Virus record (IMG/VR): IMGVR_UViG_3300046167_000369
Location: 1 to 57,312 of that record
Length of the DNA stretch: 57,312 nt
Strand: one strand, 5' to 3'
DNA from: a virus
Positions 1 to 57,312 of this stretch are shown piece by piece (position 1 is the first letter of the stretch; each line of letters opens with the position of its first letter). The notes under the pieces were generated by a model. It searched no databases. It had not been told where the DNA came from and saw nothing but the letters and a program-made list of their open reading frames with translations. The position numbers and the translations under genes were made by a program.

Positions 1-11
1 CCTAATCCCAT
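1..11 (-). CDS. First codons of a gene cut by the left window edge
   Basis: An ATG (positions 11-9 on the minus strand) follows a promoter-like TATCTTTG at 30-37 and opens a frame reading M-G-L that leaves the window. If the window is circular it joins the open-ended adhesin gene at 55900-57312. The join needs one extra G, which would give M-G-L-G-S-G-P-N-G. Too little is present to assign a product without that join. Confidence 0.45.
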
Positions 12-29
12 ATCTATTATTAATTATTA

Positions 30-37
30 CAAAGATA
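30..37 (-). promoter_or_regulatory. Bacteroidota-type -7 element (TATCTTTG)
   Basis: The minus strand reads TATCTTTG, matching the Bacteroidota housekeeping -7 consensus TAnnTTTG. It lies in the gap after the collagen-like gene and 18 nt before the ATG at 11. No clear -33 TTTG is visible at the right distance, so strength is uncertain. Confidence 0.45.
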
Positions 38-48
38 ATTATTTATTA

Positions 49-2198
<2,150 letters not shown>

Positions 2199-2201
2199 AT
2201 A

Positions 2202-2684
2202 TTACCAACCTGCTAATAAATTTCCTGCTGTTGTTCCTGTTGTAAGTACTCGAGTGAGGTTTACTGGATGCCAACCTACTGGGGCTGCAACCATAATGCT
2301 CTCGTCACCACCTGCTGATACATATGCTAAGTCTCCAGGAGTTCCTACGTATATAACACAAGGGTATCCACCTTCTGCGTATATAGAGTAGCTATCTCCA
2401 GAACTACCAAGTGGTAGGTTGGGAGCCAAAGCTACAAAAGTTAAACTATTATTAGTTAAGCTTTCAATTAGTCCCTTCTGTTTTGTAGTGTTGTTTTGGA
2501 AAATCATTCCCGGCTTAATACCCAACTCAATAAAGTTCTTTGAAGAATCAAACAATATATAGTTCCCTGCTGCTCCAGTTATAGTTGAAGGAGGAAAGCA
2601 CTCAGTAGCTATATTAGGAATATCAATAAAGTCGCTTGGTACAGCGTCCATTGTTCTTGATACGCTGAGTTTTAAATATGCCAT
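2202..2684 (-). CDS. Hypothetical virion-associated protein upstream of the fibre
   Basis: 160 aa, starting MAYLKLSVSRTMDAVPSD and ending LLAGW. The sequence is rich in beta-prone segments and Gly/Thr turns, with no signal peptide or membrane segment. I do not recognise a named family. Its place directly before the collagen-like gene (3 nt gap) and its beta-rich composition suggest a small structural or fibre-base protein; this is inference. A TACCTTTG promoter-like element lies 27 nt upstream of its start. Confidence 0.7.
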   Translation of the reverse strand: MAYLKLSVSRTMDAVPSDFIDIPNIATECFPPSTITGAAGNYILFDSSKNFIELGIKPGMIFQNNTTKQKGLIESLTNNSLTFVALAPNLPLGSSGDSYSIYAEGGYPCVIYVGTPGDLAYVSAGGDESIMVAAPVGWHPVNLTRVLTTGTTAGNLLAGW

Positions 2685-2710
2685 AATTTATTTCTTTTTT
2701 TATATATCTA

Positions 2711-2718
2711 CAAAGGTA
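2711..2718 (-). promoter_or_regulatory. Bacteroidota-type -7 element (TACCTTTG)
   Basis: TACCTTTG on the minus strand fits TAnnTTTG and sits between the holin gene end and the start at 2684. An AT-rich tract precedes it but no clear -33 box is seen. It could give separate transcription of the two fibre genes. Confidence 0.4.
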
Positions 2719-2738
2719 CTTATTTTTTATTTTATCGT

Positions 2739-3134
2739 TCACTTCTTCTTTTCGACAAAAGTCTTCATCATCTTCTCTCCCGAACGACCAATAACATAAC
2801 CACCTATACCTAGCTGTAATAGGTTCCAAAACTCATTCTCAAGTTCAGGTATCCTTAAACCAAACAATGGTCCTATAAACTTTACATATATAACGATGAA
2901 ACCAAATGCTAACATAAGGATTGGTCTCCAACTTCTCTGTAGCCAATTACCCTTAGCCTCAGTTACAATGACCTCAGTCTGCATCTTCTGCAACTCTAAC
3001 TGCTTCTCGATTAGTATTTGCTTTACTACATTCTGAGCCTTTATCTTCTCCTCCTTAGAGGTGAACAAGCCGTCTAACCCTGAAAGTAAGTCCTTAACGA
3101 CACTACCTCCAAACCAATCAACTACTTTTTTCAT
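2739..3134 (-). CDS. Holin of the 3TM superfamily
   Basis: 131 aa. The N-terminal half is charged and helical (SKEEKIKAQNVVKQILIEKQ). Then comes the NWLQRSWRPILMLAFGFIVI motif typical of 3TM-type phage holins (GTA_holin_3TM family), where a Trp-Arg-Pro signature leads into the first membrane segment. A second hydrophobic stretch (LLQLGIGGYVIGRSG) lies near residue 110. The role is to permeabilise the inner membrane so that the muramidase encoded just upstream can reach the wall. The gene starts 8 nt after the endolysin stop, as expected for a lysis cassette. Confidence 0.85.
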   Translation of the reverse strand: MKKVVDWFGGSVVKDLLSGLDGLFTSKEEKIKAQNVVKQILIEKQLELQKMQTEVIVTEAKGNWLQRSWRPILMLAFGFIVIYVKFIGPLFGLRIPELENEFWNLLQLGIGGYVIGRSGEKMMKTFVEKKK

Positions 3135-3142
3135 ATTGTATT

Positions 3143-3766
3143 TTATTTGGGTGCGTACTCCTTAGAGAATGCGTCTAGCCTGCGTAGCCAACCCCTTAGG
3201 AAACGTCTGTTGTTTTCGTATCTCTTTCTTGCAATCCTACTCCTACCGTTCGATGGCGTAGTAATGTAGTGGAAGAATGCTCTCCTTGCAGCTACACACT
3301 TCTTAAATAACTCCTTCTCATTCGAAGAGTTAATAGCACCCAACGTCTGTGGACCTATAAGACCGTCTACAGTTACACCTAACACTCTCTGCATCTGACG
3401 GATTGCAGTTTTTGCTCCGGACCCCCAAGCCCAAGAGACTAAACAGTCTGCTATACTTTGATGTTTTATCTGGTCGCCCTTGACAGCGTCCCAGTATTTA
3501 GATTTAAAAATCAATCCCCAATCATCGTGGTTCATCTCCAAGAAGCGGTCAACCTGATCAGTACCGAAAACCCCTACCCAAGCCTTATAGGTCACCCCCT
3601 TCACCGTGTGTATCTTGTCAACACCACAGTGGTAGCTTGAAGCCGAGTCCTTTGGATCATTGCTTTCGCCTCCCTCCCAACGATAGAAGAATGGTATAAT
3701 ATTCGTGTGAACAGCCATACTCTTCTTCTTAGGTATAAATGATTTTAAAAAATCCTTAATCTTCAT
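3143..3766 (-). CDS. Endolysin, GH108-type N-acetylmuramidase with peptidoglycan-binding domain
   Basis: 207 aa. The motif WEGGESNDPKDSASSYHCGV near residues 30-49 matches the GH108 muramidase pattern (EGG..nDP.D.GG.T..GI), and E31 is the likely catalytic acid. KGVTYKAW and GLIFKSKYWD follow, as in that family. Residues near 133-145 (VDGLIGPQTLGAIN) match the C-terminal PG_binding_3 helix bundle. No signal peptide is seen, so export should depend on the adjacent holin. Its first 11 nt overlap the end of the preceding small membrane-protein gene, which suggests translational coupling. Confidence 0.9.
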   Translation of the reverse strand: MKIKDFLKSFIPKKKSMAVHTNIIPFFYRWEGGESNDPKDSASSYHCGVDKIHTVKGVTYKAWVGVFGTDQVDRFLEMNHDDWGLIFKSKYWDAVKGDQIKHQSIADCLVSWAWGSGAKTAIRQMQRVLGVTVDGLIGPQTLGAINSSNEKELFKKCVAARRAFFHYITTPSNGRSRIARKRYENNRRFLRGWLRRLDAFSKEYAPK

Positions 3767-3923
3767 TTTGTTTTTTTCTTAATAAGTTCCACTTGTATAG
3801 GGTATATCCCAAAGATACAAATAGCAACATTATTTTCAAAGTCATCTCAACGGTAGAGAAAGACACTGCTAACGATCCTGCGTTAAGCAGATACAACTTC
3901 AAGTCTGACATCCAATCACTCAT
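3756..3923 (-). CDS. Small single-pass membrane protein in the lysis cassette
   Basis: 55 aa. After a short hydrophilic N-terminus (MSDWMSDLKLYLLNAGSLAV), one hydrophobic segment (about residues 29-43, KIMLLFVSLGYTLYKW) is followed by a Lys/Arg tail. It overlaps the endolysin start by 11 nt, and its own ATG overlaps the stop of the 24-codon frame before it. The position suggests an accessory holin, antiholin or spanin-like protein; no family assignment is certain. I recall similar short proteins with NAGSLAVSFSTVE in flavobacterial phages. Confidence 0.7.
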   Translation of the reverse strand: MSDWMSDLKLYLLNAGSLAVSFSTVEMTLKIMLLFVSLGYTLYKWNLLRKKQNED

Positions 3924-3994
3924 TTTTTTTCTAATTCATAATTGATATGAACATCACTCCCATATGTACTCGTAGTTGTATAGTATCCGTTCAT
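3920..3994 (-). CDS. Possible 24-aa mini-gene
   Basis: ATG at 3994 reads MNGYYTTTSTYGSDVHINYE and ends LEKK. Its stop overlaps the next ATG as ATGA, the junction style used throughout this genome. It has no recognisable domain and may be a chance frame; the overlap is the main support. Confidence 0.3.
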   Translation of the reverse strand: MNGYYTTTSTYGSDVHINYELEKK

Positions 3995-4002
3995 ATCTAC
4001 TC

Positions 4003-4158
4003 TTATTTCTTGTATGGAAACTTTTGATTGAGGGCAGTCTTTCTCTTGCTGCAACCACAATCTTTTCCTGTAGCCTTCGCTACCTTATCCACTACTCTCT
4101 TTATTCCTGTTGCCTTAGTGAACTTCTCAACAGTATCTCCTAATCCTTTTGATTTCAT
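4003..4158 (-). CDS. Small conserved Lys/Cys protein (KGLGDTVEK type)
   Basis: 51 aa: MKSKGLGDTVEKFTKATGIK, then RVVDKVAKATGKDCGCSKRK and a C-terminal FPYKK. The DCGC pair followed by KR and an FPY end resemble a short protein I recall in many Bacteroidota phages. No function is known. It is basic and may bind nucleic acid or metal through the CGC motif; that is inference. It begins the tiny-protein island that lies before the lysis genes. Confidence 0.75.
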   Translation of the reverse strand: MKSKGLGDTVEKFTKATGIKRVVDKVAKATGKDCGCSKRKTALNQKFPYKK

Positions 4159-4163
4159 TCTAT

Positions 4164-4307
4164 TTATTTTTTACAAGTGCATACCTTGTGTGGGCATTCC
4201 TCTGCCACCTTGAACATAATCTTAGATACAAGCCAATTCCAATTGCACTTCAACTTAGCGAATGTTCTTTGCATCCATAGTCCTAGTCTTACTAATGCTT
4301 TTCCCAT
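4164..4307 (-). CDS. Small Cys-containing basic protein
   Basis: 47 aa, starting MGKALVRLGLWMQRTFAKLK, with Cys residues in CNWNW and a C-terminal ECPHKVCTCKK. The clustered Cys/His (C-x2-H-x2-C-x-C) could bind a metal. The first half is an amphipathic helix. It sits 5 nt before the next gene in the tiny-protein island. No family is recognised. Confidence 0.55.
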   Translation of the reverse strand: MGKALVRLGLWMQRTFAKLKCNWNWLVSKIMFKVAEECPHKVCTCKK

Positions 4308-4319
4308 AACTTTTTTTAA

Positions 4320-4480
4320 TTAAGCACCGCAACGACCACCTACACAAATCTTTTTCATCTTCTTGCGTGAGTGTGCCTTCCTTACGTTCTTAGGTTTAAA
4401 TTTCTTTTTCTTTCTCATTCTATCCCCAGGTCCTCCAAATGTAGGAGCCAATGGGTTTGCTAAATCTCTTTATACTCCAT
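4320..4480 (-). CDS. Small basic protein, paralogue of the next gene (frameshifted in this sequence)
   Basis: From ATG at 4480 the frame reads MEYKEI and stops. With one extra A in the AAA run near 4473-4475 it reads MEYKRDLANPLAPTFGGPGD followed by RMRKKKKFKPKNVRKAH, ending VGGRCGA. That beginning matches its upstream neighbour (MEYKRDLATPLAPSEACGPGD), so the pair is a tandem duplication. The intact part from an internal ATG at 4418 encodes 32 Lys-rich residues. A role in binding DNA or RNA is inference from composition. Confidence 0.6.
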
Positions 4481-4482
4481 AA

Positions 4483-4638
4483 CTATCTACGTCTTGCTTG
4501 TCTCGCTCGTTTCTTAGGACTTCTGTATTTTCCTCCCGACTTGATTCGCTTGTTACCACATTTCTTCTTACCTCGGTCTCCCGGTCCACAAGCTTCAGAT
4601 GGTGCTAGTGGTGTTGCTAAATCTCTTTTATACTCCAT
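4483..4638 (-). CDS. Small Arg/Lys-rich protein (MEYKRDLA family)
   Basis: 51 aa: MEYKRDLATPLAPSEACGPG, then DRGKKKCGNKRIKSGGKYRS and PKKRARQARRR. It is strongly basic with two Cys residues, which suggests nucleic-acid binding. It ends 2 nt before the start of its frameshifted paralogue, and both open with the same 8 residues. No database family is known to me. Confidence 0.65.
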   Translation of the reverse strand: MEYKRDLATPLAPSEACGPGDRGKKKCGNKRIKSGGKYRSPKKRARQARRR

Positions 4639-4670
4639 ATATTTTTTTTAAAATCCTGATTACAAATATA

Positions 4671-4961
4671 CTAATATTTTCCTTGGCGGTTTTTTGGAGA
4701 AGAAGCAGTAGAACCTCCCTTTCCTGCCCACAGCTTCTTGCAAGACCAGTACCTAGCAGTAAGCTTACTCTTTGCTGTACTACATTTGTGACGAGCCTTG
4801 AATGACTTACGTGCAGCAGCAGAATAATTGTGACCGTAACCCTTTGCGCCAAAGTGAATTAGCTTTTCCTTTCCACCCTCGCAAGCCTTAACCATCTTTT
4901 TCTTTCCTGCCCTGTCGCTCTTCATAACAACGTTGCACTTCATCTTCTGCTTGTATGCCAT
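4671..4961 (-). CDS. Small basic protein with HFGAKGYG/ARKSFKARHKC motif
   Basis: 96 aa, Lys/Cys-rich, with KEKLIHFGAKGYGHNYSAAA and RKSFKARHKC in the middle, followed by LTARYWSCKKLWAG. I recall this motif in a small protein of marine phages and some large eukaryotic viruses; the function is unknown. Its ATG overlaps the stop of the preceding DUF5872-type gene as TAATG, so translation is likely coupled. Probable role: a DNA- or capsid-associated basic protein (inference). Confidence 0.75.
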   Translation of the reverse strand: MAYKQKMKCNVVMKSDRAGKKKMVKACEGGKEKLIHFGAKGYGHNYSAAARKSFKARHKCSTAKSKLTARYWSCKKLWAGKGGSTASSPKNRQGKY

Positions 4962-5312
4962 TACTTCTTTCTTTTAATACTTTTTACTCTCTTACCCATA
5001 CCAACCTTAGCCTTCTCAGCCTTCTTCTTCTTTAGAAGCGCACTGCTCATCTCATACTTTGTACGTGGTGTCTTTGAAGATACTCGCTTCGATGGACGGC
5101 AGTACTCGTTCTTGCCACCCGATCCACACGGCTTTCCCGTCCTGGTGTCTACCCACTTCTCCTTGCCCCATCTCTTTAGTGCTGTACCCGACTCTGTCTT
5201 GCGTACCTTGCCCTTACCCTTGCGACACTTCGCAATAGCTTGAGATGCACGAGCAGAAGGGAAACACCTTGTACTGCGCCTTTACTTTTTTATAACAAGC
5301 GTCCTTTGGCAT
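4961..5312 (-). CDS. DUF5872-like small basic protein (frameshifted in this sequence)
   Basis: From ATG at 5312 the frame reads MPKDACYKKVKAQYKVFP and then breaks. Removing one base of the GGG run at 5259-5261 continues as SARASQAIAKCRKGKGKVRK, then KPCGSGGKNEYCRPSKRVSS, KTPRTKYEMSS and a Lys-rich end, about 116 aa. The pattern A-C-Y.KVKA.YKVFPSA.AS.AIAKCRK matches what I recall as DUF5872, found in marine phages and large viruses, of unknown function. Start and stop both overlap neighbours as TAATG, which supports the reconstructed length. Confidence 0.75.
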
Positions 5313-5443
5313 TACTTTTTCTTTTTACCGCACTTGGCGTATACACTATTAGCGATTTGTTTGTTAGAAGGTAGCCCTTGCTTTTCCGGCTTGCCACCCA
5401 TTGACTTATTCGCTCCTGTGAAATATGGTTTTAAATTTTTCAT
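5312..5443 (-). CDS. Small Lys-rich protein
   Basis: 43 aa: MKNLKPYFTGANKSMGGKPE, then KQGLPSNKQIANSVYAKCGK and a KKK end. Its stop overlaps the start of the DUF5872-like gene (TAATG) and its start overlaps the end of the next gene by 4 nt. The QIANSVYAKCGKK ending echoes the AIAKCRKGK of its neighbour, suggesting related basic proteins. Function unknown. Confidence 0.65.
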   Translation of the reverse strand: MKNLKPYFTGANKSMGGKPEKQGLPSNKQIANSVYAKCGKKKK

Positions 5444-5565
5444 TTTCCTTGTCCTTTATATTTTTTCTTCCAACCGTTTTGGTTCTTACTTGCATTCTTA
5501 GAATGGACACCTGCTCTCTTGGTGCTTTTCTTTTTACTATAAGTGCTTGATGATATCTTTGCCAT
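5440..5565 (-). CDS. Small basic protein ending YKGQGK
   Basis: 41 aa from ATG at 5565: MAKISSSTYSKKKSTKRAGV, then HSKNASKNQNGWKKKYKGQGK. The pattern K(R)xGVHSKNxSKN...YKxxYxGQG is one I recall in many Bacteroidota phages. A longer frame runs upstream to 5688, but it would overlap the 93-aa gene in another frame, and the ATG 2 nt after that gene's stop fits better. No known function; probably binds nucleic acid. Confidence 0.7.
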   Translation of the reverse strand: MAKISSSTYSKKKSTKRAGVHSKNASKNQNGWKKKYKGQGK

Positions 5566-5567
5566 CT

Positions 5568-5849
5568 CTATCCTCTTTGACTTCTGTTGTTTTTCTTTCT
5601 CTGTAGCCTTGTAGTCCTTCCACCAAATGACAATCCAGTTCCAGAGCCTGACGTTCTTCTGCCAGACCTGTTCTTTCTTTCCTCCCACTTCATAACGTCC
5701 TTGTTACGGAAGTTAGCAGCGTTTAGGTCAACAACAGATTTTTCCAATGAAGCTATCCTTGCATCTTTAGCTGCCTCCTTAGCCTTAGCCTTCGCCTCCT
5801 TAGCCTGACATTTCTTTAACGCTTCTCCTTTTAGGTCTTTACAACTCAT
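5568..5849 (-). CDS. Lys/Ala-rich coiled-coil hypothetical protein
   Basis: 93 aa: MSCKDLKGEALKKCQAKEAK, then an Ala/Lys/Glu helix to about residue 40, LEKSVVDLNAANFRNKDVMK, and a Gly/Arg/Ser-rich tail. It heads the tiny-protein island and is preceded by a TAACTTTG element at 5877-5884. The tail composition makes a frameshift in the second half possible, but the stop lies neatly 2 nt before the next ATG, so I keep the frame as read. Function unknown. Confidence 0.6.
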   Translation of the reverse strand: MSCKDLKGEALKKCQAKEAKAKAKEAAKDARIASLEKSVVDLNAANFRNKDVMKWEERKNRSGRRTSGSGTGLSFGGRTTRLQRKKNNRSQRG

Positions 5850-5876
5850 AGTAATCTTTTATTCTTAACTTTACTA

Positions 5877-5884
5877 CAAAGTTA
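5877..5884 (-). promoter_or_regulatory. Bacteroidota-type -7 element (TAACTTTG)
   Basis: TAACTTTG on the minus strand lies 27 nt upstream of the start at 5849 and fits TAnnTTTG. It would drive the tiny-protein, lysis and fibre genes leftwards. No -33 TTTG is obvious; the divergent gene on the plus strand starts at 5899. Confidence 0.5.
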
Positions 5885-5898
5885 TTAAATTTAATTAA

Positions 5899-6327
5899 AT
5901 GGTTGATTACCTAAAATACTGGAGGGTTATACGTCACTACGCAAAAAGAAAGTATGGCGTTACAACACCCGAACTTGAAATGCTCCTGTTCCTAAGGAGT
6001 GAAAAATATTTCTCTAAAGACGACTTCGATGAGTACAACGAACTAATGAGTTGGGATAAGAATATCTTCGAGAAGATGAGAACGGACGGATGGATAGATG
6101 TGTTCAGAAAGAAGCAAGGAAACAGAAGGGTTATATACCAACTCTCATACAAGGGGCAGCGTATGCTGACAAGTATATATAAAAAATTAGAGGGCGAAGA
6201 GATACCCGAAAGTGAATCTTCAAACCCTCTATTTGGGAGAAACTTAAATTATACCGATAAGGTATACAGAAACTATATCAAGAAGTTGAACCAGTCTATT
6301 CGACAACAACAACGTCTCTCTCGATAA
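5899..6327 (+). CDS. Winged-helix (MarR-like) DNA-binding protein
   Basis: 142 aa. LKYWRVIRHYAKRKYGVTTP followed by ELEMLLFLRSEKYFSKDDF resembles the helix-turn-helix core of MarR-type winged helices. NRRVIYQLSYKGQRMLTSIY then fits the wing and last helix. It is the only plus-strand gene among the leftward genes from 1 to 8.6 kb, is divergent from the tiny-protein operon, and overlaps groES tail-to-tail by 32 bp. It may regulate the divergent promoter region at 5.88 kb or switch early to late expression; this is inference. Confidence 0.75.
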   Translation: MVDYLKYWRVIRHYAKRKYGVTTPELEMLLFLRSEKYFSKDDFDEYNELMSWDKNIFEKMRTDGWIDVFRKKQGNRRVIYQLSYKGQRMLTSIYKKLEGEEIPESESSNPLFGRNLNYTDKVYRNYIKKLNQSIRQQQRLSR

Positions 6328-6553
6328 TAACCGTATACTGCTCACCGTTTACTACCATCGTATGACCTGCCCTTGAGTCATAGAATATAGTGTCCCCGGA
6401 TGATATAACATCAACATCAGTCCCTGACTGTGCAACGACAGCCTTCTTGTAACGTATGTCAGCTACATCACTTGCAGATAACAACAGACCTGAGTCCGTC
6501 TTTATCTCTTCCCTTATCTCTTTTACTAGAATGTATTTTCCAATTGGTCTCAT
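6296..6553 (-). CDS. groES: GroES-like co-chaperonin
   Basis: 85 aa, slightly shorter than E. coli GroES (97). MRPIGKYILVKEI matches the Cpn10 start, and EIKTDSGLLLSASD (about 15-28) is the mobile loop with its hydrophobic tripeptide LLL that docks on GroEL. SSGDTIFYDS and the C-terminal GEQYTVIIERDVVVVE complete the barrel. It forms the lid for the GroEL ring. Its ATG overlaps the groEL stop (ATGA), so the two are coupled, but the order is groEL then groES, the reverse of the usual bacterial operon. The 3' end overlaps the plus-strand winged-helix gene. Confidence 0.92.
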   Translation of the reverse strand: MRPIGKYILVKEIREEIKTDSGLLLSASDVADIRYKKAVVAQSGTDVDVISSGDTIFYDSRAGHTMVVNGEQYTVIIERDVVVVE

Positions 6554-8127
6554 TTGTCCTCGTATGTTCGTGCCATTGTAATAATAGCGTTAGTAGATAG
6601 TAGAGTTACCGCAACAGACACAGCGTTCTGTAGGGCGCATTTAGTGACCTTCATAGGGTCGATCACACCCATCTTATACATATCACCCCACTCGTTTGTT
6701 TTAACGTTGTATCCGTGGCTAAAATCGCCTCTGTTGTCGACATTCTCCATAGATGGTATCCCTGCGTTGTCACATATCTGAACAAATGGAGCGCGTAGCG
6801 CTCGCGACAAAATTTTACCGGCAGCACTGTTGTCCATATTTTCAACCGCCTTTACTAAGGCTGTTCCACCACCTGGAAGTATTCCCTCCTCCAAGGCTGA
6901 ACGTACAGCACATACCGCATCGTCAACACGATCGTACAACTCCTTTTGCTCAAGGTCAGTCTTTCCACCTACGTAGATTACACCAACACCACCGGTGAGA
7001 GATGCAATACGTGACAGGATGAACTCCTTGTCGTGCTTCTTCTTTGTTATCTTCAATGCCTCACGTAGCTGTGATACCCTCTCAGCAATCTCAGGAGTGG
7101 TCTCAACCTCGTCCTTAACAATCACAGTTGACTCAGCATTCACGATAACCTTCGAGCAGTGACCAAGGTCGCTAAGTGTCATAAGCGATAAGTCATCACC
7201 AGTCTTCTCACTGAAGTAGGTAGCACCAACACTAACCGCAATGTCCTGCATTAGTTCGTGCTGCTTGTAGCCAAACGATGGCGGTCCAATAGTACACAGC
7301 TTAAGGTTGCTCTTCATTACATTCGCAGCCAACGTATTCACAACGTTAGTTGACGTAGGTGCGATAATCAATAATCTCTTCTGCTCCTGGATGATTGGTT
7401 TCAATACGTTCTCGATGCTCAAGATGTTCTCGATAGGCGCATCACTAACAAGTACGTAGCAGTCCTCGAGTATACACTCGTCCTTCTTCTGGTCGTTGAT
7501 GAACAACGGTGACTCATACCCACGCTCAATCTTTAACCCCTGTGTGGTCTCGAAGTATGTGTCCGAACTCTGTGACTTGTCAACGGTAACGATACCGTCC
7601 TTGCCAACCTTCTTGTATACACTAGCAATGATGTTACCCAAAGCCTCGTCATTGTTTGCCGAAATAGTAGCAACGTCCTTCAAGGTCTTGTTGGTTACCT
7701 TCTTCGCCTTGGACTTTAATTCAGATATAATAAACTCAGTCTTACTAACCAAGTCACGCAACACCTCAGTCTTGTTAGCCGAGTTAGTAATCTCTGCACC
7801 CGCATTGATCAACGCCTCGGTTAAAACAATAGCAGTAGTTGTACCATCACCCGCCTGCGCAGCAGTGCGCTCAGATGCCTGCTTCATTATACGGACCGCT
7901 AAGTTCTCAGTAGGGTCGAGTAACGATACCGCCTTGGCGACAGTTACACCATCCTTGGTTACAGTTATTCCGTGTGTGTGATTCGGTGATTCAATCAGAA
8001 CAGTTTGACCCGAAGGTCCTAAAGTTGATTTGACAGCAGAAGCAATCTTCTCTATTCCACTGTAAAGTTTCTTTCTACCTTCATCATCGAAGTGAAGGTT
8101 CTTTGGTGAGTATCCAATCTCAGACAT
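6550..8127 (-). CDS. groEL: GroEL-like chaperonin (60 kDa, group I)
   Basis: 525 aa, close to full length (E. coli 548). ATP-site motifs are present: STLGPSGQTVLIE and TKDGVTVAKAV near residues 38-70, AGDGTTTAIVLTEAL near 90-105, VDDAVCAVRSALEEG and PGGGTALVKA near 405-425. The apical segment keeps the hydrophobic pattern of Cpn60. The C-terminus ends TMARTYEDK and lacks the Gly-Gly-Met tail of bacterial GroEL. It should fold phage or host proteins in the cytoplasm together with the co-encoded lid. A strong TTTG-N20-TATATTTG promoter lies 24 nt upstream. It is a full-length chaperonin, not a fragment, and so an uncommon phage gene. Confidence 0.96.
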   Translation of the reverse strand: MSEIGYSPKNLHFDDEGRKKLYSGIEKIASAVKSTLGPSGQTVLIESPNHTHGITVTKDGVTVAKAVSLLDPTENLAVRIMKQASERTAAQAGDGTTTAIVLTEALINAGAEITNSANKTEVLRDLVSKTEFIISELKSKAKKVTNKTLKDVATISANNDEALGNIIASVYKKVGKDGIVTVDKSQSSDTYFETTQGLKIERGYESPLFINDQKKDECILEDCYVLVSDAPIENILSIENVLKPIIQEQKRLLIIAPTSTNVVNTLAANVMKSNLKLCTIGPPSFGYKQHELMQDIAVSVGATYFSEKTGDDLSLMTLSDLGHCSKVIVNAESTVIVKDEVETTPEIAERVSQLREALKITKKKHDKEFILSRIASLTGGVGVIYVGGKTDLEQKELYDRVDDAVCAVRSALEEGILPGGGTALVKAVENMDNSAAGKILSRALRAPFVQICDNAGIPSMENVDNRGDFSHGYNVKTNEWGDMYKMGVIDPMKVTKCALQNAVSVAVTLLSTNAIITMARTYEDK

Positions 8128-8150
8128 AATTAATTTAATTTAAGTTTCAG

Positions 8151-8182
8151 CAAATATAACAATTATATTACTAACTCACAAA
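8151..8182 (-). promoter_or_regulatory. Complete Bacteroidota-type promoter for groEL-groES
   Basis: On the minus strand TTTG (8182-8179), a 20-nt spacer and TATATTTG (8158-8151) match both halves of the Bacteroidota sigma-ABfr promoter. The start of transcription should fall near 8144, leaving a leader of under 20 nt before the ATG at 8127. Confidence 0.75.
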
Positions 8183-8183
8183 T

Positions 8184-8344
8184 GTCAAATGTCAAAATTA
8201 AACTTCCCTATACTACTACTACTACTTTCTTCTTCTTTATTTATACTATCTATGATAGACTTTTTTTTAACATTTTCAACATAAAATAAATAATAGAATG
8301 ATAATCAGTAAGTTACAAAAAAATAATCAACATAAAATCAACAC
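8184..8344. repeat. Diverged copy A of a 160-bp control/origin-like repeat
   Basis: Gene-free. In order it shares TCAAATGT, CCCTATACTACT, GATAATCA-TAAGTTA and AATAATCAACATAAAATCAA-CAC with the region upstream of the primase-helicase gene (18506-18665). The last two blocks keep the same 22-nt spacing in both copies. Between them lie A/T- and pyrimidine-rich tracts. It could be a replication origin, a paired regulatory site or a leader. Confidence 0.6.
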
Positions 8345-8382
8345 CAAAAAAAACAATTGTGTCGATTATTAAAATAATCAAA

Positions 8383-8416
8383 CAAAAAAAGAGGAAAACC
8401 TAAATGATCCTCCTCT
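8383..8416 (-). terminator. Intrinsic terminator after the 64-aa gene
   Basis: On the minus strand AGAGGA and TCCTCT arms (8416-8411 and 8395-8390) close a stem and are followed by a run of eight T. It lies 28 nt past the stop at 8444 and would insulate groEL from transcription through the small gene. Confidence 0.65.
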
Positions 8417-8443
8417 CAATTTTTCCGAATGACAATTGGTAAA

Positions 8444-8638
8444 CTACATTCTGTAGAAGCTTTTCTTGTTCTCAGCCAACTCAATTCCGTCAGCAATCAT
8501 ATTAACTTTCTTCGCTCGGTGTAATGTCTTACGAACATTTGCCGCCTGCTGAATACCAGATACGCCACAAGGTCTGTCATTGATTAATCGACCATCCTTG
8601 ACAGTCAATCCTCCCATACTCTTATACTTCATATCCAT
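8444..8638 (-). CDS. Hypothetical 64-aa protein
   Basis: MDMKYKSMGGLTVKDGRLIN, then DRPCGVSGIQQAANVRKTLH and a charged C-terminus ending SFYRM. No domain or membrane segment is seen. It has its own promoter-like element (TATCTTTG, 8655-8662) and terminator (8383-8416), so it is a monocistronic unit beside the control region, which hints at early or constitutive expression. Function not recognised. Confidence 0.65.
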   Translation of the reverse strand: MDMKYKSMGGLTVKDGRLINDRPCGVSGIQQAANVRKTLHRAKKVNMIADGIELAENKKSFYRM

Positions 8639-8654
8639 AACTTATTTGTTTATA

Positions 8655-8662
8655 CAAAGATA
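8655..8662 (-). promoter_or_regulatory. Bacteroidota-type -7 element (TATCTTTG)
   Basis: TATCTTTG on the minus strand lies 16 nt before the start at 8638. The upstream sequence is AT-rich with a TGTG near the -33 distance rather than TTTG. Likely promoter of the 64-aa gene. Confidence 0.5.
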
Positions 8663-9094
8663 AAAATATATTTAGACACATATAGTATTTGGGTTCTATA
8701 GCATTTTACGCAAAGCCGCCCAAAACTAAAACCGATTTTTTTCTTGGGGGTGGGGTTCCAATCCCAATGGCCGCATCCCGATTTTTTTGGCTTTTTGTAT
8801 ACCAGGGTATCTACTACGGTCTCTCCAGGGTAATGATGTTTTCCTGGAGCGCGTCCTGCGCTCCCTATGTCCCCTGTTCACGCATCCCGTTATACCTGTT
8901 GCCCCATCTCCCGACCGCATTGCTACGGATATACAAAGCAAATGCATTGTAAAAGGCACAGAGAGATGCCCTTAATCCCCCCCCGAAATGAAATAAACGC
9001 AAATGATTTGCGGTAATTAGAAAAAAAAGTTTCGCTCTGAAACCCAGGCTGGGCAAGGGATTGAGAAGATGTTGAATTTTTTTTTAGACAAAAA
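8663..9094. other. G/C-rich gene-free control region between divergent units
   Basis: About 430 bp without a credible gene; the open frames here lack plausible starts and composition. It is richer in G/C than the AT-rich leaders around it. It contains a hairpin GGAGCGC-GTCCT-GCGCTCC at 8846-8864, a perfect inverted repeat CGCAAAT-G-ATTTGCG at 8998-9012, CCCAG-G-CTGGG at 9043-9053 and a run of eight C near 8977-8984. Candidates are an operator and leader region, a non-coding RNA or a replication origin. I cannot choose among them from sequence alone. Confidence 0.55.
8998..9012. promoter_or_regulatory. Perfect inverted repeat, candidate operator
   Basis: CGCAAAT G ATTTGCG has 7-bp arms around one base, about 85 bp upstream of the early promoter at 9095-9126. 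Its size and symmetry fit a dimeric helix-turn-helix protein such as the winged-helix protein at 5899-6327. The pairing is speculative. Confidence 0.4.
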
Positions 9095-9126
9095 TTGTAC
9101 AGAAGTCAAAAAGATTACTAACTTTG
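9095..9126 (+). promoter_or_regulatory. Bacteroidota-type early promoter
   Basis: TTG at 9095-9097, a 21-nt spacer and TAACTTTG at 9119-9126 match the -33/-7 pattern of Bacteroidota. It faces the plus-strand early arm and lies 62 nt before the first gene at 9189. Confidence 0.7.
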
Positions 9127-9188
9127 TAGTGCCAACGGGCAATATATATAACAATAAAACAAGTTAAAGTACTGAAAATCAACAAGTT

Positions 9189-9368
9189 ATGAAAAAAGAA
9201 ACAACACAAAACACTGAGAATCAAGCAGTTAGCGGAATGGATAAACTAATAGCATTTAGTGATTACCTTGAGAAAATAGGATACAGTCTTGAAGGGATTA
9301 GCTTTCAAAATGCCGTGTCACTACGGATAGATGTTGAAAAGGTAATATCAGAAAAACTAACAAAATAA
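9189..9368 (+). CDS. Hypothetical 59-aa protein, first gene of the early arm
   Basis: MKKETTQNTENQAVSGMDKL, then IAFSDYLEKIGYSLEGISFQ, and an end SEKLTK. Mostly helical, no Cys, no membrane segment. It is the first gene after the strong early promoter and is followed by hairpin copy 1. Its last codons and the following 17 nt are nearly the same as those at the end of the 79-aa gene at 10186-10425, so its 3' end belongs to a duplicated segment. Function unknown. Confidence 0.65.
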   Translation: MKKETTQNTENQAVSGMDKLIAFSDYLEKIGYSLEGISFQNAVSLRIDVEKVISEKLTK

Positions 9369-9486
9369 GTATAAACAAGGGGAGCGCAATGCTCCCCATA
9401 AAAACAATAACTATGAACACAAACGAAAAAATTCACAAAGCATTTAATAACAGAGAAACAATTGAAGTTGAAAACATTTTTAAACC
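9355..9486. repeat. Direct repeat, copy A (gene 3' end, hairpin, leader, 25 codons)
   Basis: About 130 bp that match 10412-10540 at roughly 80 percent by eye. The match covers the last codons of one gene (AAACTAACAAA), hairpin GGGGAGCGCAATGCTCCCC, an A-rich leader and the first 25 codons of the next gene (MNTNEKIHKAFNNRET and EVENIFKP). Confidence 0.75.
9379..9397 (+). repeat. Cassette hairpin, copy 1 of 5
   Basis: GGGGAGCGCAATGCTCCCC, a 7-bp stem with a GCAAT loop, preceded by AAACAA and followed by an A-rich leader. All five copies are identical over 19 nt. No T-run follows, so it is not a plain intrinsic terminator. It could protect or process mRNA ends, or hide the ATG that lies in its loop. 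Confidence 0.85.
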
Positions 9487-9799
9487 AAACACAATGAAAC
9501 AATCAATCAAGGAAGAACTACTATCGCACATTGAAGACTGCAAGAACGATTTTGAACAAGTAAGTCATTTCAATATGTTCAACGAGGACTATTACCTAAT
9601 CGGTTATAATAATTGCAACGAATGGTTAAAGAAACACGATATAGGTGTGTTTGAAGGTGTAAACATTTGCAAAGATTTTGAACGTGATAACTACGGAGAA
9701 GTTCAAACGGATTTCGATAACTCTGAAAAATTAGTAAACAATTTGGTCTATTGGTATGGATTAGAATTGTGTAACGAATTAGGAATTGAATTAGATTAA
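9413..9799 (+). CDS. Hypothetical acidic protein with a shared N-terminal module
   Basis: 128 aa from ATG 9413. An in-frame ATG at 9389 lies inside the hairpin and is not used in the other cassettes, so I reject it. Residues 1-25 (MNTNEKIHKAFNNRETIEVE...) match the start of the Gp88-like gene at 10470. They are followed by a second start-like context (AAACCAAACACA then ATG at 9494), identical in style to the cassette leaders. The rest (MKQSIKEELLSHIEDCKNDF onward) may therefore be a separate gene fused to the module. The C-terminus is acidic (YWYGLELCNELGIELD). Function unknown. Confidence 0.65.
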   Translation: MNTNEKIHKAFNNRETIEVENIFKPNTMKQSIKEELLSHIEDCKNDFEQVSHFNMFNEDYYLIGYNNCNEWLKKHDIGVFEGVNICKDFERDNYGEVQTDFDNSEKLVNNLVYWYGLELCNELGIELD

Positions 9800-9807
9800 T
9801 TAAACAA

Positions 9808-9826
9808 GGGGAGCGCAATGCTCCCC
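9808..9826 (+). repeat. Cassette hairpin, copy 2 of 5
   Basis: Identical 19-nt hairpin between the genes ending 9799 and starting 9843. The leader CACAAAACCAAATAACT follows directly. Confidence 0.85.
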
Positions 9827-9842
9827 ACAAAACCAAATAACT

Positions 9843-10136
9843 ATGAAGTACGCAAGAAAATGTGACATAACAAATGAGCCAATGAATGAGGGTTACTGCA
9901 TTCAAGATGGTGTAATGTATATTAAATACGAAGATGATTTCATAAAGCATTTAAGAGACGTTGAGAAGGAAGACAACTCCGAATATGATAAAGATGTTTC
10001 AGAGGGTAGATTAACCGATGACTGCTTAATAAATGATTACTATGAAGCTGACTATTACTATTGGACAGAATGGGAAGATGAATCAGAATACCAATACGAA
10101 ATTATAAATGGTACACTAACTTTAATAGAAGATTAA
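9843..10136 (+). CDS. Acidic hypothetical protein with CDITNEPMNEGYC motif
   Basis: 97 aa. MKYARKCDITNEPMNEGYCI opens with a C-D-x-T-x4-M-N-x-G-Y-C pattern. ADYYYWTEWEDESEYQYE near residues 68-86 is very acidic and aromatic. I recall proteins with KC..T...MNEGY and DYYYWTEW in Bacteroidota and their phages, without known function. The low pI could mean DNA mimicry or protein binding; that is inference. It is the second hairpin-bounded cassette. Confidence 0.7.
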   Translation: MKYARKCDITNEPMNEGYCIQDGVMYIKYEDDFIKHLRDVEKEDNSEYDKDVSEGRLTDDCLINDYYEADYYYWTEWEDESEYQYEIINGTLTLIED

Positions 10137-10144
10137 ATTAACAA

Positions 10145-10163
10145 GGGGAGCGCAATGCTCCCC
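10145..10163 (+). repeat. Cassette hairpin, copy 3 of 5
   Basis: Identical 19-nt hairpin, 8 nt after the stop at 10136, followed by ATTTAAACCAAACACA and the ATG at 10186. Confidence 0.85.
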
Positions 10164-10185
10164 ATTTAAACCAAACACAATAACG

Positions 10186-10425
10186 ATGAACCAGGAAACG
10201 ATAAACTACTACACAGACGAATTGAAGAGATTCAAAAACGTATCAAGCAAGAAAGCATTTCTAACGAGAAGCAAGAAGGAGGTACAAGAGTACATTAAAG
10301 ACTTGAACTGGGCATTGGATGGTCGTGGATGGCTCTACGGGGAGCGAGTACACCAGGGTCTGGTATGGGAGCAAGAAGATGAGTTAAGACTAATAGAAAA
10401 GCTATATAATAAACTAACAAAGTAA
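10186..10425 (+). CDS. Hypothetical 79-aa protein
   Basis: MNQETINYYTDELKRFKNVS, then a basic helix (RSKKEVQEYIKDLNWALDG) and a C-terminal coil ending LIEKLYNKLTK. No Cys and no membrane segment. The stop region is nearly the same as that of the 59-aa gene at 9189-9368. Third hairpin-bounded cassette; function not recognised. Confidence 0.65.
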   Translation: MNQETINYYTDELKRFKNVSSKKAFLTRSKKEVQEYIKDLNWALDGRGWLYGERVHQGLVWEQEDELRLIEKLYNKLTK

Positions 10426-10540
10426 ATATTAACAAGGGGAGCGCAATGCTCCCCACAAAACCAAACACAATGAACACTAACGAAAAGATCTACAAAGCAT
10501 TCAACAGCAGAGAAACGGTTGAAGTTGAAAACATCTATAA
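10412..10540. repeat. Direct repeat, copy B
   Basis: Second copy of the segment at 9355-9486: AAACTAACAAAGTAA, hairpin, leader, and 25 codons of MNTNEKIYKAFNSRET and EVENIYKP. It joins a different upstream gene end to a different downstream protein. Confidence 0.75.
10436..10454 (+). repeat. Cassette hairpin, copy 4 of 5
   Basis: Identical 19-nt hairpin followed by CACAAAACCAAACACA and the ATG at 10470. Confidence 0.85.
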
Positions 10541-11246
10541 ACCATACAAGGAACAAAAGACGTTATTGAGCAAAGGCAATACGAATGCCAAAACTAGCAA
10601 GAATGCAGTTGAGACATACATTTTGTACTTATCGCCGTATACGCAAAATAGCAAGAATATAAACGTTTGCCCCAAAGCAAGTAAAGGATGTGCTGCAGCT
10701 TGTTTGTTCACAGCTGGAAGAGGAAGAATGTCAAACGTTCAAAGTTCAAGAATGAACAAAACTGAGTATTACCTACACGACAAAAGTAAGTTTATCAATC
10801 AACTTGCTAAGGAGATAAAGAAAGCCATTCTGAAAGCTACTGTAAAAGGTAATGACATTGCATTCCGTTTGAACGGTACAAGTGACATTGACTTCATTTA
10901 CCTGCTAAAGAAGTATGCTGATTTCGATGCATTGAATACACCAAATAACGTACATTTCTATGACTATACTGCTATCTTAGGCAAGGCAAGAAAATACAAA
11001 GGTACAAAGTATGCCGTTACATTAAGTAGAAAGGAAGATAACCAAAGTGAGATTGATACGGCAATTGCTGAAGGTATAAATGTCTCTGTAGTATTCGCAA
11101 ATGAATTACCTGCGGAGTACAATGGCGCAAAGGTATTGGATGGCGATATGGCTGATGATTTGATGCTGACCAACAAAGGAATAGTATTGGGATTGAAGGC
11201 GAAAGGAGACGCAAAGAAAGACGAAACCGGATTCGTAGTAAGATAA
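10470..11246 (+). CDS. Gp88-like phage protein
   Basis: 258 aa from ATG 10470; the in-frame ATG at 10446 lies within hairpin 4 and is rejected. After the 25-residue shared module, the sequence LLSKGNTNAKTSKNAVETYI, then CPKASKGCAAACLFTAGRGR and YYLHDKSKFINQLAKEI, fits the phage Gp88 family (PF17338). That family has a CP.AS.GC...C motif that may bind metal, then FRLNGTSDIDF and VTLSRKEDN blocks. Its biochemical role is unknown to me. It is the fourth hairpin cassette and the largest, and its N-terminus appears to have been swapped in by the direct repeat. Confidence 0.8.
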   Translation: MNTNEKIYKAFNSRETVEVENIYKPYKEQKTLLSKGNTNAKTSKNAVETYILYLSPYTQNSKNINVCPKASKGCAAACLFTAGRGRMSNVQSSRMNKTEYYLHDKSKFINQLAKEIKKAILKATVKGNDIAFRLNGTSDIDFIYLLKKYADFDALNTPNNVHFYDYTAILGKARKYKGTKYAVTLSRKEDNQSEIDTAIAEGINVSVVFANELPAEYNGAKVLDGDMADDLMLTNKGIVLGLKAKGDAKKDETGFVVR

Positions 11247-11256
11247 TTATTAACAA

Positions 11257-11275
11257 GGGGAGCGCAATGCTCCCC
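11257..11275 (+). repeat. Cassette hairpin, copy 5 of 5
   Basis: Identical 19-nt hairpin, 10 nt after the stop at 11246, followed by CACAAAACCAAATAAGTT and the ATG at 11293. It is the last copy; the following genes are joined by short gaps or overlaps. Confidence 0.85.
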
Positions 11276-11292
11276 ACAAAACCAAATAAGTT

Positions 11293-11502
11293 ATGTATAC
11301 AAGAAACAACAATCAAAATGTTTATAGCATTTTTGTTAACGGAGAGTTTATAAATGGATCAGACAATTATTCATTTGCTATGAACAGAGCGCTAGGTATT
11401 GCTCTTCTTAAAGGATTAGAATTTACGAATACCAAATCAAAACTAATAATCGATAAATGGATTGGTGATGGAGAGACAGTAATAGTAACTAAAAACAAAT
11501 AA
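11293..11502 (+). CDS. Hypothetical 69-aa protein
   Basis: MYTRNNNQNVYSIFVNGEFI, then FAMNRALGIALLKGLEFTN and a C-terminal beta strand ending VIVTKNK. No known motif. It is separated by 3 nt from the next gene, which also starts MYT, so the pair probably share a transcript beginning at hairpin 5. Confidence 0.65.
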   Translation: MYTRNNNQNVYSIFVNGEFINGSDNYSFAMNRALGIALLKGLEFTNTKSKLIIDKWIGDGETVIVTKNK

Positions 11503-11505
11503 ATT

Positions 11506-11817
11506 ATGTATACAATAAACGACAAAATGACAGATGAAGTGGTAGTTAGATGTGACTATCTCGATGAAGCAGTTACGATCTTAGATTTGCAATTGAACTT
11601 TGAATCATATGAGATACGAAGAGTAAGTAATATGGCGGAGTTCAGAAAAGGAATCCAGTACATTGCATACGTGAAATGGTACAAAGGAATCCAAAACGAC
11701 AAGACGTACGTTAAAGAGTTCTTGAGTGAATCTCACTATCAAAATTGGGAGAACTTCATTCAGAGTAAAGGAGGAAAGGTAATAGGTATAAACAAAGTAA
11801 AAGATCAAGTATTATGA
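11506..11817 (+). CDS. Hypothetical 103-aa protein
   Basis: MYTINDKMTDEVVVRCDYLD, then YEIRRVSNMAEFRKGIQYIA and HYQNWENFIQSKGGKVIG. A mixed alpha/beta small protein with no recognised family. Its stop overlaps the next ATG as ATGA. Confidence 0.65.
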   Translation: MYTINDKMTDEVVVRCDYLDEAVTILDLQLNFESYEIRRVSNMAEFRKGIQYIAYVKWYKGIQNDKTYVKEFLSESHYQNWENFIQSKGGKVIGINKVKDQVL

Positions 11818-12009
11818 AAACAATTTTAATCACAGGCAGTATTAATCCTATCGTACACAGGCTATGGTAGTGAGGTAAATGAAACAACAACAACAACGTT
11901 TGAATACGTTAAACCAAAGAAAAGAAAGAAGAAGCACAGAAGAAAAAGAAAGTGCTACAACAGTACAATTTTAGTAGGTAATGGTAAGTATAAAAAAAGA
12001 AGGAGATAA
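11814..12009 (+). CDS. Small secreted or membrane protein with basic tail (frameshifted in this sequence)
   Basis: From the ATGA overlap at 11814 the frame reads MKTILITGSINP and soon stops. Removing one G of the GG at about 11836 gives MKTILITAVLILSYTGYGSE, a typical signal peptide or membrane anchor. NETTTTTFEYVKPKKRKKKH and a very basic tail (RRKRKCYN...YKKRRR) follow, about 64 aa. The end sits 3 nt before the next ATG, which supports the reconstruction. Possible envelope-acting early protein; function unknown. Confidence 0.55.
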
Positions 12010-12012
12010 ACT

Positions 12013-12237
12013 ATGGAAAAGTTATTAGAAGAGTATTTTGATTTAAAGGATATGTTATTGGATTACACAGATGAATTTCACGATGCGATGTTCTATGATA
12101 TCCAAGGCTATTATGAAGAGATTGATCTATCAGATGAGGAAGAATGCAAACACTATACTGAAGTACTAACGAAACAAGTTAACGCATTCAAATCAATCTT
12201 AGAGGCATACAAACAAATAGATTATACATTTTGTTAG
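12013..12237 (+). CDS. Acidic hypothetical 74-aa protein
   Basis: MEKLLEEYFDLKDMLLDYTD, then a Glu/Asp/Tyr-rich centre (YYEEIDLSDEEECKHY) and LEAYKQIDYTFC. Strongly acidic and helical. The composition resembles small phage inhibitors, but nothing specific can be said. It starts 3 nt after the preceding gene. Confidence 0.65.
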   Translation: MEKLLEEYFDLKDMLLDYTDEFHDAMFYDIQGYYEEIDLSDEEECKHYTEVLTKQVNAFKSILEAYKQIDYTFC

Positions 12238-12265
12238 AACGTAAATAGTTTACGATGTTGAGTCG

Positions 12266-12273
12266 TACATTTG
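12266..12273 (+). promoter_or_regulatory. Bacteroidota-type -7 element (TACATTTG)
   Basis: TACATTTG lies 26 nt before the gene at 12300 and in the gap after 12237. A -33 TTTG at about 20 nt is not visible, so it is a moderate candidate. Confidence 0.45.
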
Positions 12274-12299
12274 AATAAATTAAATTAAACAAAACAATT

Positions 12300-12587
12300 A
12301 TGAAAAAGAAAATCAATCAAGTACAAGCAATGGGAACAATAATTTCTAAGAAGGACGGTAAGTTCTTTGGTGTAAAGTTCATCAAGAAAGATGGAACAAT
12401 TCGTAAGATGTCCTGCAAGAGAGTAGTAAAGAAAGAGATTAACGGCAAGGGAATGTCTTACAATCCATTGGAGAAAGGTTTGATTCCTGTATACGATTTG
12501 AATAAGAAAGGCTATCGAACAATAAACTTAGCCACGATAATCGAATTGAATATGGATGGAGTAAACTACGATGTGATAAACAATTAG
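12300..12587 (+). CDS. Putative SH3-like beta-barrel protein
   Basis: 95 aa. GKFFGVKFIKKDGTIRKMSC, then KGMSYNPLEKGLIPVYDLNK and KGYRTINLATI fit a small family of phage proteins often described as SH3 beta-barrel fold proteins. The pattern is F-x-V-x-F-xKKDGT-x-R, with a K-G-L-x-x-V-x-D core. It probably binds protein or nucleic acid; no catalytic residues are seen. It follows its own promoter-like element and stands alone between gaps of about 60 nt. Confidence 0.65.
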   Translation: MKKKINQVQAMGTIISKKDGKFFGVKFIKKDGTIRKMSCKRVVKKEINGKGMSYNPLEKGLIPVYDLNKKGYRTINLATIIELNMDGVNYDVINN

Positions 12588-12643
12588 ACATTATTTGTAC
12601 GTTAATCAAAAAACATTTATTATATTCACAAAAAAATAAAGCT

Positions 12644-12955
12644 ATGACAATTTACATTTTATTTAACCCAACAGGAACAATAGTAAGATCAACAAGTTCG
12701 TTGGACGATGCAACAATTTGGAAGGCAACAAGAGGAACTTATATGGAGGTATACCACTGCAATTCCAGGGACCTGGGGACATACAAATCTGATGATGAAG
12801 TATGGATAGGCAATGGATTCGGTGAAGAACTTTACTCAGTTGATACGGATGGAAAGATTGATGGAGTAGATATCGATTCGATTAACCTAACGAAAGACTT
12901 TCACAACGAAGTTTTACAGGCAAAAAAAATGGAGGGAAACCACGCCCTCCATTAA
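12644..12955 (+). CDS. Hypothetical 103-aa protein
   Basis: MTIYILFNPTGTIVRSTSSL, then DDATIWKATRGTYMEVYHCN and a Gly/Asp-rich centre. No recognised domain. Its last codons (KKMEGNHALH) lie in the hairpin at 12929-12952, so the hairpin is part of the coding end. Confidence 0.6.
   Translation: MTIYILFNPTGTIVRSTSSLDDATIWKATRGTYMEVYHCNSRDLGTYKSDDEVWIGNGFGEELYSVDTDGKIDGVDIDSINLTKDFHNEVLQAKKMEGNHALH
12922..12952 (-). terminator. Terminator-like hairpin pointing against the local genes
   Basis: ATGGAGGG (12929-12936) and CCCTCCAT (12945-12952) form an 8-bp stem with an 8-nt loop. The T-run needed for termination is found only on the minus strand (A-run at 12922-12929), while all genes nearby are on the plus strand. 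It may stop antisense transcripts, or simply mark the 3' end of the mRNA. Confidence 0.5.
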
Positions 12956-13060
12956 ACCTAATAACAATAAACCTTTAAGAAACTAAGGGAACATAAATAA
13001 ATAAATAATTTAATCTGCTCTCGTTAGCAGGTACAAATATAACTAAAAAAACAATAAACT

Positions 13061-13582
13061 ATGCAACAAGTAATAATAGATTTCGGAGGATTTTATGGAT
13101 CACTTCACGAAGCATTCATCGAAGATGCGATGTGGGCTGATGACGATGGAGGTGAAAGCCTTACGGACAGTGATGAGAATATTGATTGGGATGCAGTCAA
13201 AGATACATATAGCGAGGCTTACTTAGACAAGCTATGTGAGTTCACTGCATTCGAGTTGGGAATGGAAAGCATTCACATAAATTACAAAGGACTTGACAGT
13301 CCAAGTTATTATAACTTCACAACAGATGTTATTATAGGTGAGATATCGGATGAACATTCACTTGAGATGATGAGTGCGATACAAAAGGACGATTCTTTCT
13401 TGGAGTACATACAGGAGAGAACAAATAGTTACGATGGATACATTTCATTATACACGTTTGATGAGGTACTTGAGAACAAGGACAATACACTTATAGAATT
13501 TACGCTTGATTTTATGGCAGGTAAGTACAACGAAGAAGAATTATTTAATGATCACTCAGAATTAATAGAAGCAATACTATGA
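13061..13582 (+). CDS. Acidic hypothetical 173-aa protein (SPSYYNFTTD motif)
   Basis: MQQVIIDFGGFYGSLHEAFI starts a protein rich in Asp/Glu. INYKGLDSPSYYNFTTDVII near residue 90 is a pattern I recall in phage proteins of unknown function. Strong negative charge throughout fits a DNA-mimic or inhibitor, but this is inference. It overlaps the next gene by 4 nt (ATGA). A 105-nt gap upstream carries no clear promoter. Confidence 0.7.
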   Translation: MQQVIIDFGGFYGSLHEAFIEDAMWADDDGGESLTDSDENIDWDAVKDTYSEAYLDKLCEFTAFELGMESIHINYKGLDSPSYYNFTTDVIIGEISDEHSLEMMSAIQKDDSFLEYIQERTNSYDGYISLYTFDEVLENKDNTLIEFTLDFMAGKYNEEELFNDHSELIEAIL

Positions 13583-14103
13583 AAAAGATGATAATAATAA
13601 TTGCACTTGCAGGAGCAGGATGCATAGAGGAAACAACGAGAGAGGTTGTTGATAAGCCAATTGAAACTGTGGAGATTGAGCAGGTAGTTGATACGGTTGT
13701 ACAAGATACTGTACAAGTAAAGACTATCTGGGAGCAGTTTGTTGATGCGGTTATATTTGTTGAGAGCATTGACAACGACAGTGCGTACAACCACAGAGAG
13801 AGGGCAGTAGGATGCCTACAGATTAGACCAATAATGGTACGTGAGGTGAACAGGGTTCTAAAGAAAAGCAAAATAAATCTAAGGTACACAATGGATGACA
13901 GGTGGAGCAGGGAGAAGTCCATCGAGATGTTTGAGATTATGGCTGAACAGGTTGAGTGCTGTGAGGGATTGGAGTTTATGGAGTTCTGTGAGATCGTAGC
14001 AAGGAAGTGGAATGGTGGTGGAAGAGGACACAAAAAGAAATCAACGTTAGTTTATTGGAATAAAGTGAAGAATAAATTAGGAAATGTACAACCTATAGAT
14101 TAA
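13579..14103 (+). CDS. Lipoprotein with a lysozyme-like (transglycosylase) domain
   Basis: 174 aa. MKKMIIIIALAGAGC is a lipoprotein signal with a lipobox ending at C15. An acidic linker runs to about residue 48. Then FVDAVIFVESIDNDSAYNHR contains the likely catalytic E62, and AVGCLQIRPIMVREVNRVL plus FCEIVARKWNGGGRGHKKKS match the lysozyme-like fold, giving a membrane-anchored muralytic enzyme. It lies in the early arm, far from the lysis cassette. Roles in early wall remodelling, DNA entry or superinfection exclusion are possible; which one cannot be told from sequence. Confidence 0.75.
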   Translation: MKKMIIIIALAGAGCIEETTREVVDKPIETVEIEQVVDTVVQDTVQVKTIWEQFVDAVIFVESIDNDSAYNHRERAVGCLQIRPIMVREVNRVLKKSKINLRYTMDDRWSREKSIEMFEIMAEQVECCEGLEFMEFCEIVARKWNGGGRGHKKKSTLVYWNKVKNKLGNVQPID

Positions 14104-14108
14104 ATTTG
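14101..14108 (+). promoter_or_regulatory. Bacteroidota-type -7 element (TAAATTTG)
   Basis: TAAATTTG begins at the stop codon of the lipoprotein gene and lies 22 nt before the start at 14131. No good -33 box is visible. Confidence 0.4.
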
Positions 14109-14130
14109 TACTAAATTAAACATAAACCAA

Positions 14131-14313
14131 ATGAAAAATAAATTGATTCATAAATTGACTTTGCTTGATGTTAGCCTATATAGAAAATCAGGGTTATCAG
14201 ATGCAGATAGTAAATATAAAAAAGAGCCGTTACATTTTAGAAGTATACTTTTCGATATTTATTCAAAACTAAGTATCGAAGATATTGAACAAATAATAAA
14301 CCTTAAAAAATAA
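14131..14313 (+). CDS. Hypothetical 60-aa protein
   Basis: MKNKLIHKLTLLDVSLYRKS, then RSILFDIYSKLSIEDIEQII. A small helical protein without recognised motif. It follows a promoter-like element and ends 4 nt before the next start. Confidence 0.55.
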   Translation: MKNKLIHKLTLLDVSLYRKSGLSDADSKYKKEPLHFRSILFDIYSKLSIEDIEQIINLKK

Positions 14314-14317
14314 CCAA

Positions 14318-14635
14318 ATGATAAAGATAACCAAAGACAATTTCGTATGGCTTGACGTAACTAAGCAGTGCGTATCACAGGTAAAGACCAAAGAATTATT
14401 TGATGCACAGGTATTGTATGAAGTATTTGACGATGATAGTGAGAGTTTGATTGAAGACCCTGTACTCGTTAAGTATGCGATACAGAGAGGATCAAGAATA
14501 TGCATCGAGGTAGGTGAACTACCAAAGAAATACCAACCTAAGGAAGTTTGGGATGGAACGGACAAGGAGTTAATAGACGGACATTGGTTCGTAAAGATGG
14601 CAAACATTTTAAACATAAAAAATGAAGACAATTAA
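14318..14635 (+). CDS. Hypothetical 105-aa protein
   Basis: MIKITKDNFVWLDVTKQCVS, then LFDAQVLYEVFDDDSESLIE and EVWDGTDKELIDGHWFVKMA. Alpha/beta, acidic; no family recognised. It overlaps the pentapeptide-repeat gene by 14 nt, so the two are probably translated together. Confidence 0.65.
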   Translation: MIKITKDNFVWLDVTKQCVSQVKTKELFDAQVLYEVFDDDSESLIEDPVLVKYAIQRGSRICIEVGELPKKYQPKEVWDGTDKELIDGHWFVKMANILNIKNEDN

Positions 14636-15497
14636 AATTAAAGATAGAGAAGACAAGGTATTATTCACCCATACTTGTGACAACAACACTATCACAATAA
14701 CATTGGAGAAAGCAGTAAGTGAGGGTGCTGATTTAACAAATGCTAATTTAGAATGTGCTGATTTAGAAGGTGCTTATTTAAGAGATGCTAATTTAGAAGG
14801 TGCTGATTTAAGAGGTGCTGATTTAACAAATGCTAATTTAGAAGGTTCTTATTTAAGAAAAGCTGATTTAAGAAAAGCTGATTTAAGAGGTGCTGATTTA
14901 ACATATGCTGATTTAGAACGTGCTAATTTAACAGGTGCTGATTTATACGGTACTTATTTAAGATATGCTAATTTAGAATGTGCTGATTTAACAGATGCTG
15001 ATTTAAGAGAAGCTAATTTAACAGGTGCTAATTTAAGAGATGTTTGGTTAAGAGAAGCTAATTTAAGATATGCTGATTTAACAGGTGCTTGGTTAAAAAA
15101 TGCTGACTTAATAGATGCTCATTTAAGATATGCTAATTTAACAGATGCTGATTTAACAAATGCTAATTTAACAGGTGCTGATTTAACAGGTGCTAATTTA
15201 ACAGGTGCTGATTTAACAAATGCTGATTTAGAAGATGTTATAAATAACCCATTAAAAAAAGATCCACAAGACAAGGTAGTAACTAAAGTTATAAACTCAT
15301 TTAGAGAACGCTCAGAGCAGGGAATAAATAAATATGGTACAACCCTACAGAGAGATGACTTGAGTCCATTAGAATGGATGCAACACCTACAGGAGGAGTT
15401 GATGGATGCAACACTATACATTGAGGTATTAAAAAGTAAACTAATAAAGTTAGAAATTAAAGAAGCTGAAGACAAGGTGTCTGACGTATGTGATTAA
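14622..15497 (+). CDS. Pentapeptide-repeat protein fused to a MazG-like C-terminal domain
   Basis: 291 aa. After about 30 residues (including TLEKAVSEG), roughly 34 tandem pentapeptides of the form A-D/N-L-x-x run to about residue 205, forming a right-handed beta-helix like those of Qnr and MfpA. The C-terminal part (SFRERSEQGINKYGTTLQRD, then LSPLEWMQHLQEELMDATLY) carries an EELMDA motif like all-alpha NTP pyrophosphohydrolases of the MazG/dUTPase superfamily, widespread in phages. The repeat may mimic DNA and bind gyrase, while the C-terminus may hydrolyse a nucleotide; both are inference. It overlaps the gene before it. Confidence 0.85.
   Translation: MKTIKIKDREDKVLFTHTCDNNTITITLEKAVSEGADLTNANLECADLEGAYLRDANLEGADLRGADLTNANLEGSYLRKADLRKADLRGADLTYADLERANLTGADLYGTYLRYANLECADLTDADLREANLTGANLRDVWLREANLRYADLTGAWLKNADLIDAHLRYANLTDADLTNANLTGADLTGANLTGADLTNADLEDVINNPLKKDPQDKVVTKVINSFRERSEQGINKYGTTLQRDDLSPLEWMQHLQEELMDATLYIEVLKSKLIKLEIKEAEDKVSDVCD
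14724..15236 (+). repeat. Tandem 15-nt repeat coding for pentapeptides
   Basis: About 34 units of the type GCTGATTTAACAGGT, each giving A-D-L-T-G or a variant. Base use in the units is highly uniform (GCT, GAT/AAT, TTA), which suggests recent expansion or unit exchange by slippage. Confidence 0.85.
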
Positions 15498-15514
15498 CAA
15501 TTAAATAAAGTAAA

Positions 15515-15631
15515 ATGAAAGAAGAAAAAGAAGAAAAGGAAGACAACGTAGAAATGGGACTTGGATTAATCCAAGGAGTAATTGGATTAGGTTTATTAAT
15601 CTATGCGGTGTATGTATTATTAACAATGTAA
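15515..15631 (+). CDS. 38-aa single-pass membrane protein
   Basis: MKEEKEEKEDNVEMGLGLIQ, then GVIGLGLLIYAVYVLLTM. A charged N-terminus is followed by one hydrophobic helix reaching the C-terminus. It is short but has the clear composition of a membrane mini-protein and lies in the gap between two genes. It may act on the host envelope; function unknown. Confidence 0.55.
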   Translation: MKEEKEEKEDNVEMGLGLIQGVIGLGLLIYAVYVLLTM

Positions 15632-15643
15632 AACAACATCGGT

Positions 15644-15898
15644 ATGATTAATTTATTAGAAAATATAATTGATTACTACTCAGAGGAAGAGTTCTTAAAA
15701 GCCGATGGGTTTGATGATGCCGTAATTGGAGTTGAGTTAAATTCAATGCGACTAATATATTCAATGACAAGATGTATAGAGATTCTTGTTGAGGAAGGTA
15801 TGTCAGTAGAGGACGCATTGGATCACTTCCACTACAATGTATCGTCAGCATACGTGGGAGAGAAGACTCCCATATGGTCGGATGATATGTATTATTAA
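15644..15898 (+). CDS. Hypothetical 84-aa protein with YVGEKTPIWSDD motif
   Basis: MINLLENIIDYYSEEEFLKA, then EEGMSVEDALDHFHYNVSSA and YVGEKTPIWSDDMYY. The EDAL.HF.YNV..AYVGE.TPI ending is a pattern I recall in small phage proteins of unknown function. Acidic and helical; no catalytic motif. Confidence 0.7.
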   Translation: MINLLENIIDYYSEEEFLKADGFDDAVIGVELNSMRLIYSMTRCIEILVEEGMSVEDALDHFHYNVSSAYVGEKTPIWSDDMYY

Positions 15899-15916
15899 CA
15901 ATGTAAATTAAATTAA

Positions 15917-16045
15917 ATGTCAAAGTCTAAACAGACGTTCACGAGTATACGAGAGGAGCAATCCAACAACGGAGAGTTCGACATCCTATACGAAGAACAG
16001 GAACAGATGATAAAATCAAATCAAAATGAAGAAAGAAATATTTAA
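15917..16045 (+). CDS. Hypothetical 42-aa protein
   Basis: MSKSKQTFTSIREEQSNNGE, then FDILYEEQEQMIKSNQNEER. A charged helical peptide that overlaps the next gene by 20 nt. The FTSIREEQSN start is plausible as coding and the gap would otherwise be empty. Confidence 0.5.
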   Translation: MSKSKQTFTSIREEQSNNGEFDILYEEQEQMIKSNQNEERNI

Positions 16046-16322
16046 CAAGTACGTAGATAGGGTATGCCATATACTTGATATGGATGAAGATACACTATTC
16101 TCCAGAACAAAGAAAAGAGAATCCGTAGATGGAAGGCTATTGCTTTACTACCTATGCCACAAGAGAGATATGAATATAGTTTATATCCAAAAGCATATGC
16201 TAAACAAGGGTCTGAATATCAGCAGGTCATCCATATACAATGGAATAGATAGAGCAGGTCGTATGATAAGTGGTGACAAGGACTACAAGAAAACAATCAA
16301 AGATTTGCAGGATGGCATATAG
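16026..16322 (+). CDS. DnaA domain-IV-like DNA-binding protein
   Basis: 98 aa. KYVDRVCHILDMDEDTLFSR, then TKKRESVDGRLLLYYLCHKR and NKGLNISRSSIYNGIDRA follow the layout of the DnaA C-terminal helix-turn-helix domain. There the first helix is followed by a basic loop, then a helix that reads the DnaA box. No ATPase domain is present. It may bind the phage origin or a host DnaA box and so recruit or block replication. Another such domain is at 23694-24284. Confidence 0.75.
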   Translation: MKKEIFNKYVDRVCHILDMDEDTLFSRTKKRESVDGRLLLYYLCHKRDMNIVYIQKHMLNKGLNISRSSIYNGIDRAGRMISGDKDYKKTIKDLQDGI

Positions 16323-16749
16323 CATAGAAGAGGTGTTCGATCAAGCAAGTAACGATAACTACGCTATATCTATGACAGGCTACAACTCTGAGTCTCATAT
16401 GGTATATGGCATAAAGATAATGAAGGACACATCCAACAACGAGATAAGGCTACTTGACACTATGAGACGTGGGGATCATTTTATTCCACTGACGAAAAAA
16501 GAAGTAGAAATATTCTTAGAAAATGGTTGGAGATATGGTGTGTATGTATTATCTTTGGACAATTATCGTACAAAGCTTGACAAGATAGAACAAAGAATAC
16601 AGAAGTGTATAGCCGAAAAGAAATCATCAAAACAAATATCAATACAAAAATCAAGTAGAGAAAGGATACTAAAGAAGTATTCAGAAATTAATCTTAAATT
16701 AAATCAATTAAATTATGGCAACAACAAAGAAAAAGCAGACAACATTTGA
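16312..16749 (+). CDS. Hypothetical 145-aa protein
   Basis: Start chosen at ATG 16312 (MAYSIEEVFDQASNDNYAIS), which overlaps the DnaA-like gene by 11 nt; a longer frame begins at 16270 but is less likely. The N-terminal half has beta strands (MVYGIKIMKDTSNNEIRLLD) and the C-terminal half is a long coiled coil (DKIEQRIQKCIAEKKSSKQ onward). It overlaps the annealing-protein gene by 35 nt. Function unknown, possibly a recombination accessory. Confidence 0.65.
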   Translation: MAYSIEEVFDQASNDNYAISMTGYNSESHMVYGIKIMKDTSNNEIRLLDTMRRGDHFIPLTKKEVEIFLENGWRYGVYVLSLDNYRTKLDKIEQRIQKCIAEKKSSKQISIQKSSRERILKKYSEINLKLNQLNYGNNKEKADNI

Positions 16750-17350
16750 AAAGCTATCTGCTATCAACGTAAACAAATTCATCGAGAAGAAGAACGGATT
16801 GACATACCTGTCGTGGGCTTGGGCTTGGAGTGAGACAAAGAAGAACTGTCCAGACGCTACATACCAAGTGGGTGAGACAGAGTACGATGAGGCTACAGGC
16901 TTTATGTGTCACACAAGTGTAACTATAGATGGCGAGACATTGGAGATGTGGCTACCTGTTATGGACGGCAAGAACCAAGCGATGAAGAAAGAACCTTACA
17001 CGTACACCACACGCTACGGACAGAAGGAAGTGGCGGCAGCCACATCATTCGACATCAACAAGACACTTATGAGATGCTTGGTTAAGAACCTTGCGATGTT
17101 TGGTTTAGGTATCTACATCTATGCAGGAGAAGATATGCCTGCAACAACTACTGAAGAGGTTGCATCTGCACCTGCAAAGAAAGCTACAGGTGGTACTGAA
17201 CTAAAGGTAGGAGATCCTAAGTGGGAATCAATGGCTAAGTTCTGTAAGGAGAACAAGGCGTTGGGATACAAGAAGCTATGTGATAAGATTGAAGCCAAGT
17301 ACAAACTATCAGAGGGTGCTAAGGAAGAGATTAAAAAGATAATCAAGTAG
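16715..17350 (+). CDS. Single-strand annealing protein, Sak3/DUF1071 type
   Basis: 211 aa. FEKLSAINVNKFIEKKNGLT, then YLSWAWAWSETKKNCPDATY and SFDINKTLMRCLVKNLAMFG-LGIYIYAG match DUF1071, the Sak3 group of phage annealing proteins. These pair complementary single strands during recombination-dependent replication. An Ala/Thr linker (near 145-165) is followed by a basic C-terminal helical part. It stands 2 nt before a PD-(D/E)XK exonuclease gene and near an SSB-like gene, the usual trio. Confidence 0.88.
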   Translation: MATTKKKQTTFEKLSAINVNKFIEKKNGLTYLSWAWAWSETKKNCPDATYQVGETEYDEATGFMCHTSVTIDGETLEMWLPVMDGKNQAMKKEPYTYTTRYGQKEVAAATSFDINKTLMRCLVKNLAMFGLGIYIYAGEDMPATTTEEVASAPAKKATGGTELKVGDPKWESMAKFCKENKALGYKKLCDKIEAKYKLSEGAKEEIKKIIK

Positions 17351-17352
17351 CT

Positions 17353-18084
17353 ATGGAAATCACTCCCGAAAATATAGAGAAGCTAAGGGATGATGAGCAG
17401 TACTACGGTGATTTTGGTAGACAGTTTCTGTCAAACTCAGACATAGGGAAACTACTCAACGACCCGACACAGTTTCGTCAACCACAGGCTGACAACATAA
17501 ACTTCCACAAGGGTAGGTACTTCCATCAGCTAATACTGGAGCCTGAGAAGGCTGAAGAGACAGAGTTCATTGATGTGTCTTCACGCAACACGAAGGCATA
17601 CAGAGAGCAGGCAACAAGAGGTATCATTATGCTTCAGAAGGAAGGTCAGCAGATTAGAGATTGTGTAAGTGCAATGATGAGTAAGCTACCATTCTTCGAG
17701 GGTATACGCCAAGAGGGGAATGAATATGAAGTACCTGCTATCAAGGAGATAAAGGGTATGCTATGGAAGGGCAAGGCTGATATCGTTTGTTCAGATAAGT
17801 TGATTGACTTGAAGACAACGAGTAACATAGATGACTTCAAGTGGTCGGCAAGGAAGTACAACTACGACAGCCAGTGCTACATATACCAAGAGTTATTTGG
17901 TAAGCCATTGGTATTCTACACAGTAGACAAGACTGATATGAGACTTGGAATCTTTACACCAACAGAAGAATTTGTTCAGAGGGGTGAGGAGAAAGTGATC
18001 AGAGCAGTCAACGTTTACAAGAAGTTCTTTGGAGATAACGCTGAGTTCGATATCAACGAATACTTTATAGAGGACAATCTATAA
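17353..18084 (+). CDS. PD-(D/E)XK exonuclease (RecE/DUF3799-like)
   Basis: 243 aa. GRYFHQLILEPEKAEETEFI is the N-terminal helix-strand with the GxxxH/E element. GMLWKGKADIVCSDKLIDLK carries the catalytic D-x(n)-D-x-K pattern (KADIV...LIDLKT), and NYDSQCYIYQELFG is the Y-x-x-Q motif of the lambda-exonuclease and RecB nuclease family. It should resect DNA ends to give single strands for the Sak3 protein encoded directly upstream. The 243-aa length fits a single nuclease domain. Confidence 0.88.
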   Translation: MEITPENIEKLRDDEQYYGDFGRQFLSNSDIGKLLNDPTQFRQPQADNINFHKGRYFHQLILEPEKAEETEFIDVSSRNTKAYREQATRGIIMLQKEGQQIRDCVSAMMSKLPFFEGIRQEGNEYEVPAIKEIKGMLWKGKADIVCSDKLIDLKTTSNIDDFKWSARKYNYDSQCYIYQELFGKPLVFYTVDKTDMRLGIFTPTEEFVQRGEEKVIRAVNVYKKFFGDNAEFDINEYFIEDNL

Positions 18085-18112
18085 TAAAAATATACAGGCA
18101 GTATGGGTGTGT

Positions 18113-18162
18113 GTTCCAATGGCTCGTAATGTTTGTAGACTATATGTATAATCAATTGGAAC
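18113..18162. repeat. Inverted repeat in the leader of the SSB-like gene
   Basis: GTTCCAAT at 18113-18120 and ATTGGAAC at 18155-18162 are exact inverted 8-mers 34 nt apart, ending 18 nt before the ATG at 18181. It could fold the leader or bind the gene product for feedback control. Confidence 0.45.
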
Positions 18163-18180
18163 AAATTAAAATCAATTAAA

Positions 18181-18450
18181 ATGGCAGAAGAAAAAATCTT
18201 TGCAGACGGTTTCTTATTTAAGAGAAACGACAACGCTCCAGAATTTGTAGTAGGGAGTCAATCAATTAAGGTAGAGGAGGCAGTAGCTTTCTTGAAGGCT
18301 AACGCTAAGAACGGATGGGTAAACCTATCTATCAAGCAGTCTAAGGGTGGTAACTACTACTGTGAGTTAGATACCTGGGAGCCTAAGAAGGCAGGCAATG
18401 AACAGCCTGCTGCTCAAGCAACTAATGCTGATGCTGACTTACCATTCTAA
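18181..18450 (+). CDS. Small SSB-like protein with acidic DLPF tail
   Basis: 89 aa. FADGFLFKRNDNAPEFVVGS, then SIKVEEAVAFLKANAKNGWV and NLSIKQSKGGNYYCELDTW suggest a compact five-strand OB-type fold. A flexible Gln/Ala linker ends in DADLPF, like the D-D-I/L-P-F tail by which bacterial SSB recruits partners. It is not a canonical SSB sequence. The position after the annealing protein and exonuclease and before the primase-helicase supports an SSB role. A terminator follows. Confidence 0.7.
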   Translation: MAEEKIFADGFLFKRNDNAPEFVVGSQSIKVEEAVAFLKANAKNGWVNLSIKQSKGGNYYCELDTWEPKKAGNEQPAAQATNADADLPF

Positions 18451-18468
18451 GTTAGACCAATCTAATAA

Positions 18469-18500
18469 AGAGATGGGGGGCAAACGCTCCCCTCTTTTTT
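18469..18500 (+). terminator. Intrinsic terminator after the SSB-like gene
   Basis: GAG and GGG tracts (18470-18480) pair with CCCC-TC (18489-18494) around a CAAACG loop, followed by TTTTTT. It ends the recombination operon and separates it from the primase-helicase operon. Confidence 0.75.
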
Positions 18501-18505
18501 GCCTT

Positions 18506-18665
18506 ATCAAATGTTGAAATGAAAAAAAATAATGCCCTATACTACTTTTTATATTTATTATTATTTATTTTTATTCTCCTCTATAAAGAGAAAAAAAACA
18601 ACATAATCAACACAACCACTGATAATCAATAAGTTAGCAATTAATAATCAACATAAAATCAACAC
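18506..18665. repeat. Diverged copy B of the 160-bp control/origin-like repeat
   Basis: Gene-free leader of the primase-helicase operon. It holds TCAAATGT (18507), CCCTATACTACT (18535-18546), GATAATCAATAAGTTA (18621-18636) and AATAATCAACATAAAATCAA-CAC (18643-18665), in the same order as 8184-8344. The repeat ends 3 nt before the ATG at 18669, so its last block is also the leader. Confidence 0.6.
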
Positions 18666-18668
18666 AGT

Positions 18669-21077
18669 ATGTCAGAACAAGTAACAATATTCAAGAACAT
18701 TAAAGAGACCGAAACCCCATTCCACAGGGACATAGAGGTGGTATTAGAGAGAATAAAAGATGGTGCAACAAAGAGTTTAGTTAAGCAGATTCGTTCAACT
18801 AAAGAGAAGCCACAGAGAAATGAACTAAAGAAAAGACTCCCGGCAATATGCTTTTCGGGGACGTTTAATAAACGTAAGGACAATGGTATCGTAAAGCATT
18901 CGGGTTTCGTATGCCTTGACTTCGATGGATACGAGAAGAAGAAGCTACTCCTTGAGCATAAGGAGAAGCTAACCAAGGATCAGTATGTATACTCGGTGTT
19001 TATATCCCCATCGGGTAATGGACTAAAGGTATTGGTTAAGATACCTGCAAGCCCAGAGAATCACGTAAGCTACTTCAACTCATTGGAGAAGTACTTTGAT
19101 TCACCTTACTTCGATAAGACCTGCAAGAACGTAAGTCGTGTATGCTACGAGTCATACGACCCACTACTATTTATTAACCTACACTCAAGTGTATGGGATA
19201 CGATTGCAGAGCCTGAGTACCAAGAGGTAGATAAGTACAACGACCCACAGACCATTCCAATTACTGACGAGAACAAGATAGTTGAGATACTAATTAAGTG
19301 GTGGTCCAAGAAGTATCCGATGGTTGAGGGACAGAGAAACCAAAACTGCTTCGTACTAGCTATGGCATTCAACGACTATGGTATAAACAAATCATTGGCA
19401 GGGTATGTACTAAATAGATATGCAACCCCTGACTTTACAGAGGGTGAGATTTCAAGGACAATAGACAGTGCCTACGCCAATACTTCAAGCTTCGGGACCA
19501 AATACTACAAGGACGATGAGAAGTTGCAGCAAATCAAAGATAAACTAAGGAGAGGAGTATCAAAAAAGGAGATTAGGAATCAGCTAAGTGAAGCAGGACT
19601 CGATTCAGATTCAGTTGACTCCGTTATATCTGTTATTGAAAGCGAGGAGTCCAAGAAAACATTTTGGGAGAAGAGCGACAAGGGTGTGATAAAGATAATC
19701 CACTTCTCGTTTAAGAAGTTCCTTGAGGACAATGGCTTCTACAAGTACTGTCCAGAGGGCGGGAAGAACTACGTGTTCGTTAAGGTTACCAATAACCTAA
19801 TAGACCACACATCTGAGAAGGAGATAAAGGACTTTGTGTTAACGTACCTACAGGACATAGATGACCTAAGCGTATACAACTACTTCGCTGATCAAGTTCG
19901 CTTCTTCAGAGAGGAGTTCTTGACGTTGCTATCTACTATCGATATATACTTCATAGAAGACACAAGGGACTCAGCGTACCTGTACTACCAGAACTGCGCT
20001 GTAAGGATAACTAAGGAGTTGATTGAGCCAATTGACTACCTTGACCTTGGAGGATACGTATGGAAGGACCACATAATAAATCGTAAGTTCAATATATGTG
20101 ATGACAAGAACTGTGACTACTCGGTATTCATTGGGAACATCTGTAACAACAACAAGGAAAGAATCAAAACAATGGAGAGTACCATCGGATATATGATGCA
20201 CGGATACAAGAACTTAAGCTACTGCCCGGCAATCATTTTAAACGATGAGGTAATATCAGACAACCCAGAGGGTGGTACAGGAAAGGGATTGTTTATGAAT
20301 GCACTATCAAAGATGAAGAAGTTAGTGGTGATTGATGGTAAGGCATTCGCATTTGAGAAGTCCTTTCCCTATCAGACAGTATCAGCAGATACACAGATAC
20401 TCTGCTTTGATGACGTTAAGAAACACTTTGACTTCGAGAGGTTGTTTAGTGTGGTTACTGAGGGACTGACACTTGAAAAGAAAAACAAGGATGCTATTAA
20501 GATACCATTCAGCAAGTCACCTAAGATTGCTATTACTACCAACTACGCAATAAAGGGTACAGGTAATTCATTCGCTCGTAGAAAGTGGGAGATTGAGTTA
20601 CACCAATACTACAGTAAGAACTTTACTCCATTGGATGAGTTTAAGAAACACTTCTTTGCTGAGTGGGATGACGATGAGTGGTGCTTATTTGATAACTATA
20701 TGACGTACTGCTTGCAGGATTATCTAAACACAGGACTTGTTAAGAGTAAGTTCGTTAACCTTGAGGTTAGACAGTTGGCTTCAGATACATCTCACGAGTT
20801 TATTGAGTGGTGTGGTCTGGTTAGTGGACACCAAAAGAATGAGAAGATATTCTTTGATACGAGAATGGTTATGCAAGATCTATACTTTGAGTTTATATCC
20901 GAGTACCCGGACTACGCACCAAAGGCTAAGATGACTATTAGTAGAACGAGGTTTTATAGATGGTTGATTACATATGGTAATTTTATTTCTGGTCAAATTC
21001 CTGTTGAGGGAAGAGACTCTACAGGGAGATGGATTATAATTAAGTCACGTGAGAAAGCAAAACAACTTACTATATGA
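18669..21077 (+). CDS. Primase-helicase (AEP/VirE-N-like primase plus SF3-type helicase)
   Basis: 802 aa. Residues about 1-190 resemble the BT4734/VirE N-terminal domain, an archaeo-eukaryotic-primase-like fold. They contain GFVCLDFDGYEKK (metal-binding D-x-D near 84-88), SPSGNGLKVLVKI (113-125) and VSRVCYESYDPLLF. A PriCT-like helical part follows (WWSKKYPMVEGQRN, SLAGYVLNRYATPDFTEGEI). The C-terminal helicase (DUF5906-like) has Walker A GGTGKGLF near 534, Walker B ILCFDDV near 580 and sensor IAITTNY near 620. It would prime and unwind the phage DNA. It starts a new operon after the terminator and control repeat. Confidence 0.88.
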   Translation: MSEQVTIFKNIKETETPFHRDIEVVLERIKDGATKSLVKQIRSTKEKPQRNELKKRLPAICFSGTFNKRKDNGIVKHSGFVCLDFDGYEKKKLLLEHKEKLTKDQYVYSVFISPSGNGLKVLVKIPASPENHVSYFNSLEKYFDSPYFDKTCKNVSRVCYESYDPLLFINLHSSVWDTIAEPEYQEVDKYNDPQTIPITDENKIVEILIKWWSKKYPMVEGQRNQNCFVLAMAFNDYGINKSLAGYVLNRYATPDFTEGEISRTIDSAYANTSSFGTKYYKDDEKLQQIKDKLRRGVSKKEIRNQLSEAGLDSDSVDSVISVIESEESKKTFWEKSDKGVIKIIHFSFKKFLEDNGFYKYCPEGGKNYVFVKVTNNLIDHTSEKEIKDFVLTYLQDIDDLSVYNYFADQVRFFREEFLTLLSTIDIYFIEDTRDSAYLYYQNCAVRITKELIEPIDYLDLGGYVWKDHIINRKFNICDDKNCDYSVFIGNICNNNKERIKTMESTIGYMMHGYKNLSYCPAIILNDEVISDNPEGGTGKGLFMNALSKMKKLVVIDGKAFAFEKSFPYQTVSADTQILCFDDVKKHFDFERLFSVVTEGLTLEKKNKDAIKIPFSKSPKIAITTNYAIKGTGNSFARRKWEIELHQYYSKNFTPLDEFKKHFFAEWDDDEWCLFDNYMTYCLQDYLNTGLVKSKFVNLEVRQLASDTSHEFIEWCGLVSGHQKNEKIFFDTRMVMQDLYFEFISEYPDYAPKAKMTISRTRFYRWLITYGNFISGQIPVEGRDSTGRWIIIKSREKAKQLTI

Positions 21078-21304
21078 AAGATAACACAGACATAGCAATG
21101 GAGAACTCCTTTAGGGTTATAATACTCGGTGAAGACTGGGGTGATATTCTAATCAGCGAGGAGCCATACTTTGCTCACGTACCAACGAAGAGGTTCCCAA
21201 GTATGAGGGACATCAATAACTTAATTGAATACTTTAAATTAAAGAAAGACTTAGATAAATGTGCAGCATTACAAAGATACATAGAGGAAAACCCGACTCA
21301 ATAA
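21074..21304 (+). CDS. Hypothetical 76-aa protein
   Basis: MKDNTDIAMENSFRVIILGE, then SEEPYFAHVPTKRFPSMRDI and a helical end (LKKDLDKCAALQRYIEENP). The stop of the primase-helicase overlaps its ATG as ATGA. Its position between primase-helicase and SNF2-type helicase suggests a replication accessory; no family is recognised. Confidence 0.65.
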   Translation: MKDNTDIAMENSFRVIILGEDWGDILISEEPYFAHVPTKRFPSMRDINNLIEYFKLKKDLDKCAALQRYIEENPTQ

Positions 21305-21336
21305 TTGAGAGACACAGTGGCTACTCTGACGAGCAG

Positions 21337-22749
21337 ATGTACGAGAGGTGCAAGGTATCATATGGTGTAATGACAAAGACCCATCCTATAAAAGTTGGGA
21401 GGGGTAAGAAGGCTGTCACGTTGCAGAAGAGGGTATTCCCTGTAGATGTTGTGGCTGAAAAAAGAATAGTCGAAAGTCTTAAATATTATAAAAACAGAAT
21501 GGAGAATCCAAGTAAAATAAAGTTCAGAGATTATCAGAACAAAATAATATCAAGCGGATCAGAGATACTATTGAAGCACGGATTTCTATACTTGACTATG
21601 GAGGTTAGGACAGGAAAGACGCTGACTAGCCTGGGCATAGCGAGTATTATGAAGAGCAGCAGAGTATTGTTCGTAACAAAGAAGAAGGCTATCAGTAGCA
21701 TAGAGAAGGACTACGACCTGTTGAAGCCTGAGTTTGATATACAGGTAATAAACTACGAGTCACTTCACAAGGTTGAAGACTTCAGCTTTGATGTATTGAT
21801 TCTTGATGAGGCTCACAGTATGGGTGCGTTCCCAAAGCCAAGTAAGAGAGCGAAGCAGGTAAGGGATATAGTATCTAAGCACAACCCATACGTGATACTG
21901 CTGTCGGGTACACCAACGCCTGAGTCGTACAGTCAGATGTACCACCAGGTGTATGGCATACAGAACAACCCGTTCAACGAGTGTATAAACTTCTACAAGT
22001 TCGCCAAGAGGTATGTCAACGTGAAGCAGAGAAAGATAAACGGTCTGTTCATCAATGACTACCACGATGGTCTAAAGTCTATCGTTGACGATATGAAGCC
22101 ATACATAATATCATTCTCACAGAAGGAGGCAGGGTTCAAGGTAGATACCAAGGAGCATATCCTTGAGGTTGATATGGATCCAATGACCTACAAGCTAACG
22201 TCAAAGCTTAAGAAGGACTTGGTCATAGAGGGAAAGGACGAGGTGATACTTGCCGACACACCTGTCAAGCTTATGATGAAGCTGCACCAACTCTACTCCG
22301 GCACTGTGAAGTTTGAGTCTGGAAACTCAACCATCATTGATACGTCAAAGGCTGAGTATATATACGACAACTTCTGCCTACAGAAGATTGGCATCTTCTA
22401 TAAGTTCAAGGAGGAGTTGAACGCACTCAAGGAGGTATATGGCGATCAGCTATGCACAGAACTTGAGGAGTTCGAGAACACAGACAAGACCATTGCCCTT
22501 CAGATTGTGTCTGGTAGGGAGGGTATATCCCTTAAGCAAGCCAAGGCATTGGTGTACTATAACATTGACTTCAGTGCCACAAGCTATTGGCAGAGCAGGG
22601 ACAGGATGACAACCAAGGAACGATTAGAGTCTGATGTGTATTGGATATTCTCCAAGGGTGGCATAGAGAAGGACATATACAAAGCGGTAAGTAAAAAGAA
22701 GGACTATACTGTTAGTCACTTCAAGAAGGATTTATTAACTTTAAATTAA
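21337..22749 (+). CDS. SNF2/SF2-type DNA helicase
   Basis: 470 aa from ATG 21337; an in-frame ATG at 21259 would add 26 residues but overlaps the preceding gene by 46 nt, so the start is uncertain. Motif I is MEVRTGKTLTSLG (near 90), motif II LDEAHSMG (near 156), motif III LLSGTPTPESY (near 190). Motif V is QIVSGREGISL and motif VI WQSRDRMTTKER (near 418). It is a DEAH-box ATPase of the SNF2-like phage helicases, likely acting in replication fork or recombination work. Confidence 0.85.
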   Translation: MYERCKVSYGVMTKTHPIKVGRGKKAVTLQKRVFPVDVVAEKRIVESLKYYKNRMENPSKIKFRDYQNKIISSGSEILLKHGFLYLTMEVRTGKTLTSLGIASIMKSSRVLFVTKKKAISSIEKDYDLLKPEFDIQVINYESLHKVEDFSFDVLILDEAHSMGAFPKPSKRAKQVRDIVSKHNPYVILLSGTPTPESYSQMYHQVYGIQNNPFNECINFYKFAKRYVNVKQRKINGLFINDYHDGLKSIVDDMKPYIISFSQKEAGFKVDTKEHILEVDMDPMTYKLTSKLKKDLVIEGKDEVILADTPVKLMMKLHQLYSGTVKFESGNSTIIDTSKAEYIYDNFCLQKIGIFYKFKEELNALKEVYGDQLCTELEEFENTDKTIALQIVSGREGISLKQAKALVYYNIDFSATSYWQSRDRMTTKERLESDVYWIFSKGGIEKDIYKAVSKKKDYTVSHFKKDLLTLN

Positions 22750-22751
22750 AT

Positions 22752-23150
22752 ATGATGAACTACAGAGATTACAAATACAATTTAGTTACAGAGAAAAAAA
22801 TTATTGAATTTATAAATTCAGCAGATAAACCTTTACGAAGAAAAGACATAAAAAAATATGCTCTTAGTATAGGTTACAAGGATAGAACACTTAGTGATAT
22901 GCTTAAAAAAAGCGTTGTGAGTGGAAAAATACAAAGAATAAGTCAAGGTTTATATATGGGAACAGATAATAGAAAGGTTGGAAGTTTAGAGGTAATAGGG
23001 TACTCATTTGAGATGATTGAAGACGAGCCTAAGATAGTTATATCGATGGTAAAAGTTTTAGATACTGATGGTAAGTACATTAAATTTGCAAAACTAAAAG
23101 GTGTTGAGCCTTATTTACATATGTATCCAATATCATTTGCGAAAAAATGA
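22752..23150 (+). CDS. Winged-helix protein (AbiEi-antitoxin-like N-terminus)
   Basis: 132 aa. EKKIIEFINSADKPLRRKDI, then KKYALSIGYKDRTLSDMLKK and GKIQRISQGLYM form a winged helix like the N-terminal domain of AbiEi-type antitoxins and similar regulators. The C-terminal half is beta-rich. No toxin gene partner is next to it. Likely DNA-binding; role unknown. It starts 2 nt after the helicase stop. Confidence 0.65.
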   Translation: MMNYRDYKYNLVTEKKIIEFINSADKPLRRKDIKKYALSIGYKDRTLSDMLKKSVVSGKIQRISQGLYMGTDNRKVGSLEVIGYSFEMIEDEPKIVISMVKVLDTDGKYIKFAKLKGVEPYLHMYPISFAKK

Positions 23151-23155
23151 TTTGC

Positions 23156-23163
23156 TATATTTG
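23156..23163 (+). promoter_or_regulatory. Possible -7 element (TATATTTG)
   Basis: TATATTTG fits TAnnTTTG but the nearest TTTG is only 16 nt upstream and the start at 23170 follows within 7 nt, which would give an almost leaderless mRNA. Weak. Confidence 0.3.
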
Positions 23164-23169
23164 TAATAG

Positions 23170-23409
23170 ATGACCGAACAACAAATACAATCCAAGAGGA
23201 TAAAGCAACTGGAGTCTGAGGGGTACTACGTACTCAAGCTAGTGAAGACCAACAAGAATGGGATACCGGATATACTAGCTATACCACCAAATGCAGGTGT
23301 TATCTTTAGCGAAGTAAAGACACCAAAGGGTAGGGTGTCAAAGTTACAGGAGTATAGACTAAAAGAATTAGAAGGATATGGATTTAGAACTGAAGTATTT
23401 AGAGGCTGA
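23170..23409 (+). CDS. VRR-NUC domain nuclease
   Basis: 79 aa, the minimal size of a stand-alone VRR-NUC domain. GIPDILAIPPNAGVIFSEVK holds the catalytic D and E-x-K residues of the PD-(D/E)XK fold, and GRVSKLQEYRLKELEGYG is the following helix with the conserved Q. Such enzymes cut branched DNA such as Holliday junctions, useful before packaging. It overlaps the next gene by 32 nt. Confidence 0.88.
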   Translation: MTEQQIQSKRIKQLESEGYYVLKLVKTNKNGIPDILAIPPNAGVIFSEVKTPKGRVSKLQEYRLKELEGYGFRTEVFRG

Positions 23410-23737
23410 GACAAAGTGTGATATCGAAGACTGGTTCTTTGATAGGATGTCAGAGTATTCCATTGAAGATGCATCTACTATCATAGGAAGCACAGTTACG
23501 ATATTGGATGATCTTCCATACTCAGAGGGTTGGAGTCAGGAGATATCAGGTGTGATAAAGAAAGAGGATCCTATATTCTTTGTGGTTGAATACGTGAAGC
23601 AGGAAAATGAAATGCCATCATTGGTCGATGTGTACGAAATAGAAATGGATGAGTACCTAGACTACATTAAAAAAAATCAAACAATAAATTATTATGAATC
23701 AAATAGAAATGTTAAACCTAAAGCAGAGCAAGATTGA
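23378..23737 (+). CDS. Acidic hypothetical 119-aa protein
   Basis: MDLELKYLEAETKCDIEDWF, then a beta-rich middle (STVTILDDLPYSEGWSQEIS and DPIFFVVEYVKQENEMPSLV) and an acidic helix. No family recognised. It overlaps the VRR-NUC gene at its start and the DnaA-like gene at its end by 44 nt, so it is tightly packed in the replication operon. Confidence 0.6.
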   Translation: MDLELKYLEAETKCDIEDWFFDRMSEYSIEDASTIIGSTVTILDDLPYSEGWSQEISGVIKKEDPIFFVVEYVKQENEMPSLVDVYEIEMDEYLDYIKKNQTINYYESNRNVKPKAEQD

Positions 23738-24284
23738 TAGGCTTCAGGCTATAATTAAATCAACACTACTCGTTGATGTAAAGAATGACAAGAACAGAAG
23801 ACGCAATACCATAAACGCAAGATACATATACGCTGAGATACTTAGGAAGGATGGGTTCGGATGCTCAGACATTGGCAGGTCAATATGCAAGAACCACGCA
23901 ACCGTACTACACTACTTTAAAAACTTTGATGGATTCATAGAATCAGACAAAACATTCAGAGAAACCTTTGATTTAATAAGGAAAAGATACACAGACCATT
24001 ACGATTATGTTATAGATATGTCGTATGAAGAAATAAAAAAAGAAGCTTTTGCTTTGAGAATTGAAAATAAAAAACTAAATTCGGAAACAGACAGACTTCA
24101 ACTTGAACTACATTCTTTAAAAGAATCGTTTAAATTAATGGAGAAAGAGACCCAGGAGAAGGCAGAACAAGAGGAACGTCTAAATAAAATATACACTGTT
24201 ATTAAGCAGCGAACAAAGTACGGAACTGAACAAAAGGTTTTAAATAAAATAAATAATTTGTACAATGGTATATACGACTACTGA
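23694..24284 (+). CDS. DnaA domain-IV-like protein with coiled coil
   Basis: 196 aa. NDKNRRRNTINARYIYAEIL, then RKDGFGCSDIGRSICKNHAT and VLHYFKNFDGFI match the DnaA-box-binding helix-turn-helix (R..N..AR...; S...IG......HATV.H). Residues about 110-175 form a Glu/Lys coiled coil (IENKKLNSETDRLQLELHSL), suggesting an oligomer. It lacks the AAA+ part of DnaA. It may bind phage or host origin sequences. Confidence 0.8.
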   Translation: MNQIEMLNLKQSKIDRLQAIIKSTLLVDVKNDKNRRRNTINARYIYAEILRKDGFGCSDIGRSICKNHATVLHYFKNFDGFIESDKTFRETFDLIRKRYTDHYDYVIDMSYEEIKKEAFALRIENKKLNSETDRLQLELHSLKESFKLMEKETQEKAEQEERLNKIYTVIKQRTKYGTEQKVLNKINNLYNGIYDY

Positions 24285-24504
24285 TATTGACAAGGTGTTA
24301 TCTTACAAGACTTGGTCTAACAAACGCAAGTCAGATGAGTTACTTAGGATGGACTGTAATATGTATTGCAACTTAGGATCGGACTCTACAAAATCAGATC
24401 GTGCTGCTGTCAGGGTTGTATCTCGAAAGATATACTCAGCTATAAAGACGGTTGATGATTCGTTAGGAACATTATTGATACAAACTATAGACCCTAAAAA
24501 ATGA
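24265..24504 (+). CDS. Hypothetical 79-aa protein (YKTWSNKRKSDELL motif)
   Basis: MVYTTTDIDKVLSYKTWSNK, then RMDCNMYCNLGSDSTKSDRA and a helix ending LLIQTIDPKK. A pattern of short phage proteins with D-C-x-M-Y-C-N-L-G-S-D-S that I recall without function. It overlaps the DnaA-like gene by 20 nt. Confidence 0.65.
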   Translation: MVYTTTDIDKVLSYKTWSNKRKSDELLRMDCNMYCNLGSDSTKSDRAAVRVVSRKIYSAIKTVDDSLGTLLIQTIDPKK

Positions 24505-24508
24505 TATA

Positions 24509-24703
24509 ATGGCACAGGACTTCTCGGTATTTGATATAGACAGAATCAATCATATAAATTATCTGATGGATAAGATTAACGACTGCTCTAATAACATATA
24601 CGAGGCTCTTGTTGATAGGGAGTTCGAGGACCTGGCAAAAGAAATAGATGTCCTTGAATCAATACTAAAAGAAATATCTGAATCTATAGATGATGAAGTA
24701 TAA
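24509..24703 (+). CDS. Small helical hypothetical protein (64 aa)
   Basis: MAQDFSVFDIDRINHINYLM, then an acidic coiled coil (REFEDLAKEIDVLESILKEI). No family recognised. It overlaps the nuclease gene that follows by 14 nt. Confidence 0.6.
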   Translation: MAQDFSVFDIDRINHINYLMDKINDCSNNIYEALVDREFEDLAKEIDVLESILKEISESIDDEV

Positions 24704-25118
24704 CTACTCGCAATTTGCATCTGAAAAGCAGCTATATGAATTCGTTAAGGAGTTCTATATAGATGACCTAACTAATTCAGAATCATCCACGAGTAGATAC
24801 GATTGCACATCTGAGAAGTATAATATAGATATTGAATTAAAGTGCAGGCGCAAGCACTACGATGAGTTGTTGATAGAGAAGTCTAAGTACGATTCATTAA
24901 TCAGGCGTTCAAAAGAATTAGGTACTACTGTGGTATATATAAACTCTACACCTGAGGGGGTGTGGGGTTTTTATTTGAATGAGTGTAACATCGAGTGGTC
25001 TACAAGGGACCTGCCTAAGCAGACAGACTTCAGCCGGAGGCATAGAGTTCCAAAGGTAGTTGGATACCTCAACGTAAACGATGGCGTTGATTTACTTTCT
25101 CTTCTTCCTTCTGTTTAA
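24690..25118 (+). CDS. Putative PD-(D/E)XK endonuclease
   Basis: 142 aa. SRYDCTSEKYNIDIELKCRR contains the likely catalytic core (D...IELK), and YDELLIEKSKYDSLIRRSKE plus TTVVYINSTPEGVWGFYLNE follow as the helix and strand of a restriction-like fold. Target unknown; the position at the end of the replication arm suggests host-DNA degradation or recombination. Its 3' end overlaps the convergent small gene at 25092 by 27 nt. Confidence 0.7.
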   Translation: MMKYNYSQFASEKQLYEFVKEFYIDDLTNSESSTSRYDCTSEKYNIDIELKCRRKHYDELLIEKSKYDSLIRRSKELGTTVVYINSTPEGVWGFYLNECNIEWSTRDLPKQTDFSRRHRVPKVVGYLNVNDGVDLLSLLPSV

Positions 25119-25238
25119 CTTATGAAGCTTTGACTTCTTGAATCCATCAGTGGCGTAGTAAAGCTTCACCTGTTTATCGGTGAAGACCTTACCACTTGGA
25201 CTGATGTTTTTATTTCTCCCTATCTTCTTGAACGGCAT
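25092..25238 (-). CDS. Small basic protein (MPFKKIGRNK type), last of the virion operon
   Basis: 48 aa: MPFKKIGRNKNISPSGKVFT, then DKQVKLYYATDGFKKSKLHK and a basic tail LNRRKKRK. The pattern SPSG..FT.KQV.LYYATDGFK is one I recall in small phage proteins. It begins 7 nt after the stop of the giant internal protein gene and runs convergent into the plus-strand nuclease gene. Strongly basic, so a packaged DNA-binding protein is possible (inference). Confidence 0.65.
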   Translation of the reverse strand: MPFKKIGRNKNISPSGKVFTDKQVKLYYATDGFKKSKLHKLNRRKKRK

Positions 25239-25245
25239 AGCTTAG

Positions 25246-28200
25246 TTATTTTTTTAGCTTTTTTAGTTCTTCTTTTCTTTTCTTATCTTTCTCTTCTTTC
25301 TTCTTTCTTCTCTCTTCACTTACTTCTTCTTTTAATCTTTCAAGTTTTTCATATTCTGGACTCAAGTCCCCGAAGGTCTTATCCCATAGGAATATATCAT
25401 CCTCCTTCATTTCACTTTCACTTTTATATATCGTAGACTCAAGAAGTTTATCTCTTAATTGTTTTAGTTCTTTAGCCTTAGGGCTTGAACTTGAAGTTTT
25501 TGCTCCTCCTTCGATAACATAATTAGAATATCCAAGTATCTTAAGTATATCTTTACTTATGTCTCCTCCTTCTCCTAGAGTTGAGTAGTTTTCATATAGC
25601 TTATTTAATGTTGGTCCAGGCACACCTCCAATAGTAAATAACTCAAGATAAAAATTCTTCATTTTTTCAGCTTTCTTGACAGGGTCCTCTGTTTGAATTG
25701 CAATCTTTGCTTTTGTCGTTATCTGCTGTGCTGTTTGAAGTAAACCAACAGACTTTGTACCTGTACCTGCCCAAGGTTTACCTGTCGCTAAGTCAGCACC
25801 CATATTAATAAATTCACCTATTATAAATAAAGCGTTTAAATTTCCAACAATACCTGCTCTAAACAAGTCTGCTTCATCCTCATCATCAAAGTCAGTAAGA
25901 AGTCCCGGAAGACCTGAAGATATATATTGGAATAACACTGGCATAGCTATATGGTACATAATAAATGTTCTAACATTCTCCATCAATGTTCCCTTGCCTG
26001 CAGTCTTGTCCAACTTTGATATCTTTTTACTTAGATTCCTTATTGACTGAATCTCTTTTCTAAGATATTGTTTTTGAGTTGTTAAGAACATATTAAGTCC
26101 TCTCATTATAGCATCTCCTGTTTGAAAGACATCCTTATCCTGAAGATCACTAGACTGCTGAGTTCTTTTTGTAGCCCTTTCAAACCTTTTAACAGCGTAA
26201 TCAATAGCCTGTTGTTCTGTAGCTTTTGGATTTTTCTTTTTAAACTGAGCCTTATGGTATGAGTATAAAGGTAAACCACCAAGCATAATTGCAGTTCTAT
26301 CACCTACCTTTATGTGGTACATCATTGCTTTTAGAATCCATTCTTTTGCAGGTTTAGGAACAAAGCTTTTCATTGCATCTTCAGAATAGCTTTCTATATT
26401 TTTCATAATAGAATCATACTTCCTGTCTTGCATATATATAGAGTTGTCCCTAACTTCCTTCCAAACCTTTGCTTGTTGTGCTTTATTTTTAGATGCGTAT
26501 TCAAGCCACTTTAATCCACCAATATCATTCATATATGTAAACGTAGACGTTAGCTGTTTTATATATATTACTGGAGAAAGTGCAAGCCTTGCAATTATAA
26601 ACGCAGTGTTCCAAGAGTTTACAAACTTATCTGTAGTTGAAGTCCTAGCCCCTCTATTTGCTATCTTCTTTAAAGAAACATCAATTAATTCCTTAGCTGT
26701 TTTCCCATATATATTCTCAATTGAAGAACTTATGTACTGATTTGAAAAAATTCTGTTTATATAACTTATGTTTTCGGCATATGCAGCAAAGTATTCCATA
26801 TCAGTTAGATATGTCATAAGTGCATCATCACCGTCCATTGCAATTATCTTCTTATTGGTATTCATTCTAGCCTTGCTTGACTGTGCAGTAACTACATTAG
26901 ATGCCTTTCCAACACCTGAAATTAAGTCTAAAGGTTCCTGCTCCACTCCATCTATATATTTTTTACCTGCATAGTTTTCATTCTGAGGCATATTTGTTCT
27001 GTATATTTTTCTGTATACATCATTGTACTTAGAGTACTTTGAAGGGAATAGTTCGTCTACTTGAAAGTCTGCCCACTTCTTAACCTCAGGCTCAAGAGCA
27101 TTCTCAATCTCAGACATTACACGCTTGGCATTTTCTTTATTTATCTCTTTCTTTCTTTCTATTTCCTCCTTGCTGTCAAACTCTGAATTTATTTGTTCTA
27201 ACCCAAACATATCCACACTCTCAAAAGAAGGATGATTTGATGGGTCCTTGTATTGGTTATATAAATAATACAATTGATTTTGACTTAGTACTAATGAGTT
27301 TTCTACAACTGCATCTTTCAAAGCCTTCTTTGTTTCCCCGTTTTTATTATCGTTATAGTTGTCTTTTGCTTTCTGCAATAATGATTTATCTATTACTATA
27401 CCTGTGTTTTTTAATTTTTTATTTTGACGTATTTTATATGCAGTCTTACGCCAAGACTTATTTCCATATATCTCAATAAGTTTATTTTTAATCATAGACT
27501 CATACTCCATCCTTGCTTTCTTGAACTCAATAGATGATTCATCTATCCTTTCTGTTACAAGTTTCTGAAGATTTCCTCCAAACATTTCCCCTGGCATTGA
27601 TGATATCTTGTCAATCAAACCATCTAAAGCCTCTGCACTTGTTAATACATCATCTACTTTTACACCTATACTTTTGAGTATTTGTTTAGTTTTTGCATCA
27701 ACCTTCTTAGAGAGTTCTTTATTTTCTTGTCCTCTCTTAGCTAGTTTAAGTTCTTTTATAGCATCAGGTGAACTAAGGTCAATTTTATTACCTGTTATCT
27801 CTTCATAAGCTATTTCAAAGTCTTCCTTAGCCTTTAGTCTTGATCTTTCAATTTCTGATTTCAATTCAGTCTTACCCTCTGATATTATTTGACTTAAAGT
27901 AGTATCTATATTATCAAGGGACTGTATCTTACTAAAGTCAGTATCATCCATTAGCTGAGAGTTGTTATACTCTATTGCAACTTGAATGTCTACCATTCTG
28001 TTTACCTGCTCATTACTAAGCTGACCCTCGGAATTTAATGTATTAAACTCATTAACTAAATCCTCGTTTATTTTAGCTATGGTCTCTACGTCCTGTTCTG
28101 TAATTGTTTTTTTAGTAGGCTTAAATATATTACTATTTATATAGTCAATACGTTCTTTAGCAGCAACACTTATTATCTTTCCTTTTAATCTACCACTCTG

Positions 28201-31200
28201 AACCTTTGTATATTTCTTGCCTAATATGTTATTTATATTCTTAGACAGAGACTCTACATTCTTTCTTATAACAAGCTTTGCAACATCCTCATAAACATTT
28301 TCTATATTCTTTTCATTAGCCTCTGTTACTGACCTAACCATATCAATCACCTCCTTCTTTGTATACAAACTAGGTGGAAGTGTTTTTCTAATAAAGTTTC
28401 TAAGACCTGCCTTTACCTTGTTTAGTTCTTTTGCTCCTTTCTTTCTTTCTCTAACTATAGTTCTGGCTTCCTTTATTTTTTGATCCATATTCTTTGTTGG
28501 CTTTGTTCCAACAAATTTTTGAATATCACTAAGAAGTGCAGCTTGAGTTGTAGATAATCCCTTTCTACTTCTTAATTCACCCTTAACCTTGTATGTATCT
28601 GACTCAGAAATATACTCAGGCTGTTGCTGTAAAAATTCTATGGTCTTATCTACTATCTCTTGCTTAGTATATTTTTTTGACTTAAGGTTCTTTCTTTCAA
28701 GTTTCTTTCCATATTCTATTACTCTATTAAATAATGGACCACCAATATTTAGTCCTCCCATTATATTTTTAAAGCTATCAGGGACAGTCTTTTTTTCGAA
28801 TATATCTGCTACTGGCACCTCCAAAGCCTTTTTCGCTTCTGTTGCGGTCATACCTCTATCCCTTATAAGGTAATCCTTTATCGTTTCATCCTTGAAGTTG
28901 TTTCTTCTTCCTTCGCTTATGATTGATGACACAGACATTACCTTTTGTTGTCTTTGTTTTCTAGCTACCTTAGCTACCTTAGGTATTGCACCTGCACTTG
29001 ATAATACATTTGACTGAGCAAAATTCTCATCTGCCTTTCTTGATACCACCGTTTCATCTGTGTTGTATTTAGTATAGGTATCTGTTATATCATAAGATTT
29101 AAAGAACTTACTAGGTTGCATTATCTTATTAATCTTAGCCTTAACAACCCAACCAAATGACGGATGATGGTCTACATCTTTAGGATTAGTTTTAGAAACT
29201 TCAAATGTTGTTGGGTCAAACTCAATGAAAGACATAATCTCACCTCCAACAACTCCCTTGTTTAAAGGGTCAGTAATTCTATTATGAAACTCAGTTAGAT
29301 TCTTTACACCAATTGCTTTCTGAAATGTTTTGTCAGATGCAATTTTTTGATTTAATATTTTTCTAAGGTCAGGAGAATAATTGTTTTCAATATCTAATAA
29401 AGTGACCAATGCTTTTGGGTCCTCCTTAAAACTATTTAGATTTTTTAATCTACTGTTATTCTTCTTGTTGAATTTTTCTAAAGCACTCTTACCATCCTTA
29501 GATTGAAGTCCACTATTGAATGCATCAATAAGATTTTTCTTACTAAGTATTTTTTCATCAAGAACTAAATCAACTAAAGATTCAAAAATGTGTTGCTGAA
29601 ATTGCCAAGAACCATTTAGAGTACCGGAATGTGGAGCAAACAAATCTGCCTCACCTTCTATTGAGTTTCTAATAAACCCTTCGGCTTGAGACTTCGTATT
29701 AAAAGCAGCAAGGTTAGATACATCACCTAACTTCCTGCCCGTTTTATTCATAATAATCGGAACATAGTTACGTCCGCCTAAAAGATTTATACTGTATCCA
29801 TTACCCAACTCAGTCAAACCTGCGTTGGTATAGTCATACATATTAGTTACAAAGTTTCTCCCATCTAAAGTATAAACATCTACATCCTGAACAAGTTCTC
29901 TAACCCAAGTTCTCTGATCGTTCTGAACTTTAGGTGCATCTATTATATCTATTTGTTTTCTAGGAATTTTTAAGGTTCCAACTTCACCTTCAGAACCTTG
30001 CTCTTCTTGTTCTAAAGTCTGAATGTCTGACTCCTCAATAACCTCACCTGTTCTAGTCTTTCTTGATATTACATTTAATAGGTCAACAACATCAGAATCT
30101 TTTGCTCCGAAGTCACTTCCTAATTTAATACCAAACTTTTTAGCTATACTCTTTAAGAAATCTACAATTATATTTTTTGATGGTCTGTTAAGCTGTCTGT
30201 ATTCAGAGGAAAGTATACCTACTAATTCCGCTAATCTTTCTTCATTTTGTAACTCACCCTCATAACTCTTAGCAAAAGCTTCAATTCTTTTTGAAATATC
30301 ACTGTCTTTTGGTAGAACCTTTAGAACAGACGATACCATCTTCTCTGATGCTATTGCAATATCTGGATCGCTTTTTATTTTATCCATTAATACTGCGTGA
30401 AATATTTCGTGTGGTACTGTAGTCTTTGTAGCTTTAGACAGGTTAACGTGTATAGTGGTATTGTTAGGATTATATTCTGCTCTACCATCACCAAGCTTTG
30501 CATACTTTAAATACTCATCATTGGTTTCGTGAAGTACTATTTTAACATTAGGTAATACTTTAGAAATAGACTTTGCTGCAAGTTTAGCTATATTAACCAC
30601 ATTACCTCTTAATGGGTTGGTATTTTTAGAACCATCTTTACTTCGGTTCAATGTAATGTTCTGTCCTTTTTTGAATAATGAATCAATATCATTTTGTTCT
30701 TCAGTTGTTACTTCTTCAGTTACTTTCTCAGTTACAGTTGTATCAGTAAACTCTTCAGAAATCATTTTTCTAAAGTCATCTAATTCTTGTTGCTCCTGAT
30801 TAGCAGTTTCAATTTCAGTCTCTAAAGCCTTTATTCTTTTTGTTTCTGCATCATACTCTACAGTTCCTTCTTCTATATTTTGAATGTCTATTTTGCTTTC
30901 TTCAAGCTTTTCTTCAAGTACATTTAAAGGTTGCTCTGATAGGTTATCAAAACTAAAAGTTTCGGCTTTTCTTCTTGGTGTTATATCTTCCTCAGCTACA
31001 ACCTCCTCGGCTACAGTTGGTTCGGCAACCTCCTCAGTTACAGTTGGTTCGGCAACCTCCTCAGCTACAACTTCTTCAGCTACAGTTGGTTCAGCTACAA
31101 CTTCTTCAGCTACAACTTCTTTCTTACCTAACTCAGTTAGTTCGTTGTCTATCTCTTTGATACGTTCCTTCTCCTTAACGACTAAGTTAGGCTCCTTGCC

Positions 31201-34098
31201 CTCAACCTTAGACTCTAGGTTTCTCTTCTCTACTATTAAGTTGAAAGCTTCTTTGGCATCACTCGTATTTAAGTTGTCAGGTATCTGATTAAATACTCCT
31301 AATGAATAATCTAATCCGTCAAGACTTTTTTGTGCTTGTTCCTGAGTCATCTTGTCCTGTAAAACTTGAACTTCTAATTGTGTTTTATATAAGTCGTAGT
31401 TCTTTTTTCTAGTTGCTACAGTACGCATCATATCAAATTCAGTTTGACTTTCAATGCCATTTTTAGCTGCTCTAAATGCTTGACCTGCTGAATTCATAAC
31501 AGAACCTCCTACAAATCCAATCAGCCCGTTCTCCAAAATCATCGCAGCAGCTTCTCCAATTGTTTGTGGTGTATCGAAATATTCTTTTCCCTTTATACCA
31601 TTGTATGCTTTCTTAAGACCAATGTCCATACCTGCTGCCTGTGCAATTTCTGTACCTGCCTCGAAACCACCTGCGGTTAAAACGTTAAGTCCTCTCTCAG
31701 CAACAGTCTCCTTAGCATTTCTTTTTATTATTTCTGAAATAACTTTTGCACTTGCCCCTTCAGGTATCTCTTGAAATGATTTATCAATAAGTCTTGCAAC
31801 TAACTTTTTTCCGGCAGGTTTTGCTAACATTGCTTTACCTAATCCAACCTTCTCTAATGCACCTACACCTAATCCATAGATAGTAGACATAATTATTTTC
31901 TCATACTCAGGCACATCATCAAACTCAGGGTTATCCATTAAAGCTTTATTCTGAGAGTAAGACTGTGCAAACAATCCTAAGAACCCTCCATCAACAACAA
32001 ACTTACCAATTTTAGCAATTGGTACACCACCAGTGAGAACACTACCTGTAGCCATAGCACCAACGCTTTCAGTAATACCAAATATTGCCTTAGTAAATAT
32101 ATCTCTATTTTCGCTTGAGAAATACTCCTGAGTCGAAACACCTGGAATAAGTTCTTCCATTGCTCTTTCTGCGTATGTCTGTCCGTATATGTCCTGTCCG
32201 GTATCCCCCTTAAGAAAACCAATTACAGAGGCTGCACCTCCAACAAATTTCTTAACAATTCCAGTTCCAAAGCTACCTCTATCCTGTTCTAATAGATAGC
32301 TTGCTCCTTGCGCCCTGTCTATATTTGATTCTGCAGTTTCAATTGTAGCTTTGTTTTTAGAGTATTCATCTGAAAGCTGCTTAAATTCTGTTACTTTCTC
32401 TAACATTATATCATCCTGAGGCTTCACCCCTGGAATTTGCTCACGATCTAAAATTGATTCTAATTTATTAAATTGAATATCGGATTCAAGTTCGTTTATT
32501 CTTTCTTCTATAATATCATTTGATTTCTTCTTGTTTTTAATTAGTGATTTTGTTCTGTATAGATTTTCTTTTTGATAGTATGTAGGCATAAGGCTTACAT
32601 CATCTGCTACTATATTATCAAGTTCATCGCTATTTTCTAACCATTCTTGCCTAGCCTCAATTAAATCATTTCTTTCCTCAGGATTCAATTGTGGAAAATC
32701 ATAGTCGAAAGAAGTTTCGTTTAACAGTTCGGTTAATTTTTTAGGATTTTCTCTAAGGTCTCTAGCCACTTTAGCATCAAAACTTGGGTCCTTCTCAATT
32801 GATTTTATTATTAATTCTTCATACTTTTTTCTTGCTAAGTCTCTGTCGTATGACTTTATACCAAGTTCAATAAATGACTTTAGTTTCTTGGCTTCGACTT
32901 TTCTGCCCTCTTTAGAAGTAGATAAATCAAATGAATCCGTTTCACCTGTAAGTTTATTTTTTACTTTAACGTAGTCAAAACCTGCTTCTGCTTCTTCAAC
33001 CTGAAATATTTCTGATTCAGGTCCACCTAAAGACTTAAGTTGTTTACGAAACTTTGGTACAAATTCAGACTCATATTGATTCTGCTTAAAGCTTTCATCA
33101 ATATCTGACTTAATCTTAGATACAGACTTCTTTCTTCTTTCTACTGTTTTATAATGTTCAGATTCAGTGTCTAATCCAAGAATCGTGCGATCTAATTTCT
33201 TTGAAACCTTAGGATCAGTAACTACATCTTTTAACTTTTTATCTAGTAGTTCTTTTGTTAATTTTTCTCTTAAAGATTCTGGAGTTACTTCCATCTCTTT
33301 ATACTTCTGTCTGTTTTGAAACTCAGACAAGCTTTCAATTTCTGAAGTTATTGCTTTATTTTTACTTTTCTTTATTTCTGATTCTCTTCTTTCAATTGAT
33401 TTATCAGTTTCTTCTGTTCCTAAAAAATATTCAAATAGTTGGTCTAGTTCTTTTTCCTTTTCTTCCTTGTCTATCTTCCAGTTTATTTCTTTTTTTATTT
33501 CAATTTGACTTGGTAGTTCAGACCAAGTCCCGTAATCACGAGATGATTTTGTATAACTTTTTTGTTCTGGAACTAATGGAACTGCTCCTTTTTCTAATGC
33601 CTGAGTTCTAAGACCTGATGGATCATCAATCGGTATAAATTTATTTTGAGTTTTTTCTCCAAGATTTATCAAGAACGTTCCGTCTGGTTGTCTCTTGTAT
33701 TTTGCTCCTGGTCTTGTAGGATATGTATATATATCGTCCTCAGGTTCTACCTCATCGCTTCCTTGCTGCGTAGACAAATCCAAAGAAGAATCTTCCGATA
33801 CGAAGTCCAACCCACCTTGCTTCGGAGCCATTGCTTCTGACATCTGCTCCTGTGCTGTCGGCTCTTTTTTTTTTACTTCCTCTGTGGCTTCAGTTACTTC
33901 AGGCTGAGATACTGCATACTTCTGCAAGAAACTCCTCTTTGCTTCTTGTGTAAGTGTCCATCTCTTGATGCTACCACATCAAAAACCTTATCACGGTATG
34001 CGTTGTCGTTGTTGTACTTCTGCTCAAACTCTCCGTAAGACTTTGTGTAGTAACCCTCCTCTTCGAAGTAGTTCATATAGCTTTTGAAGTTCGTTCAT
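25246..34098 (-). CDS. Giant internal virion protein with zincin-like peptidase motif (frameshifted near its start)
   Basis: About 2950 aa. The long open part is 33927-25246. The start is reconstructed from ATG 34098 (MNELQKLYELL) through indels near 34064 and 33934, giving EEGYYTKSYGEFEQKY and SRDGHLHKKQRGSFLQKY, a doubled N-terminal motif I recall in such phage proteins. Long coiled-coil stretches, hydrophobic Gly/Ala helices (near 580-690 and 2640-2740) and a VAEE repeat (near 940-990) follow. At about 1170 TTVPHEIFHAVLMDK holds an HExxH zinc-peptidase motif. The C-terminal third resembles the large polyvalent protein-associated part (IAMDGDDALMTYLTDMEYFA and LSPVIYIKQLTSTFTYM). As the last and largest of three internal proteins it may be ejected with the DNA, like T7 gp16. 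Confidence 0.8.
30989..31122 (-). repeat. In-frame repeat encoding VAEE/EPTV units
   Basis: Imperfect tandem copies of GCTACAACTTCTTCAGCTAC-type and GGTTCGGCAACCTCCTCAG-type blocks (plus-strand view). They encode alternating E-V-V-A-E-E and A-E-P-T-V units, probably a flexible acidic linker in the giant protein. Unit number could vary by slippage. Confidence 0.7.
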
Positions 34099-34110
34099 AT
34101 TGTATTTATA

Positions 34111-36026
34111 TTAATCTAATTCACCTGTTCCTGCTGCTTGACCTGTTCCACCTATACTAATAACTTCTGCTTTATTTTTTGTTAGACTATTTATAGCTAA
34201 CTCCTTTAAGCCTTTTATCATACTTGGTCCATATGTTGTCATATGTTGCTATTGTATCTTTTCCTTTTTTAAATACATATCCTCCTGCACCTCTGTCATA
34301 TCGAACATTCACACCAGTCAATCCGAGTTCAGGTAGTTTTGATTGAATCTCAGTCGTTCTTTTGTCTGCTGTTTTTAATTTCTTGTATGGTTTAAAATCA
34401 ACAGCATTAATATTGCTTATAGCTTTTTCATACGTAGATTGAGCAACTTTGATACCTCTCTCAACATTAGTCTCATCATTAAATCTTCTTGATTTGTTAA
34501 TGCCTGCGCCTCTAATTACAGCTTTATAGTCTTGACCTTCGAATGCATTTTCTCCTTCTCTACCAAAGGATGTGTAAGCACCTGCGATAAAGTCTTCGAC
34601 AGTTTTTAAATTACCTGATACATCTCTAAATGAAAGTTCTGGTGACGTATCCCCTGTCATATAAGTAATTATAACGCCTGTCGGTGTTCTGCTTATTTTT
34701 TGTATACCATCATTTGCTCCTGCTAAATTTGTCTCCGCAGATACTATTTCGTTTTCGTCTCCATAGTACAAATCAGCAAGTAAATTAGCTAATGACTTTG
34801 CTCTTTCCCTCCTTGGTTTTTTTATCGGTCCAATATTTTTGTTCAGCAATAGATGGTTTTGCTATCATCTGTCGTGTTTCAACAGTTCCCTCTTCCTGAA
34901 GCATCATACGAGCCTGAGTCTTTAACGCTCTCTCTGCATTTGCTTCCTGCTCTTCAGTCAATTCGTATACAACTCTACCGTTCTCTGTCTTGGCAAAAAG
35001 AATATTCTGCTTTCTATTTCCGTTCTCATCCAATAAATCGTCAGGGTTATATGTAGTGCTATATAACTCACCGTCCATAGTGAATTTATTAAAATCCAAA
35101 AGTACAGAAGCACCATTGTAAGTACCACCCTGTAATTGGCTCTTTGCCCACTTGTCGCTTGCCTCTTCAAATAAACTAATAGACTTAAGGTCATCAACAC
35201 TAACGCCTAACTCCTCAGCCTTCTTAGCTATCTGCTCATCTGTTAGACCATCTAACCCGCCTGCCTTTCGTACATACGTTGATATCTTTTCAATAGTACC
35301 TGCTTTATATCCTGTACCCATAGATGTAATAGCCTCTCTAACATCAGGCTTTAAGTTCTTAGTCCAATTTTTAGCAGCACCTACAACGTCAAAGTTTGTT
35401 ACTGTTGTTCTAATTCTGTTTCTTAAGTTTGATACAGACATTAAGTTTGCAGGATTTGAATCCGGTATAAGTGGTCCGTCTGGATTATTAGGATCCTTAA
35501 TCATCTTTGCAGCAGCTACGTTTCCTGTTGCTGAGTCAATCACAAGTCTTGCTCCCTTGAAGTTTGAGAATCCCTCAACGTTTTCCATCATCTCAAGAGT
35601 AACCTTAGATAGACGCTCTCCATAAGGAATATTATCGTTATTCAAAGCCATCTTCTTAGAGAACTCCTCATTGTACTCTTGGTATAGGCTAAAACCTATA
35701 TCCGTTCCGTCAACTAAGTTTTGTCTCATAAGTGTATACTGAGAAGGCTTAAGTTGACCTGACTTGAGTAGTGTCTCTTGCATCAGCATCTGTTGCTGAA
35801 GGTCATCAGCGAATGCTAATGCAACCTTGTTGAGTTCACCATCCTCACCCACAGGTACATTGGCTACTACTTTCTGATACTCTCTTGTAGCTTCATCTAT
35901 GGCTGCTTTCTTTTCTTCACGAACCCTAGCCTCTTCGTTCAACATATTGCTGAAGTTGCTTCCAACCTCTGCCCAGTTGATTTGATTCTCAGCCTCTCTT
36001 TCTACGTACTTATATGCTGTTGCCAT
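34111..36026 (-). CDS. Internal virion protein, gp15-like (frameshifted in this sequence)
   Basis: About 638 aa when two indels are repaired. Frame 36026-34785 ends KKTKEGKSKVIS. Removing one base of the CCC at about 34807-34809 continues as KTKEERAKSLANLLADLYYG. A second repair at the TTT near 34197 turns the early stop into LKELAINSLTKNKAEVISIG and ends GTGELD at 34111. The protein is helical and Gln/Glu-rich at the N-terminus (NQINWAEVGSNFSNMLNEEA), without enzyme motifs. Its place between the 355-aa and the giant protein parallels T7 gp14-gp15-gp16 (inference). Confidence 0.75.
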
Positions 36027-36037
36027 TATTTATTTTA

Positions 36038-37105
36038 TTAATACCCGAATGGGTTTACGTAACCAAATGGGTTAGTTAAAGCCCCCACGCCTGATAAATT
36101 TGTACCTGGTAGTGTTGTTAGTCGTCTAGTAGTTCCAGGACCAATACCACTTACTCCTATCTGCCCTGGATTGATACCAGTCATTGGACTTGTATTTAAA
36201 ACTGGATTAGTCAATCCGCCTACTCCTGATAAAGAATTGTATAATGGAGATATAGCTTGCACTGGTGTGCTAACTTGTGGCGATGTTGCCGCTGCTGTAC
36301 CTGCCGGGTTAGGAAGCATAGTTCCTTGCATATAACCCTTATATATATCCGTATATACTGGATTGTTTTGTAATCCGAGTAATGCAGGTTTACCTGCATC
36401 TCGCTTGAATCTTCTGAATTCACCTCTTTTCATCGCCTCAAAAGGAATATCTGAAAGACTTCTTTCTGCTCCTGCATAGTTTACAGTCTTATCTCCGAAA
36501 GCACCTTGTCTAGCTGCTTCTCCAAACGCTGCCTGCTGTGCTGCTAAATCTTGTTGATATAGAGGAATCATACTTATACCCTGACCTACTACATTAACAA
36601 CACCTTTAATACCTTGAGCCTTAGCTGCTTGCATCGCTTCTTGTGCCTGTGCTGCCTTTAACTGCTCACCTGCTACCTCTTCTAAGTCTAATCCTACACC
36701 CAAGTCTCTAAGCCTTGACTCTTCCTCAAGTATTGCCGCCTCGATGTTTGTCATCTCGTCAGCCATTGCACCTCTTATCTTTGCTTGTCCTGCCTGTTGT
36801 CCTGCGTAAATTCTTCCTGCTGTTGCTGCTGCTCCTCTTTCACTCTCAACTCCTGCCTGTGTAGCCATAGCACCTTGAACCAACATAGCTTCTCTTTCCA
36901 AGTCGTATGCTTCCTTCTTGATTGCCATTTGCTCGGCATAGTTAATCTCAAGCTTCCCTCGTGCCTCAGCCATTGCCTTGTCAGCGTCCATCTCCGCTTG
37001 CTCCATTAGCTTTCTCTGCTTTGCCGCCTGAGTAAAAGATATTCCAGTAGATATAGCCTTTGAGGCTAAACCTCCTGCTGCTGCTATTGTTGTTATTGAT
37101 GCCAT
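36038..37105 (-). CDS. Internal virion protein, gp14-like
   Basis: 355 aa. MASITTIAAAGGLASKAIST is a small-residue hydrophobic N-terminus. A long Ala/Glu/Met coiled coil follows (KLMEQAEMDADKAMAEARGK to about residue 155), then GVVNVVGQGISMIPLYQQ, a second possible membrane segment, and a Gly/Pro/Thr-rich tail with the repeat NPFGYVNPFGY at the end. This layout resembles T7 gp14-type pore proteins of the ejection machine. It is directly followed by the gp15- and gp16-like genes. Confidence 0.7.
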   Translation of the reverse strand: MASITTIAAAGGLASKAISTGISFTQAAKQRKLMEQAEMDADKAMAEARGKLEINYAEQMAIKKEAYDLEREAMLVQGAMATQAGVESERGAAATAGRIYAGQQAGQAKIRGAMADEMTNIEAAILEEESRLRDLGVGLDLEEVAGEQLKAAQAQEAMQAAKAQGIKGVVNVVGQGISMIPLYQQDLAAQQAAFGEAARQGAFGDKTVNYAGAERSLSDIPFEAMKRGEFRRFKRDAGKPALLGLQNNPVYTDIYKGYMQGTMLPNPAGTAAATSPQVSTPVQAISPLYNSLSGVGGLTNPVLNTSPMTGINPGQIGVSGIGPGTTRRLTTLPGTNLSGVGALTNPFGYVNPFGY

Positions 37106-37106
37106 A

Positions 37107-37517
37107 TTATAAAGCTTTTATCATTTCACTTGTATAAGAGTCTCCTTGTATATATCCTAATTTTTCATATGTCTCTTGTAAACTCTTATGTTTTATTAGA
37201 GCGTAACAAAACTTAGAACCGTTTTTCTTTGCCAAGTTTGTTAATGTTTCTATTAATAAACCAATAGCATTTCCTCTATGTGGCTTTTTTCTGTATTCTT
37301 TATTTGATATAATAAAATCAACCCAAGCAACTTTAGAGTTTGTTATGTATAAGTATCCTGCACAAACAGGCTGACCATCATCCAAAACAATTATACCACC
37401 CTTACCATTGTCAGGTAAAAAATCTTTTACAGGTGCTGTCCATCCCCAATCACTCCACCACTTCGTTAAGTGAGTTTCGTAGTCTTCTTCGGTCAGTGGT
37501 CTTATATCAAATATCAT
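37107..37517 (-). CDS. GNAT-family acetyltransferase
   Basis: 136 aa. MIFDIRPLTEEDYETHLTKW is the usual GNAT first strand and helix. KGGIIVLDDGQPVCAGYLYI and WVDFIISNKEYRKKPHRGNA, then IGLLIETLTNLAKKNGSKFC, give strand beta4 and the acetyl-CoA loop, with R/K-x-x-x-x-R-G-N-A in place of the usual Q/R-x-x-G-x-G/A. It sits within the virion operon, so it may modify a capsid, internal or host protein. The substrate is unknown. A TATCTTTG element lies 7 nt before its start. Confidence 0.8.
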   Translation of the reverse strand: MIFDIRPLTEEDYETHLTKWWSDWGWTAPVKDFLPDNGKGGIIVLDDGQPVCAGYLYITNSKVAWVDFIISNKEYRKKPHRGNAIGLLIETLTNLAKKNGSKFCYALIKHKSLQETYEKLGYIQGDSYTSEMIKAL

Positions 37518-37524
37518 TTAACAA

Positions 37525-37532
37525 CAAAGATA
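37525..37532 (-). promoter_or_regulatory. Bacteroidota-type -7 element (TATCTTTG)
   Basis: TATCTTTG on the minus strand in the short gap between 37539 and 37517. No -33 box can be seen. It could add a separate start for the acetyltransferase and internal protein genes; the leader would be only a few nt. Confidence 0.4.
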
Positions 37533-37538
37533 GTAAAT

Positions 37539-38342
37539 TTAAGGAAAAGATTTCATTACTTCGCTCTCTGCGGCAAATAATTCTACCTTCTCAGTATTGT
37601 TGTTTGTCAATGTGAATACGCCATAGTGTCCAAGTATACCGTGAGACTCTGATACAGCGTTCTTTATATACAGCATATACTCCGTCTGAGTAGGTGCAGG
37701 CTGCGCCCCTGTTATGGTATTGTCTACAACTATGTTGTTTATTCCTGCAGGCAAGTTCTGATTGACCTCTGTAACCTGACCCAATAATAATGGATTAGGA
37801 TTGCCAAAGTAAACCATATCGCCAACGCTAATTATATTCCCTATGTACAGGGTAGTTGGAAAGTCTACAGTAGTTACACCACCCACGACACCTATAGCTG
37901 AACTTGTACCCAAGCCATTCAGTGACCTAAGGGCATACTCATCTACGCCTGCAGGTACATCTCCTGAGTTTCTAACAAACGCAAAGAAAGCACCCTCCTT
38001 CTTTTCAAACCAAGTTGAATCAACGAACCCTGAGTCCTGCTGATCGCTAGTCAAAGTAGCTGACCAAGCGTCATCACCCTCTAAGTTAATGGTCTTAAAT
38101 AGCTTATTCTCAAGCGGTTGAGCGTTAAACACAGACTGCAAAACTGAAGGGTAGTTATCGCCATAGAAGTTATTTCTTACATCATTGGTATTATGCCTGT
38201 AAAGATTTCCTGACTTGAAGGTATAGAAGTAGTTGTTCATACCAATCATAAAATCTGGAACGTAAGAATAGAACGAAGGGAATCCCTTAACTCCCGAATC
38301 ATATGTTAGTGTGTACTCTGTATTTTTATCTACTTGGCTCAT
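37539..38342 (-). CDS. Hypothetical tail or head-tail structural protein
   Basis: 267 aa, beta-rich, starting MSQVDKNTEYTLTYDSGVKG, with FPSFYSYVPDFMIGMNNYFY and LYIGNIISVGDMVYFGNPNP. No signal peptide. It follows the large nozzle-like gene by 13 nt and precedes the acetyltransferase. I recall proteins starting with the same SGVKGFPSFYSY block in Bacteroidota phages, annotated only as structural. Likely part of the tail. Confidence 0.7.
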   Translation of the reverse strand: MSQVDKNTEYTLTYDSGVKGFPSFYSYVPDFMIGMNNYFYTFKSGNLYRHNTNDVRNNFYGDNYPSVLQSVFNAQPLENKLFKTINLEGDDAWSATLTSDQQDSGFVDSTWFEKKEGAFFAFVRNSGDVPAGVDEYALRSLNGLGTSSAIGVVGGVTTVDFPTTLYIGNIISVGDMVYFGNPNPLLLGQVTEVNQNLPAGINNIVVDNTITGAQPAPTQTEYMLYIKNAVSESHGILGHYGVFTLTNNNTEKVELFAAESEVMKSFP

Positions 38343-38355
38343 ATATTATTTTTAT

Positions 38356-41300
38356 TTATGGATTTCTCAAATCCCATATCAAGTATAGGTAGTCACCATC
38401 GTTACCCGAGGGCATAGTGAATGTTGCCTTGATATAGTTTGGCTGACCCGATAAGTTTGGTGTTATTCCAGTCGATGCTGCAATCAAATCACTAACCGAA
38501 CTTGCAGTATTAGGATAGTTTGTTGCTGTTCTCAAGTATCTAAATGAATTGTTTGCATTATCAAAATTAGCAGTATCTGACTGAAACTTGTTAAATGCCA
38601 ACACTACATTAGAACCATCTGGAGGAACAGAGCCTTGACCCTGAATACCAGTTAACGAATTGTATCTAGTAACTACAGGGTCTGTTGTTCCTGTAGCAAA
38701 CTGAATAGGGCTTGATGTAAGCGGTGAAATGAAAGTCCCATCCTGATATCTGTACTCGCTATGGAATGTAAGAGTTGCGTCATCTGCACTTGTAGCAATA
38801 ACTTCAATTACAGTTATCTCCTTAGCATCAGGACACTCAACCTCCAATGTAATTTCAACTATATCAGTTGGTGTTATTGTAACGTTTATCTCAGTGGCGT
38901 TTATGACATTTTTATTTATTGTTTGCGAACCACTTGCAGTTTGATTGGTAAGGCTTGTAGTTACACCGTTGTAAGTGATGTCCACATCAAACGTGCCTGT
39001 TATCTTAGCTACAGTCCAAGTTATGTCAACGTCACCAACTCCATTACCCATCTCAAAGCACTCATCAAATATCTCAGTAGAGGTAATTTCAAGTTGCCTA
39101 GATATACCACAGTTTATGCAAGCCTTTGGCATTGGTACTAAGTCTTGGTTTGATGATAGTACATACTCGTTCATATAAGGATCGAACCCACCTAACTTCT
39201 GTGTTTCAAATTGTACTAAGAACAAGTCTCTAAACCAAGTACGCATACCCAAACTGGATATCACTTCTAGTCTATCTGAATTATAAGATGCGCCACTTAA
39301 CTTTAATACCACACCCCTCTTTGCGTCTGTGAAGTATCTATCGTCACCATAAGACGAGAAGCTTTCAGGGTTATGGCTTATACCAAACTCTTCAACTCTT
39401 GCTATCTGATTCCCTAAAACTTCAGGTACTGACAGCAATAGGTTACCTGCACCTGCATCTGATAGTATATTCGCACCTGTGAGTACGTATGATATCTTAT
39501 CTTCTTGTAGTGTAAGTACATCCTTCTCTCTTCCGTGTAGTATCTGTATAGGACCAAAGGACTCCTCTAAGGGCTTAAAATTCAACAGACCTCCATTGAA
39601 CTCATTTAGTTTGTTTACGTTCGACTCATCGCTGTATACACCACTATAGGTAATGTCAGCAAATCTTCTAACTCTTCTGTAGTCTTGAGCCTGTGTAGAC
39701 GTAACTCTATTCCCAAGGTTGAAGTCCTTGCCTAATATACTATCTCTAATCTTATAGCTTTCAACACCGTTACCAAAGGAGTAACAGTTAAAGAACCCTG
39801 TATCACAAATAGCAGGCTGTCCCGTTGATAGTATCTGATTCTGTATATCTCCTAAGTGTGTACCTGAAGGTATTGACGTAGAAGTAAGAGTTACATTCGC
39901 AGGATTCGTTGGTGGTGTAGCTGCACTTCTTACCACACTACTACAAACAGCAACAAATGTTACTGGAGGACCACTCGGAGCAGGGTTACTAGGAACCGTT
40001 ATCTGCTGTGGTAAACCATTTATATCTGTGTAGTCATAGACCAAGTCGTTAGGGTCTTGGTTTAGTACTGATACGTCACATATATCGTCAGAAGTAACCA
40101 ACCCAAATGTCTTAGAACTTTCATACCAAATGTCTGGTGCTGCATCAAGAGGTTCACTCTCGAACACTATTGTATTATCTGCTCTAATTATAGGCATAGA
40201 ATATTGTATGGCAGACTGTTTATTATTGCTTGATCCACAAGCAGATGTACCTGTAATTAAAAGCTGTAATTGATTTGTTGAAGAGTCTCTATAAAAACCA
40301 ACATATATAGTGATGTTATCTTCAGGTATAGTGGAAGGTGTAGTGTTTCCAACATAACTAAAGTTAAAATCAGCACCACCTCCACCAATGTCATTGTTTC
40401 CAGTAGATATCTTACTTATTACATTGTCTCCTTCAAACCAAGTTTGAAGATTGGTATAGTCTGCAGACGATGTTAGTTGTTTTTTAAATGTATATATTCT
40501 CTTATCGCAAGAACTATTATTACCTTTTCTTTCAATTAATAAATCAATAAATATTTTTGAACCTGATGGAACAGTATAATCTGTATAATTAGAACCAGGT
40601 ATTGAAGGGTCTGGACTTATGTTTGCAGGATATTCAATTAGCGGACTATTCCCTGTAGTTCCAGTAATGTCCGTGTATTGTGGTCCCGGTATAAATGAAT
40701 TTTCAGGTTGGTCAACAGAAAAAGAAGTTGCTTTCATTTTCATATATACACCCGATGGTACAGAGAAATTTACACTAGGGTCACTAGGAAGAGGAACCTC
40801 TATAAAGTCTGAACTCTTAGATGCCTTCTCTAATACAGTAGCGTAGTCACAACTTGAAGTAGGACCTTTTGAATCTCTTTTAACTATAAGTCTTTGACCG
40901 TTAGTTATTTTCTGTGAGTTTTCTCCTTCCAATAAAAAGTAAGTATTCTGGTCTGAAGGGTCAGTAAAGAATATATTACTATATATTGTTTCGTAAGACT
41001 CTCTGTCAGGCTTTATTGCATACTTATAGTTCTTTGCCCACTTAGGAGCAACTTGAGTAGTTGGTATATTTACAAGTATACTATTAGCTGTATCCGATGC
41101 AGCACAAGAAAAGTGTACAGTATTGTACTGACTAACCTAAGGCTGTGGTAGCCCTGTTAAACTCATCCATATATATAATTCCTATCTCATAGCCTCTATT
41201 GCTATGAAGGCTTTTACCTGAACCTATCTTACTGTAATCAGCAGCACCTACTTGCAATATCAAAGTATTCTGTAACAATTACAGTAGGAGTATTTACATC

Positions 41301-42934
41301 GTCTGCGTATTGAACCGCAGGGAATCTAAATGTAACCTCATCTGAACCTACTGTAGACTCTAATATAATTGCTTGCTGTATTGCAGTTATACCACTCTGG
41401 TAAATAAAGTATGTATTGTCTAAGTCATCTTTGAATAACTGATTAAATAAATCTGTCATTGTCGTCCCCTGGTCTCTAGTAGCTATAGGCTCAATATTAC
41501 CTCCAGGTAGTGAAGTACCCTACCTGAGCAGTGGTGATTGCACTCTGCGCCCAGTCATAAACACTAGAGTAATCTTCAACAAGGTTGAATGTATACTGAA
41601 GACTAAATCCATCATTGGTTTCAGTTGGAGTAGGCAGATCCCTGAAAAACTATTATGATTAAACTCAACAATAATTGTTATTGATGAACCCTCAACCAAA
41701 TTAAATCCTGAGAAGTCATACTGTGCTGCTGAACCTGCTATAGTTTGCGCACCACCTATAAGGTAGTCCGGTAGACACATTTGTTGAATCCACAGAGTCT
41801 ACCTCAAATGACTCCTCTAATCCACTAGCAACAAAATCAAACCTAACAGGGCTATTGTTCTTGTCAATCAAGTCATATCCCTCTACATAGTTTCCGTACA
41901 TAAGCCTGTTGCCTATTGTAGTCTGAGCCTTTGATAGTAATGGAACGTTGTCATACAGCCTAAGTATCTCAGCCTCAGGTAGTATGGTAAATATCTTACT
42001 GTTTGTAAATGTATATGTTACGTCTTGATAGTCTGCGTATCCCTGCTTAGTCTTGTTAAGCTTCTCAATTATTTTTATTACAGGGCTGTTAGCCTCTTTA
42101 AATAATAAGTCAATACCAACAACCAATGGTCCACCCGTGTTGAATGTAACCAACGCTGTATCGTATATGTTCTCGACACCTTCGTTCAAGTAGCTTTCAG
42201 GTGAATATAAAAAAGCATCAGGCGTGAATGCAGGGTCAGTAAACTGTGATGTAGCTGAGTACTGCTCGTCCTCGTATCGGTATCTATAACCGAAAGCAAA
42301 TAAACCTCTCGTCTAAGAACGTCTCCTCGGTGCTTGTCTTTTGCATCTCAAGTCCCGGTGCAGCCAATGGTGGTTGCTTAATTACAAGTATGTCCTTATA
42401 ATCAAAACCATCAATACCACTAACGTTAGGGTTAGGGTAATTCTTTTTTACGTTAATTCTTCTCGGTGGGTTGTAGTCATCTGTAAAGAACAACAAGTCC
42501 TCAACCTTGTTTACGCCTGTAAATAAATACTGCTCGTTGAAGTTTAGCGTGGTATTCACACCTCCTCCATCATCCTTACTAATAACGTGATACGTTACTG
42601 TACTGCTGTTGGTGTTAAAAGAAACTATAAGGTCTAACTTCCCAGTGTTACTGTCAATAAAGTTTGGGTCGTGAATCATCCAATAGATAGTCTCTAATGC
42701 CCCGTCTTCAAATGCACCTATACACTTTGCGTCAGGAGATATCTTTGTGCCGTCTACCCCTATAGCAGTGAGAACCTCATTACCCTTTGAGTTTTCAATA
42801 ACACCTATATCTGCTCCCTCGGTAGAACCCATACGAACATTCAATGCGTCAACGTACTGACCATCAGGGATCAGTCGTTCATCGACCATCTTGTTCATCT
42901 TACCTTGGGTAAAATTCCTTGTTAAATTTGCCAT
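38356..42934 (-). CDS. Very large tail (nozzle-like) protein, split by six frameshifts
   Basis: About 1525 aa when joined. The start MANLTRNFTQGKMNKMVDER and LIPDGQYVDALNVRMGSTEG resemble tail tube or nozzle proteins of podoviruses (the T7 gp12 and P22 gp10 type); the assignment is inference. Frames change near 42292, 41768, 41645-41649, 41518-41520, 41258 and 41133. At each the next frame continues the same beta-rich protein (for example FGYRYRYEDEQYSATS, PTETNDGFSLQYTFNLVEDY, TSLPGGNIEPIATRDQ). The last 2.6 kb is one open frame with repeated beta-sandwich-like segments. The joined gene fills the whole space between the 307-aa adaptor and the 267-aa protein. The cluster is more likely sequence error than decay. 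Confidence 0.7.
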
Positions 42935-42935
42935 A

Positions 42936-43859
42936 CTACTTCAACCACTTATCTCTACCCCTTAAGTTCTGTAATAATCTTCCGGGATGTATGTTACTAA
43001 TTCTGATTTTTGCATTTCTAAGAAGTGCTGCCTTGCGCTTTCTTGCTCTCGCTATGATATACTCCTGTACACCAAGCTTTGAGTTTAGTATTGCAAACTC
43101 GATGTATGCGTAAACAAACTCTTCAAACATTTTGTTTACAGTAACTAAGCTATCATCTCCATTCTCCATTCCGTCTGATACGTACTCAAGAACACATAAC
43201 TCACCTGCCATACCTGAACTGAAGTTTATAACTCCTCCCTTTGGATTAATCTTAAACGTAGGGTTAGCATTCGCTGTCTCCGTATTTAAACCATATCTCG
43301 CTCCTATACCATACTCAAAGTACCAAGCACCATCAATACACCACCCTGGTCTACCGTAGTACTCAGAGTTTTGGTTTAGGTATATGGTCTGCTTCTGTCC
43401 CTTTATTCTTTCAAAATCAATCTGTGAGAACTCAGGCTTAAGCGCATTACCATCCTCATCAAATAGTATTCTGCAATCATTATCCTGTAGGTATGCCGAA
43501 GACCAATTCGTCTGTATGTTCTCAGTAAGTGGCATAAGTAAGCCATCTCTATATATGGATATCCTTACCCAATTAACGTAGTCAGAAGGTAGAACGTATC
43601 TTAGCGTGTCACACACACTAAGTTCCAATATCTTTATTTCCTTGAATGCATCGTAGTTCAACTCCTGAATCGCTCTCTTTGCGTGGAATAAAACTTTATA
43701 TCTCTCCTCGTTGTTTACAAGACTGTGGTTTCCTGTATACATAAGCATATAGTTGTTCACTATATCCTCAAGAGAAACATACTGGTATGAACCCCAATTC
43801 TTATCTTCAGGCTGTAAGCCTCCGTTTTCGTAGTATTGATATTGTGTTATATAACTCAT
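42936..43859 (-). CDS. Head-tail adaptor-like structural protein
   Basis: 307 aa. MSYITQYQYYENGGLQPEDK, then helices AIQELNYDAFKEIKILELSV and a beta domain (DTLRYVLPSDYVNWVRISIY). EFVYAYIEFAILNSKLGVQE and a basic end IRISNIHPGRLLQNLRGR follow. The position right before the nozzle-like gene, and the helix-then-beta layout, suit an adaptor such as P22 gp4 or T7 gp11; this is inference. It ends 1 nt before the next start. Confidence 0.65.
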   Translation of the reverse strand: MSYITQYQYYENGGLQPEDKNWGSYQYVSLEDIVNNYMLMYTGNHSLVNNEERYKVLFHAKRAIQELNYDAFKEIKILELSVCDTLRYVLPSDYVNWVRISIYRDGLLMPLTENIQTNWSSAYLQDNDCRILFDEDGNALKPEFSQIDFERIKGQKQTIYLNQNSEYYGRPGWCIDGAWYFEYGIGARYGLNTETANANPTFKINPKGGVINFSSGMAGELCVLEYVSDGMENGDDSLVTVNKMFEEFVYAYIEFAILNSKLGVQEYIIARARKRKAALLRNAKIRISNIHPGRLLQNLRGRDKWLK

Positions 43860-43861
43860 AA

Positions 43862-44812
43862 TTATTTCTCTTCTTGTGTATTAACTTGATCCTGTGCCTG
43901 TCCGAACTGAACTGCTGCAACCTCTCTTATTGACATACCTGCATACTGAAGTATCTTTGATATCAAGTTTACCTCGTCATCGTTAGGTAACTCAAAGTCC
44001 TGATAGTCAGGTTGAGATGGATCGAATACAGGTTCTCCATTGGTAAGTGTTACAAACGTCCACTTAGGAACAAATGGGAATCTAATATACTGAGATATTA
44101 ATTGACCAATACCAACGACTGTATTTGGATATGCCTGTGCCACCAACGCCTCCATTGTGTATGCAGGGTATGTGAGGTTAGGCTTTGTGAGTATAGAGTT
44201 GTTTAGCATAGTTATCTTGCTATTAGAAACCTTCTCTGCTTCCTTAATGTTATCTCCTTTGTATACGTAGTAGTCTAACGGCTGAACTGTAATAGTATTC
44301 GTATTAACAACCAACTCAGTTGCAGATACACTAAGAACATTAAAGTTCTTTGTTATACCACCTATAACAATACCAACAACATCACCAACGTTTACACCAA
44401 GTGCAACAAAGTCTTTAGTGGAATCAACTATGGTATTCGTACCACTTAAACCATCTGTAGTTCCGTTTGTTATTTTTTCGTTGTGAATTAGTATCTTGTT
44501 TATTAAGTAGTAATCATTCGATGTAGTAGTCAATGAAGGTAAGAAGTACTCATTCCCTGCTGAGTTTAACAACGGAAGTGTTACAGAGAAAGTATCAATA
44601 ACCTCCTCTAATCCCTTTGTAATATCAGCATACCCAGTACCTGAACTACGTCCATTCTCTTTATTTATCTGATAATTGTAAGAATAAAAATAATCTTCAA
44701 ACAAATCTAACTGAGCCTGCTTGGCGAATAAGTTAAAATCTGATGGGGATATATACCCGTAATTATTCTTATTCAGAATTGACATCACTGTTTGCCTAAC
44801 TGAATTTATCAT
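43862..44812 (-). CDS. Head or connector structural protein
   Basis: 316 aa. MINSVRQTVMSILNKNNYGY, then ISPSDFNLFAKQAQLDLFED, a central beta domain with Gly/Asn/Thr turns, and a Gln-rich end (QFGQAQDQVNTQEEK). It starts after a terminator and promoter-like element, so it may open a tail-gene transcript. No specific family is certain; the place between capsid and adaptor genes suggests a connector. Confidence 0.65.
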   Translation of the reverse strand: MINSVRQTVMSILNKNNYGYISPSDFNLFAKQAQLDLFEDYFYSYNYQINKENGRSSGTGYADITKGLEEVIDTFSVTLPLLNSAGNEYFLPSLTTTSNDYYLINKILIHNEKITNGTTDGLSGTNTIVDSTKDFVALGVNVGDVVGIVIGGITKNFNVLSVSATELVVNTNTITVQPLDYYVYKGDNIKEAEKVSNSKITMLNNSILTKPNLTYPAYTMEALVAQAYPNTVVGIGQLISQYIRFPFVPKWTFVTLTNGEPVFDPSQPDYQDFELPNDDEVNLISKILQYAGMSIREVAAVQFGQAQDQVNTQEEK

Positions 44813-44828
44813 CTGTAATCCTTTTCTA

Positions 44829-44836
44829 CAAAGATA
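44829..44836 (-). promoter_or_regulatory. Bacteroidota-type -7 element (TATCTTTG)
   Basis: TATCTTTG on the minus strand lies 16 nt before the ATG at 44812 and just after a terminator, a layout that supports a real promoter even though no -33 TTTG is visible. Confidence 0.5.
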
Positions 44837-44839
44837 ATG

Positions 44840-44873
44840 AAAAAAAAAGACCCCTTCATTTCTGAAGAGGTCC
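44840..44873 (-). terminator. Intrinsic terminator after the 250-aa head gene
   Basis: On the minus strand GACCTCTTCAGAAATGAAG- GGGTC forms a stem of about 10 bp with one mismatch and is followed by nine T. It lies 22 nt beyond the stop at 44895. Confidence 0.85.
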
Positions 44874-44894
44874 CCTAATTAAACTATATGTTAC

Positions 44895-45647
44895 TTAATC
44901 TAGCAATGTTTCTAAATGTTTCAAGGCATCAAGACCGTCATCACTCTTTAGGTAAGAAGCGACTAAGTCAATTGCCTCAGCACCAAATGGTACATTCAAC
45001 ATCTTTGTCTTATTACTTGGTGTGTTATACCAAACTTCCTTTCCACTTTTTCTTAGCTTTAGTATTTCTTGGTCAAATAGTCTTTGAACAATTCCTAAGT
45101 GCTTTAACTCAGGGTCATTTACAACTTCCAAGAAGTCAGAAGGATTGTTACGAGCAAATACTAAAACATCTCTCTTCAACTCCGCAGTTGAGACTCTTGA
45201 TGTATCAGTACCAAACAAAACTCTACATACGTTCTCTAACTGCTCTAGTGAAAGACTCTTAGCCTCAACCATTGCATCTGCCTCTATCATTAAGTCTTGA
45301 ACCTGTTCCTCAGCATCTTTAGCTTGGTCTACTTCAACAAACTTAGTACCATTCAATGGATGGTAGCTAAGAAACTCTTGAAGGATAGGGTTCTCCTTTG
45401 GTACGTGTAGGAATCCATCTTCAAAAACAACAGGCTCTAGTATAGCGTTGTTGTCTTGTTCATCTACAAAGCAAGACTTTTGGTTTCTCGCATAGCGAAG
45501 TTCTCTATTGACTCCTGTCTTGTCATCAAAGTGTAGTAAGGAAAATCTTTTTGAATGTCTTACGGGTAGCATAAAAGAAAGTGGTGCTACTCCTGCTGTT
45601 AGTTTATAGCTTCTAGCTACAAACTTGTTTTGTGTTTTACTTTTCAT
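44895..45647 (-). CDS. Hypothetical head-associated protein
   Basis: 250 aa. MKSKTQNKFVARSYKLTAGV, then PLSFMLPVRHSKRFSLLHFD and RELRYARNQKSCFVDEQDN form the N-terminal part; helices and VFARNNPSDFLEVVNDPELK follow. It is bracketed by terminators just after the major capsid gene, so it may be expressed at its own level. The first half could be a decoration or capsid accessory domain; no family is recognised with confidence. Confidence 0.65.
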   Translation of the reverse strand: MKSKTQNKFVARSYKLTAGVAPLSFMLPVRHSKRFSLLHFDDKTGVNRELRYARNQKSCFVDEQDNNAILEPVVFEDGFLHVPKENPILQEFLSYHPLNGTKFVEVDQAKDAEEQVQDLMIEADAMVEAKSLSLEQLENVCRVLFGTDTSRVSTAELKRDVLVFARNNPSDFLEVVNDPELKHLGIVQRLFDQEILKLRKSGKEVWYNTPSNKTKMLNVPFGAEAIDLVASYLKSDDGLDALKHLETLLD

Positions 45648-45671
45648 TGTATTAAAATTTAATTAGAATTT

Positions 45672-45704
45672 AAAAAAAAGGAGGAGTGCATTGCACACCC
45701 CTCC
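45672..45704 (-). terminator. Intrinsic terminator after the major capsid gene
   Basis: On the minus strand GGAGGGGTGTGCAATGCACTCC- TCC folds into a long stem and is followed by eight T. It starts 14 nt past the stop of the capsid gene, matching high-level, well-bounded capsid expression. Confidence 0.88.
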
Positions 45705-45717
45705 AGTATTAGTCATC

Positions 45718-47142
45718 CTATGCTTCGAATAGGAAGAAGTTGTTTGCACCTAAAGTACATACTGCTCTTTCAGATAGGAAGTGAACCTCCATAGCATCTA
45801 AGCTTGAAGTCTCTGCTCCACCTGCTGAACCTGTAATCCAAGACTTGTATCGTCTGTCTTCAGTTTCAGAAGCACGGTAACGTACGTGCAAGAATGGTCG
45901 CTTAGCGTTTTTACCAAGAATTTGGTCGTACACTGAAGTCGATCCTGCAGGAACTAAAAGTCCGCTTACCTTACCTGATGTTAAACCACCACGCATTGTT
46001 GGATCGTTCAAGTATTTCCAATCAGACTTGTAGAAGTCATATCCTCTACGGAATCCTGTGAATCCTAAGTTCAAAGCCATATCTTTCTCATTGTCAAAAA
46101 GACCGTAAGAAGTACCATCAGTACCATAAGAATTCTGAGCAGCTAACATATCATCAATGTCGAAAGAGAAATCTCGGTCAACAAATACTACGTTCTCCTC
46201 AATTGCTCCTTGCTTATCAAGTCGTGAAATAACTGTGTCCCACTCAACTAAAGTAGTTGGGTTAGCACCTGCCCAAACGTTTCCTCGGTTACCAACAGTG
46301 TAGAAGATACCTTCTGAACCTTTGTTACCAACGTCACCACCTGCAGCCGCTGCACCTGAACCTGCTTCAGCAGGAACTGCTTCAATCATTGCTGTTTCTA
46401 AGTAGTCATCAAAACGGAGACGAGTCTCGTGTTCAGACTTCAAATACCAAAGGTATCCGTTTGCTCCATTTTCAGTAGTTACTTCAACCCATCCGATTTG
46501 AGCCATATCAGAACCTGATACTGCATACTTATCTTTGATGATGATTGGAGAGTTCTCGAAGATGAAATCATCAGACTCCAAAGAGTTTTCCATTCCTGCT
46601 GTTCCTTTCTTGAACTCAGAACCGTAAACGAAAAGATCAAACAAATTTGCTGAAGTGTGTGTTGCCGCACCACCTGCGTTGTAGAAAGCAACAGTTGCAG
46701 TAGGAGCAGTAGCGTCATAATCAACAGCAGTAATAATTGCTTTGTAATCAGCTGTTCCATTAGACTGAGAAAGCATAATAGTTTGCCCAACTCGCAAAGC
46801 GATGCTGTTGTTTGCAGTGAACGCAGGGTTACCCTGTGCTACTGGTATAGCAAACGTAGCAGTGTCATCTCCAGAAGCTGTTGTTGTTGTACATCCTGTA
46901 TATTTAGTATGTAAACGTCCTTGTTCTGCCCATTTGATAAGGTCAGAGTTAGATGGCATTTCTGCACCAACCATTCGCAAGAATGATGAAATTGTTCGGT
47001 TACCGTAACGCTCGAATTCTTTCTCATAAGTATCAGGAAGATACTGGTTCAAGAAATCGAAGTTAGTAATGTAATTAGACTTCATTGGCACACGTTGTGC
47101 GCTAGGTTGTAAGTCAAAACCTGGTGTACTTTGTACTGACAT
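45718..47142 (-). CDS. Major capsid protein (predicted)
   Basis: 474 aa. MSVQSTPGFDLQPSAQRVPM, then NFDFLNQYLPDTYEKEFERY begins the protein. A Gly/Ala-rich insert near 260-285 (AGSGAAAAGGDVG) and a C-terminus with FLHVRYRASETEDRRYKSWI and CTLGANNFFLFEA follow. Length, beta-rich composition, a strong terminator, and its place after portal and scaffold genes identify the main HK97-fold shell protein; there is no short motif that proves it. The gene is intact, without indels. Confidence 0.85.
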   Translation of the reverse strand: MSVQSTPGFDLQPSAQRVPMKSNYITNFDFLNQYLPDTYEKEFERYGNRTISSFLRMVGAEMPSNSDLIKWAEQGRLHTKYTGCTTTTASGDDTATFAIPVAQGNPAFTANNSIALRVGQTIMLSQSNGTADYKAIITAVDYDATAPTATVAFYNAGGAATHTSANLFDLFVYGSEFKKGTAGMENSLESDDFIFENSPIIIKDKYAVSGSDMAQIGWVEVTTENGANGYLWYLKSEHETRLRFDDYLETAMIEAVPAEAGSGAAAAGGDVGNKGSEGIFYTVGNRGNVWAGANPTTLVEWDTVISRLDKQGAIEENVVFVDRDFSFDIDDMLAAQNSYGTDGTSYGLFDNEKDMALNLGFTGFRRGYDFYKSDWKYLNDPTMRGGLTSGKVSGLLVPAGSTSVYDQILGKNAKRPFLHVRYRASETEDRRYKSWITGSAGGAETSSLDAMEVHFLSERAVCTLGANNFFLFEA

Positions 47143-47160
47143 TTTTTTTGTTTTTTAAAA

Positions 47161-48282
47161 TTATTTTTTTCTACTTCTTATCTTTAAGCCACGACCTGAG
47201 TCATTACTCAAAGATTTAATTTGAACACCTGAAGTTGTACTTGATACCTCTGGAGCATTACGAGTAGTCATATTAATATTTTTTAACTTCTTCATTTGCT
47301 CATCGGCAGCAGACGATTTACCTTGCTCGTAAAAGAACTTGGCAAACTTCTCAGGGTTCATTGCCATTGCTAGTGACCTGTGGTAACCTTCAGCATCCTT
47401 CATCATCCCATCTTCATCCAAGAATTTTGAAACAAAATTGTTGGGGTCTAATTGACTCTTCTTGATCTCTTCAGCATCACCCGGTGAAAATACGATTTTG
47501 TTGTCGTCAATATTGAACTCAAAACCTTTGAACTCATTGAATACACTATTCGTCTTTTCCATAAACACCTCACTCTTACGAGCGTTTTGTTCTTGAATGG
47601 TCTTAGCGTTAGCTATATACTGCTTATATTCCTCGTCTTCTTTTAATTCATCTTCAGAAACTGAATCCCTTCTCGACTCAAGAGGGACTTTGTATTTTTC
47701 CTGTTGCTGAACAAAATATTCCTTGGCTTTTGCAATAGTCTTTTTCTTTGCTAGTTTAATCTTTCTGATATCTTTTTCGTCATCAAGGTCTTCATCGTAT
47801 GAATAATCCTCCATCAAGTCCTCGATGTCTTCGGCATCTAAGCCTTTCTCAGTAGCAGTAAGATATTCTCTTAGCAGTTTATCAGTGTCCATTTCATCGT
47901 AATTCTTTTGCAGCTTTGCAAAGTCATCGAATCCACGACCTGTTTCTTTTTTGTACTGTAGATACTTAGAGACATCCTCAGGTAGAGGTTCTTGCTCTTC
48001 CCTTACTTGATTCAATTCATCAAGCGATGTAATCTCTCTTCCGTATCTATTACCAATAAATTTAAGAACGTCTTCCTCACTTAACTCTGGGGACGGAGCA
48101 TCAACAGATTCCTCTTGCTGATTTATTTCTATGTTATCAGATAAATCCACAGTCTCGTTAGACTCTGTATCCTCTGAAGTTGTTCCTTCAAATTCCTCTT
48201 TGTGCTTGTCAAGTAGTTCTTGCTCAACCTGTTGAACTGACTTTTCCTCAACGCCACTTACTTCTTTTACCTTGAATTCCAT
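47161..48282 (-). CDS. Capsid scaffolding-like protein
   Basis: 373 aa, very acidic and helical: EEKSVQQVEQELLDKHKEEF, then long coiled coils (EDIEDLMEDYSYDEDLDDEK and KLAKKKTIAKAKEYFVQQQE). It ends in a Ser/Arg/Lys tail (SNDSGRGLKIRSRKK) like the basic capsid-binding end of phage scaffolds. Located between portal and major capsid genes as scaffolds usually are. No protease domain is seen. Confidence 0.78.
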   Translation of the reverse strand: MEFKVKEVSGVEEKSVQQVEQELLDKHKEEFEGTTSEDTESNETVDLSDNIEINQQEESVDAPSPELSEEDVLKFIGNRYGREITSLDELNQVREEQEPLPEDVSKYLQYKKETGRGFDDFAKLQKNYDEMDTDKLLREYLTATEKGLDAEDIEDLMEDYSYDEDLDDEKDIRKIKLAKKKTIAKAKEYFVQQQEKYKVPLESRRDSVSEDELKEDEEYKQYIANAKTIQEQNARKSEVFMEKTNSVFNEFKGFEFNIDDNKIVFSPGDAEEIKKSQLDPNNFVSKFLDEDGMMKDAEGYHRSLAMAMNPEKFAKFFYEQGKSSAADEQMKKLKNINMTTRNAPEVSSTTSGVQIKSLSNDSGRGLKIRSRKK

Positions 48283-48303
48283 ATGTATTTAATTTAATTT
48301 TTA

Positions 48304-48311
48304 CAAAGTTA
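48304..48311 (-). promoter_or_regulatory. Bacteroidota-type -7 element (TAACTTTG)
   Basis: TAACTTTG on the minus strand lies 21 nt before the scaffold gene start at 48282, in the 56-nt gap after the portal gene. It would boost scaffold and capsid expression. Confidence 0.5.
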
Positions 48312-48338
48312 AACAAAAAATATTACTGTTTTCGACCA

Positions 48339-50776
48339 CTATCTAGGGTTGAACTCAGCTAAATCAAAGCCATCCAAGCTATCTTCATTTGATTCAAATG
48401 ATATAGGTGGTAGGTTGTTCTTACGCTGCGTAATCATTTTAGACTGCTCAGTGTTAGCCTGACTTATTCTATCTGACTTTGCTTTTTCTCTTTGGTCTTC
48501 TCTGCTTTGTAGTGCCTTGAGCATCCATCGCTCTCAACTGAACATTCAAGTCAAACTCTTGCTGCATCAACCTAGACTTCAAGTCTGCCTCAGCCTTCAT
48601 CTTCTCAATCTCGAACGCTATATCAGCCTGCTTAAACTGCATCTTAGCCTGTGTCTCCATCTGAAGCTTCTGCTGTGCAACCTGTGCCGCCATCTGCTGA
48701 GACTGAATCTGTTGTTGAGATTGCATTGCCTGCTGTTGCATAGCCATCTTCTCTTCTCTGTCCTGCTTAGAAACTCTCTTAAGCTTTAGCAATTGGTTAG
48801 CAAGCTTCATATTCTTCAACTCTCGAATATCAATTGCATCCTCAAGGTTTATGTCACCCTTGGATAAAGCCATCTGAATATTCTGCTCAAGCATCTGTCT
48901 CTGCTCCTCATCTGGTGACAACTCTATAAATATACCAAAGTCATAGATGTATAGGTCATTGATGTCGTTAAGTATAGATACGTTGTACTTTCCAATTTGG
49001 TTTATAAACTCATCCTTGAAATCAGCGTACTGTAATATATCAGCTATTCTATATGTCATAGCCTCAGCCAAACTCTTATATATATAAAGACTACCATCAA
49101 GTATATGTCTTGTAGCTACGTTTGAGTTTAGTGCTGCCATCTTCTGTAGACCAACTAAGCCATTAGGATCTGGCATACTACCATCTCTCGCCTCGTTCAG
49201 ACCAGTTACAGTTCTGATTTGGTTTAAGTAGTGGTTGTAGTTAGCCAATAACATCTGTGTCTTGCTTGATCCTGAAGAAGACTGTAGTTCTTGAATAGGA
49301 ACTCTACCTTGGTTGTAGTCACCCTCCTGGGTATAGCTTCGACCAATTACGGAACCAGTTTGGAAGTAAAGTCTCAAAGCATCCTCAGGGTTGTATGCAT
49401 TACCCGTACCGAGGTCTACCTCGTTAAGTCCATCGGCATCAATGAATACACCATCCGGTACAACACGTGCAATAACTTGCTGCAACTTGAGGTGTGTAAT
49501 CTGTATAAGGTCTGCGAATGGAATCATTCTTCTTAGCTGTGATTCAATCACACCCTTGTACATTCTTGGTGCTACAGCTACGTAGTTAGGTATAGCGTGC
49601 TGAGTAGCAGACTGTGGTCTAACCATATTCTCCATCAAGTCCCACTTGAGGATTATGTTAGTACCCATAACCATAACTCCCTCATACCATACATCAATAG
49701 TCTTAGATACCTTTTCGAAGTTTCCTTCTTCCTGCATCTCAGCAGGTGGGTTAAACGTATCGTCCTTCTCAATCATACTGACGTTACCATTGTCCTTAAC
49801 CTTTCTTTTATATACTACCTTCTTAGTAGTCTTATAGTTAAAGTACATTAGTGTTGCTGTATCCTTGTAGAAGATATCATTCTGATAGTACTGAGCAGTA
49901 TTGTAATAGTCATACCAACTCTGAGAGTATTGTGATATCTCTTCTAAATCTTCATTAGTTAGTGAAGTGTCAATCTTTACGAGTTCAGTAATAGGAACAG
50001 TCTTTATCTCTCCCCAGTAGAAACAATCCTTAAAGTGTGGGTCCTCAGTGTAGCTATGAACAACGTTTGCAGGATCGACATAATTAATCTTTACTCCATC
50101 ACCCGCTTGGAATTCGTGCTTTGCAACTGACATACCCAAGACCGTTAAGTCATAGTCTATCTGCTTACGTATATCGTCATACTTGTTGCTTTCGAAAAGA
50201 GTACTTATAGCTTCCTCTTCAGCAATCTCTATTGCAGGCTTATAGTTAAGCTGCATATAAAGTTTCAACTCCTCATCACTATTAGGTAGTTCGTCAGGAC
50301 TTACTGTAAAAGGATTTACTCCGGTCTTCTGCTGTATAGTCTCAAGCATTGGCTTTGCCAACATCTGACCCTCAACCATTTGCTGATACTTACTTCTCTT
50401 AGATTGAGACATAGCATCCTGAGCATAAGCCTTAGGCTCAAACTCACGGTCTTGCATACCGTTTACAATAATGTCTACGAACTTAGGTAGTATAGGAACA
50501 ATAGACCAATCTAGGTTTAAGTAAGATAAGTCACCATCTACTGCCAATTCATTTTTATATTTACCTGTAGGCTGCTCTCCTCTTGCATATAATCTTAGCC
50601 TGTTGAATTCACCCCAACGATTATAATACCTACAACTACTTCCGTCTCTTCTGAACCACTCGTATTGAATAGCTTGACCTATCTGCTAGTCCAAATTCAT
50701 CAGTAGACTTTTCAGAATCAGATACAAATTGACTTGGAAACCCTGCGGATGATATATTTATCTTTACGTCTTTCAT
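48339..50776 (-). CDS. Portal protein (frameshifted at both ends in this sequence)
   Basis: About 811 aa when repaired. The main open frame (50547-48469) contains QREDPHF-like helix-strand patterns typical of podovirus portals, DYDLTVLGMSVAKHEFQ, RRMIPFADLIQITHLKLQQV and RTVTGLNEARDGSMPDPNGL. A Gln/Met/Ala coiled-coil barrel end (QQQAMQSQQQIQSQQMAAQ) follows. The true start is ATG 50776 (MKDVKINISSAGFPSQFVSD), overlapping the terminase stop as ATGA. An extra base near 50686 then leads to IGQAIQYEWFRRDGSS and YYNRWGEFNRLRLYA. Near 48534 another extra base cuts off the C-terminus, LKALQSREDQREKAK through GFDLAEFNPR. The portal is the dodecameric DNA channel at the capsid vertex. Confidence 0.85.
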
Positions 50777-53003
50777 CTAATAATTTCGCTATATTTTCCT
50801 TTATTACTATACCTTGCAAAGTTAATCTTTATTTTTGAAACTTTTTTCTCATTCTGATAAAGATGCCTTTGCGTTGCCATAATTGCTAATCCAGAACTAA
50901 TAGAGGCATCGTACTTTGTTCTGTTTGATATATCAAACTTAGCCCAATCCTCTAACGTCCTAACAAAAGGCATATCTCCCATATCACCATTCTCCAACAA
51001 TCCTATATTGGATTCTATATGTGACTCTATTGCAGAAGCGTGAGCCTGCTTAACAGCTTCACTAGAGTTTGGTATTCCACCCAACTCCTTCTCCGTCTTA
51101 GATAACTTTGTGTAATGTTTGTCTGGTCTGTTCATACAGAACTTCCTGTACCCCCTGTTCTTGAAGTGGTATAACAACCTCGGCTTGTTGTTCTCTATAA
51201 GTATTGGCATACCATAAAATACACAAGCCATAAGTACATCCTCAAAAAACAACTCAGCAGTCTGAGGTCTTGCAATGTACTCCAAGAAAAACTGATCGCT
51301 TGGTGCTTCCTTCATAGTAAACATAGTCTTACCGTGTAGCGCACCATTCGAACCTCCTCCACCAACAACACCTGATATGTCATAGCTATCACAGCCAAAT
51401 GCCCCTATGTCATCGTTCCCAGGATGCTTAAGACCGTTCTTTGTTATAACCCTATTCTGAAGTTGCTTGTTTGGTGTCCACGAAACGTAGAACCTTCCCT
51501 TGTTGTTTGGTGAGAATATTACCTCAGTGTCCTTGATTCCATTCTTCCAACTTAGTGATCCACGAGTTACGTGGTGGTCCATTATCAATGAGTCGTTGTA
51601 GTCAACCTGCTGATATATCTTTGTAAGATTGAATATAGATTCCTTACTCTCATCCCTAAATGCGTGTGATTCAGTCCTAGGGAACTGTCTATAAAATTCA
51701 TTGAGTGCGTCAGAGTCATTCTTTAAAGACTCGACCTCTCCTTCCCAGTAGTCAATAGCACCTTGGTGTATCATCTCCCCGTCTATTCCAAGTACAGGCT
51801 TCTCAGGAGTTCTGAATACAGGCATACCATACCTGTCAATGAAACCTTCCATATTCCACTCCATAGGAATGAATAGGTTGTATAGACCACTCTTGGTCTG
51901 ACCGTTGCTGTTTCTCTTTGTTACGTCCGAGTCGTAGTACAACTTCTTAAAGTTACCACCACCCTTCTCAAGTGCGTTGGATGTAGAACCCATCATACAC
52001 TTACCGATAATCTTACTACCCAATCTTAGACAGGTCTTAGTAACCCTCCAGTTGTTAAGTATATTATTTGGCTTTATCCACTTACCGCTTTCATCGTGTA
52101 CTAAAAGTAATAACTTCTCACCATCATACGAGTTGTCATCTGTGTTCTTCCAATCTATAGTAGTATCCAAACCGAACAACTCTTCGTTTGTAGTGTCGTA
52201 CATATTCTTCTTGGTAATCTTTGCAGCAGGTATCCTAAACGCAAGTTCAGTCTTAGGCTTTGTCCATACCATCCATAATAGGCTTGAAGAAAAATGGTAG
52301 CCTACTATTTATTGGAACAACCTTATCGGTAAACATCTTCTTTGCATCGGAACCTGTCTTTGACAGTATGCCAACCCTAGCATCCTTAGCTAGACGTACC
52401 TGTGTTAACACACTCAGATGAACTCATAAAGGAGAAACCCGAACGTCTTATCTTTAGGTAGTCCTGACCAAAGCTTCTCTTATCTGCCTTGCAAGCCTCC
52501 CAATGTATATATAGAAGTCTATTCGCCTCCCTGAAGTCAGGGTATCCAACGTCAATTGATGTCCACTGAAGATACATATAGTGTGACCCAGTTATGTATG
52601 TTGGTATACCATTAGACATAAACCAAACACCAGACTCTCTCTTGTCAAACTCTGATTCAATATAGTCAACCCATCTATCCTTAAACTCTGATGGTTTCTC
52701 GTTCCACTGAAAGATAGACTGTATCTTACTTAACTCTTTAGGTATTTCATTTCTCTCCCAGTACTGCTCTTCCTCCTTATTGCTTCTCTTAATGCATTCC
52801 TTCGGCTCTAAGGGCAAGGCAATCGGCAGTCCCTTGATCTCTATAATATCACCTATCTGACCTGTCTTAGATATAACAATTATATCATACTTAGAATTAT
52901 ACCCGTATTGCCACGTTTTAGCCTTGTTCTTAGACTTTAACACACCCTTTGGTACTACACCCTCAAGGACTCTGTATAACTCACTTAGACCGTCTTTCTG
53001 CAA
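50773..53003 (-). CDS. terL: Terminase large subunit (frameshifted in this sequence)
   Basis: About 743 aa when joined. N-terminal part (53003-52386): WFMSNGIPTYITGSHYMYLQ, then LKIRRSGFSFMSSSECVNTG, an Arg-rich Walker A variant. An extra base near 52410 leads into LAKDARVGILSKTGSDAKKM and PFFFKPIMDGMDK. A second extra base in TTT near 52260 leads to PKTELAFRIPAAKITKKNM. In the intact 50773-52272 part, EKLLLLVHDESGKWIKPNN is Walker B, and GAFGCDSYDISGVVGG with YGMPILIENNKPRLL are nuclease-domain elements. It packages DNA into the prohead through the portal, whose gene it overlaps by 4 nt. Confidence 0.88.
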
Positions 53004-53262
53004 AACCTTGTTTTGTATTAGTTTTATTTGTTCCCTTCTCTAATGATTCAATCGCCTCCTTCTCTGCTTCTATCCTGTTAAGTATCTCGAAGGCATCAAA
53101 GATTGCAAGCTTCTTAGTAGCTGCTGCATTCTTTAATCTATCCGCAGATATGTCATCCTCAGGGTCGTGCTTAATAATATCCTCCTTAGCTACCTTTATC
53201 AGTTGCTCCACTGCTCTCTCCCCGGCTTCGATTATTCTTAACTTTATCTCTTTTGATTTCAT
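52981..53262 (-). CDS. Terminase small subunit-like protein
   Basis: 93 aa. MKSKEIKLRIIEAGERAVEQ, then LIKVAKEDIIKHDPEDDISA and DRLKNAAATKKLAIFDAFEI: all helical, with a spacing like phage terminase small subunits. It overlaps the large-subunit start by 23 nt. It would recognise the packaging site; the assignment rests on position and helix pattern. Confidence 0.72.
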   Translation of the reverse strand: MKSKEIKLRIIEAGERAVEQLIKVAKEDIIKHDPEDDISADRLKNAAATKKLAIFDAFEILNRIEAEKEAIESLEKGTNKTNTKQGFAERRSK

Positions 53263-53338
53263 CCTTAATTCTTTTTTGCTTTCTTATTGGAACATCCTGT
53301 TCGTCCCACTCGTCATCCCAATATAAAAATTTATTCAT
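53186..53338 (-). CDS. Possible 50-aa protein overlapping the terminase small subunit
   Basis: ATG at 53338 overlaps the preceding stop as ATGA and reads MNKFLYWDDEWDEQDVPIRK, then QKRIKDEIKRDKVKNNRSRG. The acidic/aromatic start and the ATGA junction favour a gene, but it shares 77 nt with the small subunit in another frame. Confidence 0.45.
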   Translation of the reverse strand: MNKFLYWDDEWDEQDVPIRKQKRIKDEIKRDKVKNNRSRGESSGATDKGS

Positions 53339-53898
53339 AAAATCATAGTTATTTGATGATCAAACATCCTGTAAAGCTTTTCCCCATCAACGGTGAACTC
53401 ATACTCACTGTCCGGTTGAAACGTAATTCTATCTCCATTCTTTACTCCCTTGTCGATTAGGTAGCTATTCGCATACTTCATCTTGCCAACCAATGGCTCC
53501 TCGCTAAGTGGTTTAAATATATAGGAGTCTTCTACGTCAACAGGCTCAACGAAGCAGTATCTCTTTACTGGTGTCCACTGCCCATCTCTCTTATACATAT
53601 AGTACTGTTCCTCATCTATAAAGAACAAGTCATCCTTAAAGAAACTCTTACCGCTTCTTTGCTTGCCCTTCATATCATAGTAATACTTAAATACATTGTG
53701 ATGAACTAGAAGTATGTCTCCAACCTTTATAGGTCCTTTATACCCCAGTGGTGTCTCTACTACCTCAGCTTCTCTGTTAGAGAACTTAAAGTCTTCCTGA
53801 GATGTGCTAGTGATTATATCCAATCCTGCAATCTCTTTTGTGTTGTTATACCTTCTACCCTTTACAGGCTTTGCTATAAACGAAAATGGTGATTTCAT
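53335..53898 (-). CDS. GroES-like beta-barrel protein next to terminase
   Basis: 187 aa. MKSPFSFIAKPVKGRRYNNT, then VVETPLGYKGPIKVGDILLV-HHNVFKYYYDMKGKQ, with KSFFKDDLFFIDEEQYYMYK. The C-terminus GVKNGDRITFQPDSEYEFTV and DGEKLYRMFDHQITMIL follows the Cpn10 pattern (K.GD.I.F.....E...DGE.L.......I). I therefore suggest one or two GroES-type barrels, longer than a true Cpn10. The family is one I recall beside terminase in Bacteroidota phages, function unproven. It may work with the phage GroEL or be a structural protein. Confidence 0.6.
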   Translation of the reverse strand: MKSPFSFIAKPVKGRRYNNTKEIAGLDIITSTSQEDFKFSNREAEVVETPLGYKGPIKVGDILLVHHNVFKYYYDMKGKQRSGKSFFKDDLFFIDEEQYYMYKRDGQWTPVKRYCFVEPVDVEDSYIFKPLSEEPLVGKMKYANSYLIDKGVKNGDRITFQPDSEYEFTVDGEKLYRMFDHQITMIL

Positions 53899-53906
53899 AA
53901 TTTAAT

Positions 53907-54089
53907 TTATGAGCCACAACCAATACAGTCTATATGTGAATCAGTTGGTTTGACTCCATTTAATTTCATTTTTATGTTGTGGACCTGGTCAGCTAATTCA
54001 ATCTTCTCACCAAAGTCTTCTGTCTTAGACATCTTAGATTCTAAGTCTGCAACCTGCTTTTCAAAGGTTGCTCTTTCATTATCGGTCAT
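53907..54089 (-). CDS. Small coiled-coil protein ending HIDCIGCGS
   Basis: 60 aa. MTDNERATFEKQVADLESKM, then a heptad-rich helix and VKPTDSHIDCIGCGS. The conserved C-x-x-C-G-S end after a coiled coil suggests a small zinc- or disulfide-linked oligomer. I recall this ending in many Bacteroidota phages at the same position upstream of terminase; function unknown. Confidence 0.72.
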   Translation of the reverse strand: MTDNERATFEKQVADLESKMSKTEDFGEKIELADQVHNIKMKLNGVKPTDSHIDCIGCGS

Positions 54090-54317
54090 CTATAAAAAAT
54101 TAATGTTGTACTCTATAGATACTGGCATCGTACTCGTGAACTCCTTCCATAGCATTATCCCTTCGTCATTCTCTATATAAATTAGAAATGATTTCTTTAC
54201 TTCTTCGAATTTAATCAAATGAATTGAATAACTACCATTTAAGACAGATTGTCCTACCAAATAATGCATAGCCCCCGACTTATAGTCGGGACCTACAGAT
54301 ATCTTTCTTATGTCCAT
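54090..54317 (-). CDS. Hypothetical 75-aa protein (IGPDYKSGAMHY type)
   Basis: MDIRKISVGPDYKSGAMHYL, then VGQSVLNGSYSIHLIKFEEV and a beta end IEYNINFL. A compact beta protein starting with a motif (DIRKI..GPDYKSGAMHY.VGQ) that I recall near terminase genes of Bacteroidota phages. It abuts the CIGCGS gene without a gap. Function unknown. Confidence 0.7.
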   Translation of the reverse strand: MDIRKISVGPDYKSGAMHYLVGQSVLNGSYSIHLIKFEEVKKSFLIYIENDEGIMLWKEFTSTMPVSIEYNINFL

Positions 54318-54328
54318 TTTATTTTATT

Positions 54329-55392
54329 TTATCCTAGCTTACTTATCGTAATAGCTGCTGATGGAGAGTTACCCCAACTTGTACTTGTGAAGTATGGATA
54401 TAGCCCTCCTGCGTTAACAGTTCCCTCTCTTGCTATCTCGTATGTCAATACAGTTCCAGGAGTAGTAATAGTCAATGGGAAAGCTTGAATCTCAGGAATA
54501 CTAATATTTGTTCTATCAAGTTCTAAAGCAACTGGATACCCAACCTGAACTCCGTCTAGTAATAATCTATATAAGAAAATAGCTACTCCACCGTTAGCAC
54601 CTAATCTATCAACAGACGCATAAGCATTTATAAAGTAAGTTCCTGTCTGGTTAAATGTTATACTTCCAAGTGCATCCATCATAACAGGATCAGATACTGT
54701 ACCCGTAGCGCTACCAAACTTCACTTGAATGGCATTAAGTATTCCTAATCCTGGCTCCTGAGCAGAATACTGACCTGTATTAAGAACCTCAGTTAATGAA
54801 GGAGCAGGAACAGTAATATTTTCCACAATGGATTACCTGTTGCATCTGAACCAAGAAACTTAGTGCCATCGTTTGTTACACTTGCTGAATCAATAAACAC
54901 ACCATTAGCAGTGAACTCATCTGAATAATTAACCCTTCTTACACCTAAAAGTTCTATGCTACTATACGATGCTGAAGTAATAGTCATAGCTGTAGTAGAA
55001 GTATTACCGAAATCTAATACTGACTGTAGGTTTTGTGAATCACTGTCAGTAACCCATAAAGGATTTCCTGTAGCCGTTGAACCGAGAACCTTAGTACCAT
55101 CGTTTGTAACACCTGCTGAATCTACAAATGTCCCATCTACTATAAGAGATGTTGCAACGTCTAATGTTCCAGTGTAAAGATTTGTTATGGTGCTGAATGC
55201 ACTAGCAGTAACATTCATCGCTGTAGTAGAAGTGTTACCAGTATCTAATACAGATTGTAAGTTCTGATCGAAGATAGTCTTTACATCTCCTAACATATAA
55301 TTCTTCGTGATATTGTTATCCGAAACATCCGTCCCTATAACCTTATCAGTAAGTGAAGGTGTTGAGTCTGTCTGATATAAATTTATCTTCAT
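54329..55392 (-). CDS. Tail fibre-like protein with duplicated module (frameshifted in this sequence)
   Basis: About 354 aa when joined. MKINLYQTDSTPSLTDKVIG starts it. Two copies of a module follow (NLQSVLDTGNTSTTAMNVTA and NLQSVLDFGNTSTTAMTITS), each ending VTNDGTKxLGSxATGNPLW. The frame then ends as KILLFLLLH; adding one G at the CC at 54823-54824 gives NPLWENITVPAPSLTEVLNT and a jelly-roll-like C-terminus (QTGTYFINAYASVDRLGANG). Repeats plus a C1q/TNF-like head suit a fibre or spike binding a receptor. Confidence 0.7.
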
Positions 55393-55410
55393 TGCTTTAT
55401 CTTTTTGTTT

Positions 55411-55641
55411 TTATTTTTCTTTTTCTTTTATCTCACCGGTTTGAACATCAATCCTTGAATCCTTACCGTACTTATTTGCGAGTACCTTTTCTAGTTCAGA
55501 GTACTCTTCTTTTAACGAATCAATCTTTGCTACTATTGTGTTCTGTGATAGCACAGCATCACCTAACTGCATCTTCAAGTTGTTGAACGTAGTCAACATT
55601 GACTCAATTGATCCTAACTCTTCTTTCGTTACCTTTTTCAT
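55411..55641 (-). CDS. Coiled-coil hypothetical protein (76 aa)
   Basis: MKKVTKEELGSIESMLTTFN, then NLKMQLGDAVLSQNTIVAKI and ELEKVLANKYGKDSRIDVQT. A heptad-rich helix with a short charged tail. Small proteins with this K..EELG.......N.L..QLGD pattern occur in Bacteroidota phages near fibre genes, without known role. It lies 18 nt before the fibre-like gene. Confidence 0.68.
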   Translation of the reverse strand: MKKVTKEELGSIESMLTTFNNLKMQLGDAVLSQNTIVAKIDSLKEEYSELEKVLANKYGKDSRIDVQTGEIKEKEK

Positions 55642-55666
55642 TTTGATTTGATTTTATTTGTTTATT

Positions 55667-55882
55667 TTAAACTATTTTCATTTCGTTTATCTTTTCAAGT
55701 ATTGCAAGTTCTATTTGAACAGATAAATATTCTTCAAGAGTTGGTTCGCTATATGGCTTATCATCCATCCAAACCCATCCATCGTGAGGTGTTTTGTTGG
55801 ATTCATTCAATATAGTTCCGTCAGGAAATATGAGTTCGTCAGACTGCATCCACCAATCATTTTCATCTTTTTTGTAAAACAT
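55667..55882 (-). CDS. Hypothetical 71-aa acidic protein
   Basis: Start chosen at ATG 55882 (MFYKKDENDWWMQSDELIFP); a longer frame begins at 55915 inside the preceding gene. TPHDGWVWMDDKPYSEPTLE and an acidic helical end follow. Trp- and Asp-rich. It may be a chaperone for or accessory to the adjoining adhesin gene, but no family is recognised. Confidence 0.6.
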   Translation of the reverse strand: MFYKKDENDWWMQSDELIFPDGTILNESNKTPHDGWVWMDDKPYSEPTLEEYLSVQIELAILEKINEMKIV

Positions 55883-55899
55883 TTTTTTTAATTTTAATA

Positions 55900-57312
55900 T
55901 TATCCAATTGTCCAATTTTTATTTAATGCAATATCTTTTTGCGCTTGTGTCATATTGTTTTTTACAATATTTGCTACATATATTGTTTGACCTGCTAGTC
56001 CAGTCAAATCCTTCAAGTCATTAAAAACAACAACCATTGCGTCAATATCTAAACTTGTTTGTCTTAAATCAATAGTTATTGGAAATCCTGGTATTCTTAA
56101 ATCCTTTAATGATAAACATTGCGAAAACATATTACTTGTACTGTTACAAACGCTTGCGTCATTAAAATGAACTTTTCTAAGTGAATAGCAGAAGTAAAAC
56201 ATTTCCATTGCAAAAGAAGGTGTTGCATTACCCATAAAATTTATTTCTTCTACTGAGAAGCAATGTTTAAATGCTCGCATTGAGTTATTATTTCCTGTCA
56301 TAGTTATATTCACAGTTCCCCTCAAAGAGTGACAATCTTGTGCGAAAAATGAAATTTCAGGATTGTTAGGAGGCAGTGAAGATATTAAATTTACATCACC
56401 AATTGTTTCAAGTGATCCGCAATACTGATAACGGAATGCACCCAATGCCGTTCCTGTATATGTTCCTGCAGTTTTTAAACTCGTTAAATATGTATAATTA
56501 GAGTTTTGAGGATTTGAATAAACCGCATTTGGTTGCAAGGTTATATTCGGCAAACTTTCAATACTAAGGGTAGATATTTGTCCACCATATGCTTGATTAT
56601 CAAGAGGCAGATTGGTAGTTCGTAGATTCGGGGCAACATTATTAAGCAACTGATCAACTCTTATCCCAAATATTGGAGTTGTTGTGAAGTTTATACGCTC
56701 GCACAAAACTTGCTTTGCAGTAGTTATATTATAAACATTCGTACTTGCAGGATAATTTATTTCAATATCTAAAGCGGAATGTGATGAATATGAAACTCCA
56801 CTTGGATTGTAACAATATCCAATGTTTCCACTTTGACTTGTACCCGTTGATGTTACCTGAACCATTGCTTGACGATATGTAACACCGTCTTGCACAAATT
56901 CAGTTGATGCAGACAATGTGTTAAAATCATATTCGTGTGTTAGGTAAACGTTGCTTCCAATGCTTAAAACGTTACCGTCACCCCAATCGACACTTCCTGC
57001 TCTATTCCAAATGACGGCAGTACTACCTCCCGTTGTTTGAGATACTGCAACCAACTGATTCATTGAAAAATCACTTGGGTTAATTGTAGGCATAGGCAAC
57101 CAATTAGGGTTTCGTGTCCATTGCCCTGGAGATGCACAAGCAGTTGCTACAAATGGTGTCTGCGCAGGTGTTACAACAACTGAGCCATCACTGTCAACAT
57201 TATTAATGTCAGGAAGATTTAGTGTTCCTCCTGCTGCTACGTCAACGTCATATGTTCCGTCACTGTTTACAACGTTTGCATCGTCACAAGGTTCTGATCC
57301 ATTTGGTCCTGA
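55900..57312 (-). CDS. BspA-like leucine-rich adhesin or tail fibre, cut by the right window edge
   Basis: The frame is open to the window edge: 470 codons are present and no start is needed inside. The N-terminal part (SGPNGSEPCDDANVVNSDGT) precedes a beta-rich domain. The C-terminal half has BspA/DUF285-type leucine-rich units (F.FCYSLRKVHFNDASVCNS, FSQCLSLKDLRI) and ends TQAQKDIALNKNWTIG. Such repeats bind cell-surface partners, so host recognition is likely. A start at ATG 11 across the window ends would give about 475 codons. Confidence 0.75.
   Translation of the reverse strand, partial: SGPNGSEPCDDANVVNSDGTYDVDVAAGGTLNLPDINNVDSDGSVVVTPAQTPFVATACASPGQWTRNPNWLPMPTINPSDFSMNQLVAVSQTTGGSTAVIWNRAGSVDWGDGNVLSIGSNVYLTHEYDFNTLSASTEFVQDGVTYRQAMVQVTSTGTSQSGNIGYCYNPSGVSYSSHSALDIEINYPASTNVYNITTAKQVLCERINFTTTPIFGIRVDQLLNNVAPNLRTTNLPLDNQAYGGQISTLSIESLPNITLQPNAVYSNPQNSNYTYLTSLKTAGTYTGTALGAFRYQYCGSLETIGDVNLISSLPPNNPEISFFAQDCHSLRGTVNITMTGNNNSMRAFKHCFSVEEINFMGNATPSFAMEMFYFCYSLRKVHFNDASVCNSTSNMFSQCLSLKDLRIPGFPITIDLRQTSLDIDAMVVVFNDLKDLTGLAGQTIYVANIVKNNMTQAQKDIALNKNWTIG

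Follow-up and report, generated by a model that had tools for sequence, protein, structure and literature searches.

Stoperators of Cluster A mycobacteriophages are multiple identical short DNA sites which are used in transcription regulation. They are mentioned, along with the SAS and ESAS repeats of Cluster K, in PMC3203893. The SAS is a 13-bp GGGATAGGAGCCC-like repeat having a Shine-Dalgarno core 3–7 nt from the start, and the ESAS arms are imperfect 17-bp inverted repeats which do not support RNA pairing (PMC3203893). A different precedent is given by papA, where a structured 5′ stem-loop can protect the downstream gene (PMC5927463). For initiation itself, A residues at −3, −6, −12 and −13 promote the process in F. 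johnsoniae, where there is little structure between −20 and +20 and bS1 is positioned to contact −12 to −15 (PMC6847099). Here we surveyed and analyzed a row of five repeated hairpins in a viral DNA stretch of 57,312 bases (the whole of this stretch is called the window) along with hairpins of the same kind in other phages.

Repeat array and gene row

The 19-mer GGGGAGCGCAATGCTCCCC is present in five exact + strand copies, at 9379, 9808, 10145, 10436 and 11257 of the whole 57,312-base record. The first-pass annotation had reported five exact copies, each between genes, and this was upheld: all five hairpins are intergenic, within 2 kb, between consecutive early genes; no further site was found in the whole record at up to 3 mismatches (shuffles expect 0), and the same arms with any loop of 3–10 nt gave only the five copies. 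AACAA lies directly 5′ of the hairpin in 5/5 copies, in line with the conservation claimed for it. The A-rich CCAAA leader reported after the repeat is found directly 3′ of the hairpin in 4/5 copies and fails at copy 1, which has ATAAAAACAATAAC there. The total identity of the hairpin against drifting flanks was confirmed, as the five copies have a mean pairwise identity of 1.00 over the hairpin itself, 0.91 over the 7 nt 5′ of it, 0.75 over the 11 nt 3′ of it and 0.32 / 0.38 in flanking sequence farther away. The statement that the hairpin is not an ordinary terminator also stands: no copy (0/5) has a T-run on its 3′ side, and the 3′ flank is A/C-rich in all five.

The hairpin has a 7-bp perfect stem and an asymmetric five-base centre. 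Its loop is GCAAU, i.e. GCAA plus one extra base, which is a variant and not itself a GNRA tetraloop. It gives −13.6 kcal/mol when folded alone and folding z-scores of −3.0 to −5.2 in context; no Rfam match above the gathering threshold was found within the window. By the gene and hairpin coordinates, each hairpin begins 8–10 nt after the upstream stop and ends 15, 16, 22, 15 and 17 nt before ATG for copies 1–5. A uORF or leader peptide beginning at the ATG in the loop was considered and rejected, since it is in frame at only 2/5 copies and other hairpins are without it.

The whole gene row is on the + strand and is preceded by a putative promoter (9095–9126) matching the consensus Bacteroidetes pattern TTG-N21-TAACTTTG. 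The first gene, g0 (9189–9368, 59 aa), has no hairpin in front. Thereafter come copy 1 (9379–9397) with g1 (9413–9799, 128 aa, phrog_10208), copy 2 (9808–9826) with g2 (9843–10136, 97 aa), copy 3 (10145–10163), the spacing exception, with g3 (10186–10425, 79 aa), copy 4 (10436–10454) with g4 (10470–11246, 258 aa, GP88 family, PF17338, E = 2.6e-34), and copy 5 (11257–11275) with g5 (11293–11502, 69 aa).

The genes between the hairpins had been called unrelated to each other, which holds only in part. The genes g1 and g4 have a 27-aa N-terminal prefix in common, and a 138-nt duplication, 86% identical (family D10; copy A at 9354–9491 and copy B at 10411–10548, both on the + strand), takes in the tail of the upstream gene, the hairpin, the leader and about 27 codons of g1 and g4. 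The identical copies of the window probably arose by recent duplication of such hairpin-bearing segments; in L060, L076, L101 and G013 two non-identical hairpins are present per genome. L091 encodes a protein with 80% identity to the body of g1; this protein starts at an inner methionine of g1 and has neither the 27-aa prefix nor a hairpin directly in front. Homologues of g4 in L052 and L075 are 60% identical and have no hairpin directly in front, although in each of these two contigs a different gene does have such a hairpin before it. The phage primase matches Flavobacterium, Nonlabens, Polaribacter, Cellulophaga, Maribacter and Bacteroides phages, from which a Bacteroidetes host is inferred; no near relative at the DNA level was found in the phage collection.

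Some other features of the window were also recorded. A GC-rich and apparently gene-poor region (8690–9060) lies just before the early promoter and has its own hairpin at 8846–8864. Just downstream of the array, a WYL_2 / Sm-like fold protein (PF10902, 12300–12587) is a candidate RNA-binding partner, and genes of a Sak-type annealing protein and an exonuclease are found at 16715–18084. A hairpin of the form TGGAGGG...CCCTCCA (12929–12955) overlaps the stop codon of the ORF 12644–12955. In the ORF 14622–15497 a 15-nt unit recurs about 29 times with overlap, which would suit a pentapeptide-repeat protein, and the long ORF 49–1695 has repeats with a 9-nt period (GGTCC/GGACC-rich on the reverse strand), which would suit a collagen-like protein.

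Distribution of the element in phage genomes

The wider element, here named class R, was defined as AACAA, hairpin, A-rich leader and ATG, with the hairpin 14–18 nt before the ORF start. Viral sequences were scanned with the pattern AACAA-GGGG...CCCC-ANNAAA, the loop and inner stem being left free; 75 IMG/VR stretches match it, many having flanks like those of the window and a different hairpin. When the pattern scans and the window were pooled, an ORF start was located 14–18 nt downstream in 30/44 distinct AACAA-hairpins from phage contigs, 23 of these at 15 or 16 nt. As one of the two viral scans demanded an ATG 7–36 nt downstream, the count within that range is 30/37. Matches of the same pattern in cellular genomes are chance hits and were used only as a control, and among the matches listed 0/15 had a start at 14–18 nt (p = 2e-6 against the phage 30/44).

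Four-base loops of the distinct start-linked hairpins are GNRA in 8/12 and UUCG in 2/12; GNRA loops are also common in AACAA-hairpins without a called start at 14–18 nt. It has been argued that UUCG stabilises RNA and not particularly DNA (PMC2864571). The window leader ACAAAACCAAA was found again with other hairpins in other contigs. The exact 19-mer was tried as a marker of the element and was abandoned, since its 40 contigs are mostly terminators or chance contexts and only L037 has the leader of the window. Some class R phages show a single hairpin only. In the cultured Bacteroides phage Versailles, four hairpins lie 15–18 nt before annotated starts, among 57 examined. The window itself has AACAA at 5/5 copies and the 14–18 nt spacing at 4/5, one copy being at 22 nt. 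By comparison, the window hairpins match an element that recurs among phages: its stem may have any sequence, base pairing and a stable four-base loop (GNRA, in some cases UUCG) persist, and the start codon follows at about 15–17 nt.

A promoter-linked operator was rejected because a promoter −7 box is near in only 5/67 cases. A general feature of host DNA was rejected as well: in Flavobacteriaceae and related genomes only 1 hairpin at 14–18 nt was found among 724 genes, and no AACAA-type hairpin was found in 716 kb of host DNA. A row of small genes with an L062-like GGGGGAGCAATCCCC hairpin is also present in the Hafnia phage Zyzzx (L541, 45734–48775), an enterobacterial myovirus, where this hairpin is farther from the start and stands among AGAGGA-type leaders.

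Pairing and position relative to the start codon

The strongest case for pairing comes from a gene of 81 aa that has close relatives in L396–L408, whose leaders carry a 12-bp stem. All cells of these stems are paired (108/108), 27 of them as G-U (25%); seven of the 12 pairs vary, one change being on both sides, and the loops are GAAA, GCAA and GUGA. As the substitutions are mainly on one side and yield G-U, shuffling gives a modest control of the covariation (40 of 500 shuffles). The pairing argument is carried by the slid-structure control and by the antisense energy, the leaders folding at −20.2 kcal/mol in sense and −7.9 kcal/mol in antisense. More distant homologues of the 81-aa gene are without the hairpin.

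When hairpins no more than 60 nt from a start were collected from the window together with 80 relatives, their distances showed a peak at 14–18 nt (28 against 9.2 expected); these statistics mix class R with the class D palindromes described below, and the class R counts (30/44 vs 0/15) give a cleaner test. Measured from the upstream stop, the distance to the hairpin ranges from −10 to 50 nt in the same set, the position thus tracking the start codon and not the stop. The kept pairing, the far less stable antisense strand and the start spacing together lead us to the view that the element works in the sense mRNA and is anchored to the start codon. This anatomy alone, at the RNA level and anchored to the start, we hold to be probable.

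The frequency of A in the leaders peaks at −11 to −13 and at −5 to −7; the set was chosen for A/C-rich leaders, the peak positions not being selected. These peaks agree with the initiation determinants of F. johnsoniae (PMC6847099), and the hairpin therefore ends where the start site begins. When the hairpin was deleted or shuffled in silico, the opening energy of the start site shifted little and in both directions. The hairpin is therefore not needed to keep the leader open, and the idea that it holds the start region unpaired was dropped.

Proposed mechanism and alternative explanations

In our main reading, the mRNA of a single early operon would fold into a stem-loop at each of the five repeats, just 5′ of a non-Shine-Dalgarno start site. 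A stem-loop of any sequence would border the initiating 30S subunit on its upstream side, adjoining the A-rich −12/−13 segment. The AU-rich spacer 5′ of it, if cut, may leave a structured 5′ end shielding the downstream cistron in a manner analogous to papA; cut or not, the stem-loop would bound the start site, and each small gene may thus be expressed independently. Bacteroidetes and E. coli have different RNA decay enzymes, and the papA parallel hence stays an analogy. The whole reading, i.e. stem-loops of an operon mRNA which bound non-Shine-Dalgarno starts, shield the downstream cistron papA-like and were copied by recent duplication, is given a probability of about 0.5. The little-changed opening energy on in silico removal of the hairpin, the GCAAU loop variant, the 22 nt of copy 3, the class R phages with a single hairpin, the GNRA loops of hairpins without a called start at 14–18 nt and the modest shuffle control are points against it. 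Among the guesses of the first-pass annotation, an RNA-processing or stability element appears to fit best, given the sense-strand pairing, the stable tetraloops and the fixed start spacing of the wider set.

A bolder version may also be put forward, tentatively and with more doubt than belief: a new class of translation-initiation element, used by phages whose hosts ignore Shine-Dalgarno sequences, in which a sequence-free, stable-looped stem-loop at 15–17 nt would replace the Shine-Dalgarno helix as the upstream mark for positioning the 30S subunit. With its free sequence, conserved structure and fixed distance, the element offers a direct handle on how Bacteroidetes choose starts without Shine-Dalgarno pairing. 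It may be of use for building expression constructs in Bacteroidetes of the gut and the environment, and as a marker of the real starts of tiny phage genes.

Several relatives carry dispersed, genome-specific palindromes in 5–14 copies, here called class D (L356, which is MW202828.1 40000–60850, L239, L242, L257, L264, L286, L304 and L314). Examples are GTGTCGTTAACGACAC with 14 copies in MW202828, about half of them inside genes, GTGTC-N6-GACAC with 11–12 copies in L239, L257 and L304, and GGGGGAC-N4-GTCCCCC with 11 copies in L286 and others. About half of the copies lie inside genes in several genomes, and some occupy a homologous position within the gene of the Sak-type annealing protein, about 170–200 nt before its end. 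Before one gene compared between L256 and L258, the two leaders are alike and the hairpins wholly different. Class D is likely a DNA-binding-site system whose sequence differs from phage to phage. That these palindromes are the same element as the window hairpin was rejected, about half of the MW202828 copies being inside genes.

One might argue that the window repeats are the window's own version of class D, and for this reason a DNA-level dyad is kept as an alternative, although an unlikely one. It would make the repeats lineage-specific, stoperator- or operator-like sites for a phage DNA-binding protein, intergenic merely for room; the intergenic and intragenic palindromes of the relatives and the identity of all five copies speak for it. 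However, no window copy (0/5) is in coding sequence, the copies are not dispersed over the genome, they all point the same way around a five-base centre that is asymmetric, and none of the palindromes of the relatives occurs in the window. The window flanks match those of class R phages, whose hairpins retain G-U pairs in the stem and GNRA/UUCG loops.

The main rival at the RNA level is an operator, in which a phage- or host-encoded RNA-binding protein recognises the exact hairpin and co-regulates the five genes. That all 19 bases, loop included, are identical despite diverging flanks speaks for it, as does the WYL_2 / Sm-like gene just downstream of the array. Duplication, however, explains part of this identity, and the hairpins that other phages carry at this position have no common sequence and can differ even within one genome, which leaves the operator unlikely.

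The 19-mer and its leader may otherwise be recombination joints, short homologies for swapping early genes with the help of the Sak-type annealing protein and the exonuclease encoded by the phage. The 138-nt duplication does span the hairpin, and the homologues of g1 and g4 are mosaic. Yet homology needs neither a fixed ATG spacing nor the sequence-free stems of other phages, and many genomes have a single hairpin; as an explanation this is improbable. The cassette system suggested earlier is hence not borne out as a purpose, since the element is start-anchored in phages with single or dissimilar hairpins; the proposed check of the same genes in other phages also went against it, the g1 and g4 homologues having no hairpin directly in front. 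Shuffling at the repeats may occur as a consequence, because the array grew by a duplication that takes in the hairpin, and cassette swapping is plausibly a secondary side effect. A weak intrinsic terminator or transcriptional pause hairpin is very improbable: the stem is GC-rich and the same 19-mer is followed by T-runs in other phages, but the bases following each window copy are of the A/C-rich kind, and the fixed ATG spacing would be left unexplained.

Comparison with known systems

No description of this element was found in open-access PMC full text. The nearest description is that of SAS/ESAS in Cluster K mycobacteriophages (PMC3203893), which are likewise short repeats just upstream of some non-structural phage genes, in one orientation, and include inverted repeats whose sequence differs between subclusters. 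Unlike SAS, the window leader (ACAAAACCAAA...) has no AGGAG and the hairpin ends 15–22 nt before ATG; unlike ESAS, the window stem is perfect over its 7 bp, and pairing is conserved in related leaders. The window element is not filed under SAS/ESAS because it lacks these defining features. With Cluster A stoperators it shares several identical short sites in one phage genome; these are DNA sites, and the class D palindromes of the relatives resemble them more than the window hairpins do. It differs from an intrinsic terminator in the missing T-run of all five copies. As in the papA 5′ stem-loop and the intercistronic hairpins of E. coli (PMC5927463), the window hairpins stand between cistrons, close before the downstream gene and without a U-tract. 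The E. coli cases, however, are individual ones with no fixed start-codon distance reported (PMC5927463), whereas here there are many copies with small stems, in hosts which do not use Shine-Dalgarno pairing, and cleavage would be a prediction. The element is real and unusual, and is best filed among intercistronic or 5′-leader mRNA stem-loops, with a possible link to non-Shine-Dalgarno initiation.
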